From Porphyridium purpureum (taxonomy: Eukaryota; Rhodophyta; Bangiophyceae; Porphyridiales; Porphyridiaceae): DNA of 64,000 bases. Of the stretch, positions 1-64,000 are shown piece after piece. Position 1 is the first letter of the stretch, and each line of letters starts with the position of its first letter. The DNA is taken from contig VRMN01000005.1 of the NCBI GenBank assembly GCA_008690995.1, positions 806,001 to 870,000 of the forward strand. The letters are read 5' to 3'. The position numbers were made by a program, and so were the translations under genes. The notes beneath the pieces are model-generated. The model was not told the origin of the DNA, made no database searches, and was given only the letters and a program-made list of their open reading frames with translations.

Positions 1-1129
1 CGAGGTTGTTGTCCTGCATCATCTTTCGCATGGCAAACGCCAGCCCAAGCGTGATGGCTAGCGGGAGGCCTTCTGGAATGGCCACCACCACAATGGTCAC
101 CGCGTCAATGAAGAAGCGCAGCACCTCGGTGCCGTCCCAATTGCCCGTGTCTGCACTGTGCACAATCCACCGGATCATCGAGACAAAAAAGGTCAGTGTC
201 GCCATGATGATTCCGATCCAACCAATCTGCATGGCAAGCTTGTCCAGCCGCTCCTGCAGCGGCGTGGCTTCCGGCTCGACAATCAGTTGCGAGAGAATGA
301 TTCCCCACTGTGAACGCTCACCGACCGCAATCACTACCACAAAGCCGACGCCCTCCGACACGATGGTTCCAGAGAGCAAGAACGGGTCCTTCTCATGGTT
401 CTTGTTGATATCGACCACCTCGCCCGTCATGGCCGACTCGTTTGTCTTGAGGTTGGAGCCGTCGACGTACACTGCGTCGGCGGCAAGCTTGTCGCCGGCA
501 GTGATCTTCATAATGTCGCCGACCACCACTTCCTCTGCCGAGACGCGCAGGGTCTCGCCGTTGCGCAGCACTTGCACGTCATAGTTGTCTTTCACGGAGT
601 TTAGCTGGCGGAATTTTTTCTCCTTGGAGTAATCAATGCACGCCTGCACGGTGACCACGACGGCAATCACGGCAACGATAGCAATGCCTTCAATGTAGCC
701 GTACTCCTCGCGCTTTTCCGGCACTGCGAGCCCAATGGTGAGCGAGATGATGGCCGCGACGCACAGGATAAGGACCGTGATGTCATGAAAGGCCTCCCAG
801 ACGAGCACGAAAAAGTTTTTCGGCGGCGGGTACCGAAACTTGTTTGGCCCAAAGGCGCGGCGGTGCACGTCGAGCTCGTCGTCATTTGTGGTCATGCCCT
901 TTGTCTTGGACGACTTGAGCGCCGCGAGCAGGCCGTCGACGCCGCCCATTTCGGCGAGCGCCGGCTTGTCGCGCTCCTCGATCATGTTCACGAGCGCCTC
1001 TGCGGACACGCCGAACGTTGCCGCGGCGGCCGGGTCCAGCGGCGGTGGCTCATTCTGCACGCCCTTCTTCAGCGCGGCGTGCGGCTGGTCATCCTCGTCA
1101 TCCTCCTGCTTGCGTCCAAAGCACCCCAT
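1..1129 (-). CDS. P-type Ca2+-ATPase, plasma-membrane (IIB) type, 3' end of gene outside window
   Basis: The open frame starts at ATG 1129 and is still open at base 1, so only the first 376 residues are here. Seen: an N-terminal cation-transporter region (about residues 60-110), the first membrane pair (about 108-165), the actuator domain with the TGE loop in ESAMTGEVV, the third membrane segment, and the ion-binding motif PEGLPL at 352-357 followed by the RKMMQDNNL signature. These are typical of Ca2+ pumps that move Ca2+ out of the cytosol at plasma membrane or vacuole; the phosphorylated DKTGT loop would come just beyond the window. The first residues MGCFGRK carry Gly2 and Cys3, a plausible site for myristoyl and palmitoyl lipids, which is unusual for this family. 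The family call is firm; the compartment is not determined. Confidence 0.93.
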   Translation of the reverse strand, partial: MGCFGRKQEDDEDDQPHAALKKGVQNEPPPLDPAAAATFGVSAEALVNMIEERDKPALAEMGGVDGLLAALKSSKTKGMTTNDDELDVHRRAFGPNKFRYPPPKNFFVLVWEAFHDITVLILCVAAIISLTIGLAVPEKREEYGYIEGIAIVAVIAVVVTVQACIDYSKEKKFRQLNSVKDNYDVQVLRNGETLRVSAEEVVVGDIMKITAGDKLAADAVYVDGSNLKTNESAMTGEVVDINKNHEKDPFLLSGTIVSEGVGFVVVIAVGERSQWGIILSQLIVEPEATPLQERLDKLAMQIGWIGIIMATLTFFVSMIRWIVHSADTGNWDGTEVLRFFIDAVTIVVVAIPEGLPLAITLGLAFAMRKMMQDNNL

Positions 1130-2973
1130 TCCGTCCTCCTCCCTCCGATGCTATGCACGTGCACTCCCACACCAACCCCCTTCCCACACTTGAACACCCC
1201 CACCACGTTCCCGACTCTTTCGCCCTCCCCAAGCTAGCCCACACACGCGTGCTTCAAATACCCGACATGCATGCGCACGCGGCACAAACCACGCGCCAGC
1301 CGCACTTTACACAGCACGGCTTAATGCAACAACTCGCCGCTGCCGGTACGCGACCAGCTCAGGGAACTCTTGTCGCGTCAGTGCGTGCGTGCGAGTGAAT
1401 GGATGGATGGATGGAAGGGTGGGTCAAACCGTCACGTGCCTGTTCCTACAGCAATTCCCCTCAGCACCACCACCGCCATCCGCCAATCCCCATGTCCACT
1501 ATACCCCCCCACCCGTGCCCCTTCTCCCGCGCCTCTATCGCCCTCATAGACTCTCATAACCCCCAATCACCCCCGGAAAAAAAACCCACTAACGCCCAAA
1601 GCGTTTATTTGCTACACACACCCTCTCCCCGTATTCTTCAGTTTCTACCCTCGTCTATCAAACAGCGACTCTTTGAGTGTTTTGCGTGCTTTTGCTTGAA
1701 GCTTCTCCTCGCACGCAACACACACAAAACGCAGGCCGCCACTTTGTCATCATCATCATCATTATGAAAATCACGAAAATCACGAAAATCACGAAAATCA
1801 GCGGCATGAAGCTGCTGTTGATGATGATTCCTAGTCCTTGCTGCATATAGAATTTTGCCCTGCTTCCCGCGCTCATCATCATCATTCTCGTTATTTTCGT
1901 TATTTTCGTTGCCGTTTCCGTGCACGCGCCAGATCTGCATTACACCGCCACAGTACCCCACTGTACATAACGTGACTGCCGCCACAACCAGATATGAAGA
2001 CAAGTGAGTGAAGGCGGATGTGGGGGAGGGGAACCGAATCTGTGCGTGAGGGGTTGGCGACCGCTGTACGTCGTCGCTGTACTCGCGCCGTGTGGGTGGT
2101 GGTGTTGGACGCCGCAGCGAGCGCGCGGCGGTGTACATGGGTGTACAGCGGCGTGCATGCGTGGCGCGACAAATTCACGCGCGCCAAAGCGCTAACGGCG
2201 CGGCTTACATTTTGAATCGTGGCAAGATTCGAGCCGCAGCTGGGTGGGGGGGCGGGGGGTGGTGGTGATTCGGTGGATTTGGTGCGGCAGGAGAGGGGGG
2301 ACGCGTGGCGTCATGGTTGGCGCATCTGGAGGCACACACGTGCGTGCTGCTGCAGGATCACCGGATTCGTTTTTCGTTCTGGGTTCTTGCTTCTCTTGGC
2401 TTTTGGGTTTTGGTAGATGTTGGGTATTCGGCTGCGTTGGGCGTGAGCAGAGCGAGTCGATGGTGGCAGATGCGGCAGAAATGATGAACCCCATAATGAA
2501 ACGTTAGGCGCGCATGTGGTTGCACTGCTGGTAGGGCGGTGACACCTCCTCCATCGTTCACGGGCTAGTACTGCCACCTTCGCATACAGACGCGCGCCTT
2601 TCTCGTTCTGCGTCCTTCCTGACTGATGTTGCACCGGTGGTTGTCACATGGTCGCAGCAGTACCGCGTCTCAAACCACGCGTTCGTGCGGGAGCAAGCCT
2701 TGACATAGATGCGTTCGCATGGAGGAAATAGAACGGGTTGAGGGGGAGGCTGATGATGCTGCGCTGAAAGAGGGGTGGATGGGCTGCGAAGCGGAACAGG
2801 CCTGGATGGGCGTCGGTGGGCTAATCGCGTTCGTGAGAGTGGGTGTGCCAGTGGCGTGTGTGTCAGGGCAGCTGGAAAGGAACTGGGCTGAGAGAGACTC
2901 TGGCTGACCGCGCCAGAAACAGACGAGGCGCGCTTGCGACGAGGGCGGCGACCACAGGTGGAGCGCCCGGTGT
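1130..2973. other. Intergenic, divergent promoter region, low complexity
   Basis: No convincing gene. The stretch lies between two divergently read genes. Its left part is C/T-rich on the plus strand, that is G/A-rich in the sense of the Ca2+-ATPase. It holds a run of 9-base repeats (1766-1800 and 1890-1907). The right part before 2974 is G/T-rich. Open frames here lack recognisable domains and change composition abruptly. Confidence 0.6.
1766..1907. repeat. Two 9-bp tandem repeat blocks in opposite orientation
   Basis: Four copies of gaaaatcac run from 1766 to 1800. About 90 bases on, two copies of gttattttc (1890-1907) are nearly their complement. Both blocks are preceded by a (CAT/ATC)n run. 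Together they could pair as an imperfect hairpin. Confidence 0.75.
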
Positions 2974-4767
2974 ATGGATGCCGCTCGACATGCAGGCATG
3001 GGCTCGTCTTCCTTCTTCTCCAACTCGACGCCGTGGCCGCGCCGCGCGCCGTACCCAGTGCCTCAGAACGTGCTGTCGCTGATGTCGGAGAACGCAGAGC
3101 ACGAGCTGATCCAGCTGGACGCCGCGCGCGTGTGGGATGCGGCCACACCCTCGGCCGGCTGGGACGCGCCGCACCACAAGGCCCTGTCCCAGGCCCTGTC
3201 AAACACCTCGCGCGGCAGCTCTTCGGCGCCGTCGTATGATGGCGAGCTGCGCAAGGAGTCTGACGCATCGCTCTGGGATTTGCCGGCGGTCGCGCCGCAG
3301 CCGCCAATTGTCGAAGCGCGCGCAGGCGCCGAGCAGCGCGTGACTGCTGCAGGGCGCAACGAGCAAGAAAACCTGCTTTCCGCGCCGCCGGCACGAGCTG
3401 CGAAGGCATCGTCACATGCGCGCTCGGATCACCAGCACGACGCGCTCGACACAGATTCAGAGCACGACGACGCAGACGCGCACGCTGGAGGCGTTCCAGA
3501 GTGCCAGCAGTTCCTACGTTCGGGCAAGTGCCAGTATGGACTGGCGTGCAAGTATGTGCACGTGCAGAAACCGAGATCCACGGATAAGGCCGCAAAAGGA
3601 ATGGATAGGAGAAAAGCGCGTTCCCATCGGGAGAGAGAAAGTTCCCATGACCCGTCGAGAAGCCGGTCTGGCGACCGAGGCCCCTTTTGTGATGGAAGCC
3701 CAAGAAGTAGTGGTAATGCCAGCGGCGGCGGTTCTGTTTACCCGCTCCGCGAGAATGCTGCCGACTGCCAGTACTACTTGAAAACCGGCAAGTGCAACTA
3801 CGGCTCTCGGTGCAAGTTCAATCACCCCACGCGAACAGAGAAGCTTGTGACTTCGCTGATTCGCCGAGATTGTTTTGACTTTGTGCAGTCCGGCATATGC
3901 CCATACGGCAAGTCTTGCAAGTATAACCACCCGCTTGCTGCGGACCTTGACCGCCTAGGTGCGCAGGCTTCAGTCGGCGAGGAGGGCGATGGGGCTGTCT
4001 CGAAGCCGTGCGCCGTCCCACAAGGACAAAAGAAGGCGCCTCGTGCGTTTGCTAGCGAAGGCATGAGCTCGCGCTCGTCAGGCTCGGTACCGAGCTCCAT
4101 ACCGGACTCGCCGCTCGTGCCGATGGCGAGGTCAGGAGCGCCGTGCGCCCCTAGATTGGGCGGGAGCTTGGCACATTGGGGAAATTCTTCTGTACATTCC
4201 AGCGAGATCTCGCCCGTGATGCGGCCTGTCATGGAAAGCGAGGCCGTTGATCAGCTTGAACTCGAGTCGCACCAATACCAGATCCAGCAGCGAAGTCTAA
4301 GTCGCTCTGGGCGTTTTTCGACAGAGATTGATCACGCGTTGCATCAGGACCTGGATCGGCAAGATCCGATAGGAGTGCCTCGTCTGGCGATGACAGGTGA
4401 ACTGTACGGAAGGGAGTCAACCTACAAAGAAGGTGCCGCCGGATTCGGAGAGCCATTGGGGATGTGGGCGAACACTGCGGCGTCCTCGCTCGACCTGCAT
4501 TACGCCCCCGCTTCGCGGAGGTCGACGTCATTGACCGAGTCGAGCGCGTTTGTGATGGGTCTCGCTAGCATGCAGATTAGGACTGGTGCCGACGGCAACT
4601 TTGCAGAGAACCAAGGGACTGAAAGTTCTCGAGGCAGAGGCGCCGATGCGCTACGAGCCGGTGCACCTTTCGCGAATGCGGTGCAATACCGCCTGTTCAA
4701 CGGGCGCGATCAGGACCGCGTGGTTGCGTCCGGGACGCCGTCCTTGTTTTCGTTTTGGACAGGCTAG
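2974..4767 (+). CDS. CCCH-type zinc finger protein with three fingers
   Basis: 597 residues. Three fingers of the pattern C-x8-C-x5-C-x3-H lie at residues 177-196, 265-284 and 300-319. The spacing and the flanking phrases (CQYYLKTGKC, CKYNHP) match plant and algal C3H proteins that bind RNA and act in mRNA turnover or processing. The rest is low-complexity, Ser/Arg/acidic sequence without a second domain; a basic RS-like stretch (about 205-235) separates fingers 1 and 2. The first ATG (2974) is used; an ATG at 2998 in the same frame is an alternative. No transmembrane segment or leader is seen. The RNA target is unknown. Confidence 0.9.
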   Translation: MDAARHAGMGSSSFFSNSTPWPRRAPYPVPQNVLSLMSENAEHELIQLDAARVWDAATPSAGWDAPHHKALSQALSNTSRGSSSAPSYDGELRKESDASLWDLPAVAPQPPIVEARAGAEQRVTAAGRNEQENLLSAPPARAAKASSHARSDHQHDALDTDSEHDDADAHAGGVPECQQFLRSGKCQYGLACKYVHVQKPRSTDKAAKGMDRRKARSHRERESSHDPSRSRSGDRGPFCDGSPRSSGNASGGGSVYPLRENAADCQYYLKTGKCNYGSRCKFNHPTRTEKLVTSLIRRDCFDFVQSGICPYGKSCKYNHPLAADLDRLGAQASVGEEGDGAVSKPCAVPQGQKKAPRAFASEGMSSRSSGSVPSSIPDSPLVPMARSGAPCAPRLGGSLAHWGNSSVHSSEISPVMRPVMESEAVDQLELESHQYQIQQRSLSRSGRFSTEIDHALHQDLDRQDPIGVPRLAMTGELYGRESTYKEGAAGFGEPLGMWANTAASSLDLHYAPASRRSTSLTESSAFVMGLASMQIRTGADGNFAENQGTESSRGRGADALRAGAPFANAVQYRLFNGRDQDRVVASGTPSLFSFWTG

Positions 4768-5271
4768 ACGGCAGCTGTGCTGATCCATTTTTGCGTTGGT
4801 CAGCCATTGGCTTTTTCTCTTTCACTAGTGTAGTTTGCACATATATGTGTGTGAGTGTGTGTAAGTGTGTGTGTGAGTGAGTGTGTGAGTTTGTGTTCCC
4901 ATGTATGTTTGTGATTCATAAACCAGCCGTGAACTTCAACCGCCTCAGCCCCTTGCAATCAAGCAGCGGTAAAATAAAAATCGCTTTGGAAGAAAACTCG
5001 CATAGTGTACAGTACTGGGTGTTCAGTTTGGCGGTGCAGCGCATGCGCGCGTCAGCCAGCACAGCGCGCGGCTCGCTGCTGCTGGCTTGGAGTGGGGATA
5101 CACGGCGTTGACGTCGACGCCAGCGCCAGTGCGGTGGACACAGTGTGTGCGACACTTGATCTACAGCGACACCCGCGCTGGTCGACCACGCGGAATCGTC
5201 AAGTGTGGGCTGCGTCGTTGCGTCGCTGCTCGGATACCGCCGTTGCGGCTCCGCGCGGTTGCGGTTGCGTC
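4768..5271. other. Intergenic with TG-type repeat and one GTACAGT element
   Basis: The 3' flank of the CCCH gene contains a degenerate (TG)n/(GTGA)n tract at about 4842-4895. Nearer the NPL4 start is the element tgtacagt (5006-5013). The NPL4 frame is open back to 5005 without an earlier ATG in good context, so this part is taken as leader. Confidence 0.5.
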
Positions 5272-6852
5272 ATGCTTGTGCGCGTGCGCATGCCGGACGG
5301 CACCACGCTGCGCCTACCGGTAGAGCCGAATGATAGTGTGGAGCAGGTGGTCGCCAAGCTGCGCGACACCAAGAAACTCGATGAAGACGCCGGAATCAAG
5401 CTGTTTTCTGACGCGCGCTTTCTCAGTGAGCTGCTGCCTCTGTCGGCGACACTCAAGGAGCACGCCGTCGCGCACGGCGACTTCCTGTACGTGCAGGGTG
5501 CTATGATTGATGCGAAGGTGCCAGCGGATAATTCTGGAGCAAGTGCGAGCACAGAGCGCGCCGCTTCTGCGGCGAGGTCGGCGTCACAGGGAGAACCATC
5601 CCCGGCGGGCCCAAGTGAGAATCGCGATCACGCGGCGAATGGACGCGCTCACGAATTCAACTCGCCGGAACTGGAGACAGCAGCTGAGAAGCGCTCCACC
5701 CTGTCGTCGCATTGTCGGCATGGACCCCGGGGCATGTGTGAGCAGTGTGGCGGAGAACCAGCGGAAACGCGCTCGCTGGGTCGATGCAAGCACAGCCCCC
5801 GCGGTATGTGCGAGCATTGTATGCCCAAAGAGGATCCACGCGAGCGGTACAAGCGCGAGTTAGAAAAATGGAAAGGACGCAATTATGCCGGAACCTCTAT
5901 TGCAGTCATGGAGGCGCTAGAAGCGCTGCAGTTCAAGATCAAGCCCCAGGATTCTGCAAATGTGCTTGCCGTGTCTGTGGATCAAAGTTCGGCCAACTCA
6001 TTTCAGGCATACCTTGCACACGTCGGCTTTTCGCAGCAGCGTTTTGGGTTCATGTATGGAACTAAGACAGACGACAGTGTCGTTATGATAGAGGCAATTT
6101 ACGAGCCCCCACAGTGTGGAGACCACGAGGCGTACGCCCCCATCGCAGGCACTTTTGATGAGCAACAAAGTTCCGCAGCCGCCGTTTTAGATGAGCGCGC
6201 ACAGAGAATCGCAGAATATTTGTCCATGGCTCGTATGGGCGTGATCTTCTCGGCCAAGCCGCGAAAGTGCATTCTGTCAGGTGCGGATGTATTGTTCTGC
6301 GCCAAGTGCATCGTGGAGGAGGAGGAGCGCTTTGGTGCGGAGCACGCCAAGTCGTTTGTGATCATTAATGTGGCGCTCGCAGCGGATGGGTCTGTGATGT
6401 TTGAGGCGTACCAGCTCAGCGATCAATGCGTAGAAATGTACAAGGCTGGTGTTTTCCTCGAGGAGCAAAAGCCCAACTCGGGCCGGGTGAAGACACGCGA
6501 CGCGGTCATTGTGGAAGGCAAAGAGACCAACTCGGTCCACAGCGAGTTTTTCCTAATCAGCATCCCGATCCGCGGGCATGACTCATGGCTCCGGTGTAGC
6601 TTTCCGGTGGAGAATCGAGACCTCAAGCCTCAGGGCCAGGACGATGTGGTGCGCAGCGTGACCAAGCACAAAGACGTGCCATTCCACGAGCAGCTCGCGG
6701 ACTACCACCAGCTGCTGTACCTGTGCAACGTGTTCGACCTGCACACGGACATGCCGACCATCTGCGACATTGCGCTGAAGAAGCGGGAGCCGAGCGACAC
6801 GGAGCACGGATACAAGCTCATGTTCGACGCTCTGGCCAGTGGCACGCACTAA
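5272..6852 (+). CDS. NPL4: NPL4, ubiquitin-binding cofactor of p97/Cdc48
   Basis: 526 residues from ATG 5272, where the N-terminal ubiquitin-like (UBX-like) fold [10 protein letters not shown] begins. NPL4 works with UFD1 to bring ubiquitylated substrates to the p97/Cdc48 unfoldase in ER-associated and nuclear degradation. Seen: the ubiquitin-like domain (1-80), a low-complexity linker, two copies of a C-x-H-x5-C-x2-C zinc motif (C148-H150-C156-C159 and C172-H174-C180-C183), then the NPL4 MPN-like core from about 190 ([23 protein letters not shown]). Its length is close to the fungal and animal proteins. The stop lies 266 bases before the next gene. The 5' leader carries one copy of the GTACAGT element. 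A p97-binding SVIP-like gene lies 10 kb away. Confidence 0.93.
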
Positions 6853-6894
6853 CGTCACGACGCACACACACCAGATATGCCACAGAACACCCAG

Positions 6895-6955
6895 GGTACA
6901 GTAAACACCTTGCCGAAAGCCGAGCTGTACACTACGAGCAAGCGGTAACTGTACC
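6895..6955. promoter_or_regulatory. Inverted pair of GTACAGT/ACTGTACC elements before PDH E1 beta
   Basis: ggtacagt at 6895-6902 and actgtacc at 6948-6955 are exact reverse complements, 53 bases apart, in the short gap between NPL4 and the PDH gene, 164-224 bases before its ATG. A half copy (ctgtac) lies between them near 6925. Read as a candidate promoter element because the same octamer recurs upstream of other genes here. Confidence 0.5.
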
Positions 6956-7118
6956 TTCCAACGGGGATGGGCGAGTCGGGTGGACGTTGTTGTGCCAGGA
7001 CGCCGATGAGGACGCGAGCTTCCCCCGATCGACTGGAGCGGTCGAGGCAGCGCTACAGAGTTGCTGGGCACCGATCGGGCGCGCGCCGCGGGCAGAAAAC
7101 TACGTTTCCTTGTTGGAT

Positions 7119-8294
7119 ATGGCCGGGACGGGTGGCGTGATGCGGCTATCTGCGCGCCGACGCGCGCTTGCGCAAGGATGGACCGCGCATGCCGGCTCTG
7201 GCGCCATGCTCGGCGCGGCAGTGCGGCGCGAGTTGTACGGAGCGCGCGGCGTGCACGCTTCGGCTGCGGCACGCGCGCCGACAACAATGGCCGTGCGTGA
7301 CGCGCTCAACTCGGCCATGGAGGAGGAAATGGCCCGGGATTCCACGGTGGTGTTGCTCGGTGAGGAGGTGGGTGAGTACCAGGGCGCGTATAAGGTGACG
7401 CGAGGCCTGTTGCAGCGGTTCGGATCCAAGCGTGTGATCGACACCCCCATCACCGAAGCCGGCATTGCGGGCGTCGCGACTGGTGCGGCTTTTGCTGGCG
7501 TGCGGCCCATCTGCGAGTTTATGACGTTCAATTTTGCCATGCAGGCCATGGATCAGATTGTCAACTCCGCTGCCAAGCACCACTACATGTCTGCTGGAAA
7601 CGTCAAGTGCCCAATCGTGTTCCGCGGGCCCAACGGATCGGCGGCCGGTGTGGCTGCACAGCATTCGCAATGTTTTGCGGCGTTCTACGGCTCCGTCCCT
7701 GGCCTAAAGGTCGTGTCAGTGTACGATTCAGAGGATGCACGCGGGCTTCTCAAGCATGCGATCCGAGACCCAAACCCGGTGCTCGTGCTGGAGCACGAAA
7801 TTATGTACGGCGAAAAGTTTGAGCTTTCGGACGAAGCGATGCGAGAAGACTTTTTGATTCCGTTCGGCAAGTGCAAGATTATGCGCGAAGGCACGGACGT
7901 AACAATTGTTGCGCTTGCCGCGGCCGTGGGCAAGGCAATCAAGGCCGCAGATGCTCTTAAGAAGGATGGCATTTCGGCGGAGGTGATCAACTTGCGTTCC
8001 ATCCGACCGCTGGATCGCGCGGGCATCATTGCATCCGTTCAGAAGACGCATCGCCTCGTCACTGTGGAAGAAGGATGGCCGCAGAGTGGCGTTGGTGCTG
8101 AAGTGATCGCATCCATCGCCGAGTCGGACGCGTTCTGGTCGCTCGACGCGCCCATCGAGCGTGTGGCAACTTGCGACATGCCCACGCCATACGCCAAGCC
8201 TCTGGAGGACGCCTGGACTCCACAAATTCATGACATCGTGCAGGCCGTCCACGCTTGTCTCGGCAAGGTTAACCAAGCCAGAATCTTACCATGA
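7119..8294 (+). CDS. PDHB: Pyruvate dehydrogenase E1 component, beta subunit, mitochondrial
   Basis: 391 residues from ATG 7119 (an in-frame ATG at 7140 is an alternative). With the alpha subunit it forms the thiamine-diphosphate enzyme that decarboxylates pyruvate to feed acetyl-CoA to the citric acid cycle. The first 55 residues are rich in Arg and Ala with no acidic residues, as in a mitochondrial presequence; the conserved domain starts at [10 protein letters not shown]. Seen: [15 protein letters not shown], the ITEAGIAG block, and the C-terminal transketolase domain ending in [11 protein letters not shown], which is closer to mitochondrial than to plastid E1 beta. Red algae keep the plastid form in plastid DNA, which fits. 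The open frame extends upstream into NPL4 but without a usable start. Confidence 0.94.
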
Positions 8295-8520
8295 TGACAA
8301 GGAGGTGTGGCACTGCGAATCTCGCGAGCGAAACATAGACGACGCGCTGGGGGCCTGTGAGCTGTGACTTATAAACGGTATGCGCTATTCCTGTAAATCC
8401 TATTGCTCTCCTTTTGGCAGACGCAGCCGCGCCAGGTCATAACGCACATGTGCAGCTCTCGTTCCTTGCGGCCGAGAGCGTCAAGGATAGACACGACCGG
8501 GGCACTTGGCGTTGCAAACG

Positions 8521-8961
8521 ATGGGCTTTATCCTCACCGAGGCGGGCCGCATGCTGCGACTAACATCGGTGGTATTTGTGGTGCTCGAGTACGTGGGTTC
8601 CCTGACCGTTTGCGTAGGCGCCTCGATGGCACCCACGATCGCCGAGACTGGCGGCGACTATGTATTACTGGACAAGATGAGCCATCGCTTGCATGGCGTG
8701 CGAAAGGGTGACGTGATTGTAGCGCGCTGCCCTTACGACCCGCGGCTAGATATTTGTAAGCGCGTGGTGGCGGTCGAAGGCGAGACCGTGCAGCGTGGCC
8801 GCAAGCAGGTCTATATACCAAAGGGACACATCTGGGTAGAAGGCGACAATAAGAGCAACTCGAACGACTCGCGCCACTATGGTGCCGTTCCACTTGGGCT
8901 TGTATTTGGTCACGTCAGGTATCGCGTGTGGCCGCTGGATCGACGCGGTATGATCGAGTAG
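8521..8961 (+). CDS. IMP1: Mitochondrial inner membrane peptidase, IMP1-like (signal peptidase S26)
   Basis: 146 residues from ATG 8521; the upstream in-frame codon is TTG. Type I signal peptidase fold: one N-terminal membrane segment (about 14-35), catalytic Ser35 in CVGASMAPT, catalytic Lys80 in CKRVVAVEGE, and the C-terminal box NDSRHYGAVP...GHVRYRVWPL. Spacing and motifs match IMP1/IMMP1L, which cuts the sorting signals of inner-membrane proteins facing the intermembrane space. Plastid and thylakoid signal peptidases are longer and have other boxes. The gene ends 57 bases from the convergent phosphatase gene. Confidence 0.9.
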   Translation: MGFILTEAGRMLRLTSVVFVVLEYVGSLTVCVGASMAPTIAETGGDYVLLDKMSHRLHGVRKGDVIVARCPYDPRLDICKRVVAVEGETVQRGRKQVYIPKGHIWVEGDNKSNSNDSRHYGAVPLGLVFGHVRYRVWPLDRRGMIE

Positions 8962-9018
8962 ATGGGGCATTTCGCAGACTACACATCCATATTTTTTTCT
9001 TGAGTTTTTCTTATTTCT

Positions 9019-10524
9019 TCAGATTTTACTGCTGGCGGTTTGCAATGGTGGCGGGCTCCCTCCAGCCGCCGGCTTGAATTGCACAATAATCGCGGTCATG
9101 TTGTCACCGCCAAGACCAGATGTACGTCGCGGGTCGTCGGCAATACATGCATCGAAAATGTCTTCACATATCTGCGACAGTGTCCTACTCCCAGACAAGA
9201 CCCGCGCACGAACAAAATCTACGGCTTGCTGTTCGGTGAGGACGTCCCAAATGCCGTCGCAACCCATGACCATAAATTCATCGGTATCACCAAGTTCAAC
9301 ACGCATGATATCCGGTTCTGCCGTGATCATCTGCGCCTCGCGTGGTACGTTTTTGTTCTGCTTGTACTTCAGGTCACCGATCGCACGCGACAAATTTAGA
9401 TTATTGTTCACGCGACCCACATGGTTTACAAACCCGCCGGCTTTTTCAATGCGCGCAGTCTCCTCAGGCAAGCCCGGTTTGTGTTCAAAGGAAAGCGGCA
9501 CTGCGCAACCTCCACGAGAAAGCACAGCCTTGGAGTCTCCCGCATTGGCCACGTACAAAGAATTATCGATCAGCAAGGCCACCACGGACGTGCTCCCGGC
9601 GATGATCGGGTACTCTTGCAACCGGCAAATGTGATTCAAACGGTCGCTCTCTGCTTGCGCTCGTGCCTCATCACTTTCATGCGTTAGCTGCTGATCTTGC
9701 TCTGCAGATCTCGAACATCCATCTGGCCCGTCTCCTAGCACTTGCTCTGGCCCTCGCTTTGATACAGCCTGCTCATGATCCATACCCTGGCGCTCAACGT
9801 ACTGCTGCAATAGATCTAGGGCATGTTGCAAACTTTCTTGCGAACCACTGTCGCCCTGAGTCGCCGCGTCCGGCATTTGCAACGGCTCCTGTGGAGGCGC
9901 GGGCAAGTAGATCACGTCACCAGCCTCACGCTCCACCATGGCGCCTTCAAGACTAGACGAGCGTGGATCTGCCGAAACAGCGGCCGCACCTGAATCCGCC
10001 GCAGCATCTACTCGGTCAAGATCGGCACTTTCCGCACCGCCAGTGTCCGCCCTGTTCTCAATCGCCGCACGCTTCTCCGACGGTCGCGGTGCGACTTGCC
10101 GGATTTCATTGACATCGTTCATGAGCGATCGTATCTCGGGGTGATTCTGCTCGTCGCGGATCATTTCGTCCATTCTGTGGAAAACGTCTCGAAGCGCCTG
10201 CTCAAAGTCACCGCTTTGAAACGCTGCGGAGCTTCGCAGCTCGCGCGCGAAATGCCGCTTGCAAAATAGCGCGATCTCGCGCCCGCCGTGTCCGTCAAAC
10301 ACTCCAAACAGTGCCGCGCGGTTGGCCTTCATGGAACCTTCCGATACGGCGGCCGTGCCCTTGTCATCGTTCGTGCGACCTTGCTGAAGGTTTAGGTGAG
10401 CAATGTGGGCGTCCTCCATGTGCAGGCGCCAGCCCTGCATGCTCGACGCGCCATACTGCAACCCGCTCCCACTTGCTTCCTCCGACGACTTTTCGGTCAC
10501 GGGACGCGACAGAAACGCGCCCAT
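9019..10524 (-). CDS. PP2C-family (PPM) Ser/Thr protein phosphatase, PPM1G/PTC2-like
   Basis: 501 residues, ATG 10524. Metal-dependent phosphatase: motif MEDAH (36-40), DGHGG (77-81), the SxxVVALL...VANAGDSKAVL core, the EETARIEKAGGFV block, GDLKYK, the DEFMVMGCDGIWDV motif and GGDNMTAIIV at the C-terminus, so all metal-binding Asp residues seem present. Between the first and second halves lies an insertion of about 170 residues, Ser/Ala/Asp/Gln-rich, at the same place as the acidic insert of PPM1G. The N-terminus MGAFLS is a possible N-myristoylation site. Convergent with IMP1. Confidence 0.93.
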   Translation of the reverse strand: MGAFLSRPVTEKSSEEASGSGLQYGASSMQGWRLHMEDAHIAHLNLQQGRTNDDKGTAAVSEGSMKANRAALFGVFDGHGGREIALFCKRHFARELRSSAAFQSGDFEQALRDVFHRMDEMIRDEQNHPEIRSLMNDVNEIRQVAPRPSEKRAAIENRADTGGAESADLDRVDAAADSGAAAVSADPRSSSLEGAMVEREAGDVIYLPAPPQEPLQMPDAATQGDSGSQESLQHALDLLQQYVERQGMDHEQAVSKRGPEQVLGDGPDGCSRSAEQDQQLTHESDEARAQAESDRLNHICRLQEYPIIAGSTSVVALLIDNSLYVANAGDSKAVLSRGGCAVPLSFEHKPGLPEETARIEKAGGFVNHVGRVNNNLNLSRAIGDLKYKQNKNVPREAQMITAEPDIMRVELGDTDEFMVMGCDGIWDVLTEQQAVDFVRARVLSGSRTLSQICEDIFDACIADDPRRTSGLGGDNMTAIIVQFKPAAGGSPPPLQTASSKI

Positions 10525-10888
10525 CTCCTAAACGCGCCCACGCAAGTCACCACTCCTCTGTGTTCTTACCACGTTTGCGGACTCTCAGTCGCGCGCAGCC
10601 GTGATGAATGACCGGCTCTCGCTTTCATCCAAGCTTTGTGGCGCCGTGACGTGTTTCGCGCGGTTGGCTTTGAAATGTCGGCGGAGCGTGATGACTTGAA
10701 GACCAGAGCCGCGTTGGCGCTTCGCTAGAAAACACCCGATTCTCATTCGCAACCTGCGGAGGCCAAGTTGCGCGTTTGGGGGCTCTGGCTGTGAGCCGAT
10801 GCACCTTTATCTCAAACAAACCATTGCTCTCGTGACTAGCTCGTCCGGATTCATGAACGGTTCAGGAAGTGGCAGCAAGAGGACGAGA
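10525..10888. other. Short intergenic region
   Basis: Leader and promoter side of the PP2C gene and 3' flank of the spliced orphan. No gene or repeat is apparent. Confidence 0.5.
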
Positions 10889-11664
10889 TTATGAGGATGC
10901 CTGGTCCACGCCGTCCGGACCCGAGCTTTCTTCTACGTACGAAGCCACTGCGTCAACAAAATCGCTTCGGGAAACCACGTAAAACTGCTCGCGACGCAGC
11001 TGCTGCAAGAACATGCCCGTGTTGGACCCGAGGATGATTTTCACCGTGGGGGCGTTAGGCTTGCTCTTGCTCGTTCGCGGCCGCCTGCTCACGTGCCAAA
11101 TCAGGCCTGCACGTGACGATTGTTCGAAGCATTTCAGCCAGAAACGAAAGCGGACGACGAAAATCGCAAAGAACGAGAACAAAAGTAAAGGATTGGCGTG
11201 TATCACGGCGCGTTCAACAATGCGGGAAAGAGACAGTTAGAGACTTGATTCTTTGTTATCACGAACGCCCACACTTGCAGGCCGGAAATTCAAAGTAGAG
11301 CGTGCCCGCGTTTTGCTTTCTTTCGTTTGCACCCGGAACTCGATCGGCTCTGCGTTGCGCTGGCGCTGTTGTTTGGCCCGGCTCGAGCGCCGTGCTCCAT
11401 CAGGCATGGAACAAGAATCGCAATGCAACCTGCGGGCCGTGTCGAGACGCATCCGCTTTGAACTGAACTACGTCGCTACGTGCATGCCTAAGCACACCCG
11501 CGGAACTTACCTTGATCGCGCGGCACGTTGTTCGCCACGGCGTGAATCTGAAAGTTGTGTCGCGCGTTTGGCTTCTCGTCAGTGTCGCTCCACATATACA
11601 CAACGGACGCGGTGGGCTCAAAGTCGAGCGCGTCCTGCTCCACCTCATTCTCCGGTTGCGCCAT
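10889..11664 (-). CDS. Small spliced protein of unknown function (two exons)
   Basis: Proposed exons: 11664-11511 and 11106-10889, joined across a 404-base intron. Exon 1 ends in CAAG before GTAAGT. Exon 2 follows a long pyrimidine-rich stretch and GTGCAG. The split codon is in the same phase on both sides and the joined frame gives 123 residues ending at TAA 10889. The start has a good context (GGCATGG). The product begins MAQPENEVEQ, has a hydrophobic patch VKIILGSNTGMFLQQL and an acidic tail; no family was recognised and no leader or membrane segment is seen. Five GTACAGT-type elements lie 150-230 bases upstream, as at other starts in the window. The intron model is inferred; an extra small exon within the intron cannot be excluded. 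Confidence 0.5.
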
Positions 11665-11813
11665 GACGCCGCCAACGGCTTGTCCCTGCTCCTCACCACC
11701 CTGCCGTGCGACCTAAACACCAACGCTCGTCTCCCACACGTCCACACTTCGTCTCACGTGTCACACTCGCAGCTCGCACGTCGCGCCGCCGCTTCACATG
11801 ATCAGGCAGCTTC

Positions 11814-11893
11814 ACTGTACCTTTAATAACTGTACTTCGTCAACTGTACATACCACGGAACACGCGGAGATTAAGGTACAGTTAGAGTACAGT
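11814..11893. promoter_or_regulatory. Cluster of five ACTGTAC/GTACAGT elements
   Basis: actgtacc (11814-11821), actgtact (11829-11836), actgtaca (11843-11850), ggtacagt (11875-11882) and agtacagt (11886-11893): three copies in one orientation 14-15 bases apart, then two inverted. They sit between the spliced orphan's start (11664) and the 3' end of the PsbP gene, so they most likely serve the orphan. The copy at 11886 continues as gtgcgcg, the same 13-mer as at 55185. Confidence 0.55.
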
Positions 11894-12130
11894 GCGCGTT
11901 GCAGCAACATCGTGACGCGCGGTGCTCGCACGCGCGCGCTTGGGGAAGCCACGGTGGTGGATTCTATGGACAAAGCCACACCGATAACAGCGAATGTTAT
12001 GGGACGTAGAGCAACTCAGTCATGCGTGGGCCGGCAAGCTCACGTGCGTAGAGAGTAGACACAAGAAGGTTTGGTCCTGATGATGAAGATGAGATCAACT
12101 GGTTGGCATGGTCTGTCGCGCCTCTGCGCG

Positions 12131-12943
12131 TTAAAACCAAGTGGCCTGAAACGAGTCGGCAATGAGCTTGAGAGCGGGCGCCTGGCTCTTGATGCGGTTC
12201 GACACGCAGCTGCACGACAGAGCCACAACGCACGTTTTGAGGACGGTCGCGCTGGTTACGTTGTATCGCTCCACGTCGTAGCCGGAGCGCGTGGTCGAGT
12301 TGAACTTGAATTCGTACTGCTTGCACGACGCGTTCGCTGCGCTGGCCGCCTGACGGATGAGCGTGTATTCGCTATAGTCGCGCGTCGCGTCGCCAGGAAG
12401 CACAAGCGCCGTCAGCTCTTCGACGCTTACTGCGCTGATGTCCCGGTACTTTGGCTGCGGCGGTCCCACATACAGCGCGCACTGGTCGGCGGTGCGGTAG
12501 TTGCTCATGGACACTGGCGATACAGCCTTGCCAGGCGCGGCGCTCAAAGACGAGCCTACACGTGACACGACCCAGCTCTTGGGGTACTGGAACTTTACGA
12601 AAAGTCCGTCATCCCACTGATGCACAAATGTTGTGTACCCGGCCACATCCTGCACCGGTATGCCGTAACCGGATAGCGCCGCATTCACCACCGTTCGTCC
12701 GTCCACCGCGTGCGCTGCCTCAACCGTACGAATCGCGGACGCCGCCCCAAGCGCAGCAGCCGTAGATGCTCCTAGCACCCCGAGGATCAGCTCGCGCCGC
12801 GACGTGCGATCCGCGGCGCCCATCATGACCCGTCCCCGGCATGTGCGATTTGGCGCATGCGTGCTGAGTGAGGCAGGGCGGGCGGGCACCTTCTGCCGAG
12901 GACACGCAGTCGGTACAAAGGCTAAAACGTCCGGCTGCCCCAT
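12131..12943 (-). CDS. PsbP-domain protein of the thylakoid lumen
   Basis: 270 residues from ATG 12943 (ATG 12826 is a later alternative). PsbP-type proteins sit on the lumen side of photosystem II or help assemble it. Seen: a Ser/Arg/Pro-rich N-terminus fit for plastid import, then a twin-arginine signal (RRELILG, followed by an Ala-rich hydrophobic run ending near VEAAHA), and the PsbP fold with the FVKFQYPKSW motif and the C-terminal LKLIADSFQ box. The Tat signal points to folded export into the lumen. Whether it is a true PsbP subunit or a PsbP-like paralogue cannot be told. It shares an 84-base intergenic space with the divergent MFS gene. Confidence 0.88.
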   Translation of the reverse strand: MGQPDVLAFVPTACPRQKVPARPASLSTHAPNRTCRGRVMMGAADRTSRRELILGVLGASTAAALGAASAIRTVEAAHAVDGRTVVNAALSGYGIPVQDVAGYTTFVHQWDDGLFVKFQYPKSWVVSRVGSSLSAAPGKAVSPVSMSNYRTADQCALYVGPPQPKYRDISAVSVEELTALVLPGDATRDYSEYTLIRQAASAANASCKQYEFKFNSTTRSGYDVERYNVTSATVLKTCVVALSCSCVSNRIKSQAPALKLIADSFQATWF

Positions 12944-13027
12944 CCTCAGCCAAAACTGAATAGGAACGATCGCCGTCACATTGCGTGGCCGTGCCGGAGA
13001 GACAGATGAACAGAAGAGGGGCGCGCC
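12944..13027. promoter_or_regulatory. 84-bp bidirectional promoter between PsbP and MFS genes
   Basis: The two ATGs face away from each other with only 84 bases between them, so leaders and promoters must overlap. No GTACAGT element is present. Confidence 0.55.
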
Positions 13028-14503
13028 ATGCCGCAGGTTGAAGGACACGTAGTGTCCGTGTGGAAACTGAAGGGTGCGTACCTGCTGCTCTATGCCGCCA
13101 TTGGTGCGTACGGGCCGTTTATGCCCGTGTTGTACAAACAGGAAGGGCTGCTAGAGTCGCAGATTGGCTTGCTGCTTGCAGCGACCAGCGCGGTCACCAC
13201 ACTGTCGACCCCATTGTGGTGCGTTTGGGCCGACGCTACGCAAGCGCACAAGGCGATTGTCCTGCTTTCGTGCGCTTTGGGCTCAGCATTTCGTCTGTTT
13301 CTCATTCCGGCCGCGTCGCGCTTTGCTACCGCGATGCTTGTGACCGTGTGCATGACGGCGGTCTACTCTGCCACGCTGCCACTGTTTGACACGTTTGTGG
13401 TTCACTCTGTGTTCGAGGAGTACGGACCTATGCGCAAATATGGCGCCGTGGGCTTTGGCCTGATGGTTGCAGTGTCCGGCCTGATCGTCACTCGGTTTGG
13501 GTACATGGCTGCCATCTACGTTTCAGTGTCGTTCAACGCCATGGCCTTTGCGATTCTGGCCTCACTGGACCTTGATGCCCCGTTCCGACGCGCACATGTG
13601 CAGCATGCGAATGAGCACGACGGGCATGATGGGTCGGAGTCCGATATGCCACATCGTCCTGACGCGGACGTGCGGGCGGGTGATGACAACTTGGTCGACG
13701 AGTCCGAATCAGAAGATATTGAGTTTGCTGATCGTGAGCCACTGGTGCTGAATGAACAACCGCGGCTGAAGCGAAAAGTTTCAGACTTTCCGCCAAGGCC
13801 GGAGCATTTTGAGGAAGAACCGGTGTCTCGCTGGATCAAGATGCTTCGGCTCGGACAGGATCCTCATGTCGCAGTTTTTGTCTTTGTTCTGCTCTTTAGC
13901 GGTATTGCAAATGGCATGATTGAAGGCTTCCTTTTTGTCAGGCTAAGTGAGCTTGGCGCCTCCGGCTGGTTGCTCGGACTCAGCCGATTGCTCATGTGTG
14001 CTGGGGAGGTGCCGTTCTTCGAGTACAATGATTCGATTGTGCGCGCCCTCGGTATTTTTGGAACCCTTGCATTCGTCCAAGCTGCATATATTGTGCGCTT
14101 CACGACCTACTCGCTACTGACCAACCCAATGTACGTCCTTTTGGTCGAAGTCTTGCACGGCGTCACGTTTGGTTCCTTGTGGGCGCTTTCAACGCAGTTC
14201 GGGCGCCTGATCGCCCCACCAAAGCTCGAAGCAACCACACAGTCCCTCATCTCGGTCGTACACTGGGGTATTGGATTCACTGCTGGATCTATACTGGGTG
14301 GCCACTTGTACGTGCTTTGGGGTGCTGTCAACATGTTTCGCTGTGGAGCAATGATTGTTGCGTGCACATTGACCATCGCGTTGCTCGCGAAAGCATGTCT
14401 GGGCGAACGAGAGTATTGCACAAGTCGGGAACGGCGGGTGGTTGATGTCGAGGACGACGAGCACGTACCTTCTCACACAGGTCGGGCAGACGATTCTACA
14501 TGA
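13028..14503 (+). CDS. Major facilitator superfamily transporter (MFS_1-like/MFSD6 type)
   Basis: 491 residues, ATG 13028. About twelve membrane segments in two halves (roughly 12-190 and 275-465), split by a long hydrophilic, acidic loop (about 190-270). The start KLKGAYLLLYAAIGAYGPFMPVLY and the segment FLFVRLSELGASGWLLGLSRLL match the MFS_1-like family (animal MFSD6, bacterial nucleoside-permease relatives). The central loop and C-terminal tail are rich in Asp/Glu/Ser. Substrate and membrane are unknown. Paired with the PsbP gene through a shared short promoter; that pairing may have no functional meaning. Confidence 0.85.
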   Translation: MPQVEGHVVSVWKLKGAYLLLYAAIGAYGPFMPVLYKQEGLLESQIGLLLAATSAVTTLSTPLWCVWADATQAHKAIVLLSCALGSAFRLFLIPAASRFATAMLVTVCMTAVYSATLPLFDTFVVHSVFEEYGPMRKYGAVGFGLMVAVSGLIVTRFGYMAAIYVSVSFNAMAFAILASLDLDAPFRRAHVQHANEHDGHDGSESDMPHRPDADVRAGDDNLVDESESEDIEFADREPLVLNEQPRLKRKVSDFPPRPEHFEEEPVSRWIKMLRLGQDPHVAVFVFVLLFSGIANGMIEGFLFVRLSELGASGWLLGLSRLLMCAGEVPFFEYNDSIVRALGIFGTLAFVQAAYIVRFTTYSLLTNPMYVLLVEVLHGVTFGSLWALSTQFGRLIAPPKLEATTQSLISVVHWGIGFTAGSILGGHLYVLWGAVNMFRCGAMIVACTLTIALLAKACLGEREYCTSRERRVVDVEDDEHVPSHTGRADDST

Positions 14504-14948
14504 GGCGATCATGGTGAGCTGAATCGCAATTCTTTGCATACTTTGTACCACTTGCATGCCCAACTGTACAAAAGCGAATACCTAACCCCTTGTAAAATTT
14601 GTACCTTGAGAGTTACTTTGTCTTCGTTTCTAGGCTGTTTATTTTCATGCAGCAGGCACGTCTCTCGTGCCCGATGCTTCGCACGCGAGCTGTTCTAGCA
14701 GATGTCTGACAAGCAAGCGTCGAGCCCAAAAGTTCACGAGAGAAGCTAGCGACCCCGCCAAGAAAGAAAGAAAATGAGAAGATCGAAATGGCTGCGCTTC
14801 ATTTCAGCAGTTTTCAAGTCAGTGAAATGCTATAAAAAAAATTCCTCCTCATGGATCAGCCTACAGCTCTGGCTATTTCAGAAAGGTTAGTTTGATACGT
14901 TTGCGTCTCACTGCTAGCAGGGAAACACTATCAATGCCACATTCCAAA
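14504..14948. other. Intergenic between convergent genes
   Basis: 3' flanks of the MFS and TerC genes. One isolated actgtaca (14563-14570). No gene is seen. Confidence 0.5.
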
Positions 14949-16190
14949 TCACTCTGCCCGCCGGCCAAGATTCTGAGGGATGTCACTCCCCATTTCGACA
15001 TCGGCTGCCTCGGAAGCGTCTTCGTTTCGCTGCTTGAGCGGAAGCAGCATGCTTGCTGTTACGCCACAAGCAAGCACAAGAAGAATGAATAACAGACTCA
15101 GCAAAGTGCTAATGTGGAATCCAAAAAAGTCCAGCACGATCTTGATCCCCACAAACGAAAGCATAATTGAAAGACTGTGCTTCAGAAAGCGCATGTTCTG
15201 GATGGCATCTGCAATCACAAAGTAGAGGCTCCGCAGACCCAGAATTGCGGCCATGTTGCTGGTGTAGACGACGAGCGTCTTGTCTGACAAACCAAGGACT
15301 GCGGGAACCGAGTCCATGGCAAAAATGACGTCAGAAAGCTCAATGCAGAGAAGCACGAGAAGCAACGGGGTGCCAACTAGCCTGCCGTTTTCGTAGACAA
15401 AAAACTTGCGTCCATGGTATCGATCTGCGACAGGAACGACGCGCCGCACAAACGTGACTACCGAATTGTTGGCCATGCTATCCGGATCATCGTCATCAGA
15501 ATCGGCACCGAACAGAAGCATGAACGCCGAGTAAAGCAAAATGACTGAGAAAATGAGCGAAATCCACGTGAAGCGATGCACGAGGGCCTCTCCAAGCACA
15601 ATCATCAACCCTCGAAACACGCACGCTCCCACAATGCCCCAATACAGCACAACTTCTTGAGAGTCTCTAGGAACCTTGAAAAATCGGAAAATGAGCAGAA
15701 AGACAAACAAATTATCCACGGAGAGTGACTGCTCAATGATGTAGCATGTCCAGTATTGAAGCGCCGAGTCGTGGTCCTCAATAAGCCACACCCCCAAGCC
15801 AAGAAGGAGGCCGAATCCGACCCAGAACGCGGTCCTGGTCAGGTCGCTCGCTTCCTGCTCCAGCACCGTTCGTCCTTCGGCCTTTTGCTGCAGGGTGATG
15901 CTATTTCTAATGAACTTGAAGCCCGCGAACGACGAGAATCCGCCCAGCACACCCGGATTTGCGACGCTCGGAACAGAGCCTCCACTCGCACTCATGGCCC
16001 CCGCCGATACGCCCGCCAAGCTTCCGTTCACCCCCAACGTCGGACCGTCATGCGCCGACAAGCTGGCCGCGGCTGCGGACAGAGCGCCGGCGTCGCTGCC
16101 TGCGCCCTTTGCGAGCGCCTGCTGGTGATCCGCCGGCGCAGCACCTCCTCGGTGCAGGTGCACCGCATGCGTTCCCACCCCGGGCTCCAT
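14949..16190 (-). CDS. TerC-family integral membrane protein
   Basis: 413 residues from ATG 16190; the frame runs further up but its next start-like codon is TTG. Residues 1-110 are Ala/Gly/Ser-rich with few acidic residues and may hold a plastid leader. Then come about eight membrane segments with the TerC signatures: EQSLSVDNLFVF, a Glu/Asp loop (DSDDDDPDS), ELSDVIFAMDSVPA with the conserved Asp residues, and FLKHSLSIMLSFVGIK. The family includes bacterial TerC/Alx and the plant thylakoid protein PDE149, needed for thylakoid protein insertion or metal homeostasis. The plastid location is inferred from lineage and leader composition. Confidence 0.88.
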   Translation of the reverse strand: MEPGVGTHAVHLHRGGAAPADHQQALAKGAGSDAGALSAAAASLSAHDGPTLGVNGSLAGVSAGAMSASGGSVPSVANPGVLGGFSSFAGFKFIRNSITLQQKAEGRTVLEQEASDLTRTAFWVGFGLLLGLGVWLIEDHDSALQYWTCYIIEQSLSVDNLFVFLLIFRFFKVPRDSQEVVLYWGIVGACVFRGLMIVLGEALVHRFTWISLIFSVILLYSAFMLLFGADSDDDDPDSMANNSVVTFVRRVVPVADRYHGRKFFVYENGRLVGTPLLLVLLCIELSDVIFAMDSVPAVLGLSDKTLVVYTSNMAAILGLRSLYFVIADAIQNMRFLKHSLSIMLSFVGIKIVLDFFGFHISTLLSLLFILLVLACGVTASMLLPLKQRNEDASEAADVEMGSDIPQNLGRRAE

Positions 16191-16423
16191 CGCGTCCGTT
16201 CTGCCACTCGGCACAACACTCACACACGCAGTTGGCCTCTTCAGTCTTCCATCGATCTTCTCCAAGCGCCTTCAAGCAATAACAATCTTCTTCCTTTTCA
16301 TAGTTAAACGTACCCATTGTATGATTTTTGAAAGAGGAATTCGAAACGCGGTTGCCGCAGAGACGCGTTGGTGAGCGCGTTGCGGCATGCGATCGGCGAG
16401 TGGCGCGTGGGCAATTCGCCGCG

Positions 16424-16774
16424 ATGGGGAACTACTGCTGTCTGCCGGAGAGCGAGCGCGACACGGCGTTCCAAGGCACAGGTAGACGGCTGGGCGGCGC
16501 GGATGATGCGGGTGCCGCCGGCGCGCTGCACGGTGCGTCGCCGCCGCCAGACGTGAAGGATACGGAGTTGAGCGCCGCCGCGGCGTCGGCCGTCGCGTTG
16601 CCGGCGGCGGTGGACGCTGCCGCCAGGGAAAAAGTGCTGCAGGCAGCGACGGAGCGAATGGCAAAGACAGGCCCCGCAAAGATCAAGCGGAAGTATGAGT
16701 ACAAACAAAGCGACGCGCAAGTGGCCGGCCGAATGCCGGACAGCCGCGTGGATGTACAGGATTGGGTCAACTGA
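16424..16774 (+). CDS. SVIP-like small p97/VCP-interacting protein
   Basis: 116 residues from ATG 16424. The start MGNYCC fits N-myristoylation at Gly2 with palmitoylation at Cys5/Cys6, so the protein is probably membrane-anchored. Residues 68-78 (REKVLQAATER) fit the VCP-interacting motif R-x5-A-A-x2-R exactly; animal SVIP has the same order: lipidated MG-C start, helix with VIM, basic middle, short tail. The rest (20-60) is Ala/Pro-rich and disordered; the C-terminus ends in DVQDWVN. SVIP inhibits ER-associated degradation by holding p97 at the membrane. Homology rests on architecture and one motif, so the name is tentative. The leader is shared with the divergent TerC gene (233 bases between ATGs). 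Confidence 0.6.
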   Translation: MGNYCCLPESERDTAFQGTGRRLGGADDAGAAGALHGASPPPDVKDTELSAAAASAVALPAAVDAAAREKVLQAATERMAKTGPAKIKRKYEYKQSDAQVAGRMPDSRVDVQDWVN

Positions 16775-16876
16775 AATGCATCGCTTGAAGACGAGAATAT
16801 CCCTCCTTTTCTTGGGCCCCTCTCCGCATTTTTTTGTGGACGGGTGCCATGACTTTCTCCGAGAGAGACGCTGGCC

Positions 16877-17587
16877 TCAGTAGCCGACCTCGACGGCTGC
16901 ACACACCATAATCATATCATCGCAACCGTCCCTGTCACCAACGGCCTCCAGAGCAATGCCGCTGCGTGTCACGAGACCGCCCGGAACCACCTCCAGTGTC
17001 TTCACACCATATGGCAGCGTGCTCAACACAAGGTCCGCATCAATATCTGCCAAATACTTTTCCGGCACGCCCAGCCGAACGTGAACTCGCATGGCCTCGG
17101 GGCCGCCCGGGATCACAGATCGAGCTGACGGGATGCTGTTGAAACCGATCGCATCCTGAGCTTTGAACATCGCGGTGTGATGGTGGCCATGTCCATGGAG
17201 GAAAGTGATAAAGACAGAGAATGTGTACATTAACGAGACCGCGTCAGACATCTTGTCAGTCCCTGCTTAACCAAACGCTACTTCGTAATGCACTCAGCCT
17301 TTCCATGCACGTACCTTGACTGCGCGCACAGCTGCTTTTGTTGCGTCCTGTCCATGGGTATCCATGCCCGTGCCGCACTCGACAAACAGAAGAGTTTGGA
17401 TGTCGTGGCTCGCCATCGCAAGCGTTCGGAAAGCCCGCGCTTGTGGAGCTCGTGACGGCGCGTCAATGAGTTGCACCCGCGCGGCGCCTGCCGAAATGAG
17501 GCCGCCACGACCACACGCTGCAACCGGTTGCGCGCGACGAGAGAATGGCGTGTGAGCGTGAAAGAACGGCACAAACAGCGGATCCAT
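16877..17587 (-). CDS. Lin0512-family protein, spliced, probably plastid-targeted
   Basis: Two exons: 17587-17315 and 17155-16877, with a 159-base intron (GTACGT...GCTCAG) in phase 0. The joined protein is 183 residues. The splice joins ATKAAVRAVK to DAIGFNSIP, restoring the family's continuous core; the unspliced frame stops at 17294. Family signatures: VECGTGMDTHGQDATKAA, VHVRLGVP, VLSTLPYG and the C-terminal CAAVEVGY. Lin0512 proteins are widespread in bacteria and plants with no known function. Residues 1-57 from ATG 17587 (MDPLFVPFFH, then Arg/Ala-rich) look like a plastid leader with an early Phe; ATG 17416 gives a 126-residue form without it. Convergent with the SVIP-like gene. Confidence 0.85.
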
Positions 17588-17733
17588 ATGTATCGCGGCG
17601 CAGAATTGGCCAAGAACCGTTGCACAATCGCGACGAGAATGGCGCACACCCTATCTGAAAGTCCTGAGGTAAGACGCCCGCGGAAAAACGATAAAACCTA
17701 GTCTTTATCCGTTTGCGCTTACCAGTGGTACAT

Positions 17734-19131
17734 CTAAAATTGTAGAAGCTTTTTGACCACGGCGCTCATTCTATTAAGCTCCTCAATCTGAGGCTTCATT
17801 TGGAGAAGCTCTTGCTCCATTTGTGCAAGACGACGCTTCTCCTTCAGTCGGCACCTCATCGCTGCTTCCCGGTTCCTCATGGCGCGCATGCGCTTGGCGT
17901 CCAGGACCTCGTTCTCTTCCGATACTGCCCCCAGGCCTTCGTTTGAACTGTCTTTCTTATTTAAGGGGGATGTTGAAGGCTGGCTCAACTCGCGCGAGCG
18001 CTTCTCCCCGCGCATGTCAAGTACGTCACCAAATGTATCTCTGTCTGGCATGCTATCGCGCCTCAAGAGAGTTTGTTCCGTCAGCCATGCCGTGTTGCTA
18101 CTCGCGGGCCAGCTGTTTTTGTCCGAGAGCGCACTGTTCCTTTTGCTCAGCGGACCTTGCACATTCATGTCGTACCTTGGGTTGAAAGAAAGATGCAGGT
18201 CCTGATAAGGTTGTTGAAGTAGTTTTTGATGTTGTTGCTGGTGTTGTTGCTGCTTCTGCTGATGGTGCCGCTGTTGTTGATGTTGTTCTTGCTGCTGTTG
18301 TTGATGTTGATGGTGCCCGTGCCTGTAGTTAATGCTGAGAGGATCTGGAGCAAGCTGGTTCTGTCCCTGATTGTGTTGCTGCTGCGCGTGGTTCGGATGA
18401 GCGCCCTCTGCATCATTCCGGTTGTTGTTCTCAGCCGTCGAATATACAGCAGAATACGGCGTACCCGGTTGGAATGACGCGTACAGGTAACTCGCGGCCT
18501 GGAGACTCTCCAGTCCTGTTCGAGATGCCGAGTTGGGCAGGCTTACCGACACTGGGCTCACGCCAGTCGCTCCTGCGCCGTTCATCATGTTCTTTGTCGG
18601 GGATGTTGAGAATGGGATGCCCAGTCCATTCAGCAGACTTTGTCCAACGCCCGCCACTCGCGGCGAGACGCCAGAGGCGGCCATGAGCCTCTCCAGGGCC
18701 GATCGATGCTGCTGGCCCGGCACGCCGCCCTGGTGCGGGCCCGACGTGGGTGTGAAGCCCATGGAAAGCGAAAAGGCCGCGTGCGCGTCGTGGGCGTCCA
18801 TCCAGTCGCGCGGCAGGGCGGCGCGCCCGGTGCCCGCCATGTACAGCGCGCTCATGGCCGCGGCCGAGCCGGACGCGTTCGCACTTGTCGGGTCCAGGGC
18901 GTTGCCCGGCAGCGGCCCGAACGGCGTTGCCGGCGGCAGGGGCAGGTCGCCGTTCAAGTTGCCCGTGGCCATATGCGCGGCGCCTGCCTGGAACGTGGAG
19001 CTGAGCGGCAGCGCCATGAGGTTCGCGGGCGTGCGCATCCACGACGGCGACGGAATGAGCCCCTCGCCACTCTCCGCGCGCGCGCCCAGCGCATACAGCG
19101 GCAGCTGCGGCAAGTTTGGGCGCTGCGACAT
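17734..19131 (-). CDS. bZIP transcription factor
   Basis: 465 residues from ATG 19131; the frame also opens upstream from 19218, but ATG 19131 begins the conserved-looking MSQRPNLPQL. The basic region and zipper form the very C-terminus (413-465): NREAAMRCR gives the N-x7-R DNA-contact pattern (N420, R428), followed by a short zipper of about three heptads (MEQELLQMKPQIEEL). The remainder is Gln/His/Ser/Ala-rich, with a dense Gln/His tract at about 275-340 coded by CAG/CAA-type repeats (18215-18330), as in activation domains. No other domain is seen. Target genes are unknown. Confidence 0.88.
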   Translation of the reverse strand: MSQRPNLPQLPLYALGARAESGEGLIPSPSWMRTPANLMALPLSSTFQAGAAHMATGNLNGDLPLPPATPFGPLPGNALDPTSANASGSAAAMSALYMAGTGRAALPRDWMDAHDAHAAFSLSMGFTPTSGPHQGGVPGQQHRSALERLMAASGVSPRVAGVGQSLLNGLGIPFSTSPTKNMMNGAGATGVSPVSVSLPNSASRTGLESLQAASYLYASFQPGTPYSAVYSTAENNNRNDAEGAHPNHAQQQHNQGQNQLAPDPLSINYRHGHHQHQQQQQEQHQQQRHHQQKQQQHQQQHQKLLQQPYQDLHLSFNPRYDMNVQGPLSKRNSALSDKNSWPASSNTAWLTEQTLLRRDSMPDRDTFGDVLDMRGEKRSRELSQPSTSPLNKKDSSNEGLGAVSEENEVLDAKRMRAMRNREAAMRCRLKEKRRLAQMEQELLQMKPQIEELNRMSAVVKKLLQF

Positions 19132-19274
19132 GTCGTTGCCGCGCGTCGCCCCCTCCCAACCCGCTCCCCAACCACGGGATCCAAACGTCCTCCCGCAGTC
19201 CCAACTCCCCGCCACCACCGTTCTTCACCACCTCAACCCCACCTCTACCAACCACCCAACACACATAACCCTCC

Positions 19275-19311
19275 AACTCTCTCTCTCTCTCTCCCTCCCT
19301 CCCTCTCTCCC
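19275..19311. repeat. (CT)n/(CCCT)n tract
   Basis: Pyrimidine run on the plus strand in the bZIP leader; the transcript would read (AG)n/(AGGG)n. Confidence 0.85.
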
Positions 19312-21715
19312 CGTGCAACACATAACCCACACCGCCACGTGATCACCACGAAGCACACCTTTCAAAACCCCCTCCGAAACACACCTCAACATCCCCGCCC
19401 CGCCCTCTCTCCCTTTTCTCGTCCCCTTCAACACTTTGTCATCACGTGCCCAGTGCCTCATCCACTCCTCGCTAAAACACACCCACTTTGATAGCAAGAT
19501 ACAAACACGTCCGCCCCTCCCGTGTTTGTTTGTGTTTTCGTTGTCCTTCTTTCCTGCAGCCTTGGACAAAATGCACGCGTGACGCGGATGAGCGCGCAAC
19601 TCTAGTAAAACAGCTCTGTTTGGCTATATCGCCAGGACACTCTTCCTCTTTCTCTCGGCTCCGCCTCCTTGTTCCTCCCACCAACCCGCCGACGCGTCAG
19701 CGCAAGAGGTACAGCTCGCGCCTTCATTTTTACGCATGGTTTTGTGATTTTTTTTCCGCCCTTGCGTTCTTGGTACCGCGCGGCTTGGAACGCAGCCCGT
19801 CCCAGAAAGAAGTAAAATAAAAAATAACACGTCAGGCCACGTTCGAGGCTGAGAGAAGGAAGTGGACACGCACGAATGAGCGTGTGTGGGTGATCAGGCG
19901 TGTGGTGTCGCGTTCGAGCGTGGCCGCTGGAGCTGGATCCGGTGCGCGCGTCTCGTCAGAGTTGCGTAGCTCGGCTTGGTGGACATGAGAGTGCCGCGGT
20001 GAATTGCCGTGCAGGCGGGGGTATCGCCGCACGCGCGCGCGAGGTAAGGTGCGCTGAGGCAAAAACGTTTGCGTGCGAATATAACTGGAGCTGCATCGGC
20101 GGTACAGTGCGGCGTGGGCGTGGCTGCGTGTGATATGTCTTGAGGTGCGCTTTCGAGAGCTCAATTGGCAGTTGTGCGCGTAAGAAGTGGGCTTCACGAA
20201 CCACGCACGGACGTGTTCGGCACGTAGCGTGTGCGTCGTGCAGAAGCGTGGCACTGGACGGCAGCCGGCACATCTCCGGCACTGAAAGTGGTGCACGATA
20301 CTACGCTTAAAAGCGGCCTGGTAGGGGAGAAGCATCGAGTTGCAAGCCGCCGGACTATATTCCTGCGCAAATGGCCCGTCTGGCCTTGCGGCTAGGTGAT
20401 GATGGAAATGGAGCGTGCACAGTCTAGTTTAGGCGCCAAAGCCAGGCGTGTGGCGCGTTGACACGAAAACATGAGGTGCTCATCGTGGACCCGAAAAGGG
20501 GTTCTCGAAACGACAGACGAAGCCTTCACTCCCCCAGAAACACGGTAACCCGAGCTCTGATGGAATTTTCGTTTGTCCATCGTGCACTTCGCCGCAGTAC
20601 CATGTAGCACCGCACACAATCGGACGCCTACAAAGACTGTGATTCTGAACGGAGGATGCGCTCTTTTCGCCGAACGCCAAAGTGTATCCTCACATTGCGC
20701 TGGCTGCTCGTCGGTGAACGGCGCAAGAAAGAAACCTCACCTCGCGCAGGCGCAGCGGCCTGCTGGAGAGTAGACAAGACAGCTCGCCCGACGCTGCTTA
20801 ACGCTTCATCGTTCAGAACGCTTGCTTGTGCCGAGCAAGTTCTTTTGGTCATTGTGGGGATCCTTTCCACGAGGAACAGACGTCACGAAAGGGTCGTATG
20901 CAAAAATGCTAAATGCATGCACAGCAGAGTGTTAAAAGTCGACAGTTTCCGCCACTGCACCGCTGTTGTAGCCGAGCAACGCAGGGGTCGAACTTTGAGA
21001 TGCAGTGTCAAAGACTTGTAGAATCTAATTTGGCCGACAGGTGCACGTCTAGAACATGGTGTTGCTGTTCATGAAACTTGGCGATCTATCGTGATTGTTT
21101 CGGACACGTGCACGTCTTTCTCGCTCGCGCCGAAGAGGGCGAGATGACAAAGTATGAAATGCATGCGCCATGCGGTAGATTCGTGCATCGAGGGACGGGT
21201 TCCGGCATTTCTTTTTTCAGAACAGAATATCACACCGTTCTCTTCACAACGTCTTGCTACCTTTTCTTGTCAGCGGTCTGGCCTCTGTTGAATCTGTACG
21301 AACATCGGTTGAGAAATGCGGCTTGAATGATGATTCTTTCAGACCTTGCCAGAGCCACACTCTTCTGTTGTGTCTGTGTACATGACGCCCGTCAATCACC
21401 TGAATCTTGATTTTCTTCAATTCCACACTTTGGCCATGCCGTTCCATGCCTCAGAACGTACCGTGGTGTGCTCGCCTGGTTTGGTCCTGCACTGACAAGG
21501 CGAGCGTCCAGCTCTACAAGGCATTGGTCAAATGGCTAGTGCGAAAGGACGCATGCAGATGAAACCAAATGTTTGCCTACGCATGCTTGTCGGCTTTAAT
21601 TTCCACGGGTGGTAACGCACATTTCCCGCATATGACGATCGTTCTGGACTCATGAGACGGCCAGTCGCATTGCTGTGGCTAGCAAATGGCTCGCATTGGC
21701 GTATAGCTGAATTAA

Positions 21716-21987
21716 ATGCACCTGAGTAGCGAGCGAATACGTGTGGAGGATCTTGTTGGAGAACTGCGTTGGTCCTTCAAAAAGGCATTGTCTGGACTAA
21801 AATGTTTTGGCCGTTTGCTCGAGCGATCTTCTTCACGTCAGAGCGTATATCCAATACGTTTGGCTACTCTTCACCGTCATTCATGCTTCAACTTGCAACC
21901 ATGATGCGGGACAATGACGCGGAGAATGCACGTTTTGTTTCCACCCCTGCATACGATACTGTAGCGGACGCGAAGCTCGGTAAGTGA
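21716..21987 (+). pseudogene. Coding-like fragment, possible gene remnant
   Basis: Two overlapping frames contain protein-like stretches (EDLVGELRWSFKKALSG, then FARAIFFTSERISNTFG...PAYDTVADAKLGK) that shift from one frame to another. No family was recognised, and the span is short, so chance cannot be excluded. Confidence 0.2.
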
Positions 21988-23823
21988 CAGAACATGAGTC
22001 ATAAAAAGTTGGCTTCGAGCCATACAGGCGAACCGGCTCAGTACGGTGGGGCCTCGCAGGAGAATATCATCGAGTCGCGGAGTGTGCTTCCGGAATGACG
22101 CTGAACAAGTCGAGCAACACGACGTTCGCTTCCGCGCGACATTTAGATTAGGGTAGCGGAAACTGTAACTGCTTGAGCGGCTGAGCGGCTGCGTGGATTT
22201 GCAAGTTCGGAGGCAACAGACGCCCGAGCTGGACCACGTCGAGGTACGGCATGTTTGCATGATTCCGCGGACAAGTTGCTCTACAGTCACGTTAAGGGAG
22301 CGACTCCGTAAGCGCACAGCATCGCGTGCGCGCGCGCATGGTCTTTGCGCAGACCGCAAGGGATCTCTGCTTCACGTGCGTGCACACGATATCTGTCAGG
22401 ATGGGCGTTGGCGACTGTAGAAATAAAGCAGTCTCTCTTCTATCGCTCTCGAGACGAAGGAGAGATAGAATAGAAAAATAGAGAAAAAAGTGTGAAGCTC
22501 GCCTGGGGACCTGGCAGATGGTCAGCGAACACAATCCATCGAGTAACAGAGAATTTTGCACCATGCCCTATTTTCTCCTGTACCCCTAGTCCTTGCTTGT
22601 TCTTCGCAGCGACTCGGGCGATAGAATCGCATACCGGCTGGCAAACGTCGATTGAGCCGCGTGCTGGTGTGGCTGACTGTGATTGCATATGGTCGAACGG
22701 ATGGCGGAAATCCTGCGATTTTGGAGAAACCATCCTCTCTGTTCTGCGCTAGAGCAAGGAATGACGTCAAGAAGACAACAAGCTCAGGTCTGCGTGGTCC
22801 CTCCGGATTTCTAGCAGCGGGAGATGCAGACGAAAACTCCGAAAGGTAGAATAAATAATGCGGAAGCTGCAATTTTCTGGTCCTGGTGCCTGCGCGTTTT
22901 CGTCGGACAGCGTGGAGCATTTTGCGGAGCCTGTATTCTGTAAGAGCCAGCTGAATATCGTGTCGCAGTAGGGTTGGGTACTTTTGACCACACCGGCAAA
23001 CGGCGGGTATTGTCCCATCCGACACTCTTTTCCGTCTCAAGACCGGTGCGATCTGTGCCAAGGTGAAGGGCAGTGGTATCTGTCCTAGACGTGGGATTTT
23101 CCACGCGTCGGCCTTCAGGCGCCTTTTCGCGGCTTTGTTCTCCTCACTGCTGTGCTTGCGTCTTTGCTGCTCTGTTGTTCCATGTTTGCGATTCGTGCGT
23201 GGCTTTGGTATCTTCAATCACGCCGCCTTACTTGAGCCTTTTCCTTTTACGGGTCGAATACGCCATGGGATCGATATCTCTGTGCCTAGCCGCTCATGGG
23301 ACGCGCTTGGAGTCGCATGGGACACAGATGGTCTCCTCGTGATGAGGACATTATTCCGCTCTTCATTCCGCTCTCGACTTCCGTTTCGACGACGAGGAAC
23401 TTTCATACGATACACCGAAGCGGACTCTTACCTAAAAGCGACGGTACCCCGGCCGCGCCGTCTGCGCCGCTCGCCCTGCTGGCAATCGCATCTGCGGTTT
23501 CCCTCGAAGCGTGCGAGATGCGTCCTCCGCGTCACTCGCGAATTGCTCAGCCACCTCACTTGCTCAACTCTGCGGCTAATTTTAAGTCTGCAGCCTAAAT
23601 TTAGACATGGGTACACCTGTTTTCCTGCATTACACGTGACACGAGGTACAGTCGGCGCAAAAGGACGGACACGGGTCGCGTCGCGCGTGTTTACCACATG
23701 GAAGGTCATGCGCACTTTCGGAAGCGCGGCGGCGCATGACGGAGAGGTCGGCGTCGTGGTTGTGCAGCCTGCGTGCGCGTCCACGGAGCAGCGGTGTGCG
23801 CGCGCGAGTGGACCTGCTGAGGG

Positions 23824-25623
23824 ATGGCGCGGCTCGCGACGCGCATGGGCGCGTGGCTCGTGGTTGCGTCAGCGCTGGCGTTGGCGACCGTGCTGTGGCA
23901 TCATCATGCCCTGCCGGCGTCGCTTGGCTCTGCGTTTCACATCAGCTTGGGTGTGGGTGCGCGCGACCAGTCATTGTGGTCCATCAACAAGATTTTTGCT
24001 CGGAGCGAGCGCGACGAGGTCGCACGGCCCGAGTCGCAGGGATCCAACACTTTTGAAGAGGACTTTCGCGAAGCAAAGGGATTTGTGCCACCGTTGCGTT
24101 TGGTTTCTGCAAGGCAGATGGAAGTTTCGGCATCAAATCGCTCGGCTTCAAAATTTGTGGCAGCACCAGGGTTCTTCGAATCGGACTACCGAATTTACGT
24201 CATGCACACCAAGGCACACTATTTCTCTCACCATTTAATTGTGAAGGATGTGTACCTGAGAGCGAACGCAGATCTCAAAGATCCTAGTGGCCTCTTTGTA
24301 TTATCTGACGCGAAGGGTCAATCCTTGTGCGGTGGTGGGCGTCCAATGGGCTGGATAACCGCCTACTGTCCGGCCGAGACCAACACTGCGTGGTTTGAGG
24401 GCCACCTTGGCGCTCCAGGAATCGTCCCAATGTCAGAGCTTTCTTCACTGAAGGCGAGCAGGCCCGCTTCGTTTCACTTTGTTCAAGGCACGACGCTGAT
24501 TATCATTCTTGACCAGTCGTGCACAAATGTGGCCCACTTTGCTGGTAAACTCTTGTACGTGCATCATGTGTTGACGAACAAGGCCATGTACCGCCTGTTG
24601 AACAAGATGGACATCACAAACGTAATTGTTGTGGCCGGAAAGCAAACATACTCGAAACTCGTGAATAGTTCCGGTTGGCACAATCTTTTACTTGAGTCAA
24701 CGGTTTGGCCTCACAGAATCATATTCAATGACCCAGCCGACTTGTTCTTGTCACCACCAAAGGGTGGGTTTCGAACCTTTGTCTTCCAGGACATGACGGA
24801 TCTTACGAGCCTTGGCTGGATCCACTTTGAACAGCTTGTTGGCGTGGGCATTCTGAAGGGCGTGTTCTTTTTTGACGATAGTAGGCTCCCGCCGCGTTCC
24901 GAAGAGTATCGTTCTCCGTTTCCGAGCACCGTGGTGAGCGTTTCGTATGACTCTATCGTTCTTCGAAGAAAAGTGCGCGAAACGTTGACGAGACGGATGC
25001 GGCGTGCCCAACGCCAGATCTCCAGCGTAGAGCCAGTGCAGAGCATAGAGCGTCGTGTTATGCTTGTGGACCGCCGTGGAACGCGTCGGGTGTTTGCAGA
25101 TGATACCAAAGAGCTGCTGACCAGCTCTATGCGCGCTTGGGCCGAGAAGCGCGGCTTCTCTTTCGAGGTCATATCATTTGAAGGACTGGACGCTCAAGGA
25201 CAGGTACAGCTCGTACAGTCCGCTGCAATGCTCGTCGGGCTGCATGGCGCAAACCTCGTGAACTCGATGTTCATGCCACCGCTGGCTGTGCTGCTGGAGA
25301 TCTTCCCGTACGTATTTTCCCACAACATGTACTTTGAGGGCGGCAAGGCGTCCATCAAATATTTTTCCTACCAGCCCGACCATGGCACGGACTGGCCAGA
25401 CGTAGGAAACTATTCTTCGGCGTTTGACTGCGTCCAAAGAAGCACAGAGTGCAAGTTATTTTACCGCGATGGTGTCGTTCAGCTCAACGAAACGGACTTG
25501 AAGAATCTGGAGAATATTTTCAACGATGCATTCGACTACTTGGACAGCCTAGAGGCAGCGAGCCGTAACCAGACTGTCACAGGAGAGAGCTCGAAAGGAG
25601 CCGAGAAGGAAGCTCTTCTATGA
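23824..25623 (+). CDS. GT61-type (DUF563) glycosyltransferase, type II membrane protein
   Basis: 599 residues, ATG 23824. A single N-terminal membrane anchor (about 8-28) after a short basic start marks a Golgi type II protein. The C-terminal half has the DUF563/GT61 signature LVGLHGANLVNSMFMPP...LLEIFPY (about 469-495) and a preceding VMLVDRRGTRRV strand. GT61 enzymes add xylose, GlcNAc or arabinose to glycans; donor and acceptor here are unknown, but sulfated polysaccharides of red algae are a candidate use (inference). Several N-x-S/T sites occur. One ggtacagt lies 172 bases upstream. Coding-like debris follows downstream (25702-26760). The alternative ATG 23842 is close. Confidence 0.85.
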   Translation: MARLATRMGAWLVVASALALATVLWHHHALPASLGSAFHISLGVGARDQSLWSINKIFARSERDEVARPESQGSNTFEEDFREAKGFVPPLRLVSARQMEVSASNRSASKFVAAPGFFESDYRIYVMHTKAHYFSHHLIVKDVYLRANADLKDPSGLFVLSDAKGQSLCGGGRPMGWITAYCPAETNTAWFEGHLGAPGIVPMSELSSLKASRPASFHFVQGTTLIIILDQSCTNVAHFAGKLLYVHHVLTNKAMYRLLNKMDITNVIVVAGKQTYSKLVNSSGWHNLLLESTVWPHRIIFNDPADLFLSPPKGGFRTFVFQDMTDLTSLGWIHFEQLVGVGILKGVFFFDDSRLPPRSEEYRSPFPSTVVSVSYDSIVLRRKVRETLTRRMRRAQRQISSVEPVQSIERRVMLVDRRGTRRVFADDTKELLTSSMRAWAEKRGFSFEVISFEGLDAQGQVQLVQSAAMLVGLHGANLVNSMFMPPLAVLLEIFPYVFSHNMYFEGGKASIKYFSYQPDHGTDWPDVGNYSSAFDCVQRSTECKLFYRDGVVQLNETDLKNLENIFNDAFDYLDSLEAASRNQTVTGESSKGAEKEALL

Positions 25624-25701
25624 ATTCGCCTTGCGCAGTTCACAGCTCCATAGACGTGGGGTATGAATACTATTCTGACTGATGAGTTGTATTTTGCCTG
25701 A

Positions 25702-26763
25702 GTGTACGACTCTCGTATCTGCTATGACCCATGCTCAGAGCGCTTTGTCGCAGAAAAGAAGGACTTGCTCGTGGACATCGAGAAAGAGCTGGGGAATGGT
25801 CAGGCCGTGCCGCCCCCGACGCTTCATTCGCAGTTGGAATGTGTATCTATTTTCGACACATTGCACAAGGTGACGCATGTATTTTGGCCTTTTCTTCTTC
25901 CAGTTTACTTTGAGAATTACCGGCCCGGTGCACATCATTTCTTCCTGATGCTGCTCTTACTAGCAGCCAACAATTGTGCCAGGACCTAGCGTGCCACTTC
26001 GAGTCTGCCGCCGACTTCGATCATACGGAAGAACTCTACTTTTTTGGACACGCACATGAAAGGGACAGATACGGAAATCAAGCTAGCATATTGTAAGCTT
26101 GCTGAGACAAACGGTCTATAGTCCGTGCAGACACACTACTCGAACAGCGTATCTGCAGATCTTTGCTGTTTCGAAACAATCCAAAAGACCATGTACGACT
26201 GGAGACTGTTGCGTGTCCAAGATCTCTCGTACTGGCGCAATTTTGCATCCAAGCAATCCAGCACTCAGCGCGAACTCTCTGAGAGCTCAGAACATTCGCC
26301 ACTAGGAAAAACCTGTTCTGTGGATCATGTCGCGCCAATTGTACTCACGCAACTGGCGCAACATACCTGAACGGTTGTCTTTAAAATTTTTGATGTTTGG
26401 TGAAGCAAACCAAGTTGACGCAACGGTCTTCGAAATACCAAACTGGTCAAGTCGTGGCAAAGCTACGGAATTCCACTTGCGTAACAACTCGGATGTGGCA
26501 TCACTGCATGAGGGTATCCGCAAGTGCTTTGATCCCGTGTATCTTTTGAAGGACCCGTTTGACGGCGCCGCATTGGCATAGTGCATAAACCAATCACGAA
26601 GAATGGTGGTATTGGACATTTTGGAGGATGATACTATCAACGAATCATCTTGGCTCATCTTTCCTTTGGCGGGCACATTGCACATTCGTTGCGAGGAGCA
26701 CGGCGATGCCGAGGTCACACGGAAATGTGGCAAATATCTGAAAATCAGCGAAATGAGGACTGG
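25702..26763 (+). pseudogene. Candidate decayed gene, perhaps glycosyltransferase-like
   Basis: Successive blocks on the plus strand read as good protein in all three forward frames: a block ending near 25980 (IEKELGNGQAVPPPTLHS, VTHVFWPFLLPVYFENYRPG), one at about 25970-26095 (HTEELYFFGHAHERDRYGN), one at 26125-26369 (CFETIQKTMYDWRLLRVQDL), one at 26327-26580 (LSLKFLMFGEANQVDATVF), and one at 26605-26763 (SSWLIFPLAGTLHIRCEEH). No reading frame joins them and no splice sites clearly bridge them. The order and the aromatic-rich phrases vaguely recall GT61-like proteins, and the live GT61 gene lies just upstream, but no diagnostic motif survives. Could be a decayed host gene copy or a poorly modelled spliced gene. 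Confidence 0.35.
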
Positions 26764-27529
26764 ATGACGGTGGTCGCCCGTAGGCGCTGGGCGTCCGCTT
26801 GATCGCCATGGCGCTTTGTCCGCATGTAAAATATGCGAAGAGCCGATATGAACGAGATTGTGAATGGTAGCGAAACGGCGGTTGCGGCTGATGTGATGTC
26901 GGAACAGCAGAGCAAAGTCAGCCGGTCATCGCGCGCGCTCTTTCGCGCCAACTGGTTCATAATCGCGGGATCATTTCGACTGAACTGGCGGAGACTTGCC
27001 ATGACCGAAAATAGCACGTTGATGACACCTGCTCGTTTTGCGAGACCGCCTTTCGCATCAGAGCCGGTCCAGTTTGCTTTCGCCTCTGGCCGTTGCCTCT
27101 GAGTGATGTGTGCTTTCGCGGGTGGTCGCTTGGGCCGTGCGTTGGCCGTCACCGCCGAGAGTCATCTGGTGTTGGGACTATAGGCCGCCACGACCTCGCA
27201 TTTCCGTGCTGACGGTGCACCAGCTGTGACGTTGCGCGGCTCGGTTTCGGGCACGCCTCCAAGCCTCGTCCTCAGAGCGCCGCGTTTGCGCAGCGCTGCT
27301 CGGCCATCACGCACGCCACTGCGCGTGCGCGTCGCGTCTTGCGCTGGCGGCTGCGCGCTCACGCCATTTTGAACCGATAACTCGCACCTGTACACTACTA
27401 AAGTGACTGTGTCTACTAAAACAGGCCCGCTTTGGTATGACACGCCTTGCGCTTAGTCGCGGCGTTTCTGATGTTTTGAGCCGGGGGGCGCGCGCAGTTG
27501 CGCTGAGAGAAGAGGAAAGAGCCTGAACA

Positions 27530-27572
27530 AGAAGAAGAAGAAGAAGAAAAAAGAAGAAAAAGGCGACGAGGA
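27530..27572 (+). repeat. (GAA)n purine tract in the TBL1 leader
   Basis: A run of GAA/GAAAA units about 100 bases before the TBL1 start, purely purine on the coding strand. Confidence 0.8.
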
Positions 27573-27666
27573 CATTGATTTGGCCTCGGAGAAAGGGCCC
27601 TGCGCGCGTGACTAGCGTCGGCGCCGTGAATGGTGGCGCACTTGTGGGTAGACGCGCTGATTCGAA

Positions 27667-29307
27667 ATGGCCAACATGATTACCTCGGAAGAGGTGAATT
27701 ACTTGATTTTCCGCTACTTGCAAGAGAGCGGGTACACGCACAGCGCGTTTGCGTTTGGGCATGAGAGTCACGTGTACCGGAGTAATATTGACGGCTCGCA
27801 GATCCCGCCGGGCGTGCTGTTGAGTTTTTTGCAGCGTGGATTGTCGTACGTTGAGATCGAGGCGTCGCTCAAGGATCGTGACCTCAAAGAGAACAAGGAC
27901 CACACGGGCGTGTCGAGCACCGCGTCTGTGTTGCTTGACGTGCACAGGATTCTTGTAAGTAGACAGGCTCTGATTCCACCCATCATTGCAGGCGGTGGCA
28001 ATGGCGCTGGCGCCGCCGCAGCTTCGAATAAGATGGCCGCAACTCGGAATGACGACGCTCACGCCGCCAACGGTAAGACCGAGCCCTTGCGGTTGGCGTC
28101 TGGCCGTGAAAGCACAGGGGCTCGGAATCCATTCAGTCTTTCTGCCAAGGCGCCGGATGTAGACCCGGAACTCATGGTCAATTCGTCCGACACGTTTGTG
28201 CTTCGAGCGCACGACAAGGACGTTTTTACCTGTTCCTGGAATCCACGCTCGTCGTGTCTGGCAACGGGCTCGGCGGACGGCACGGTGCGCATCTGGGCAA
28301 TTCCGCACCTCTTTCCTTCGGCCTCGCCGACAGCTGGCCCAGCGGCGTTGCCCGCCCTGTCGGCTCCCATCACGCTGCACTTGGTCAACGGATCCGTATC
28401 GACGAAAAAGACAAGTCTCCTCAAGTCCATCGAGTGTGCCGCACTCGACTGGAGCCCGAATGGTCTCTTTTTGTGTGCCGGCGTAAGTGACGGTGCCCTA
28501 TATGTTTGGACTGAGACAGGCGAACCGCTCGGTACTCTGACGAAGCACGAAGCGCCCATCTTTTGCGTAAAGTGGAGCCCAGGAGGCGCGTGGATTGCGA
28601 GTGGCTCAGTCGATAAGAGCATCGTGTTGTGGAATGCAGAAACAAAGACAGCCGTCAGAACATACAAGAGCCACGAGGGGGCAGTTCTTGACGTGAGCTG
28701 GCTGGACGAGAAGCGCTTTGCGTCGAGCTCTTGCGGCAAGACGGTCGTGGTCCACTCGGTGGAGAGCGAGACGCCTCTGAAAATTTGGAAGGGACACAGC
28801 AATGATGTAAACGCAGTGCGATGGAGTCCTTCTGGTACCATGCTTGCGTCGTGTTCGGATGATTGCTCGGTCAAGTTGTGGTCGCTCGAGTCAGACACCC
28901 CTGTAGCCACCTTGGGACTGCACACAAAGGAGGTTTGCTCAATAGCGTGGAGCCCAAACAGTGCGGACCACTTGCTTGCGTCAGCCTCTTTTGACAAGAC
29001 GGCGATTGTGTGGAATGTGCAGACAAGAAGTCTCGTTCACACGCTCACACACAAGACCGCGGTGCTGTGGGTTGGCTTCAATCCCGACGGGCAGCTGATC
29101 GCGACGAGCACGTCAGATCGGTGGGTGTTTGTCTGGTCGGTGAAGGACGGAGTGCTGGTCAAGGCGTTTCGCGCGGCCGGTGACGTGCATGACGTGTCTT
29201 GGAACGAGACTGGGGACAGGCTAGCTGCTTGTCTCGCAGACCAAACCAGCGTGGTCTTTGATGCCTTACCGGCATCCAGCGCGCCAATTCCAATGGACAA
29301 GAGCTGA
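27667..29307 (+). CDS. TBL1: TBL1/HOS15-type LisH-WD40 co-repressor subunit
   Basis: 546 residues, ATG 27667. N-terminal LisH dimerisation motif (about 4-36: SEEVNYLIFRYLQESGY), a FLQRGLSYVEIEASL stretch as in TBL1, then a low-complexity linker and eight WD40 repeats from about 175 to the end (repeated patterns such as VRWSPSGTMLASCSDD and VKLWSLESDTPV). TBL1/TBLR1 in animals, HOS15 in plants and Sif2 in yeast link histone deacetylases to target genes and recruit ubiquitin ligases. Nuclear role inferred from the family. Length matches the orthologues. Followed by the convergent TEX261 gene 237 bases on. Confidence 0.92.
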   Translation: MANMITSEEVNYLIFRYLQESGYTHSAFAFGHESHVYRSNIDGSQIPPGVLLSFLQRGLSYVEIEASLKDRDLKENKDHTGVSSTASVLLDVHRILVSRQALIPPIIAGGGNGAGAAAASNKMAATRNDDAHAANGKTEPLRLASGRESTGARNPFSLSAKAPDVDPELMVNSSDTFVLRAHDKDVFTCSWNPRSSCLATGSADGTVRIWAIPHLFPSASPTAGPAALPALSAPITLHLVNGSVSTKKTSLLKSIECAALDWSPNGLFLCAGVSDGALYVWTETGEPLGTLTKHEAPIFCVKWSPGGAWIASGSVDKSIVLWNAETKTAVRTYKSHEGAVLDVSWLDEKRFASSSCGKTVVVHSVESETPLKIWKGHSNDVNAVRWSPSGTMLASCSDDCSVKLWSLESDTPVATLGLHTKEVCSIAWSPNSADHLLASASFDKTAIVWNVQTRSLVHTLTHKTAVLWVGFNPDGQLIATSTSDRWVFVWSVKDGVLVKAFRAAGDVHDVSWNETGDRLAACLADQTSVVFDALPASSAPIPMDKS

Positions 29308-29544
29308 CAGATCGTGGCAATGGTATATTTGCATGGTCACGCACGCTTCCTGATGAGGTTGTGCGTTCTAACAACGGCAGAGAAGGACGTTGCCGCTTGG
29401 ATACACGGACGGCTCTGCTTGCGCCCCCGGCGATCTGTATTTGTTTGTCAGGGCATAAAGATCAGCGGAGCGCAACGAATGGCTCACACTCAGAGCCAAC
29501 CAGCGTGTAGCACGCGCTTCCGCGCATAGACCGAGCCTTCCCTA

Positions 29545-30234
29545 CTAATCGAACGCTGTATTGCGCTTGCGACGTCGAGGCTTGCTGCTCACGACGCTCC
29601 AAAGGTTCGAAATATAGTACACGAGCGACGAGATGACTGAGTTCCGTTTCCTCCTTACTCCTGCCGGACCGCCGAGCTCGGCGGTCCGCGAAGAGCTGGC
29701 TTGAGAAGTCTGTACAGCAATCCCTGTCGCAGAACCGGCGGTAGCGTATGGCTCGGCGTCACTGATGGTGAGACCTACGAACAGTACCATGGGGACCAGG
29801 AACACCATCGACACGTAAAAAAAAGCCACCGAGTAGCCTGGCGAAAGGTGATGCTCGAAGAACAGACCGTGATGATCGCCGAAGAAGACGAACCATGCAA
29901 TGACTGAGGCAACGAACAGCGCACACGTCGCGAAAAAGTCGAGCGCAACGATGTCAATAAATGGAAACTTGCGCGAGAGCAGCAGGTACATGCCGTGCGC
30001 CAGCACGCCAAGAAGCACGGGCAGCCACGGAAACCCATCCACAACCAAAAGCAGCACGTGCAGAACTACCTCAACGGCGATGGCGACCGCGAGCGCCTTT
30101 TTCGCAAACGCGGCATGCTCCTCTGCCAGATCCGCTAGGTAATAGAGCCCGCAGCCCACGCACACCGCACCAAACGCAAGCACCATGTAGCCTGACACGT
30201 ACACCAGGAGTACGAAGAACGATGGAAGCGCCAT
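29545..30234 (-). CDS. TEX261: TEX261/SVP26 (Erv26) family ER export adaptor
   Basis: 229 residues from ATG 30234 (an upstream frame start at 30288 adds an Arg-rich stretch and is less likely). Four to five membrane segments. The family core is visible: GLYYLADLAEEH, RKFPFIDIVALDF, a HH-rich loop (GDHHGLFFEHH) and FFYVSMVFLVPMVLFVGL. The yeast homologue Svp26 is a COPII cargo adaptor that carries Golgi mannosyltransferases out of the ER. The C-terminal tail (about 175-229) is Ser/Arg-rich and longer than in animals, ending in basic KPRRRKRN. The call is based on clear family resemblance. Confidence 0.85.
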   Translation of the reverse strand: MALPSFFVLLVYVSGYMVLAFGAVCVGCGLYYLADLAEEHAAFAKKALAVAIAVEVVLHVLLLVVDGFPWLPVLLGVLAHGMYLLLSRKFPFIDIVALDFFATCALFVASVIAWFVFFGDHHGLFFEHHLSPGYSVAFFYVSMVFLVPMVLFVGLTISDAEPYATAGSATGIAVQTSQASSSRTAELGGPAGVRRKRNSVISSLVYYISNLWSVVSSKPRRRKRNTAFD

Positions 30235-30555
30235 CGCGGCAGTCGCCCTTGCGCCGGCACACGCGTCCACAAGTACACACCTACGCACGCACCAGGTCAG
30301 CGTCTTTGATCACAGGCAGAACATAAATATGCCAGGAGAGCGCGAGCACGCGGCGACGTGAAACGAGCCGTTCAGTCGTTCGCGAGCTCGGCGCAGCCGC
30401 GGACGGACGCCGACTGCCGCTGGATTTCACGCGTGAGGAATGGAAGCGTGCGAACCACTTTGCTGTATGCTAGACAGGCTTGGCTGCACGTTTATTTTCA
30501 AGCGGTCTTGCCGAGAGGAAAGCACTTATGTTTACTGTTTTTTTGGCGGAATTCA
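30235..30555. other. Short intergenic region
   Basis: Between two minus-strand genes: leader of TEX261 and 3' flank of the four-TM gene. Nothing notable. Confidence 0.45.
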
Positions 30556-31113
30556 TTAGACCGCCTCGCCCGCATAATCGGCTTCGTCGAGCTCTCGCGC
30601 ATACAGACTCTGTTCCTGTTCGCGCTCGGCCTCGAGCTTGGTGCGCAGGTAGAGGTCATCAACATACGTGTGGTATGCCTCGAAAGAGCCGTACATTGAA
30701 GCAAAGAAGCAGACCCAACCAAACACGATTCCGCTTGACGGCACGGGCGTGTTGACCTGAGCAATGTTTGCAATTGCGGGAGTCCACCACAGGATGAGGA
30801 AATACATCAAGTAGGCCTCAAAGTGGTACGTGAAGAAGCCGCGACGGCTCAACCGGCTAAGCTCTGTGAGCAGATTCAGTAGAAGCAAAATCGACAGATA
30901 AATGAAGGAAACGAGACCCGAAATGATTGCGTATGCACAAGCCGAGGTACACACATTACTCTCATCTGCAGAATTACTCGTGCTCCCGAATACAATGATG
31001 GAGCTAATCCACATCACCAACTGCGTTGCGATTTTCAGACCGTACGGCGAGATCCGATTTGCCTTGACGAGATTTTCAATCTCATCCGCACTCAGCGCTT
31101 GCGCGGTCGACAT
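30556..31113 (-). CDS. Four-transmembrane protein of unknown family
   Basis: 185 residues from ATG 31113 (the in-frame start at 31179 is less likely). Four hydrophobic segments at about 28-46, 60-86, 98-125 and 132-152, with a short acidic N-terminus (SADEIENLVKANRI) and a cytosolic-looking charged C-tail (RTKLEAEREQEQSL). The Cys-Val-Cys pair near 53-58 sits in the first loop. The layout resembles MARVEL or tetraspan vesicle proteins, but no diagnostic motif was recognised. Confidence 0.65.
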   Translation of the reverse strand: MSTAQALSADEIENLVKANRISPYGLKIATQLVMWISSIIVFGSTSNSADESNVCTSACAYAIISGLVSFIYLSILLLLNLLTELSRLSRRGFFTYHFEAYLMYFLILWWTPAIANIAQVNTPVPSSGIVFGWVCFFASMYGSFEAYHTYVDDLYLRTKLEAEREQEQSLYARELDEADYAGEAV

Positions 31114-32213
31114 GATGAATGCGTTTCCGCAGATCCGATGACGCGCTTCGTCGCCGGACGAATTCCCGCTGGGATCCACTCACCGGCAGAACCAATCCCT
31201 AACGACACCACTCTGTCCCTCGCCCACCACTTATCCACTCGCAATCCACACCCGCGCCTTCCAAGTTTAACGCTATCACGTCAGCTTTCACGAGACATCC
31301 GGGCGCACACGCGCCACAAACTTTCCACGCCGAGCCGCCCACGGGCCAACAACCGCCGGACGAAACCACGACACGGACGCCAAGTAGAACCGAGCACGCG
31401 CGGGCTGGTGTATGCGCCAACTCGCGGCGTTACCCGACGCGATGCTCCGCAACAAACCCACAACAGAGACGCAGACAGGCCGGTGGACGAGGCACACGGA
31501 CTCGCTCGACAACCGCTACACGTTCCCTTCCCCGTTTTCACCAACCGAACCTCGCCGAAGAGGTACAGCTCGCCGCTTTGCAGAATTGCTTTCCAATGCC
31601 GCATTACCAATGTCTACTGTACCATATGAGCTGTGGGGTGTACGGTTGATCGTGTCTGTCTGCGCGTAGACATGTGTCACAAAAGTACAGTATTGCAGGT
31701 GTACCTCTTGTTTCCGTTACGTGCGACAAGGCGGGCGGAATTTGAAACGGGCGTGTGCAGGTGCGGGATGGCGGTTACGAAGGTGGTGATGTGCGGCGCG
31801 GCGCATGTGCTCGAGTTCAAACGGTGACGCGGAAGTGGCCTGTTATGGAACCGTGCGCACGCCACTCGCGCGCGTGCGATTCGCTTCGGCCTCACGGCAA
31901 TGGCGCAGAAACATACAAGCGTATGTGCTGACGTCTCGGGGCAAGGCTGCTGGATGAGGCCGATCTTGGCGCGTAAGAGTGCGGGTATATATTGCAAGCC
32001 TGTGTAGGTGTGTGTGTGGGTGGAGATTCGTCTGCTTGGTTATGAAGGCGTGTGAGAGAGGCAGAGCGCAAGTCTGGCAGATATCTAGTGAGAAAAAGGT
32101 TTTGTGTGGCAGCTACCAGAGACTGTCGAGTGGTGAAGCGCGGGTGAAGTGGCGACAGGCAACGAGCAGAAGAGGTAGCAGCCGCCGACTCGTGAGATTC
32201 GGTTTGATAGAGG
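31114..32213. other. Divergent intergenic region with GTACAGT elements
   Basis: Between the divergent four-TM and tail-anchored genes. Holds ggtacagc (31562-31569), actgtacc (31616-31623) and agtacagt (31684-31691), roughly in the middle, so they could serve either gene. The last 230 bases before 32214 are G-rich on the plus strand. No gene is seen. Confidence 0.5.
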
Positions 32214-33185
32214 ATGGAGGCATATACAGGAACCAGCAACAAGCGCGCCGCCATTCATATCAGGTCCTCCGCCAATCCGTTGGCCTTGCCCAAGAACGAT
32301 GAGTTGGTCGCGGCCAACGCAGGCACAAAACCAGCCAAGCCCAAGTCGCTCAACGAGCTCGTGAAGCAGATGGAAAAGGAGAATGTGACGCCAAATGGTC
32401 AAAACTCGCGCACCTCAACGCGAGCAGAGGCGCTGTCCATAGCAACTGAGGCAATCAAGGGCGCGGAAGATATGACAAGGTATTTGAGCCAAGTCACCGC
32501 CGGCACAACCAGTGGACGCGCTTCTCGTGTCGCCTCCGTGCAGCAGAAGGATACACTCAGCAAAATGCTGAACGACGTTCAAGCGCGCCGCGGTAGCCTT
32601 CCGCTCCGCATTTCATCGTGCAAGGATGTGTACAAGACGTCAAATGAATCGTCGTCCAGTCTGCACAGTCAGCAGGGCTACACGGGACTCGTACAGCAGC
32701 AGGCCCGCGAGCGTGCGACCCGCAGCGGCACCTCGGTAGACGTGGATACTAGTGCACAGTCACGAAGGCCATCAAGTACCGGACAGAAAGGGGCTGAATC
32801 ATGTGCGAGTCCTGCACAGACGTCTGCGAACACGCTTCGTAGTGTATGCGTGCAGCAGGAGCTCGAGCAGATTGCCCTCACCCCGGAGAGATCCACCACA
32901 GAGGTCGCCTTGGATGAGGCCACAACGAGGCGCTTGCAGGATGCCGCACACGAGTGCTCCTCACTCACAGATATGGACGAGGTCAAACTTCCTTCCCAGG
33001 CGGATCTGGATAGGAGACGCGCACGTGTGTCAAGTGGTACGTCAGTCGTACCGAGGGTGGTCAAGGTAGGAGTAGCGGGAAGTTTCATGGTGATGCTTTT
33101 TCGTTTCACACTGATGATGCTGCTGCTCGCGTTTTACGTTTTGCCGTCAAGCAACGGCATCGGATTTCACGCAGTTCCCATTTAA
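32214..33185 (+). CDS. Unknown Ser-rich protein with C-terminal membrane anchor
   Basis: 323 residues, ATG 32214. Hydrophilic, Ser/Thr/Gln-rich and probably disordered to about residue 280, with two short charged helices (LNELVKQMEKEN, about 45-56; LDEATTRRLQDAAHE). One strongly hydrophobic segment (about 286-310: FMVMLFRFTLMMLLLAFYVL) lies 13 residues from the end, preceded by basic residues (VPRVVKVG), the layout of a tail-anchored protein. No family recognised. Conserved opening KRAAIHIRSSANPLAL may be a motif. Followed by the convergent GPAT gene. Confidence 0.7.
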   Translation: MEAYTGTSNKRAAIHIRSSANPLALPKNDELVAANAGTKPAKPKSLNELVKQMEKENVTPNGQNSRTSTRAEALSIATEAIKGAEDMTRYLSQVTAGTTSGRASRVASVQQKDTLSKMLNDVQARRGSLPLRISSCKDVYKTSNESSSSLHSQQGYTGLVQQQARERATRSGTSVDVDTSAQSRRPSSTGQKGAESCASPAQTSANTLRSVCVQQELEQIALTPERSTTEVALDEATTRRLQDAAHECSSLTDMDEVKLPSQADLDRRRARVSSGTSVVPRVVKVGVAGSFMVMLFRFTLMMLLLAFYVLPSSNGIGFHAVPI

Positions 33186-33378
33186 AGTTCATCTTGATTG
33201 AAGAACCTGGCACCTTTGTCGGTGAAAGCCGAACGATACCCGGAAAGAACTGAAACATTGGCAGGCTCCATGCTTGTTCTCACACTCACTTTCATATTCC
33301 TGCTTGCTCTTCACAATTCAAGCCAAGCGATCAAGCGGTGGCAAAACAGCCCAAGCGCGCACACGACGAGGAGAGGTG

Positions 33379-33417
33379 TAGAGAGAGAAAGGGAGAGAGA
33401 GAGAGAGAGAGAGAGAA
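33379..33417. repeat. (GA)n microsatellite
   Basis: About 19 GA units with two interruptions in the gap between two convergent genes. Confidence 0.9.
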
Positions 33418-33462
33418 ATGACTGGATAAGATCGGCAAGGCTGTCAATGCCTACCCCTCAGG

Positions 33463-35316
33463 TCATCCTCCAGTCCACGGCCCGCCAACTACGTGCCGTG
33501 CTGCAGGTAGAAGAACTAGTAATCCCACACACAGAAGGAAAGAGGATGAGAAGATTGAAAGTAAAAACACGGATCGCCGACGCCACCACTTGGCGCTGTT
33601 GGCATGCTCTTCGTCACGATGGACTGTCATGGAAGGAGTATCAGCTTTGTCCATGGCTTCGCGCCCCTGGGCGGATCGACGCAACTGAAGACTTGAGATG
33701 GAGCCGTGCTCGACTGCGTGCCTGTTCGAAGCTGGGTGCGAGTATGCTCCATCTGTCTCCAGAATACTAGGGGATCTTTCTACCCCGTTTGCGCGGCCCA
33801 CACTGGCGTCCCTGTCACGCGCATTCGCCTTGAGACTTGGGCCGACGCGTTGCTTGAGCACTTCAGCAAATGTGCGCTGCCGTTCCTCCAAGAATTTGGG
33901 CGAGATGCGATGTCGCTTGATAAAACCGTCAATGTTAATGCCGGTCAATCCCGCACGACCACAGATCTGTGACTTGACGCGAGCTGCGAACTGACTGGCA
34001 CTCTCGCCGGCTCGGATGCGCTGCGGAGGCAGATACCAGACGTCAGCCACCACCGCCCATGACGTCATAAGGTCGAGCAAGTGGCGTGCAAAAGAAGTCT
34101 GTGACGAGTTCCAGTACGCGTCAGCAAAGCGTTTGTCGTAGCGGATGGCGACTGGGTAGACGTCCACGCCCAGCTCGAACGCTCCCTTCTTGAACATAAT
34201 ACAGTATTCGTTGTTCACGCATGTGCCTTCCGGGAAAATCAGCATTGGTTCATTGTCCGGCGAGCTCACGTGTGCCTTGACCAGCGCATGCACTTTGCGC
34301 CGATCGCGGCCTTGTTCGCGGTCGAACCAGACATGGCTCTGCACCGAAATGAGCAGATCCTGTAGCGCGCCCGCAAGGCCGCCGTGACGCTGTCCGATAC
34401 ACGAGAAGGGATAATCCTTGATCAGGATGAAGACGTCCACAAGACTTGTATGATTTGCCACATACACCTGATTGGCTCGCACCTGGGGGCGCTCGCCGTG
34501 GTACCGGATGTACCCGCCCCACGACGCCACAAAGACAGACGCAAAGTAGCATAGCAGGGTCTGCTGCATGCTCTTTCGAAAAGACGGCGTTATCAACATT
34601 CCGCACGGCGTCGACACCAGGAAAAACGCCGCACAAAACGAAAAGGTGCCGACGATGAGCACAAAGACGCGGACGGGCAGGAGCACGCAATAGCGAAACC
34701 ACACGCCGCAGAGCCAGATGGGCAGCAAAAACCATGGAACACCCATTTGTGGCGCGTTGCGCGACAGAAAATTCCACGGCTCTGGCGGCTCCGAGCTGAA
34801 GCAGCGGATCATCGAGTCGGCAGAGACAGACTCGACCGCATCCACAGCAATTTTCATCATGTCCGTAAAGACGCGGCGCGTTCCTGGCGCGGCCGGTATA
34901 TCCGTGCTTCCATGGGCGAATGATGCGCTGCGGGACAGCGCAAGCGTCGCGCGGTATTCGTCCAGCTCTGGATGTGACTGCGCCGCGGCGCCATCTCGTG
35001 CGTGCCGGCGCGTGCGAGCCTCGCCCACATCTTCATCGAACGAATGGCCGTTTCCAGGTCGCGCGGTCCGCCCGGCGTGAGCCTGCGGGGAAAAGTCGCC
35101 GATATCGTCGCCGTCGGTAGGAAACACGTGCGTCTTCCACTCGCGCACGCCGAATTCCAGCTCGCTGTTTATTCTCCGGAGTCTTGAGTCGCCGTTGACA
35201 TTCCTGGGACTCTCTGCCGCTCGAATGGCCTCCTTGCCATAGACCACCTCGGCCATGCGCTCCAGCAGCCCAATGTACATTCTGCGCACCACATACACAG
35301 TGCGAAACTCCCACAT
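33463..35316 (-). CDS. GPAT9: Glycerol-3-phosphate acyltransferase, GPAT3/4/9 type
   Basis: 617 residues from ATG 35316. Makes lysophosphatidate at the ER, the first step of glycerolipid and oil synthesis. Seen: hydrophobic segments at about 195-250, acyltransferase box NHTSLVD with H289-x4-D294, the GQRHGG and HVWFDRE blocks, FPEGT at 361-365 with the GPAT3/4 continuation CxNNxxxxMFKKGAFE, and WNSSQTSFARHLLDLMTSWAVVADVWYLPP. This set separates it from LPAATs. Compared with plant GPAT9 (about 376 residues) it has a 190-residue N-terminal and a long Ser-rich C-terminal extension ending in an extra membrane segment (about 585-610). The frame upstream of 35316 contains 19-base repeats and is taken as leader. 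Confidence 0.92.
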   Translation of the reverse strand: MWEFRTVYVVRRMYIGLLERMAEVVYGKEAIRAAESPRNVNGDSRLRRINSELEFGVREWKTHVFPTDGDDIGDFSPQAHAGRTARPGNGHSFDEDVGEARTRRHARDGAAAQSHPELDEYRATLALSRSASFAHGSTDIPAAPGTRRVFTDMMKIAVDAVESVSADSMIRCFSSEPPEPWNFLSRNAPQMGVPWFLLPIWLCGVWFRYCVLLPVRVFVLIVGTFSFCAAFFLVSTPCGMLITPSFRKSMQQTLLCYFASVFVASWGGYIRYHGERPQVRANQVYVANHTSLVDVFILIKDYPFSCIGQRHGGLAGALQDLLISVQSHVWFDREQGRDRRKVHALVKAHVSSPDNEPMLIFPEGTCVNNEYCIMFKKGAFELGVDVYPVAIRYDKRFADAYWNSSQTSFARHLLDLMTSWAVVADVWYLPPQRIRAGESASQFAARVKSQICGRAGLTGINIDGFIKRHRISPKFLEERQRTFAEVLKQRVGPSLKANARDRDASVGRANGVERSPSILETDGAYSHPASNRHAVEHGSISSLQLRRSAQGREAMDKADTPSMTVHRDEEHANSAKWWRRRSVFLLSIFSSSFLLCVGLLVLLPAARHVVGGPWTGG

Positions 35317-36970
35317 GCCGCCGTGGCGGGTGCGGCGCGCTCGCAGCCCCCTGCTGCGCGCAACACCGCCTGCTGCGCGCAACACCGCCTGCTGCGCGCA
35401 ACACCGCCTGATGCGTGCCTGTAACCCCCCTCCTCTCCCCCCGTCTGCCCTCCCACACACACCTCCCCGCCGCGTCCCCACGCCACCACAACGAACCACA
35501 CATACTCACACTCCTGTTCGCACCACGGCTCCCACCTGCTACGCCATGTCCATCCACATCATCACCTAGTTCTTCCCGGTTCAAACCGCTTAGAACCGGT
35601 AAACCGTAAACTGACCACATCGTTAAGCGTACCTCCATTGGGGACGAGCCTCGCTGTACCTCTGCGGTTCAACGAGCGCCGCACCGCTCGCAGATGCGCT
35701 TCCGTTTGTGAGCTGCGTCTCGGCTCGTCGACAAGGTGGCGTGCGGTCGTTCTGTGCGCGCATCTTGTCTTTTCGGGAGTCTCGGCACCCATTTGCGAGC
35801 TGCAGCGCACTGCCTCGTAGATAGACACAGCTTGCACGCGCGCGCGCCGCCGTACGCGTGCGTGGCATGTGTGTGCGCCGTCGCTGTTGTTTGGGTCTGG
35901 CACTGGAGCCACGAGCTGGGTTTGTGACAATGGGTTGAACAGTAGTACACCGCAATACAGCTGCGTGTGCCGCGCAGTGCAGCCCAACCTGCATTGCCCG
36001 GGGGAACCTCAGCATTTCAATGGAACCGACCGCTTCCTGCCCGCGTCGAGGCCTGGCCAGACGACGCGACGGTCACGAATACTGGCACATGCCCGGCGAA
36101 ACCGTCCGAATGATTCACAATGACCAGCACGCACGCACGCACGCCGGCGGCGCTCGGACGTCACCGCAGACGCCGCACGTGCAGCCGTGCGGCTGGCGTG
36201 CCACACCGCCACGCACCGACGTCACTCCCTCCCTGCCACGCGCACTGCGCTCACGCTCGCGCCGCCGTACCTCCCGCGGCTGCTTCCACGTCGCACGGCG
36301 TACATGTCGCGCTGTACCCTTCGTACCTCGCCGCCGGCCTTGCTTGCGCGCGAACCCCTGCCCCCCACCGGCGCCTCCTCACCCACTGGGCCCCCCCACC
36401 GGGTTTCACCGGGCAGGATCGAGCACGCGCGGGTGCGCGGCGGCGCATCAAAAACACGCGCGGTGTGCTATTTTCATCAATGATTCTTCGCGGAAGCGCT
36501 AGTGCGTACACGTTGAATACACACACCCCCGTCACCCTCGTCACTCCGGTGCATATCTAGATATGTGTGTGTGTGTATGTGTCACTCTGTGTGTGATCAC
36601 GGAAATGGGCTGTTTGGGTACATGATGTGGATGAGGGAACGGAGGAAGGGGAAAAAGAAACCGCGCGCACCGCACCGCTCCGCTCCGCTTTGATTGATGG
36701 ACGCGTGCGCGGGCGGCGGGATTAGGGAAAGAAGGGGGAAGACGGGTGGGTGGGTGGATGGATGAGTTGGAGCGGGACGACGGACGGTGGGGAAGAAGTG
36801 GCGGCGGGGTGTGTGAGAGGGTAGGGTGGGGGTGGTGGAAGTGAGGAGAGTGGGGGAGGATGTGGGTGAAGAGGAACGATAGGGGGAACGGTGGAACGGT
36901 AGAGCTGAAGAGGAGAGAGACGGGAAGGGGGTGTTAGGGGTAGAGGGTGGAGTGAGGTGGTGGGGGCGCG
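35317..36970. other. Divergent intergenic region
   Basis: Between GPAT and the plastid translocase. Contains the 19-bp repeat block, an aaccg-rich stretch (35577-35610), gctgtacc (35653-35660), a (TG)n run near 36562-36580, and a strongly purine/G-rich segment (36600-36970) on the plus strand with GGGT and GGAT runs ahead of the translocase start. No gene is seen. Confidence 0.5.
35351..35418. repeat. 19-bp tandem repeat, three copies plus a degenerate start of a fourth
   Basis: ctgctgcgcgcaacaccgc at 35351-35369, 35370-35388 and 35389-35407 are identical; a diverged partial copy follows. The block is 35 bases upstream of the GPAT ATG. Confidence 0.9.
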
Positions 36971-38746
36971 ATGGAGCGGGCCGCGGTAGGGTTTGTGCCG
37001 GCGGGCTGGGCGCGCGCGGCGCGGATGTGCGCTGAGGAGGGATGCGGGCGTCCGTGCTGCGCCGCGCGTTGCGCGCGCGCGGCAGCGGCGCGGCCGGTGC
37101 GCATGGCGGCGGGCGGCGCCGCCGCAGAGAACGGAAACGGCGCCACGCCGCCGGAGCCGGCGCAGAAGACGGGGTTCCGCCAGAAGCTCGCCGAACAGCT
37201 GCCGACGGCCAGAGAAGCCAAGAAGCTCGTGCCGCTCGGGCTCATGTTCTTCATGATTCTGTTCAATTATACCATTTTGCGCGACACAAAGGACGTGCTT
37301 GTCGTGACGGCCGCCGGCGCAGAAATCATCCCGTACCTCAAGACCTACTGCAACTTGCCGGGCGCAATCCTGTTCACCGTGGTGTACTCGGCGCTGTCGA
37401 ACCGCGTGTCCCGCGAGAACCTCTTCTACATGTGCCTCTTTCCGTTCGTGGCGTTTTTCCTCGCATTCGGCTTTATCATGTACCCGAACACCGCCGCGCT
37501 GCATCCAGTCGCCGCCGTGGCGCACTTCAAGACGCTGCTGCCTGCCGGCCTGCAGTCGGGCCTGCAGCCGTTCCTCGCCATCATTGAGAACTGGACGTTT
37601 GCCCTCTTCTACACGCTGGCTGAATTGTGGGGATCCGTCATTGTCAGCCTGCTGTTCTGGGGCTTTGCGAACGAGATCACCAGCGTCAAGGAAGCCGAAA
37701 AGTACTACCCGCTGTTTGGGTTGGGCGCGAACGTGGCGCTCATTTTCTCGGGCCAGTATGTGCGCTTTGTGTCCGACGTTCGCCGCAACTTGGCGCCCGG
37801 CGTGGACGGATGGGCATTGTCGCTCAAGTACCTCATGTCGGCGATCGGAGTGGGCGGCGCTATCATCATGGGGCTGTACAAATACATGCAAGAGAAAGTG
37901 GTGAAAAACCCAGAGCTCGTAAACGCCAAGACCGCGAACAAGGCCAAGAAAAAGAAGCCCAAGGCGTCGCTCAGCATGGTCGAGTCCGCAAAGTATCTGG
38001 CAAGTTCATCATACATCCGCAGTCTCGCAGCCATGGTGATTGGGTACGGCATGAGCATCAACATTGTTGAGGTCACGTGGAAGTCTCGGCTGCGCGCGGC
38101 GTTCCCAGACCCGAACGACTATTCGTCGTTCATGGGCAACTTTTCGACGGCAACAGGCTCGGCCACGTTTGTGCTCATGCTTGCCGGCCGTTTCATCTTC
38201 CAGAAATTCGGCTGGGCCACGGCCGCGCTGATCACGCCCGTCGTGCTGGGCATCACGGGCGTGATGTTCTTTGCGCTCACACTGTTCGGCCCGCAGCTCG
38301 CGCCGCTGGTGCAGAGATTGGGCACGACGCCGCTGATGCTCGCCGTGATGGTGGGTGCGGTGCAAAACGTCATGTCAAAAGGCAGCAAGTACGCGTTCTT
38401 CGACCCGTGCAAGGAGATGGCTTATATTCCGCTCGACGACGAGCAAAAGTCAAAGGGGAAGGCTGCCGTCGACGTGATTGGAAACCCGCTGGGCAAGTCT
38501 GGTGGTTCTTTCATTCAGCAGGTACTGATTTTCTCTCTGGGATCACTAGCGGCATCCACGCCTTACCTGGCTGGAATTCTGATGACGCTCGTCGTTATGT
38601 GGATCGGCGCCGCTAACACACTCGCAAAGCAGTTCAAGGAGAAGCAAGGCGAAATGCGGGCCGAAGAACTGGAAGAAGAAGCCATCTTGAAGGCTGAAGC
38701 TCAGTCGGCAGGTGGCTCGCCGGCGGCGCCTCGTCCGGCAACTTGA
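36971..38746 (+). CDS. NTT: Plastid ATP/ADP translocase (NTT family)
   Basis: 591 residues, ATG 36971. Exchanges ATP for ADP across the inner plastid envelope. The first 60 residues are Ala/Arg/Cys-rich (plastid leader; in-frame ATG 37103 precedes the last part). Then come about eleven membrane segments with family landmarks: FNYTILRDTKDVL, PFLAIIENWTFALFYTLAELWGSV, EAEKYYPLFGLGANVALIFSGQ, INIVEVTWKSRL, and KGSKYAFFDPCKEMAYIPLD. Distant from mitochondrial carriers; shared with Chlamydia and Rickettsia transporters and spread in plants and algae by ancient transfer. The tail is Glu/Ala-rich. Supports a plastid-bearing host. Confidence 0.95.
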   Translation: MERAAVGFVPAGWARAARMCAEEGCGRPCCAARCARAAAARPVRMAAGGAAAENGNGATPPEPAQKTGFRQKLAEQLPTAREAKKLVPLGLMFFMILFNYTILRDTKDVLVVTAAGAEIIPYLKTYCNLPGAILFTVVYSALSNRVSRENLFYMCLFPFVAFFLAFGFIMYPNTAALHPVAAVAHFKTLLPAGLQSGLQPFLAIIENWTFALFYTLAELWGSVIVSLLFWGFANEITSVKEAEKYYPLFGLGANVALIFSGQYVRFVSDVRRNLAPGVDGWALSLKYLMSAIGVGGAIIMGLYKYMQEKVVKNPELVNAKTANKAKKKKPKASLSMVESAKYLASSSYIRSLAAMVIGYGMSINIVEVTWKSRLRAAFPDPNDYSSFMGNFSTATGSATFVLMLAGRFIFQKFGWATAALITPVVLGITGVMFFALTLFGPQLAPLVQRLGTTPLMLAVMVGAVQNVMSKGSKYAFFDPCKEMAYIPLDDEQKSKGKAAVDVIGNPLGKSGGSFIQQVLIFSLGSLAASTPYLAGILMTLVVMWIGAANTLAKQFKEKQGEMRAEELEEEAILKAEAQSAGGSPAAPRPAT

Positions 38747-38820
38747 AAGGAGTAGAGAGTGTCTCGCCCTTTTGGGCCGCCTCTTATCTTGTTTTTCTTT
38801 GGTCTTTTAATCCCTTCGCT

Positions 38821-38839
38821 AAAAAAAAAAAAAAAAAAA
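38821..38839 (+). repeat. Poly(A) run after the translocase gene
   Basis: An uninterrupted run of 19 A, 75 bases after the stop codon. Could be a 3' UTR homopolymer; there is no sign of a retrocopy. Confidence 0.8.
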
Positions 38840-38956
38840 GGAAAGTCGTGAACAAGTCGAGATCTTTGTAGTTACGTTGTTAGCTTGGGCGTCATCTTCG
38901 ACTGCTGCAGACCGGCGCGGAATGTATTGAACCCCACGACAATTTGCGCGCACAAG

Positions 38957-40387
38957 CTAAGCTGGCGAGTCTTCAAACACCAGTTTTTTCAGATGCAAAA
39001 ATGAGTCGAGACTTATGCCTCGTTGGGCCAGCTCCTGCTCCGCGCACAGACATGCTTCGCGCGCACGCGCCGTGAAAATTGCGTGCTTAATAACCTCCAA
39101 CGCTGTCGAACAAGCGCCCTGGCTGGTGCTCAAACTCTCCGCCGCTTTGCCAGTGGCACTGGCGGAGCGTGCCGCAGAGCTTATTTTCGAGATACACGAT
39201 CGCGCTTCGACGAGCTCGCCGCGCGCAATGGCGGCGTAAATCTTTCCGGGAGACTCTGCCACGGCAGCCCACGCAAACACACGTTGCACCAGTGCACGGA
39301 CTAGGTCCAATGCCTTGACCGAGTCCGTTTCATACCGAAGCACTTTGACCAACGTTCTCACCTCCTTTTCGTGGGTTGAACCCGTTCCTGGCCTGGGGCC
39401 GGGTCCAAGCGCGTGTCTCTCTGAGCTGTATCCCGTGGCCTGGTGCTGAGCGTTTCCGGACGGATTGGATCCGTGATCCGCCGTCCGTGGGCGTTTCTGT
39501 GGATTCTGCTCTTCATCATTTCGCCATGCCGCATGCCATGATCCACTGTTGCTGGGTTCAGCTGCAACAGGCTTTCTCCGGAGGATCTCCTGATTCCGCG
39601 GACTCTCCTCGCTACCCCACAGACTTGCAATGCGCCGTTTCGGAACAGGCTTCGTCGACTCTGCTGCTCCGGCGCTCGCATTCTCTGTCTTGCCGCCAGA
39701 CTCCACGCCAGCGGTGCTCGGATTGGGCGCTGTGGACGTCCGAATATGTGCTGCAACCCCTTCCGGGTCGCTTGCGACACGATCCCGCACCGCTCCTTCC
39801 AATTGCGCCAGAGTCATGCCCAGTACTCTCGGCGCCTGCACGGCGTGCGCATCTGGGCCACTTCCAGCGACGGGATTCCAGCGCATGCAGCACCACGTGC
39901 CGTGTTCCAAGCTTGCCTGCTCGCTAGCATTCTCATGCGCGCGAGATGGAGTGCATATGCATGGCACTCTCGTTAATTCTGTAGCGTACGCCCTGAGCAT
40001 GGACAGCTTGTCTGATCCAGCAAGGGCGGTCGAATCTGTCGAAGCGTTGAGCGCACCTCCCTTTGACACGGCTCGCGCGGCTTCTCCATCCAATGCGCTA
40101 GACGCTGCCGCAAGCTGTGGCGCTTTCGCAGCTGCGTTCTCACTCTGTGCGCGAGATTGCTGGACACCTGGTGGCGGTGCGCCCGCTTCGCCCAACTTGC
40201 GCGCGGGCGCAGCCATCCGCTCGCGTAGCAGCGAACCGTGCACCAAAACAGAGCGCGACACGTCGAGCGGCAGCAGCGCGCTCTGCACGCGCGGCAACAG
40301 AACATCCGCGAATGAGCTGTCCCAGCGCGCATCCAGCGCCGCTTGGATCCGCATCATCTCTTGCTCCTTTTTCGGTTTCGCGTCCAT
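38957..40387 (-). CDS. Hypothetical protein
   Basis: 476 residues, ATG 40387. Begins with a charged helix (KKEQEMMRIQAALDARWDSSFADVL). The middle (80-330) is Ala/Ser/Glu-rich and probably disordered, with a cluster CICTPSR...GTWCCMRWNP near residue 145-170. The last third (about 345-470) looks helical: VRTLVKVLRYETDSVKALDLVRALVQRVFAWAA, then EVIKHAIFTARAREACLCAEQELAQRG. No family was recognised. A basic KRRIASLW and KRPRTADHG might be nuclear signals. The antisense frames are shorter and lack domains. The single long frame and consistent codon use support a real gene. Confidence 0.65.
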   Translation of the reverse strand: MDAKPKKEQEMMRIQAALDARWDSSFADVLLPRVQSALLPLDVSRSVLVHGSLLRERMAAPARKLGEAGAPPPGVQQSRAQSENAAAKAPQLAAASSALDGEAARAVSKGGALNASTDSTALAGSDKLSMLRAYATELTRVPCICTPSRAHENASEQASLEHGTWCCMRWNPVAGSGPDAHAVQAPRVLGMTLAQLEGAVRDRVASDPEGVAAHIRTSTAPNPSTAGVESGGKTENASAGAAESTKPVPKRRIASLWGSEESPRNQEILRRKPVAAEPSNSGSWHAAWRNDEEQNPQKRPRTADHGSNPSGNAQHQATGYSSERHALGPGPRPGTGSTHEKEVRTLVKVLRYETDSVKALDLVRALVQRVFAWAAVAESPGKIYAAIARGELVEARSCISKISSAARSASATGKAAESLSTSQGACSTALEVIKHAIFTARAREACLCAEQELAQRGISLDSFLHLKKLVFEDSPA

Positions 40388-40661
40388 CGCGGCATGCCAC
40401 TTTCAACATCACACACCTTCGCGCGCCGCTCTGACATCCCCTTGTGCCTCCCACATGCACGCAGGCCATTCTGCGGCGACGCAACGACGGATAATCAGGC
40501 AACGATCGCAAGACCAGAAGAGATCTTTGGAATCGAGAGGAGACTGGCACTTCACACGCGCGTGACGCGCTGGTGTGCGCTGCCGGCGGCGTTTGCGGCC
40601 GCGCCAAGGTGATGCAGATGTGAAGATTTGTATTTATCTTTGACGCAACGGAGCTCTCGTG

Positions 40662-43600
40662 TTACGCGCGCTGCAGGAGCTTGACGATTTTGCGCGAATC
40701 GCGGTGCAGTATGAAGTCGCGCTGCGAAAACGACGCGCTCTTGTAAAATGCGTCCAGGTTGAGCGTCTGAATGCCGAGCTCAGCGGCACGCGCCTCAAAG
40801 TCGTCCAGTTCGAGCTCGACCTGCCCGGACGCCGCCACCTTGTGGCGATTTGCGCTGGCATAGTCACGAACTAGCGCAGTGAGCACGTAGAAAAGAATGT
40901 CGTTGGCGTTGCGCGCGTACTGCAGGAAGCGGTGGAAAGTGCGCTTGAGCCCGCGCATCACCGAGTACTTTTGGCTCTGGAAGAATGATTCGAGCACAAT
41001 GGCGATCGCCGCGTCAAGGTCCTGGTCTGTCACATACTCGCGCAGGTGCATGCGCGCATGCGCCTCGGTGATGCGCACAAGAGACTCGAGGTGTCGCACG
41101 GAGATGGGCAAACCGCCCGTAGCCACTGACTCGTGCCTCAACTGCACGTATAACCTCGTGAGCTTGTCCTCATCCAGATTATTGAGCCGCGGCTGCACGA
41201 AGCGACGTGCATACAGGAGATACTTGCGCAGCGTCGTCTGAGGAATCAGCTGGATACCCGAGTCACTCATGAGTGCGTCACCGAGACCGCTCTGCGGCAC
41301 CCTCGGCTGGTCGCGGCTGTAGGTTTGGTTCGCGTCCATGGCCAGCTCCATATCGTCCTTGGGATGGGATGCGACGTGCGAATCCACCACAAACTTGGCC
41401 AGAGTCTCGTCCGCGCTCGCGTCTGGATGGTCCCGCACCACAAGCAGAATGTCAAATCGCGAAAGGATTGGCTCCGTAAGGTCGACATTCTCGAAGAAGG
41501 ATAGAGACGGGTCGTAGCGGCCCTTCAGCGGGTTGGCCGCAGCTATCACGGAGCAGCGCGCCTGCAGACTTGTGACAATCCCGGCTTTTGAGATCGAGAT
41601 GCTTTGCTGCTCCATGGCTTCATGAATTGACGTGCGGTCTTGATCATTCATCTTGTCAAACTCGTCAATGAGGCAAACACCGCGATCCGCAAGGACAAGC
41701 GCGCCGCCCTCCAGCGTCCATTCGCGCGTGACGGGGTCCTTGCGCACTGCGGCGGTGAGGCCAACGGCGGATGCGCCCTTTCCGGTTGTGAAGACCGCGC
41801 GGTTGGCCGTCTTTTCGATATACTTCAAAATCTGTGACTTGGCTGTGCCCGGGTCGCCCAGGAGCAGCACGTTAATATCGCCCCTGGTTCGATGACCGTC
41901 ACCGACCACTTTAGAGACGCCGCTGAACAGCGCGTGCGCCACGGCGGTTTTGATGTCACGGTGCCCGTATATGGATGGCGCGATCGATGCCACGATGCGC
42001 TCGGCAATGCGCGGATCCGCGGCCAAGGTGCGCAACTCATTCATGTCCTCATCGCTAAGCTCAATGTCGGCGTGCGCGTCTTCCATCTTCCGCACGTGGT
42101 TCGCGTGGATGCCCGTGGAAAATACCGGGAAGCCGTTCTTGATGTTTGCGCTGATGTCCACATTGTGCTGGAAAATGCCGGTGACCTCGATCTCGTCACC
42201 CGGCCGCGCCATGTCGATAAGATCTCCTGTCATGATCACATCCTTGTAGCGCGGAAGACGGCCCGCAGGAACGCTTCCCGGAGCCTCCTGGAGCGTGAGC
42301 TTTTGGTAGTTCCCAAAGATACTCTGCTCCGAGTTCACGGAAAACGGCCCGCGAGAGCCGCACTGCGGGCAGTGCTGGACCATCCTCTCAGGCTCAGCGT
42401 GCGAGGTCGCATGTGGGCTCAGCACCTCACCACAGGCTCGGCAGTCCAGCTTTACGAGCTTGAGCTGCGGAAAGACGCTCGTGCGCCGCGTCACGACACC
42501 ACCCACTTTGATCAGGCAGTTCAGATGGATGTGCCGGATGTCGCGCAGGTTGTCTAGGATGGGCAATTCGGCAATACGCACAAATACTTCCGGGTGGATC
42601 GCGCCATATTCGGGGAAGAACTCGAGGGTGACCTGGAACGCCTCGCTGTCTAACAGGGGTAGCATCTCGGCCGGTGCGTCTGCCACCCACACCGCAAGCA
42701 CAGGGTCATAGCTGACGAGGTGACCGTATGAAACCACCACGCTCTGCCGATTCTCCGCGCACATGATGCGAATCTTGCTTTTGTACACAGAGGCGCCGGT
42801 CCGGTCGTCCGAGCAGTGGCGTAAAAAGTCGCCAAATCGCCGGCGCACATCGCGCCGCACGCGCTCTTGCTTTAGCCAGTCGGACAGCGCACCCTGGACA
42901 TTCTCAATTGCATAGTTGGGATCATCGTCGAACGCCAGCTCAGCGTCGCCAGACATTCCCACAGAGCCGGCACGGCCCAATAGCGCTGTAGCGGCCGAGC
43001 CGTTCTGGCTGTATGACGGCGTGGAGCGGTCGTCTGGCGACGGCACGTCACCGTTTTGATTCGCAGCGGCACCAGACGCCAGCGCGTGATTCACGTTGCG
43101 GCGGAAGCCGCGCGGCACGGGGCCAGCGAGTGGCTCGTCGGGGCCCAGAAGCGCGGCGGGCAGCCGACGCAGAGCGCCGGTTCGATCATTGAAGCGGCCC
43201 TCGGCAAAGTCACGTTGCTGCATAATACGCTCAGCATCTCGGCGCGTGCGCGGGTCCAGCCGCGAGGCGCTCTCGGCCTCGGCGACAGAGTCTACTTCAT
43301 AGCGGTCCAGCTCCTCGACGCGCTCGTAATCCTCCATGAGCTCGTCACCATACAGGTCCTCGCCTTCCTCTTCCTCCTCGTCTCCGTCGCCATCCTCCTG
43401 ATCAGAGCGCTCCGGGTCGCGATCCGAGTCGTCCTCCCCGGCACCAGCCTCGCCGCGCATCTCGAGGGGCGTCATGGGCGTATGAGGCGTGTGCGGTGTC
43501 GCAGAGAACCGCCGCGGCGTGGGCTGCGAAAACTGGGTTCCTGCCGCAAGCACATCCTCCTCCGCCTCGTCCCCGTCCTCGCGCACCGACTGCACCGCCT

Positions 43601-43703
43601 CCCCTCGCGCGCGAGCCACATGTCTCGTCTGCTCCTCCTCATCTGCGTCCACGTCGTCCACAGCCCGTCGCGCCGCGCGCGTCCTCTTTGTGCCTCCAGC
43701 CAT
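40662..43703 (-). CDS. MCM2: MCM2, subunit of the replicative helicase
   Basis: 1013 residues, ATG 43703. MCM2-7 is loaded at origins and unwinds DNA in S phase. The acidic N-terminus contains the MCM2 landmark GEDLYGDELMEDYERVEELDRYE; this separates it from MCM3-7. Then a C-x2-C...C-x2-C zinc finger (CRAC...CPQC, about 418-450), Walker A GDPGTAKSQ (616-624), Walker B CLIDEFDKM (about 677-685), and the arginine finger SRFDILL (about 749). The C-terminus has the winged-helix region. N-terminal Ser/Thr-Pro sites (TPRRFSATPHTP) suit CDK/DDK control. Two E2F-type sites and a trinucleotide tract lie upstream. Confidence 0.96.
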   Translation of the reverse strand: MAGGTKRTRAARRAVDDVDADEEEQTRHVARARGEAVQSVREDGDEAEEDVLAAGTQFSQPTPRRFSATPHTPHTPMTPLEMRGEAGAGEDDSDRDPERSDQEDGDGDEEEEEGEDLYGDELMEDYERVEELDRYEVDSVAEAESASRLDPRTRRDAERIMQQRDFAEGRFNDRTGALRRLPAALLGPDEPLAGPVPRGFRRNVNHALASGAAANQNGDVPSPDDRSTPSYSQNGSAATALLGRAGSVGMSGDAELAFDDDPNYAIENVQGALSDWLKQERVRRDVRRRFGDFLRHCSDDRTGASVYKSKIRIMCAENRQSVVVSYGHLVSYDPVLAVWVADAPAEMLPLLDSEAFQVTLEFFPEYGAIHPEVFVRIAELPILDNLRDIRHIHLNCLIKVGGVVTRRTSVFPQLKLVKLDCRACGEVLSPHATSHAEPERMVQHCPQCGSRGPFSVNSEQSIFGNYQKLTLQEAPGSVPAGRLPRYKDVIMTGDLIDMARPGDEIEVTGIFQHNVDISANIKNGFPVFSTGIHANHVRKMEDAHADIELSDEDMNELRTLAADPRIAERIVASIAPSIYGHRDIKTAVAHALFSGVSKVVGDGHRTRGDINVLLLGDPGTAKSQILKYIEKTANRAVFTTGKGASAVGLTAAVRKDPVTREWTLEGGALVLADRGVCLIDEFDKMNDQDRTSIHEAMEQQSISISKAGIVTSLQARCSVIAAANPLKGRYDPSLSFFENVDLTEPILSRFDILLVVRDHPDASADETLAKFVVDSHVASHPKDDMELAMDANQTYSRDQPRVPQSGLGDALMSDSGIQLIPQTTLRKYLLYARRFVQPRLNNLDEDKLTRLYVQLRHESVATGGLPISVRHLESLVRITEAHARMHLREYVTDQDLDAAIAIVLESFFQSQKYSVMRGLKRTFHRFLQYARNANDILFYVLTALVRDYASANRHKVAASGQVELELDDFEARAAELGIQTLNLDAFYKSASFSQRDFILHRDSRKIVKLLQRA

Positions 43704-43806
43704 CCTACTCTCCCAACCACGCCACCCAATCCACTCTTTCCCCCCTTCACTGCACTGTTCGCACCAGCCACAGCACCACTACCACCACCACTCACAGCAC
43801 CAGCGA

Positions 43807-43829
43807 CAACAACAACAACAGCAATAACC

Positions 43830-43875
<46 letters not shown>

Positions 43876-43912
43876 CAGCAGCAGTAACAGCAGCAACCGC
43901 AGCAGCACCACG
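43807..43912. repeat. CAA/CAG trinucleotide repeat with (CAG)14 core
   Basis: (CAA)n passes into an uninterrupted CAG run at 43831-43872 (14 units), then interrupted CAG/TAA units. On the MCM2 sense strand it reads (CTG)14 in the leader. Confidence 0.9.
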
Positions 43913-44016
43913 CACGCGCCTCCGTCTCTGCTCTTCACGCCCCTCCTTCTCTCTCTGCCCGCCCTTTAACACACCTCCGCAGACCCCCCTTCTTCAACCC
44001 CCCTATGACGCCATTC

Positions 44017-44046
44017 TTCGCGCCAAAACGGCGTTTCGCGCCAAAA
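44017..44046. promoter_or_regulatory. Paired E2F/DP-type binding sites upstream of MCM2
   Basis: ttcgcgccaaaa at 44017-44028 and the same string, preceded by an extra t, at 44034-44046: two copies 18 bases apart, matching the E2F consensus TTTSGCGC / GCGCSAAA. They lie about 315-345 bases before the MCM2 ATG, and MCM genes are classic E2F targets in plants, animals and algae. Binding is not shown. Confidence 0.65.
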
Positions 44047-44114
44047 TTCGTCGCGCCGCAAAGTGCCACTTTTTTAATGTGTTTTTTAATTTCATTGAGC
44101 GGGTCATTTCAACA

Positions 44115-45647
44115 TTAATTAATTGTGCGCGGTTCGGGTGCCGCGGGAGCGGGGTCAGCAGGTGCGTGGTGGCGGAGGAACGTGCGGTACGCGCGGATCA
44201 CAAAGTAGTTGTCTGAGCGCAGCTGCTTGGCGCGCCGGATGTCGCTCACCGCGCCCGACCACGACGAGCGGAAGTCGCCGTAGAAGATGCCGACGTCCAG
44301 GGCGAGCAGAAAGTCGGCCAGGTTGCGCTCGAGACCGCCCAGGCCGGCGTCGCCGCGCGTCGCGTACGGTGCGCGCGCCGCGAGAGGCGATGTCCGCAGG
44401 TAGTCCGCGACAGCTTTGGGCACAAACGGAGACATCAGGAAGATCACCTTGTCGATGTTGCCGAGCGCTGATACCCTTCGCTCCAAAAAGTCCAGGAAAA
44501 AGCCGCCTGGAAGCATAATCAGGTTCTCCTTGGTGTTGTGCGTGCCAAGCACGCATATCATTGGCTTGTCGGCATCGGCTTGGTCTGGACACGAGCGCTC
44601 GTTCCATCGTATGTGAACTGCGGCAGTTCGATTCAGCGGCACGTGATCGGAAGGTGATCCTGCGGGGCCGCCCAAAAGCTGTGCCTTGAACGTCGCATTC
44701 ACCTGAAGAGCATGATACAAGCCTGGTACGGGAATAGTGGTTTTCAAAGTGTTCACATTAAAGTCTGCCACAAAGACGCAACTGCTGCCAGCGGCTTGCT
44801 GCGTCGCCTTGTCAATCTGCTGACCAGGGCTCAAGTGCGTTTGAATGCAGTCCAATTGTCCGCTGCACTCACGCACCAGCTCACCAAATACAACCGCGCG
44901 CATACGCGGAAAGTCAAGCCTGGAATCGTCCGTCAAATACTTGGCAAACAAGCCGACGAGCTTTTGCGGAGCTTCGGTGTTCAGATTCCATGCGGTCGAC
45001 GACGAAAGGATTATGCTGTGCTCCGTGGTGCACCGCACACGAGAAAATGTGAACACTGACAAGCTCAGTTCAGTTGGCTCCGTCAATGCACTCAACGAAA
45101 TGGAGCGCGCTGCTGTGCGTTGTTCAGATGCGTTCAAGCGTGCCAGCTCTTCCCTATTGTGCCATGTTTCGACGATTTCTGGCATCACGAGCCTGCCGCG
45201 CAGCAGCTCAGTCAGTTTGAACGCGTTGTTTATCACCATGAGTTGATTGCCGAGTCCGAACGCGTACAATGGTGGTTGAATGACGAACACGTTCCGGCTC
45301 GCCAGCGATGAAAGCTTTCGTACGTCTTGATTGGCGCGCTGTCTCTGATTTTGCCGATTTGCAAGATTGTCATTCGTCCGACTGGCACCGGAGTCATTCA
45401 GCGCAGCCTCTGCCACGTCGCCCTCGGGAGTATCTACGACATCTGAGAGCTCCACTGTATGATCCAGAACGTCCTCGAACGCCAAATCAGGCGTCCGTCC
45501 GATTTCTGGTGTGAAGAGCAGAGCCGCGCCAACGCAACATATCATCGCGGAAAGCAAGGCCGCGGCGACCAGTGGCGAGGTCCGGGTCGAAGATTCTGGA
45601 CGCGCGCCCACTGTATCGCACCCGGGCCCGGGCCCGGGCGCGCTCAT
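44115..45647 (-). CDS. Fucosyltransferase-like type II membrane protein
   Basis: 510 residues from ATG 45647; the frame opens further up to 45818 without better support. N-terminal (PG)n run, then a membrane anchor at about 25-46 (LVAAALLSAMICCVGAALLF), a Ser/Asn/Gln-rich stem, and a lumenal catalytic-type domain. Landmarks: YAFGLGNQLMVINNAFKLTELLRGRLVMPE (a GNQL box as in fucosyltransferases), AVHIRWNERS, and YGDFRSSWSGAV near the end, like the RSSxS box of GDP-fucose O-fucosyltransferase families. Probably Golgi. The exact family, donor and acceptor are uncertain. Confidence 0.65.
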   Translation of the reverse strand: MSAPGPGPGCDTVGARPESSTRTSPLVAAALLSAMICCVGAALLFTPEIGRTPDLAFEDVLDHTVELSDVVDTPEGDVAEAALNDSGASRTNDNLANRQNQRQRANQDVRKLSSLASRNVFVIQPPLYAFGLGNQLMVINNAFKLTELLRGRLVMPEIVETWHNREELARLNASEQRTAARSISLSALTEPTELSLSVFTFSRVRCTTEHSIILSSSTAWNLNTEAPQKLVGLFAKYLTDDSRLDFPRMRAVVFGELVRECSGQLDCIQTHLSPGQQIDKATQQAAGSSCVFVADFNVNTLKTTIPVPGLYHALQVNATFKAQLLGGPAGSPSDHVPLNRTAAVHIRWNERSCPDQADADKPMICVLGTHNTKENLIMLPGGFFLDFLERRVSALGNIDKVIFLMSPFVPKAVADYLRTSPLAARAPYATRGDAGLGGLERNLADFLLALDVGIFYGDFRSSWSGAVSDIRRAKQLRSDNYFVIRAYRTFLRHHAPADPAPAAPEPRTIN

Positions 45648-45985
45648 CTCTGCCTGTGACCTTTCTAGCAGCTGTCCTCGTGGTGACCGCGACTCATGGA
45701 TGTGCATGTGGATGCTGAAATTGGGATAGGCGGCTTCGGCAGTGTGCAAAGGATTCCAGGGCAGACCGCGGGCGAGCGCGTAAAAGAGACGATGAGAGAC
45801 GAAGGAGCAGAAAAACAAAGAAAGCTATATTCAGGCCAAGGCCGTGCGCTGGCGGGGCGACCACAGCAACGAGAAAATGGTTGATCTTGCGGTCGCGCGC
45901 GTGAACGCTTTCGGCTGTGCTCTTCTTTTTTCCTTTTTCTTTTCTTTTTGCTTCTGGTGCAATAAGGTTCAGCCAAGGTACGTAT
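45648..45985. other. Short intergenic region
   Basis: Leader of the fucosyltransferase-like gene and 3' flank of the next gene; a T-rich stretch at 45925-45955. No gene is seen. Confidence 0.45.
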
Positions 45986-46474
45986 TCACGCGTTCAAAGA
46001 GTAATCTTCGATACAGTTTCCGTCCGATGTCTCGACGCGCCAAAAGACCTTGTACGGTTTCATGGTGCTGGGGGTCTTGAACGCAAATTTCACGGTAACG
46101 AACGCAGGCTTGCCCGTATTCTTGACCGAATGGAAGACCAGGCTTTCGACGGCCGAGTCGTACTTTTCGCGATCAAAGGTCGAGCCCTGTGGAAAGACGT
46201 TGTAGAAGAGCGATCCATCCCCGCCGATGGTCGAGTGGATGATCAACTCGACCTCGTCGCGGGGCGTCAATTCCTTTTCGCACTGTTCGAATACATAGTC
46301 CTCCATTTCATCCGTGACGTCCTTGCCCGCGTGGAGGTGCCGCGGGCGCACCTCGGCCATGATCCACTCGACGCGCCCATTGACGGGGCTCTGGCAATAC
46401 TGCCGGATGACCTCCTTGTCGCCGGGCACTTGATTCGGCTCGTACGGCGCTTCAAAGTCGAAATCGTCTGCCAT
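45986..46474 (-). CDS. Small acidic protein of unknown family
   Basis: 162 residues from ATG 46474 (opens at MADDFDFEAPYEPNQVPG). An acidic first half, then alternating hydrophobic strands (DEVELIIHSTI, SAVESLVFHSVKNTGKPAFVTVKFAFKT, YKVFWRVETSDG) that suggest a beta-sandwich. No membrane segment, leader or catalytic motif is seen. Not recognised as a known family. The frame continues upstream to 46561, but ATG 46474 has a better context. gctgtacc lies 357 bases upstream. Confidence 0.7.
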   Translation of the reverse strand: MADDFDFEAPYEPNQVPGDKEVIRQYCQSPVNGRVEWIMAEVRPRHLHAGKDVTDEMEDYVFEQCEKELTPRDEVELIIHSTIGGDGSLFYNVFPQGSTFDREKYDSAVESLVFHSVKNTGKPAFVTVKFAFKTPSTMKPYKVFWRVETSDGNCIEDYSLNA

Positions 46475-47619
46475 GTCTACTCCGAATTCAAGCGGTTTCG
46501 CGGCCACCACCCCAACTCCTCGTCCGGATGCGGCTCTCCACGATTCCGCTTCCCCCTGCACCCGCTGCTCCTCCTCACGCGCGCCGCTTCGCCTTCCCCC
46601 GCCGCCTACGCGCCTCCCTCACCTTCCCCCTTTCCCTCCTCCACCCTTCCTCTCCACACTCTCACAGTCGCGCCTCCGTCTCGCCCTCTTGTCCCCTCCG
46701 CTTAGAAACCCAATATCTAAACCGCTTAAACCGAAAGAACCGATTGAGCCGTTTGGACCGTTTGGACCACTTAAACCGTTTGAAAAAAGGATGGCGATCA
46801 GCCGTAGTGTTCTGTGGAATGGTTGATCACGCTGTACCTCCGGGATTTTTGTGGGACGCGCGAGGTGGCGGTGCGAGCGTGTGAGTCTGAGAGGTCACGA
46901 CGCACTTGGGATGCGCTCTGCTGGCTGGCGGCCGCGAGGAGCGTGAAGTTCTGCGGCAGAGCACGCGACTGCGCGTGTGAGGGCGGGCGGTCGAGCAGCT
47001 TCGCGTTCGGGTCTGGGCACCACGGGGCCTCGCCGTGCTGACATCGGTCGCGCATTGACGGCGGGCGTCGGCGGCGGATGTCGATGAGACGGAAAGTGCG
47101 GCGTCAGTGCTCCGTAGTTTGGCTATCAGCATGGTTGTTCTGACTTCACGCAGGAGAGATGTCTTCTGCAAAGGGCCGACATATCAGCGCTATTCTTTCG
47201 CGCACCTGTTTCAGGCACTATAGATCAGTCTAGGCCGTATCCCGCGTTTGGCCGATGGTCGGAGCTTTTGCATGGCACTTGTATAATTCTCAGGGCAAGG
47301 AGCCATGGCGTGCTTGTTCGTGCTGGCCAGTCATGGAACAATGGCGCACCTGCGTGCACTGGTATGCGTCCCTTCTCTGAGCGCTTTTTCTGTGCTCATC
47401 CTGTTTATGTGCAGCTGGGTATGCAAAGGACATTGTCTTGTTCTCCCACTGTCTAACAGACGGGCTGTGGCGGGCATGTGCTCGGTTTGTCCAACCGCAT
47501 ATAGACATGGCACAGTGCTGCGTGTTCCAACGAAAAAGAAGAATTTGAAACCACGCAAGAGCGCCGCAAGGAGTCATTCTCTCTTGTTCGTGCCGCCGTC
47601 TTGCGCGCCGTACATTTAC
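46475..47619. other. Intergenic region
   Basis: 46490-46700 is nearly pure pyrimidine on plus. An aaaccg/ccgtttgga repeat runs at 46719-46782, and gctgtacc lies at 46831-46838. 46850-47600 contains only overlapping short frames without domains; a 258-codon plus frame (47305-48081) runs into the antisense of the next gene and is rejected. Confidence 0.5.
46719..46782. repeat. Short aaccg-type tandem repeat
   Basis: Units related to aaaccgctt and ccgtttgga, 8-10 bases long, repeat here with changes in orientation. The string aaaccgctta occurs both here and at about 35583. Confidence 0.6.
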
Positions 47620-50600
47620 TTACCATTCTTCAGCCACGAATGCCTCAATTCGACTGCACGCCTCCTCGAATGCATCCGTGTCGGCGAGCAAACTCACACA
47701 CACCATGTCGCGCACATCAGGCCTTCCGCCGTAAGGTCCGGGCACGCCCGCTACAGGAGCGTGTTGCTGTGCCTCATAGCGAAGCACTGCAGGAAGTACG
47801 AGTACCTTCTTGGCCTCGTACAGCTGCTGACTAAACGCCCACCCTGGAGAGGAGGACCATTCCTGCGGACGCGCAACATCATTTCTGACGATGGTGGTCT
47901 CCTTGTCGGCGCTGCGGTTACCGTTGCCCTCGTCCATCCGATTGAAGCCCCGCGCTTTGCGAACTCGAAACATGAGACTTGTAACGCCGTGCTGCGGCGC
48001 GTGTACCATCTCAAGGCTATCCACGAGTGGAGCCAAGCGCTTACGTGCTGTCTCATAATTATGCTGCAGGGCGCTGTGTAGCACACCGAAAGACAGCGTC
48101 TCCACTGCCACCGCGAGTGCAGAGAGCACAAACGGACTCATTTCCAACGGAAAGAATGACTCGCTGGCCGCTCGAAGACGTTGCACAAGCTCGCTCGTGG
48201 TGACAGTACCGCCGAATTGATTCCCACCGTCGTCTGCGGTATCGCTGCTCGGATCCATGCACACTAGCCATCCAGTTCCCCAACCGGGCAGACCCAAGGT
48301 GAGATCTGCGCTGCCAAAGACCAAAACCGGTACCTTCCAGTCCACACTGAGCGCGCCGGTGCACCAAGCCGGTGTGTGGCCGGAAGTACCTCTTGCGGCA
48401 CCATTCGCTGGTTCTCGCTCGGACCTTTTGCTGTCTGCAGACAGCAGACCGGACGCATAGTCGTCAATGATAACCGGGATCGACATGCTTGCTGCAAGAT
48501 ATGACAAGCTCAGCGCGTTTGATTCGATCCACGCTGCGCCGTGCGCGTTTGCATCTATTGAAGCAATCAAAATAGCTACAAACCGCTCATTCATAAGCGC
48601 ACGGATTTCAGCCATATCGACTGAACATGCCGCGTGTGGGTTCACCGTGTAGCGTTTGATCTCAAAGCCCATACTTTCAGCAGTGTGTCTGACAGATTCT
48701 CGACACGGGTTGGGCAGCAAAATCGCCGGACGAAGCGCGCGAACGCCTGGTTTGTTCCCACTTGGAGAACGGCTGTCAGCATGCGCGGCACGCAGCGCGC
48801 CTAGGATCAAATACAGTGCAGCCTGATCGCTCGAAGTCAGGTGCACGTGCAGAGCCGTACCGGTGCGTTTTCCTAGCTCAGAATACCACTCTGCCAATGC
48901 CCTTTTGCACACCTGCGCCGCCCGGTCTTGCTCATCCGCGTCAAGCGTTCCAACCATCGCTCCAACCATCGCAGCACTTGAGCGCTCCGCCATCAGGCCG
49001 AGAACTTTGGCGGAAAGGCTTGTGCACAACTCCGTCGCTTGGAATGAACGAAGTTGCCCTGACAAGTCCACTTTCTGCAACGCCGAGCTTGCGCGTTGCG
49101 CTGCGCGCTCAAACGTGATACGTCGAATGAATCGCCGTGTCGAGCTCTCGAAACGGTCGATCGGAGTACGACTGTCACGCCGGACGGGCTGCCCAGTTTC
49201 GCTCGCGTCAGATCTTGTGGGTACGAGCAGGTCTGCCGCACGCGCGCGGCCCAGTATACCCGGCATCAGATTCTGCCTCCTCTCGAGTTCGCAAACTTCG
49301 CAATGCATGCCTGCGTGCCGGTCTATTTCGTCCCGCGGCACCAGCGAACGGCACACTGGACATGGTATGCGCTGCGCATCCGAGCTCTTGTTCTGAACGG
49401 CGCGAGAGAAATTTTCCAGTGCAAGCGAGTCCTCGACAGTCCCTGAGTCGCCACCTGTGCTCACGATCCTTTCCTTTTGCACAAACGAGTCCGCCATGGC
49501 CATGAGCGCTTTCTTCGCTTGATCATCTAGCGACAGAAAGCCGGCTTGGGTTCTGAAGGTGTCATCACCGGGTGCACCAGTGCGATTGCGACGACGACGG
49601 AGCTCGACCTCGTCCACAAGCTGGGAAACAGGTTTTTCTTCGTTGGACGCAAAGCTTGATGCAATGAAACCAAGCGCCTCGTCGGCAGAAGACGCGCCCT
49701 GTCGGTCTCCTGTCGGCCTGAAGCGCTTGTCGAGAAATGCGCGCTCGCTTTGCAGTACAGGATCATCAAAGACAGTCGGCTGGATGCGTTCCGAGTTGTC
49801 CTTGTTTTCTTCCGTTTGGGAAGACAGAGAGCTTGATTGAGCCCCTCGCACGGGCGTTCCGCGTTCGCTTTTGGGCGTCGTTGACAACGGCGGGGGCGGC
49901 GGGGGCGGCGGCGTCGGAGGAGGAGGAGGTGGTGGTGGTGGGACAACAGCGTATGGGTCATCTCCAAGGTCATCAGCTTGATTTGAACCTGCTTGCTTTG
50001 TCGCATCCGTGCCTTTTCGAATGCGCGTCAACATCTCGTCCTCAAGACTCTGAGGCACAGCAGGAGGACGCAGAGCTCGTTCGGATATAGGCAATGAGGT
50101 AAGCGCAATGGAGATGCGTTCTCGATCCATGCCTGGCTCTGCGCGACCCGTTTCAGCAAGCACACTGGCATCCGCAGAAGCCTTGTCGGGAACACGTCGG
50201 ACATCCTCGCCGCTGGTCTGTGCATCCTGCTCGTCTTCAGAGGGCGCACTAGCGAGACTCTCAGCACTGTCGGTGTCTACGGGCGCGCGCTCACGCAACG
50301 AACGAATTGTGCCACCCACCTGCGCCGAGGCCCTCCAACGGCGCCTTCGTGACTCGTTCGGATTGATGGCCGGACCTGAGTCCGGGCCGGAGTCTGCCTT
50401 TAGCTCACTGTTCTTATCTGCAGCCTTTGGTCGTCCCCTGCGCTGCGGCTTCACTTTCGGCACCGCCTCTGGATTCTGCGGCGGCGACGCTCGCCGCTCT
50501 TGCGCGCCAGCAGCATGCTCATCGCTGTGCTGATCACCATGCGCTGCTGCATCTCCGTCCCGCCCTGCAGTTGTCCAACACACCAAGCTACGCGAGCGCA

Positions 50601-50661
50601 CGGCGCGCGGCGCGCGAGCAGCCGGGGCCACCGCCCACGCACATCCGGAGTCTCCCGCCAT
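47620..50661 (-). CDS. AT-hook/zinc-finger protein fused to a tyrosine-aminotransferase-like domain lacking the catalytic lysine
   Basis: 1013 residues from ATG 50661 (the track upstream begins at TTG). Order: AT-hook-like RRGRPK (74-79), Ser/Glu/Ala-rich linkers, a proline run (241-258), a zinc finger C434-x2-C437-x11-H449-x3-H453 followed by C454-x2-C457 that resembles ubiquitin-binding UBZ fingers, a helical stretch (500-590), and a C-terminal class I/II aminotransferase fold (about 595-1013). The fold aligns well with tyrosine aminotransferase: LTSSDQAALYLILGAL, AESMGFEIKRY, VIIDDYASG, VPVLVFGSADLTLGLPGWGTGW. In the last block the PLP-binding lysine position is Leu787 and the usual Arg after PGW is Gly795, so catalysis is unlikely. 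Probably a nuclear adaptor; function unknown. Confidence 0.75.
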   Translation of the reverse strand: MAGDSGCAWAVAPAARAPRAVRSRSLVCWTTAGRDGDAAAHGDQHSDEHAAGAQERRASPPQNPEAVPKVKPQRRGRPKAADKNSELKADSGPDSGPAINPNESRRRRWRASAQVGGTIRSLRERAPVDTDSAESLASAPSEDEQDAQTSGEDVRRVPDKASADASVLAETGRAEPGMDRERISIALTSLPISERALRPPAVPQSLEDEMLTRIRKGTDATKQAGSNQADDLGDDPYAVVPPPPPPPPPTPPPPPPPPLSTTPKSERGTPVRGAQSSSLSSQTEENKDNSERIQPTVFDDPVLQSERAFLDKRFRPTGDRQGASSADEALGFIASSFASNEEKPVSQLVDEVELRRRRNRTGAPGDDTFRTQAGFLSLDDQAKKALMAMADSFVQKERIVSTGGDSGTVEDSLALENFSRAVQNKSSDAQRIPCPVCRSLVPRDEIDRHAGMHCEVCELERRQNLMPGILGRARAADLLVPTRSDASETGQPVRRDSRTPIDRFESSTRRFIRRITFERAAQRASSALQKVDLSGQLRSFQATELCTSLSAKVLGLMAERSSAAMVGAMVGTLDADEQDRAAQVCKRALAEWYSELGKRTGTALHVHLTSSDQAALYLILGALRAAHADSRSPSGNKPGVRALRPAILLPNPCRESVRHTAESMGFEIKRYTVNPHAACSVDMAEIRALMNERFVAILIASIDANAHGAAWIESNALSLSYLAASMSIPVIIDDYASGLLSADSKRSEREPANGAARGTSGHTPAWCTGALSVDWKVPVLVFGSADLTLGLPGWGTGWLVCMDPSSDTADDGGNQFGGTVTTSELVQRLRAASESFFPLEMSPFVLSALAVAVETLSFGVLHSALQHNYETARKRLAPLVDSLEMVHAPQHGVTSLMFRVRKARGFNRMDEGNGNRSADKETTIVRNDVARPQEWSSSPGWAFSQQLYEAKKVLVLPAVLRYEAQQHAPVAGVPGPYGGRPDVRDMVCVSLLADTDAFEEACSRIEAFVAEEW

Positions 50662-51964
50662 CACTGCTACATGAGGCGGCTTTCGCCCGCCTCCTCCACC
50701 AGGCTTGCTCGCTTTCACGCAGCCGCAACACCTGCAGCCCGTGCGCCAGGCTGTACTCACAGTACCCCGCAAACGATCTGCGGCAGCTGTACCCCCACAG
50801 CCTTATTGGCCATGTGGCACGCGCCCACGCCGCCAAACATCAGACGAGCGGAAATCTCGCTGCGCACGCAGCAAACCACCCACCCGTGCCAGTCGCGCGC
50901 CTCTTCCTCTGTCTCTCTGTTTGAACGTGACCGCAGCGACGTCACGCCGCGCATCGCGCTCCACACGCCGTCCACCCCTCTTCCACCAGCCCACGACATC
51001 CCTCCTTGTCCCACACCTCCTTCAAGCGCCTTATCGGCTCTTTGCCCGTTTATCCGTTTATCCGTTTATCCGTTGAATCGTGCTCGGTTCTGCCACAACT
51101 CACCATGAGCTGCGCCGCACGTCTATTTTTAGAGTGCCGCGTGTTCATTGCTCGCAGCGCGGGTGTTCTGTTCCGCATCCACAACGTGTTGGCGCAACGC
51201 TGCCGCGTCTTCCCTCCCTTTGCCTCATCACGCTTTCTTGACCCAAAGACCAAACAGGGAAACAACAAAAAAAAAAGACGGGGCGTGTCGTGGCAGGTCA
51301 GTGCGTGTTCGTTTCAGATTTCGTGGTCATTTTCGTTGGCGGTTCTCGTGTTTGTTTCCTTCTTCGGACTACTGAATGAGCGATTCTGTGCGCTGGATAG
51401 CAACGCGTGCTGATTCGGTGATTTTGTGGTGATTTTGTGCGTGCGTGAGAGGGAGAGTGCGCTGCATTGGGGGAAACCCACGCGGGGCGCGTGGCGAGTG
51501 AGGCGCTTTGAGGCGTGGTGGTGGTGGACGCGCGCGTGCTCGGCATACAAACGTGAGCCGCTTTGGTATGATGTTCCGGTTGGCTTTGTACGTGGATCAG
51601 CGTGTGTGTTTGTGAGTGTGGGAGCAGTGATGTTGTGCCGGTGGTGGTAAATCGGCACAGAGGCGTCGTGCGTGGTTGGGTGGGACGGGGTGGGGGAACA
51701 TCCACGCGCGCGTGTGTTCGTGAGTGTGCAGGCATCCGGTTGTGTCACGCAGCGGCGGGGAAGCGCGCGGCGCTTGGGACGGGCGGGAGCCTGGTTTGCG
51801 TCGTGTTTTTTTTCGCTAGGTGAGGTGGCTCGCGGGGTGTGCACTGAAACGCGAGCGCAGAGGCCTGCGACGGTCGGACTGACTGCCGGAAGACGGTGCC
51901 GACGGAGCGCGGCGTGTGGGAGCAGGGGTGGTGGGCGCGTACGCGCGGGTGGGCACGTGCCGGA
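50662..51964. other. Divergent intergenic region with strand-skewed halves
   Basis: Left half (50662-51020) is C-rich on plus; right half (51400-51964) is G/T-rich on plus. In both directions the coding-sense leader is therefore G-rich. A ccgtttat repeat (51046-51069) lies between. Short open frames here are low-complexity and overlap each other. Confidence 0.55.
51046..51073. repeat. 8-bp tandem repeat ccgtttat, about 3.5 copies
   Basis: Three exact copies at 51046-51069 followed by a truncated fourth. Confidence 0.85.
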
Positions 51965-53542
51965 ATGGACCTGGAGTGGTCCGGCGCGCTTACTGCAGAC
52001 GCCGACGTGCGGCTCGAGGTGCTGGAGCCCGAAGAGCGCGTGTACTATGAGGTGGACTTGCTGGATGTGAGTAGCAACGAAAAGACACTGCTGGTGCGAT
52101 GTCTGAGCCCGCTGGGTGAGGCGGCGCGCGCGCAGTGGCGCAGCATCAAGAAGGACGACGGGGACTGCACGAGCGCCGGCACATCCCCGCAGAGCTTGTC
52201 GCGACAGGCGTCTGGAGGAGAAGAGAGCACAGATGACAGCACGGACAGGAAGAACTACGTCACATTTGAGGACGACGCATCAAAGGCAGAGTCGCGCTCT
52301 GTCGATCCGGATGCGCCGCGCGCGGTATGGGTGCCGCGCTCCTGTGTTTCGTTCAGGAAAGAACCAGAGTCTCACGCAGACTACGAGGCGCGTAGGCTGT
52401 ACCAGCCGCGCGCCGGTGGTGATGGCTCGACGGTCGCTGGAGATGCCGTTCTTGCGACCGAGACCAGGTTCGTATTCGAACCTCTGGAGGGAGACGCTGT
52501 CGAAGTACGATGCCGCGAAACAGGCACGGGACCCATTGGGTACCGCGAGGGCTACATGAATGCGATTATTGATGGTTTCTACCACGTCACATACCCAAGC
52601 GGCTCTGACGAAATGGTCGAGTTGAGCCGCATCCGGCCTGCTGGGTTCCGGATACCCGCCGATTTTTGCAAGCAGCGCGTCGTGGTTCCGGACAGTGTGA
52701 AGCAGGACGTGCTTGACACCAGTGACACACTTGTTGAGCTGAAAAACTCGCTGGGGCTTGCGCAGATCTACTTGAAGAAACAGGTGCCCAGCGACCAAGT
52801 CGTATTGGAGCTCGTCGGAGTGCGCAAGGCCATGGCAAACGTGGCTGTTGCAATGGATATCCACTTCCAGCGCGTTGGCAGTTTTGCACGTCTGACGGGC
52901 CTTCAGCGCATTCTCAACGCGCGGCTGGAGAGCGCGAAGATTCAGCGCGAGACTGCATGCACGCTTGTGTTCGAGGTGAGCTCGGACATGATTGGATCAT
53001 GCATCGGAAAGAACGGTACCAATCTAAAGGCAGCACAGCGCATTCCCGGAGTGATTCGTATTCGCGTCGATGATGATCTGCCTCGGGCGATTCACCGCGT
53101 GGAGATTCTAGCCACCTCGAACGAGGCCGCCGAGAAAGCGCGTGACATGATTGATCACGTTCGCGTTCAAATTGCGGTGGACGCGGATGAAATTGGACTG
53201 CTGATTGGGAAAAAGGGTGTGCACTTGCGCGAGATCGAGCAGCGCGCGGGTGTGTCCAAGTTTGTGCTCGTTGATCCACCGCATGCAGTGGGCAGGGATG
53301 AGAATCCGAGCATCGTATCTGAGGACGAACCGCAACTATCTAGCAACAAGAGACCACCCCAGTTTCTGGAAACGGTGGGACCCCGTAAGCAGGTGGCGCT
53401 CGCCGTTCAGCTTTTCAACATGCATCGCTCGTACTTGAGCAAGCAGCGTGAAATGGAGGAAAATGTTCGCAAGCTGCGCGAGCGCTTGGCCCTTGTGGGT
53501 ATCCACACAATCGCTGAAGATGCGGGGGCACCGATTTCTTGA
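51965..53542 (+). CDS. FMRP/FXR-like RNA-binding protein (two Tudor, three KH domains)
   Basis: 525 residues from ATG 51965, the first ATG in frame. Order matches animal FMR1/FXR: Tudor 1 (about 14-50 and 118-132, split by an acidic/Ser-rich insert), Tudor 2/Agenet (about 168-226: DAVEVRCRETGTGPIGYREG, GFYHVTYPSGSDEMVELSRIRP), the PADFCKQRVVVPDSVKQDVL junction, a KH0-like region (235-310) ending in AVAMDIHFQRVG, KH1 with GxxG at 348-351, and KH2 with GxxG at 415-418. The HFQRV/IHFRSL stretch and the KH1-KH2 spacing are FMRP-like. The RGG tail of animal proteins is missing; a coiled C-terminus (485-510) is present. FMRP represses translation on ribosomes. Family call by architecture; orthology is untested. 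Confidence 0.75.
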   Translation: MDLEWSGALTADADVRLEVLEPEERVYYEVDLLDVSSNEKTLLVRCLSPLGEAARAQWRSIKKDDGDCTSAGTSPQSLSRQASGGEESTDDSTDRKNYVTFEDDASKAESRSVDPDAPRAVWVPRSCVSFRKEPESHADYEARRLYQPRAGGDGSTVAGDAVLATETRFVFEPLEGDAVEVRCRETGTGPIGYREGYMNAIIDGFYHVTYPSGSDEMVELSRIRPAGFRIPADFCKQRVVVPDSVKQDVLDTSDTLVELKNSLGLAQIYLKKQVPSDQVVLELVGVRKAMANVAVAMDIHFQRVGSFARLTGLQRILNARLESAKIQRETACTLVFEVSSDMIGSCIGKNGTNLKAAQRIPGVIRIRVDDDLPRAIHRVEILATSNEAAEKARDMIDHVRVQIAVDADEIGLLIGKKGVHLREIEQRAGVSKFVLVDPPHAVGRDENPSIVSEDEPQLSSNKRPPQFLETVGPRKQVALAVQLFNMHRSYLSKQREMEENVRKLRERLALVGIHTIAEDAGAPIS

Positions 53543-53902
53543 AGCACAATCCTTCGCAGAGCGGGGGATCTGTACGTGCGTGTGTGTGTGTGTGTGCGTG
53601 TGTTCGCTTTGCTCTCTCTTCGTTTGGATGTCACCCAAGGGCTGCTCGAGTTTGGCCTGCTGGGCGGATAGACAATGTTGACTCGAAAAGTTTCAAGGAT
53701 GCGATGCATGACAGGATGGTGGATGATCGTCGTGTCGGATATGTGGACCTGAATTACGATCCTCTCGGATTCTTTATCGGTGACGCTGTGCAGATAGATT
53801 GAAAATAGCTTGCTCTTAAACCCCTTTTCCTCGATATTCCATAAAGAGAAAAAGGAGACTGATTTAAGTGAATCTTTGCAGCAAAGATGCAGCTCGACGC
53901 TA
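53543..53902. other. Intergenic between convergent genes
   Basis: Contains a (GT)n tract at 53575-53603 and otherwise nothing recognisable. Confidence 0.5.
53575..53603. repeat. (GT)n microsatellite
   Basis: About 13 GT units with a GC interruption, 35 bases after the FMRP-like stop codon. Confidence 0.85.
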
Positions 53903-55057
53903 CTAGCTCTTCTGCTCGCGTGGGATGACCCACGCCGGAAGCTTGGTTCCGCGCACAATCGCAAAGTACTCCAGCTTATCGGGGAAACTGCCTTCCGAAA
54001 GACCAAGGCCGCCCTTGTCTGCAAAGTAGGCGGCCGCTTTTTTGGCGTACAGCTTGGCGTCCTTTTTCTCCGCCTCGCTCGGATAATATGGCTTGAAGCG
54101 ATGAATCTCTACCGAGTTGTACATCTCTGTGAGCAGACGCAAGATCAGCCAGCCTCCGTTAATCGTGTCGTACGACGGCGAAAGTTTCGAGTATGGATAT
54201 TTGAGGATGTAGACTGAAACCGGGTAGCCCGCGACGAACGCACCCGAACGGAATGGAATCAGGCATTTTCCATTTTCTGTCGTCCCCTCCGGAAAAATAA
54301 GCAGCGGCGCCACGGGCGTCTTGTCGTCCTGCAGCTCGGCGAGGGCGCGCTGTCGTTGTATGATCTTTTCTGTCACATTGCCAGCGCCCGACGAAAGCCT
54401 GTCCACGTACAGACTCTGTGCGGCTGTGGCGATGCGTCCGACGAGCGGGATGTGCGATACCGATTCCTTTGCCACGAATGAGGGCATATTGTAAGACATG
54501 AATACCAAAATGTCGATCATGCTCACATGATTAGAGCAAACGGTGTAGTGCTTGGCCTCTTCGTAGTCGTAGCCGGGCTCATCGACGTACGCAACCCGCA
54601 CAAAGCCAAAGCTGAGGAGCATCATGCGCGCACAGAAGCGGCCGCAAAAAGTGAGGATCTTTTGCCGGTAGGCTGGCACCAGCTCGACTGAGTTGGAAGT
54701 CGAGTTGCTTGGCTGCGCGGCGCGCTCACTCGCAGTGTCACCAGTACCGAGCGCGTCGGTGGCATTTGCCCGAGTCGTTTGTTGCTGTGCTGCGTCATTC
54801 GCGGCCACGGCCTTCGAATGGCGCTTCTTCTGCTTTGTGAGTCTCGGCCCGAATGTCAGGTACGAGAAGTAGCACGCGAACACCCAAAATAACGCGTTTG
54901 CGACGCGCAGCGGCAAGAGCGGGATGGTGATCATAAACTTGACAAAGTCGAGCCACGAGTACGGCGGGATGTCGCGGCGGAACGCGTCGAAGATGGGGTC
55001 GAACTCATCACGAACCTCATGCACCACATGCGCGCCATTCTTCTCCAGCGCATCCAT
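53903..55057 (-). CDS. Lysophospholipid acyltransferase (LPCAT/LPEAT type)
   Basis: 384 residues, ATG 55057. Re-acylates lysophospholipids at the ER or Golgi. Seen: membrane segment near 42-68 (FMITIPLLPLRVANALFWVF), a disordered linker with Ala/Thr/Gln (80-125), a second hydrophobic stretch (130-155), acyltransferase box NHVSMID with H177-x4-D182, FPEGTTENG from 255, and LIPFRSGAFVAGYPV, which is typical of LPCAT1/2 and plant LPEAT. Plant LPEATs carry EF-hands at the C-terminus; none is present, so this is the short form. Substrate is not determined. Two GTACAGT elements lie 128-185 bases upstream. Confidence 0.88.
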   Translation of the reverse strand: MDALEKNGAHVVHEVRDEFDPIFDAFRRDIPPYSWLDFVKFMITIPLLPLRVANALFWVFACYFSYLTFGPRLTKQKKRHSKAVAANDAAQQQTTRANATDALGTGDTASERAAQPSNSTSNSVELVPAYRQKILTFCGRFCARMMLLSFGFVRVAYVDEPGYDYEEAKHYTVCSNHVSMIDILVFMSYNMPSFVAKESVSHIPLVGRIATAAQSLYVDRLSSGAGNVTEKIIQRQRALAELQDDKTPVAPLLIFPEGTTENGKCLIPFRSGAFVAGYPVSVYILKYPYSKLSPSYDTINGGWLILRLLTEMYNSVEIHRFKPYYPSEAEKKDAKLYAKKAAAYFADKGGLGLSEGSFPDKLEYFAIVRGTKLPAWVIPREQKS

Positions 55058-55873
55058 GCTTTCTCTCCCTCACCACAACCCCACACACGCACACACACAC
55101 ACACACATGCCCTCCCCCGCACCATTAGGCAGCAGGCACCGACACGCTGCGTCTTCTCGCACCGGCTGCGCCCAACATGATAAAAGTACAGTGCGCGAGG
55201 AATAATTTAATCGCGCCACAGTACCCACACGTCACTGTACATCAACTGAACACCGCCGCCATCCCGTTTTTCGCACCTCGAAACGGATCTCATCTCAGTT
55301 GTATCTGAGCGCGTTTGCGTATGAAGGATCACGGCATTTGCCTGATTCATTCATAAAGTTACGTGTGGTTCGTTGTCTCCTGTGCGAGTACTGAAAATGA
55401 TGGAAAATGATGAAAATGGTGAAAATGGTAATGGATTATTATTGATCGATGCGAGCGCGTGGAAGAGCAGCGGGGTTTTAGGGGGGTGTGGGGGTTTTGA
55501 GGGGTTGAGCCCAAGGTGGCACCGCTGGCTTGTAATAAAACAGCGCGGGTTTAATAGGAGCGATGATCTACACGGTGGGCGGTTTTGAGTATGTGTGAGA
55601 GCAGAGAACAAAGAGAGGGGAAGGAGGAAATTAGAGGAGGGAGAAGGAGCTTAAACCGATAGCGGGTGGAGCGGTCTTTTGTGTTGTTTTAGTTTTTGCT
55701 TTGGTGGGGTGTGGTGGGGTGTTGGGGGTTGAGATTCAAAGGACGTGTGATCGAGGGAGTGGGTGTGGTGGAGTGGGTGTGTGTGCGAGTAGTGAGGCGC
55801 GAGGTTGGGTGGGGGTGGGGAGAGGTGACGGAGCGGATCTGAGTGTGGGAGGGCAGGATGGCGTTTGTGGGGT
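55058..55873. other. Divergent intergenic region
   Basis: Holds the GTACAGT elements near 55185-55241 and a 9-base gaaaatgat-type repeat (55395-55432). From about 55590 the plus strand is almost pure G/A/T with GGGT runs ahead of the methyltransferase. No gene is seen. Confidence 0.5.
55185..55241. promoter_or_regulatory. GTACAGT/ACTGTACA elements before the LPCAT-type gene
   Basis: agtacagt (55185-55192) and actgtaca (55234-55241), inverted, 49 bases apart from start to start, with a partial copy acagtacc (55218-55225) between. The first continues into gtgcgcg as at 11886. Confidence 0.5.
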
Positions 55874-56722
55874 ATGCGGGCAGTGGCGCGTTGGCCGGGG
55901 CGGTTGGCGCGCCGGCCGCGCGCGTCGGCGCTGCGGTCGCGACGCGCCGCTGTGCGGCCCGGCGCGCGCCGGTGCGCGCTGCGCATGGCGGACGACGGCG
56001 AGAAGCTCAAGGCGGACGTCAACGAGGCCGCGAAAATCGTCGAGAAGGACGTGAAGGAGGCGTCGCAGGCCGTGCAGACCAGGGCGGAGCCCGCGGCCAC
56101 CACCGCCGAGGAGTACGCCCAGTCCGCGTCGGACAGCTTTGCCAAGTACCAGGCGATGCTCTCCGAGTACATGGAGGACGTCACGGCCAAGCTCGAGAAC
56201 GTGGATCCAGACGCCGTCGTCGACGATATCGGCAAGGCGTCGACCACGCTGTTCGACAACTTTATGGCCGGCGAGTGGCTCAAGCGCGGCGAGGTGTACG
56301 GCGCGGCGCAGCTTGTGCTGGCGTTCATGATGCTCACCGGCCAGCCTCTGGTCGACGCGCTCGCGAGCTTGCTGCTGGGCCCGGGACTGTTCATCTCTGG
56401 CGCGGTGCTGTCTGGCAAGGCGCTGGTAGATCTTGGGATCCCGAACCTGAGCCTGTGGCCCAGGCCCGTCTCCAAGGGCACGCTCGTCACCACGGGCCTG
56501 TACGAAAAAGTAAGGCACCCGGTTTACTCTGGCGTGCTGCTCGTATCTCTGGGCAACGCGGCCGCGACCCATTCGGCCGGCAGCTTTGCGCTGACCGCGG
56601 CGCTCGCGGCGCTCTTTGTGAAGAAGATCGAAGTCGAGGAGGAGTTCCTCAAGGAAAAGTACCCGGAGTACTCAAGCTACCAAATCTCGACGCCATACAA
56701 ACTCATTCCGAAAGTTTGGTAA
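55874..56722 (+). CDS. Plastid-type isoprenylcysteine/phospholipid methyltransferase-like membrane protein
   Basis: 282 residues from ATG 55874. The N-terminus is Arg/Ala-rich; from about residue 40 (MADDGEKLKADVNEAAKIVE) comes an amphipathic, late-embryo-like helix region, then four or five membrane segments and the ICMT/PEMT core: LVTTGLYEKVRHPVYSGVLLVSLG, and EEEFLKEKYPEYSSYQ near the end. The family moves methyl groups from S-adenosylmethionine to lipid or prenyl-Cys; the substrate here is unknown. The first ATG after the leader (55858) is in another frame and reads MAFVGYAGSGALAG, which itself looks like a plastid leader, so the true start or a one-base assembly difference needs attention. 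Convergent with OTUD6B. Confidence 0.75.
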   Translation: MRAVARWPGRLARRPRASALRSRRAAVRPGARRCALRMADDGEKLKADVNEAAKIVEKDVKEASQAVQTRAEPAATTAEEYAQSASDSFAKYQAMLSEYMEDVTAKLENVDPDAVVDDIGKASTTLFDNFMAGEWLKRGEVYGAAQLVLAFMMLTGQPLVDALASLLLGPGLFISGAVLSGKALVDLGIPNLSLWPRPVSKGTLVTTGLYEKVRHPVYSGVLLVSLGNAAATHSAGSFALTAALAALFVKKIEVEEEFLKEKYPEYSSYQISTPYKLIPKVW

Positions 56723-57019
56723 TAGATGCGCCTGAGGCGCGATTCCGTCGCATTCCTTTTTCTGCATACTAGTTCTATGTGCCTTGCCCTACTTTCTATC
56801 AGTGTCACAAAGTAAATCTAGACATAGACACAAGCGCTGCCTTGCGATCCGCCACGTGCGCTGCTCCATCAGATCCAAGAGTAAAGCAGTCGCGTACTGG
56901 ACTGGCAATCACTTTGTTCCTTTACATTTACAGTCAGGGGGCGTTCCGTGGACAACGGCAGTGGGCCAGCACTCCCTGCACTGCGCCAAGGAAAGCGTCA
57001 GAACGGGCTTTCGATTCGA

Positions 57020-57952
57020 CTACGAAGCAGAAGCACTTTCCGGCACAACCGAGTTGTAGTGCTCGCCCAAGCCGTACATCTTGCGGTGGTAGGAAAGCCT
57101 GATCGTGCGCTTCACAGGCGTGTCCTGTGGTGGCTCACTGACCACAAGAGGAAGATCTGCAGCGAACACCTCGATTCGAGCCGCAAGCGCTTCCGCGAGC
57201 GCTTTAATTTCCAACTGCCCGCCCCAGCAATTAGGCTCGTCGCGTATTTGCTCGCAGCAGGTCTGAAACGGAACATCGGTGTCCAGAAACGGTGCAAAAT
57301 CGTCCTGATGCGCCAACATATGATCTGCCACAATACGGCGCAGCGCCGCGCTTGCCGCACTCGAGTTGGCATTCAGAAGAGCAGGGTCCAGGTCCGAGGA
57401 AGAGCTTGCATTGCGCACGAGCTGGTCGGCTACTGAAGCGAAAAGACAATTGCCGTCCGGCGGGATCGCGTGCAGAGTGAGCCCGAGCGGCTCGAGCTTT
57501 TTACAGAGCGTGTCCGCCTCGGCCTGCTTCTCATTCGGCAGCGCGCGGGCTGCGGCTTTATCTTCTTCCAGTCGTCGCTCCATCTCCTCCTGCTGTGCCT
57601 TCTTCTTGAGTTTGCGCTTCTGCGCCTTGCTGGGCTCCCGCGACTGCGGCGACAGAGGAGTTTGTTCCGTCCGGGCGGCGTCCGCGGGTAGGACCGTGGC
57701 GGGCGCTGCTTCTACGCCCAACTGCTTCCTCTCGTCAGCATGCCGCAAGCGCAGACTGCGCATGAGCTCGTCGACCTCTTCCTGCACACGCGCGCGCCCC
57801 ACGCGGTCCTTCTTCGGCACGCGCGCACGCATCATTTCCGCGCGGCGCGCCAGCTGCTCGCCCTCTTCCGCATGCCGAGCTTCCAGCTCGTTCAGCGTCT
57901 CGCCGTCGTGCCCGCGGACGTCAGCGTCCACGTCCTCGCCGAGCTCGGCCAT
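57020..57952 (-). CDS. OTUD6B: OTU-domain deubiquitinase, OTUD6B-like
   Basis: 310 residues from ATG 57952 (the adjacent ATG 57955 gives one more residue). Cysteine protease that removes ubiquitin. N-terminal half is a charged coiled coil (ELEARHAEEGEQLARRAEMMRAR; KAQKRKLKKKAQQEEMERRL) as in OTUD6A/B. The OTU domain starts near 150: catalytic Asp166 and Cys169 in PPDGNCLF, the WGGQLEIKALAEAL block, and catalytic His298 in GEHYNSVV. OTUD6B acts on translation initiation and proteasome assembly in animals. Two actgtacc elements lie 86-108 bases before the start. Convergent with the methyltransferase gene. Confidence 0.92.
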   Translation of the reverse strand: MAELGEDVDADVRGHDGETLNELEARHAEEGEQLARRAEMMRARVPKKDRVGRARVQEEVDELMRSLRLRHADERKQLGVEAAPATVLPADAARTEQTPLSPQSREPSKAQKRKLKKKAQQEEMERRLEEDKAAARALPNEKQAEADTLCKKLEPLGLTLHAIPPDGNCLFASVADQLVRNASSSSDLDPALLNANSSAASAALRRIVADHMLAHQDDFAPFLDTDVPFQTCCEQIRDEPNCWGGQLEIKALAEALAARIEVFAADLPLVVSEPPQDTPVKRTIRLSYHRKMYGLGEHYNSVVPESASAS

Positions 57953-58037
57953 CATGCATCGTAGCCGCAGCGGCCACGCGTCAAACGCAAACAACTCGCT
58001 CCCGCGTTCTTGCGTAGCGCCCTCCCCCGCACGCGAA

Positions 58038-58060
58038 ACTGTACCTTAAGTCACTGTACC
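58038..58060. promoter_or_regulatory. Tandem actgtacc pair before OTUD6B
   Basis: Exact copies at 58038-58045 and 58053-58060, same orientation, 15 bases apart, as in the 11814 cluster. Confidence 0.55.
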
Positions 58061-58232
58061 TCAATACCTACCTTACAGAGTGACCCTACGGGGAAACATG
58101 GGTGCGCGAACGCTTTTGCATGCATGCGTGAGCTAGATATGGGTCTCTCTCACAGATGGCGCACGGAGTGCGTATCCGCAGAGTCGAGGACTCACAGCAG
58201 GCCTGCGACAGGCGCACCGGCGCATGCGATGA

Positions 58233-59102
58233 CTAGAGAGGAGAAAGATGGCAGCCGAGCAGGCCCGGGCCCGACCACACTTGAGGCACAAGAACGAGCG
58301 ACACGTGCTGCAGCGCTGACTCGGTTGACTCGCTGCGCTGCACCTCCACAGTCAGCGCCGCGCCCACGTTTTCTCTCACGACAGCGGGCAGGCGCCGAAA
58401 CGCGTCCTGGACGGCACCGCCGTGCTCGGCGCGGATGGGTCCGAACGACAGAACAAGGTCCTGAGGCTTCAGACCTGCGGTGTGCGCGGGCGAGAGCGCG
58501 GTTACTTGATTCACCTTGGCGAAAGGCGTCTTTGGAATCACACTGATATCGCTGTCACTGTCGCTTTCAGAGCCAGGTATGGAGCCGTTCAGCTCGCTGG
58601 TTCGAACGCCAGGTTGGACCGTCCGACGCGCCTCGCGCGCGTGCGGATGTTCGTGCAATGTTTGTGCGTTTGGCGTCGCGCCGCTGGATACGACAGAGTT
58701 GGGCGAGGAGGTCATGTCCGACAGGTCGTCTGACGCCGCACCTGCCGGCCCCTGGTGCTCGCCGCGAACCCGTGCTTCCGAATTCATTTCCTGGAACGCC
58801 GCAAGTATCGCAACCTCCATTTGGCTCGTGACCTGTGCGACGTCTGTGCGGAGACAAGCGAGCGTGTGCCGCAGACGCCGCGACTGCATGACATCAACAT
58901 CTGCGCGCGGAAAGCCTTCTGCGTCGACGAGCGGAGCGGTCAACCCAGCCATACCGGGCGCGCACAGCGCGTCCACAATGCTCTTTATCTCCGCCTCAAT
59001 TTCCTCGCGGCGCGCGTGCAGCCGCAGAGCCCTGGCCTGCGCGGATTCAGCCGCAGACCCGCTCACATCGTCGCCTCCCTCCACGCCTATCTCCTTACCC
59101 AT
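58233..59102 (-). CDS. PSMD9: PSMD9 (Nas2/p27), PDZ chaperone for proteasome base assembly
   Basis: 289 residues from ATG 59102 (the upstream frame codes a CA-repeat-derived Val/Cys run and is rejected). Nas2/p27 holds Rpt5 during assembly of the 26S base. Seen: N-terminal helical hairpin (about 25-120: RREEIEAEIKSIVDAL, DVDVMQSRRLRHTLACLRTD), a Ser/Asp-rich linker (125-185), and the PDZ domain (about 188-289: PFAKVNQVTALSPAHTAGLKPQDLVLSFG) ending in the family's LVPQVWSGPGLLGCHLSPL. The linker is longer than in animals. Divergent from YIPF5 with a shared promoter. Confidence 0.93.
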   Translation of the reverse strand: MGKEIGVEGGDDVSGSAAESAQARALRLHARREEIEAEIKSIVDALCAPGMAGLTAPLVDAEGFPRADVDVMQSRRLRHTLACLRTDVAQVTSQMEVAILAAFQEMNSEARVRGEHQGPAGAASDDLSDMTSSPNSVVSSGATPNAQTLHEHPHAREARRTVQPGVRTSELNGSIPGSESDSDSDISVIPKTPFAKVNQVTALSPAHTAGLKPQDLVLSFGPIRAEHGGAVQDAFRRLPAVVRENVGAALTVEVQRSESTESALQHVSLVLVPQVWSGPGLLGCHLSPL

Positions 59103-59461
59103 GATCTCCACCAACCAACCCACCCACACACACACACACACATACGCACACACAAACACACACACAAAGTCTCTCCTCCTCATGCAGCCCCGCACACCCC
59201 GCACTTGCCAGCACGCTCGTCTTCAAACGCAGCGGTTAGGGTTACTGAATTGGAACTGTACTTCGACTCTGTACTTTTACTTTGCTCTTTTTTAATGTTT
59301 TGTTTTGTTTATTTTGTTTCTTTTGTTTCTTTTGTTGTTTAAGTTTTCGCCACAGCGCTTGCAGAGTCGGAAGGGGGGAGTAGGGAGAAGTGGGACAGGG
59401 CGGGGGCGAGTGTCTGGCGTGGCGGCGCACGTGAGTGGAAACGCACGGGGGAGGGGACAGG
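59103..59461. promoter_or_regulatory. Divergent promoter with CA repeat and actgtact element
   Basis: Holds a (CA)n tract at 59120-59167, actgtact (59255-59262) with a second partial copy ctgtact at 59269-59275, and a T/TTTTG-rich stretch (59280-59345). The element is 153 bases from the PSMD9 ATG and 200 from the YIPF5 ATG. Confidence 0.5.
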
Positions 59462-60124
59462 ATGTCCGAGTTCTACCAGTCGAGCTTTGGGCCGCCGCCG
59501 GGAATGGCTGGAGCCGGGGCGGCGGGAGGTATGGTGCCGCAGCATGCTGCGCTCGCGCCCGGCCTGTCGGCGCAGCAGCACTCCTTCTCCACGTCGTCGT
59601 TCGAGGACGAGCCGCCGCTGCTCGAGGAGCTCGGCATCAACGTCGAGCATATTTGGGCAAAAGCGCTCATGGTCCTGAACCCGTTGTCCAAGTTCGATCC
59701 CTCGTTCGCGGACGAGCCGGATATGAGCGGGCCTGTGCTGTTCTGCTTGCTGTTGGGCGTGTTTCTCTTGTTGGGTGGAAAGGTCCAGTTTGGTCAGATC
59801 TACGGGCAGGCGTCGATCGGGTGCGTCAGTATTTACCTCGTGCTCAATCTCATGTCCCAAAGTCGCATCGATATGTACCGTTCCACCAGCATTCTCGGCT
59901 ACTCCTTGCTACCCATGGTGATCATGGCGGGACTGCGCATCTTTCTGTCCAGTCCGCGCTTCCAAGTCGTCACAATTATTCTGGGCGCCGTCGCCATCGC
60001 GTGGTGCACCATTATCGCCACCAAAATCTTTGTGGCTGTGCTTTCTTTGCGTGAGCAAACGTGGCTCGTGGGATACCCGCTGGGCCTCTTGTACACGTCC
60101 TTTGCGCTCATTACTGTGTTCTGA
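59462..60124 (+). CDS. YIPF5: YIPF5/Yip1-family Golgi membrane protein
   Basis: 220 residues from ATG 59462. Yip1-domain proteins bind Ypt/Rab GTPases and act in ER-Golgi COPII traffic. The N-terminal 60 residues are Gly/Ala/Pro/Gln-rich and cytosolic; the signature EPPLLEELGINVEHIWAKALMVLNP (about 50-75) is diagnostic for the YIPF5/7 subgroup. Five membrane segments follow from about 93 (PVLFCLLLGVFLLL, GKVQFGQIYGQ) to the last residues. Length fits. Divergent from PSMD9. Confidence 0.93.
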   Translation: MSEFYQSSFGPPPGMAGAGAAGGMVPQHAALAPGLSAQQHSFSTSSFEDEPPLLEELGINVEHIWAKALMVLNPLSKFDPSFADEPDMSGPVLFCLLLGVFLLLGGKVQFGQIYGQASIGCVSIYLVLNLMSQSRIDMYRSTSILGYSLLPMVIMAGLRIFLSSPRFQVVTIILGAVAIAWCTIIATKIFVAVLSLREQTWLVGYPLGLLYTSFALITVF

Positions 60125-60472
60125 TATTATCGGTCATGACTCAGCCATTGGTATCGCATAGTTTGGTGCTCGGTGCCGCTTGGATGCTCGACGGGACGTT
60201 TCACAACGTCTGCAGCTGTGCGTATCCTTAACCCAGCCAAGTTCTTGCGGCCATGTCAATAAGACGGTTTGATCTGTGTAAATTAGCAAGTATGTTGATT
60301 CATTGCCTCTGTCCCGCTCAAATCTAGGCTGCCAATCTGCGTGCTTCAGTATCCCGGCCAGTTGCACGTCAACTGCACACTGGTCACGAATGCCCAGACA
60401 GAGGAATCTTTCTGCCGATCCGCAGAGATTCGACTTGCCGCCAGTGTCCATCGGTGCACACGGACGTTCCGA
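60125..60472. other. Short intergenic region
   Basis: Between YIPF5 and the ABC1 kinase. The kinase frame is open here back to 60341 but has no ATG. Nothing else is apparent. Confidence 0.45.
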
Positions 60473-62122
60473 ATGATTAAGCGCGCGACAGGCAGCGCAT
60501 TGCGTACGCTGTTGGGAGCAACGTTGGGATGTTGGCTTTCATCAATTATTCCGCCTTGGGCGATATGGTCGGGTGTGGTGAGCGTGCTTGGCCGCTCAGT
60601 GCTCCTGCACGGCAGTGGTACATCGCAAGCGCAACAGCCGCTTTCTTCGTTCGGATGGCTGATCAATGTGGTGCAGGCATGGATGCTACTGCCAGTCCTT
60701 GCGGTTAAAGGCGCGCGAGCACTTCTTCGGCGCATGTGTCCCGCGCTCGCGAGAGACATGGAGTTCTGGAGCAGAGTCTTGCCAATCTACGTGCAATACA
60801 AGATGACGCAGCAGTACACGCAACGACTGGTGTCGGATGCTGATCGGCGCGATGAAATCTGGACGCGCAAACACGCGTGGGGCGCCAAGCAGGTATATAA
60901 TCTGTGCACGTCGATGCGTGGCTTTTACTTGAAGGACGGGCAGTTCATCGGCTCGCGCGCCGACTTTGTGCCGGCTGCTTGGTGCGACGAGTTGTGCCGT
61001 CTGCAAGATCGCGTGCCACCAGTGCCGTTTCGCTGTATTGAACGCACACTGTGCGAAAGTTTTGGCGTGAACACGATTCAACAGATCTTTTCGCACGTTG
61101 ATCAGCGCGCCTTGGGCAGCGCGACTATTGCGCAGGTGCACAAAGCAGAATGGTGCGGCTGCGCCGTCGTCATCAAAGCGCAGTACGCTGACCAGGAGGC
61201 GCTGTGCCGGTTGGACCTCAAGAACCTGCGCAAACTTGCAGAATTCTTGCAGTCGACGGACTTTCAGTTTTTCGATCTTATTTCAGTGGTGTGCGAGTTT
61301 GAGCAGCAGATTCCGCTCGAGTTTGACTTTGAGTTGGAGGCGAGGCACATGCACACCATTGCGACGAATTTGGCGCGCGCAGAAATTTGCCCACAGCTTG
61401 TGTGCATTCCGGCCACCGTGCCGGGCCTCGTTGCGCGGCGCGCCATCGTGATGGAATACATGGACGGTGTGCGCATTACCGAGCGAGATACGCTTGAGCA
61501 ATGGGGCATTGACCGATTGCGCGTAGTTGAGGCCCTGGGCCACGCGTATGGTCAAATGCTTCTCGTAGATGGTTTGTTCCATGCCGATTGCCACGAAGGC
61601 AATGTATTCGTGCTCAGAGACAATCGCGTCGCGCTGATCGACTTTGGCAATGTTAAAAGCATCAACCAGGAGACGCGCCGCGCACTGTGCGCTTTCTACT
61701 TGGCCATGGCGAACGGCGACGACGAGCGAACAGGGCAGCTGCTTTTTGCCATGGGTATTGAACTTAAAGGGGACCTGAATGACCCTAGTTTGCTAAGCAA
61801 GGCCGCGTTATATGCGAACGGTTTGTTCGACACTCGGCCTCTGCCATTGGGTGTCGAAATCAACCCATTTTCGAGCCGGAGCCCATTGCGTACCGCGCCC
61901 ATCAAGCGCTTTCCGGCAGAGCTCTTCATGGTGCTTCGCACAATGGGTCTTCTCCGAGCCTTTTGCGTGCAGGCGGGTGTTCGATTTGCAATGTCGCGTG
62001 CATTCGAGCCATACGCCATGCAGGGCCTTTCCAGCACCACGACACCTACCAAATTTCCGACGCCAAGCAAGGCGCAGCGCTTGGCGAGCAGATTGCGGCG
62101 CTTTTCGCTAAGTAGTCCGTGA
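60473..62122 (+). CDS. ABC1/ADCK-type atypical kinase
   Basis: 549 residues from ATG 60473, the first in frame. UbiB-family kinases act in quinone or lipid metabolism in mitochondria and plastids. N-terminus MIKRATGSALRTLL is basic and amphipathic, fit for organelle import; a hydrophobic segment follows (about 15-40). Kinase landmarks: KDGQ of the KxGQ motif (LKDGQFIGSRADFVP), a Gly/Ala loop ALGSATIAQVHKAEW, the Lys in AVVIKAQY, MEYMDG hinge, catalytic H370-A-D in FHADCHEGN (usual form HADPHPGN; both Pro are changed but Asp and Asn remain), and the DFG in LIDFGNVKSI. A C-terminal helical tail of 150 residues follows. Mitochondrial versus plastid is undecided. Confidence 0.9.
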   Translation: MIKRATGSALRTLLGATLGCWLSSIIPPWAIWSGVVSVLGRSVLLHGSGTSQAQQPLSSFGWLINVVQAWMLLPVLAVKGARALLRRMCPALARDMEFWSRVLPIYVQYKMTQQYTQRLVSDADRRDEIWTRKHAWGAKQVYNLCTSMRGFYLKDGQFIGSRADFVPAAWCDELCRLQDRVPPVPFRCIERTLCESFGVNTIQQIFSHVDQRALGSATIAQVHKAEWCGCAVVIKAQYADQEALCRLDLKNLRKLAEFLQSTDFQFFDLISVVCEFEQQIPLEFDFELEARHMHTIATNLARAEICPQLVCIPATVPGLVARRAIVMEYMDGVRITERDTLEQWGIDRLRVVEALGHAYGQMLLVDGLFHADCHEGNVFVLRDNRVALIDFGNVKSINQETRRALCAFYLAMANGDDERTGQLLFAMGIELKGDLNDPSLLSKAALYANGLFDTRPLPLGVEINPFSSRSPLRTAPIKRFPAELFMVLRTMGLLRAFCVQAGVRFAMSRAFEPYAMQGLSSTTTPTKFPTPSKAQRLASRLRRFSLSSP

Positions 62123-62702
62123 ATGAGGTTGCGACGAAATGGAGGTCGTGGCATGACATAAACCGCTAGGCCTGCAAGGCAGGACAAGCTACGTACACGA
62201 AATCACCAGATGAACCCGCTTTGAGCGGCCAAGCGCGCGAATGTTGCGGTGATGCAGTCGACTCAAGGACTCGCACTTCAATTGCACGCATGGTGCACAG
62301 CGCATTCGTTTGATTTCGGCGCATGCGTCAAGTTCCCATACGATTCCGTCGCTCTTTTCGTACGAATCGTGCAGGCGCGCACCAGACCGATTGGAGATCC
62401 TCTTTCTAGCGTTGTTGAAAGCTGCGATCGTGTGGTTGGCGGAGCGGCCCGAGCATGCGAAGAGTTCGAGTGGGTGGCGTTTGCTTACAAACTTTATTGT
62501 GCAGAACGGAATGCCATTCTGGAGATGCTGTAACGTCGCCAACTCTGTCGACAATCGCTGCGCGCAGAAACACAAACCATAACATATGACGCATGCCCTC
62601 GGCTTTACTTTTAAGCACTGTGCAGAATATGGACTTGAAACATTCATGGGGACGGGCCTTGCCACAACAATGCGGCTTGACCCTGCATTCTCTCTCCCTC
62701 TC
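62123..62702. other. Intergenic between convergent genes, with one possible small ORF
   Basis: 3' flanks of the ABC1 kinase and NDUFS2. See the 93-codon frame at 62252; the opposing minus-strand frame (62189-62758) overlaps NDUFS2 and has no domain. Confidence 0.45.
62252..62533 (+). CDS. Possible small protein gene, unknown
   Basis: 93 codons from ATG 62252. The product (MQSTQGLALQLHAWC..., ending AYKLYCAERNAILEML) is balanced in composition, with a predicted amphipathic helix at the C-terminus and codon use similar to its neighbours. No family, leader or membrane segment was recognised. It could equally be a chance frame in the gap. Confidence 0.3.
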   Translation: MQSTQGLALQLHAWCTAHSFDFGACVKFPYDSVALFVRIVQARTRPIGDPLSSVVESCDRVVGGAARACEEFEWVAFAYKLYCAERNAILEML

Positions 62703-64000
62703 TTATCTGTCGATTTCACCAAACACGGCGTCAATCGTACCGAGCACCGTGACCACATCAGCCACCATATGGCCCTTGGTCATGAAATTCAGACCCTGAA
62801 GATGCGCAAAGCCCGGTGCACGAATCTTGCATCGATACGGTCGATTGGACCCGTCGGATACAAGGAGCACACCAAACTCGCCCTTTGGCGCCTCCACTGC
62901 GGTGTACGTCTCACCCGCCGGCACCGAGAAGCCTTCAGAATACAGCTTGAAGTGATGGATCAATGACTCCATCGATTGTTTCATCTGTGTGCGACTAGGC
63001 GGAGCGATCTTGCGATCGTCCACCTTGATTTCGCCCTCGGGCATTTGGTTCATACACTGCTCGATGATATGGATCGACTGGCGCATTTCCTCCATGCGGC
63101 ACAAGTAGCGATCAAAGCAGTCGCCGTTCACACCCGTGGGCACGATGAAATCCACCTCATCGTATGCATCGTACGGCTGCGCTTTACGCAGGTCCCAGCC
63201 CACACCGCTTCCGCGCAACATCACGCCAGAAAAGCCCCACGCGAGCGCCTCTTCCGCCGATACAACCCCAATGTCGACGAGGCGGATCTTCCAAATACGA
63301 TTGCCGGTAAGTAACTCTTCCATCTCGTCAATGCGGCTTGGGAACTGCTTGCAGAATGCGTAAATATCGTCCATGAGCCCTAGCGGCAGGTCGCTCGCCA
63401 CACCACCGGGTCGCACGTATGCAGAGTGCAGCCGCGCGCCAGACACGCGCTCGTAAAATTCCATCATTTTCTCGCGCTCTTCAAATGCCCACAGGAAGGG
63501 GGTTAGAGCACCCACGTCCATCGCGTGGCAAGGAACGGCAAGAAGATGATTCAGAATACGAGTGATTTCGCCAAACATTGTACGAATATACTTTGCGCGC
63601 GGAGGTGCTTCAATCTTCAGCAGCTTTTCGACGGCTAGCGAGTAGCACTGCTCTTGGGCCATCATCGATACGTAGTCCAGGCGGTCAAAGTATGGCAGCG
63701 CCTGCAGGTACGTCTTGTGCTCAATCAGTTTCTCTGTGCCACGGTGAAGCAGGCCGATGTGCGGGTCCGCGCGCTGCACAACCTCACCATCAAGCTCCAG
63801 GACGAGGCGAAGCACACCGTGCGCCGCGGGGTGCTGTGGCCCAAAGTTGAGCGTGAAATGCGTGACGCGCTTCTGCGCCTCAATGTCTGCGGTAATGCGC
63901 TGCTTTTCATACTCAGTAAGATCCGAGTACGCCACCTCGTCGGCAATCTCCTGGACCAACTCGCGCATGTCCGCGCCCGCCGAAATCTTTGGCCGCACCA
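62703..64000 (-). CDS. NDUFS2: NADH:ubiquinone oxidoreductase 49 kDa subunit (NDUFS2/Nad7), 5' end outside window
   Basis: The frame is open to the edge at 64000, and the first in-frame ATG at 63968 falls after the likely presequence, so the start is outside. At least 432 residues are present to the stop at 62703. Complex I core subunit beside the quinone pocket. Landmarks: [65 protein letters not shown] and the C-terminal [41 protein letters not shown], in full agreement with the family. Encoded in the nucleus here, as in red algae and animals, rather than in mtDNA as in land plants. Confidence 0.95.

Follow-up and report, generated by a model that had tools for sequence, protein, structure and literature searches.

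The window, a stretch of 64,000 nucleotides from Porphyridium purpureum, covers positions 806001-870000 on a contig 1.0 Mb long, within the 22.16-Mb genome (46 contigs, one of 5.72 Mb). At 47620..50661 its minus strand carries an open frame of 1013 codons without an internal stop (ATG at 50661, stop at 47620). A first-pass annotation of the same DNA had described one protein joining an AT-hook motif, a proline run, a zinc finger and an aminotransferase-like domain, and the translation and residue positions bear out a single open frame with every named element in its place. No further in-frame ATG precedes residue 1 as far back as the nearest upstream stop, which makes the start codon plausible but leaves it unproven. 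G+C content varies with codon position along the larger part of the frame, with flat profiles in codon windows 672-771 and 722-821; similar differences occur in the stop-containing stretch upstream, so that this measure counts as weak coding evidence. Other minus-strand genes in the window encode the MCM2 replication helicase subunit (40662-43703) and a PF01553 acyltransferase (53903-55057), and two further open frames (38957-40387 and 44115-45707; 476 and 530 amino acids) have no Pfam match at 0.001.

Residues 1 to 429 (49375..50661, minus strand, subject to the start codon) form a low-complexity arm whose composition suggests that it is probably disordered. No Pfam family exceeds its cut-off in residues 1 to 520; a weak, below-cut-off match to Rotamase at residues 111 to 152 (0.042) was set aside. 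The AT-hook-like motif RRGRPK (residues 74 to 79; 50425..50442, minus strand) and a proline-rich run of 18 residues with mixed CCN codons (residues 241 to 258; 49888..49941, minus strand) were both found where they had first been placed. RGRP is the core of the AT-hook. By sequence the protein contains this core once, within RRGRPK, and about 0.0065 occurrences of [RK]GRP[RK] are expected per protein of its composition. Among the 25 non-overlapping ATG frames of at least 250 amino acids in the window, only this gene has RGRP or six consecutive prolines. The chromatin-linked role proposed in the first-pass annotation was nevertheless not upheld, as it rests on one short AT-hook-like motif.

A UBZ/TRAF-like finger of the form C-x2-C-x11-H-x3-H-C-x2-C follows at residues 434 to 457 (49291..49362, minus strand), with C434, C437, H449 and H453 and the extra C454 and C457 at their previously reported positions. 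The spacing C-x2-C-x11-H-x3-[HC] is that of UBZ fingers and is present here; among the UBZ3/UBZ4 and TRAF-type fingers, FAN1 and TRAF6 share C-x2-C-x11-H with the window finger. All matches are weak: E was 0.0046 against the NCBIfam rad18 profile and 0.034 to 0.48 against UBZ chains in the PDB (RAP80, FAN1, Pol eta, RAD18, and WRNIP1). The TRAF6 finger, which has the same spacing, scores about as well as the UBZ chains, ranking first (0.061) and fifth (0.26) in two PDB searches. The best Pfam match, PRP21_like_P (0.02), is below the cut-off, is not a UBZ model and precedes zf-WRNIP1_ubi (0.033, also below the cut-off). As identities for the finger, PRP21_like_P, zf-Di19 (0.049) and other Pfam matches below cut-off were set aside, as was a lysine-biosynthesis protein suggested by a weak PDB match (0.064).

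UBZ3 fingers are CCHH and UBZ4 fingers CCHC, and passages of the same source describe a ubiquitin-contact motif, D(-4)-A(0)-L(+3), in FAAP20 and Pol eta (PMC4267625). The window finger retains the Asp as D447 and has G451 and C454 in place of Ala and Leu, so that two of the three contact residues differ. In FAN1, the position of Gly451 (H+2) is occupied by an Asp with a role in ubiquitin contact. Ubiquitin binding is thus unsupported, as is the ubiquitin-linked role originally suggested, given the weak UBZ matches, a TRAF6 match about as good and the two altered contact residues. An alignment-based model of the finger is predicted, at low confidence, to be strand-strand-helix; a single-sequence model lacks this arrangement and contains two helices (pLDDT 65.2, pTM 0.41).

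The remainder of the protein is an aminotransferase class I/II-like domain (residues 585 to 1013; 47623..48909, minus strand), recognized by profile and PDB searches, MAFFT, hhalign and Foldseek. Pfam Aminotran_1_2 (PF00155) matches with an E of 2.6e-5 and 24 bits, above its gathering cut-off of 19.7. TIGR01265, which represents tyrosine/nicotianamine aminotransferases, gives an E of 2.2e-11 yet reaches only 43.4 of the 292.45 bits of its family cut-off, and TIGR01264 likewise remains below its cut-off (37.7 of 474.25 bits). Mouse and human tyrosine aminotransferases were found in the PDB search (E of 2.4e-7 and 5.4e-7). Tyrosine aminotransferase was also first in Foldseek with a predicted structure of the domain, which the model places in fold type I; that fold is in part imposed by the genuine aminotransferases in the alignment from which the model was built. 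Independently of the model, an hhalign comparison of the window protein sequence alone with 17 aminotransferases gave 98.3% over residues 585 to 1011; positions before residue 585 are aligned by MAFFT only.

Nine class I/II genes were scored in the genome from 25 candidates. In this set, phmmer matches the window domain to two, L016 (the same gene as L011; best-domain E of 3.4e-13) and L015 (4.2e-10), both of which exceed the TIGR01265 cut-off and fall slightly under that of TIGR01264. Identity is 23% to L011 and 31% to L015, and the lysine block aligns with the alga's own aminotransferases without gaps in both MAFFT and hhalign. Tyrosine aminotransferase (TIGR01264/TIGR01265; 3dyd, 3pdx, and 1bw0) is the closest family by sequence. 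The agreement of MAFFT, hhalign, Pfam, NCBIfam and PDB sustains the earlier assignment of a tyrosine-aminotransferase-like C-terminal domain with a gap-free lysine block, and sequence comparison bears out its descent from fold type I enzymes of the tyrosine aminotransferase group. Unlike tyrosine aminotransferase, the window protein has lost the Lys, the Tyr and both Arg residues and carries a long N-terminal arm and a finger.

These losses were scored against 37 aminotransferases (two from the alga and 35 bacterial), in which 50 columns reach 85% conservation or more. The bacterial rows were taken from the 80 best of 452 relatives retrieved with two motifs that contain DEIY and PGW[RC]LGW, and conservation in those columns is therefore inflated. 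The window protein retains 19 of the 50 conserved columns; the alga's two tyrosine-type enzymes, themselves among the rows defining the columns, retain 38 and 39. Two losses lie in columns outside the search motifs: Leu787 (CTC; 48301..48303, minus strand) replaces the Schiff-base lysine (Lys in 37/37), and Cys988 (47698..47700, minus strand) replaces the conserved C-terminal Arg (37/37, with the same register in hhalign). Ala736 (48454..48456, minus strand) takes the place of Tyr in the D-E-I-Y motif (37/37) and Gly795 (48277..48279, minus strand) that of the Arg after PGW (36/37), columns in which many rows were found through these same motifs. Ser611 replaces the loop Gly. The alignment thus confirms the two substitutions initially reported, at positions 787 and 795. 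Gly795 alone means little, since one of the alga's own enzymes (L011:1475-3268, with a long N-terminal extension) has Cys there. Asn705 and Asp733 are kept; we take these to be PLP-contact positions, the roles of all lost and kept positions being presumed from aspartate aminotransferase.

The position of Leu787 follows from the sequence alignment and from the succession of strands and helices, not from distances. There is no Lys within 10 residues of it; the nearest is K776, and none occurs between 777 and 873. Reading the protein as a pseudoenzyme has good support, and loss of enzyme function in the aminotransferase-like domain is very probable: the protein would form no PLP Schiff base and would perform no transamination. 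PLP enzymes without the lysine do exist, and the retention of N705 and D733 could fit an enzyme whose lysine has been displaced or whose PLP chemistry requires none, but the absence of a nearby Lys and the loss of the Tyr, both Arg residues and the loop Gly make continued catalysis very improbable. The two kept residues do leave weak PLP or substrate binding possible.

Two decayed copies of the gene occupy the same contig: the larger at 738.4-740.5 kb and the smaller at 797.2-797.8 kb, in the opposite orientation, with 69 to 70% and 66 to 67% DNA identity to the window gene, respectively. In the register of the window gene, the larger copy has 11 stops and 12 indels and the small copy four stops and five indels. 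The larger copy extends from residue 357 to 156 bases beyond the stop of the window gene, whose start is matched by a separate 66-base stretch (71%, E of 1.2e-5); about residues 25 to 356 are absent, and 100 unmatched bases separate the two matching stretches. When the first 440 residues were searched against the alga's own genome, the only hits other than the query itself were the larger copy and a single weak one (0.037).

This gap, together with the indecisive codon-position bias of the window frame, could indicate that the finger and the aminotransferase part belong to separate genes or that the N-terminal stretch is partly spliced out. Such an artefact is quite improbable: the window frame is unbroken, the 100 unmatched bases do not constitute a clean splice join, and the matches to the larger copy are collinear from residue 364 to 1013, so that finger and domain are joined, in that order, in the copy too. 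Codon 787 is CTC (Leu) in both decayed copies, and the simplest reading of this shared codon is that the lysine was lost before the duplications. The DNA match between the gene and its copies ends near the gene (10 kb compared with flanks of 8 and 6 kb), and the one pair of neighbors compared directly is unrelated. Near the two decayed copies, stretches L009:6539-6807 and L010:3307-3578 are 65% alike, no second copy of the former (269 bases) was found elsewhere in the genome at the sensitivity of the search, and both could be what is left of a single duplicated segment. Next to the larger copy, a frame (L009, 146-2005, minus strand) matches window positions 21563-21823, far from the window gene (32% over 87 amino acids, 2.8e-5).

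The larger copy also allows an estimate of constraint, from one pair of copies and over residues 358 to 1013. The two sequences differ at 182/648, 168/647 and 217/648 of codon positions 1, 2 and 3, and at 131/360 (0.36) of 4-fold sites and 304/1149 (0.26) of 0-fold sites. With Jukes-Cantor correction and the larger copy taken as neutral throughout, this lower 0-fold divergence implies a rate of change in the window gene, at 0-fold sites, of about 0.31 times neutral (95% interval, 0.04 to 0.67); a fraction of 0.0005 of 2000 bootstraps reaches no constraint. The corresponding value is 0.22 (-0.08 to 0.61) for the aminotransferase part (residues 521 to 1013) and 0.66 (0.05 to 1.84) for the finger part (residues 358 to 520), in which no constraint is shown. 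Any time that the larger copy spent alive would make these figures too low. If the lysine was already gone, they still indicate selection on a lysine-less protein, and the domain looks maintained rather than rotting. A decaying gene, the third copy in line to have its frame broken, would accord with two dead relatives on the contig and with the missing catalytic residues, but is quite improbable given 1013 open codons and the reduced 0-fold divergence. The window gene is a real, intact and apparently maintained pseudo-aminotransferase fusion.

We favor, at a probability of roughly 60%, a pseudoenzyme that acts as a non-catalytic adaptor. The window gene would be the sole intact member of a small family, encoding a pseudoenzyme whose C-terminal domain lacks the lysine and other catalytic residues, with Leu at codon 787 common to the decayed copies, and would have changed under constraint since duplication, as the one pair of copies suggests. 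The fold may have been kept as a dimerizing or ligand- or partner-binding module, the finger and the disordered proline-rich arm may bind a partner protein or nucleic acid, and the whole protein would serve as the adaptor. The broader claim that an enzyme fold had been recruited as a binding module therefore survives in part: the domain is lysine-less, apparently preserved and in one frame with a finger, but its link to ubiquitin or chromatin is not supported. The dead sister copies on this contig make it possible to ask directly which purpose the fold serves after losing its chemistry.

Fold type I enzymes are mostly dimers, and the lysine-less chain might instead be a regulatory subunit paired with an active tyrosine-type aminotransferase of the alga, for which two lysine-bearing paralogues (L015 and L011/L016) are available. 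The part before residue 585, expected to help build the dimer, was not aligned by hhalign, and the low identities to both paralogues also count against this arrangement, which seems unlikely. Its precedent is the LCB1/LCB2 pair of serine palmitoyltransferase: LCB1/SPTLC1 resembles PLP enzymes and lacks the PLP lysine, as the window protein does, and this chain is functionally important (PMC3794620). Functional lysine-less relatives of PLP enzymes are few among the cases surveyed, LCB1 being the clear one. LCB1/SPTLC1 differs from the window protein in belonging to another subfamily and in having a known catalytic partner; we know of no finger or AT-hook in it.

MocR/GabR regulators also have an aminotransferase-like C-terminal domain behind a nucleic-acid-binding part (PMC6522883 and MocR abstracts), and the characterized members bind PLP, according to one of these abstracts. 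RRGRPK and the finger, lying N-terminal of the domain, echo this layout and could point to a DNA- or chromatin-bound regulator in which a DNA-binding head is coupled to an aminotransferase-like sensor. Such a regulator is clearly unlikely, given a single AT-hook-like motif, no Pfam DNA-binding family over cut-off and a domain without the lysine, unlike the PLP-binding MocR proteins. MocR proteins have a winged helix, whereas no winged-helix Pfam family was listed for residues 1 to 520 at E values up to 10 (HMMER filters drop most matches above 0.1). Returning to the adaptor, it is conceivable, if doubtful, that a eukaryotic lineage converted a tyrosine aminotransferase into a reader or adaptor, non-catalytic but maintained, with a finger and a DNA-binding-like arm, a separately evolved, PLP-free counterpart of the MocR plan.

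Relatives were sought among 5.8 billion proteins, of which about 8,000 word-sharing candidates were scored in a set that appears poor in eukaryotes. Residues 430 to 1013 matched only themselves at E of ≤0.01, and residues 520 to 1013 matched nothing at E of ≤1; a three-row profile recovered four proteins from the same set, likewise with about 8,000 candidates scored, all with PF00155 and all with the lysine. Two stretches in viral contigs fit a search pattern, and neither codes for a relative. The open-licence literature yielded no fusion of a UBZ finger with an aminotransferase-like domain and no architecture of AT-hook, aminotransferase domain and zinc finger, and nothing like the window gene was named among the matches listed for pseudoenzymes or for aminotransferases of Porphyridium purpureum. 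The combination is without a match in the collections and literature searched; pseudoenzymes, PLP-fold subunits without the lysine and regulators with an aminotransferase-like domain are each already known. Elsewhere in the window, the plus strand at 51965-53542 encodes a KH protein of 525 amino acids with FMR1 (4.6e-10) and FXR1 (1.2e-5) as its best PDB matches, which is, judged from these similarities, an FMRP-like protein in a red alga.
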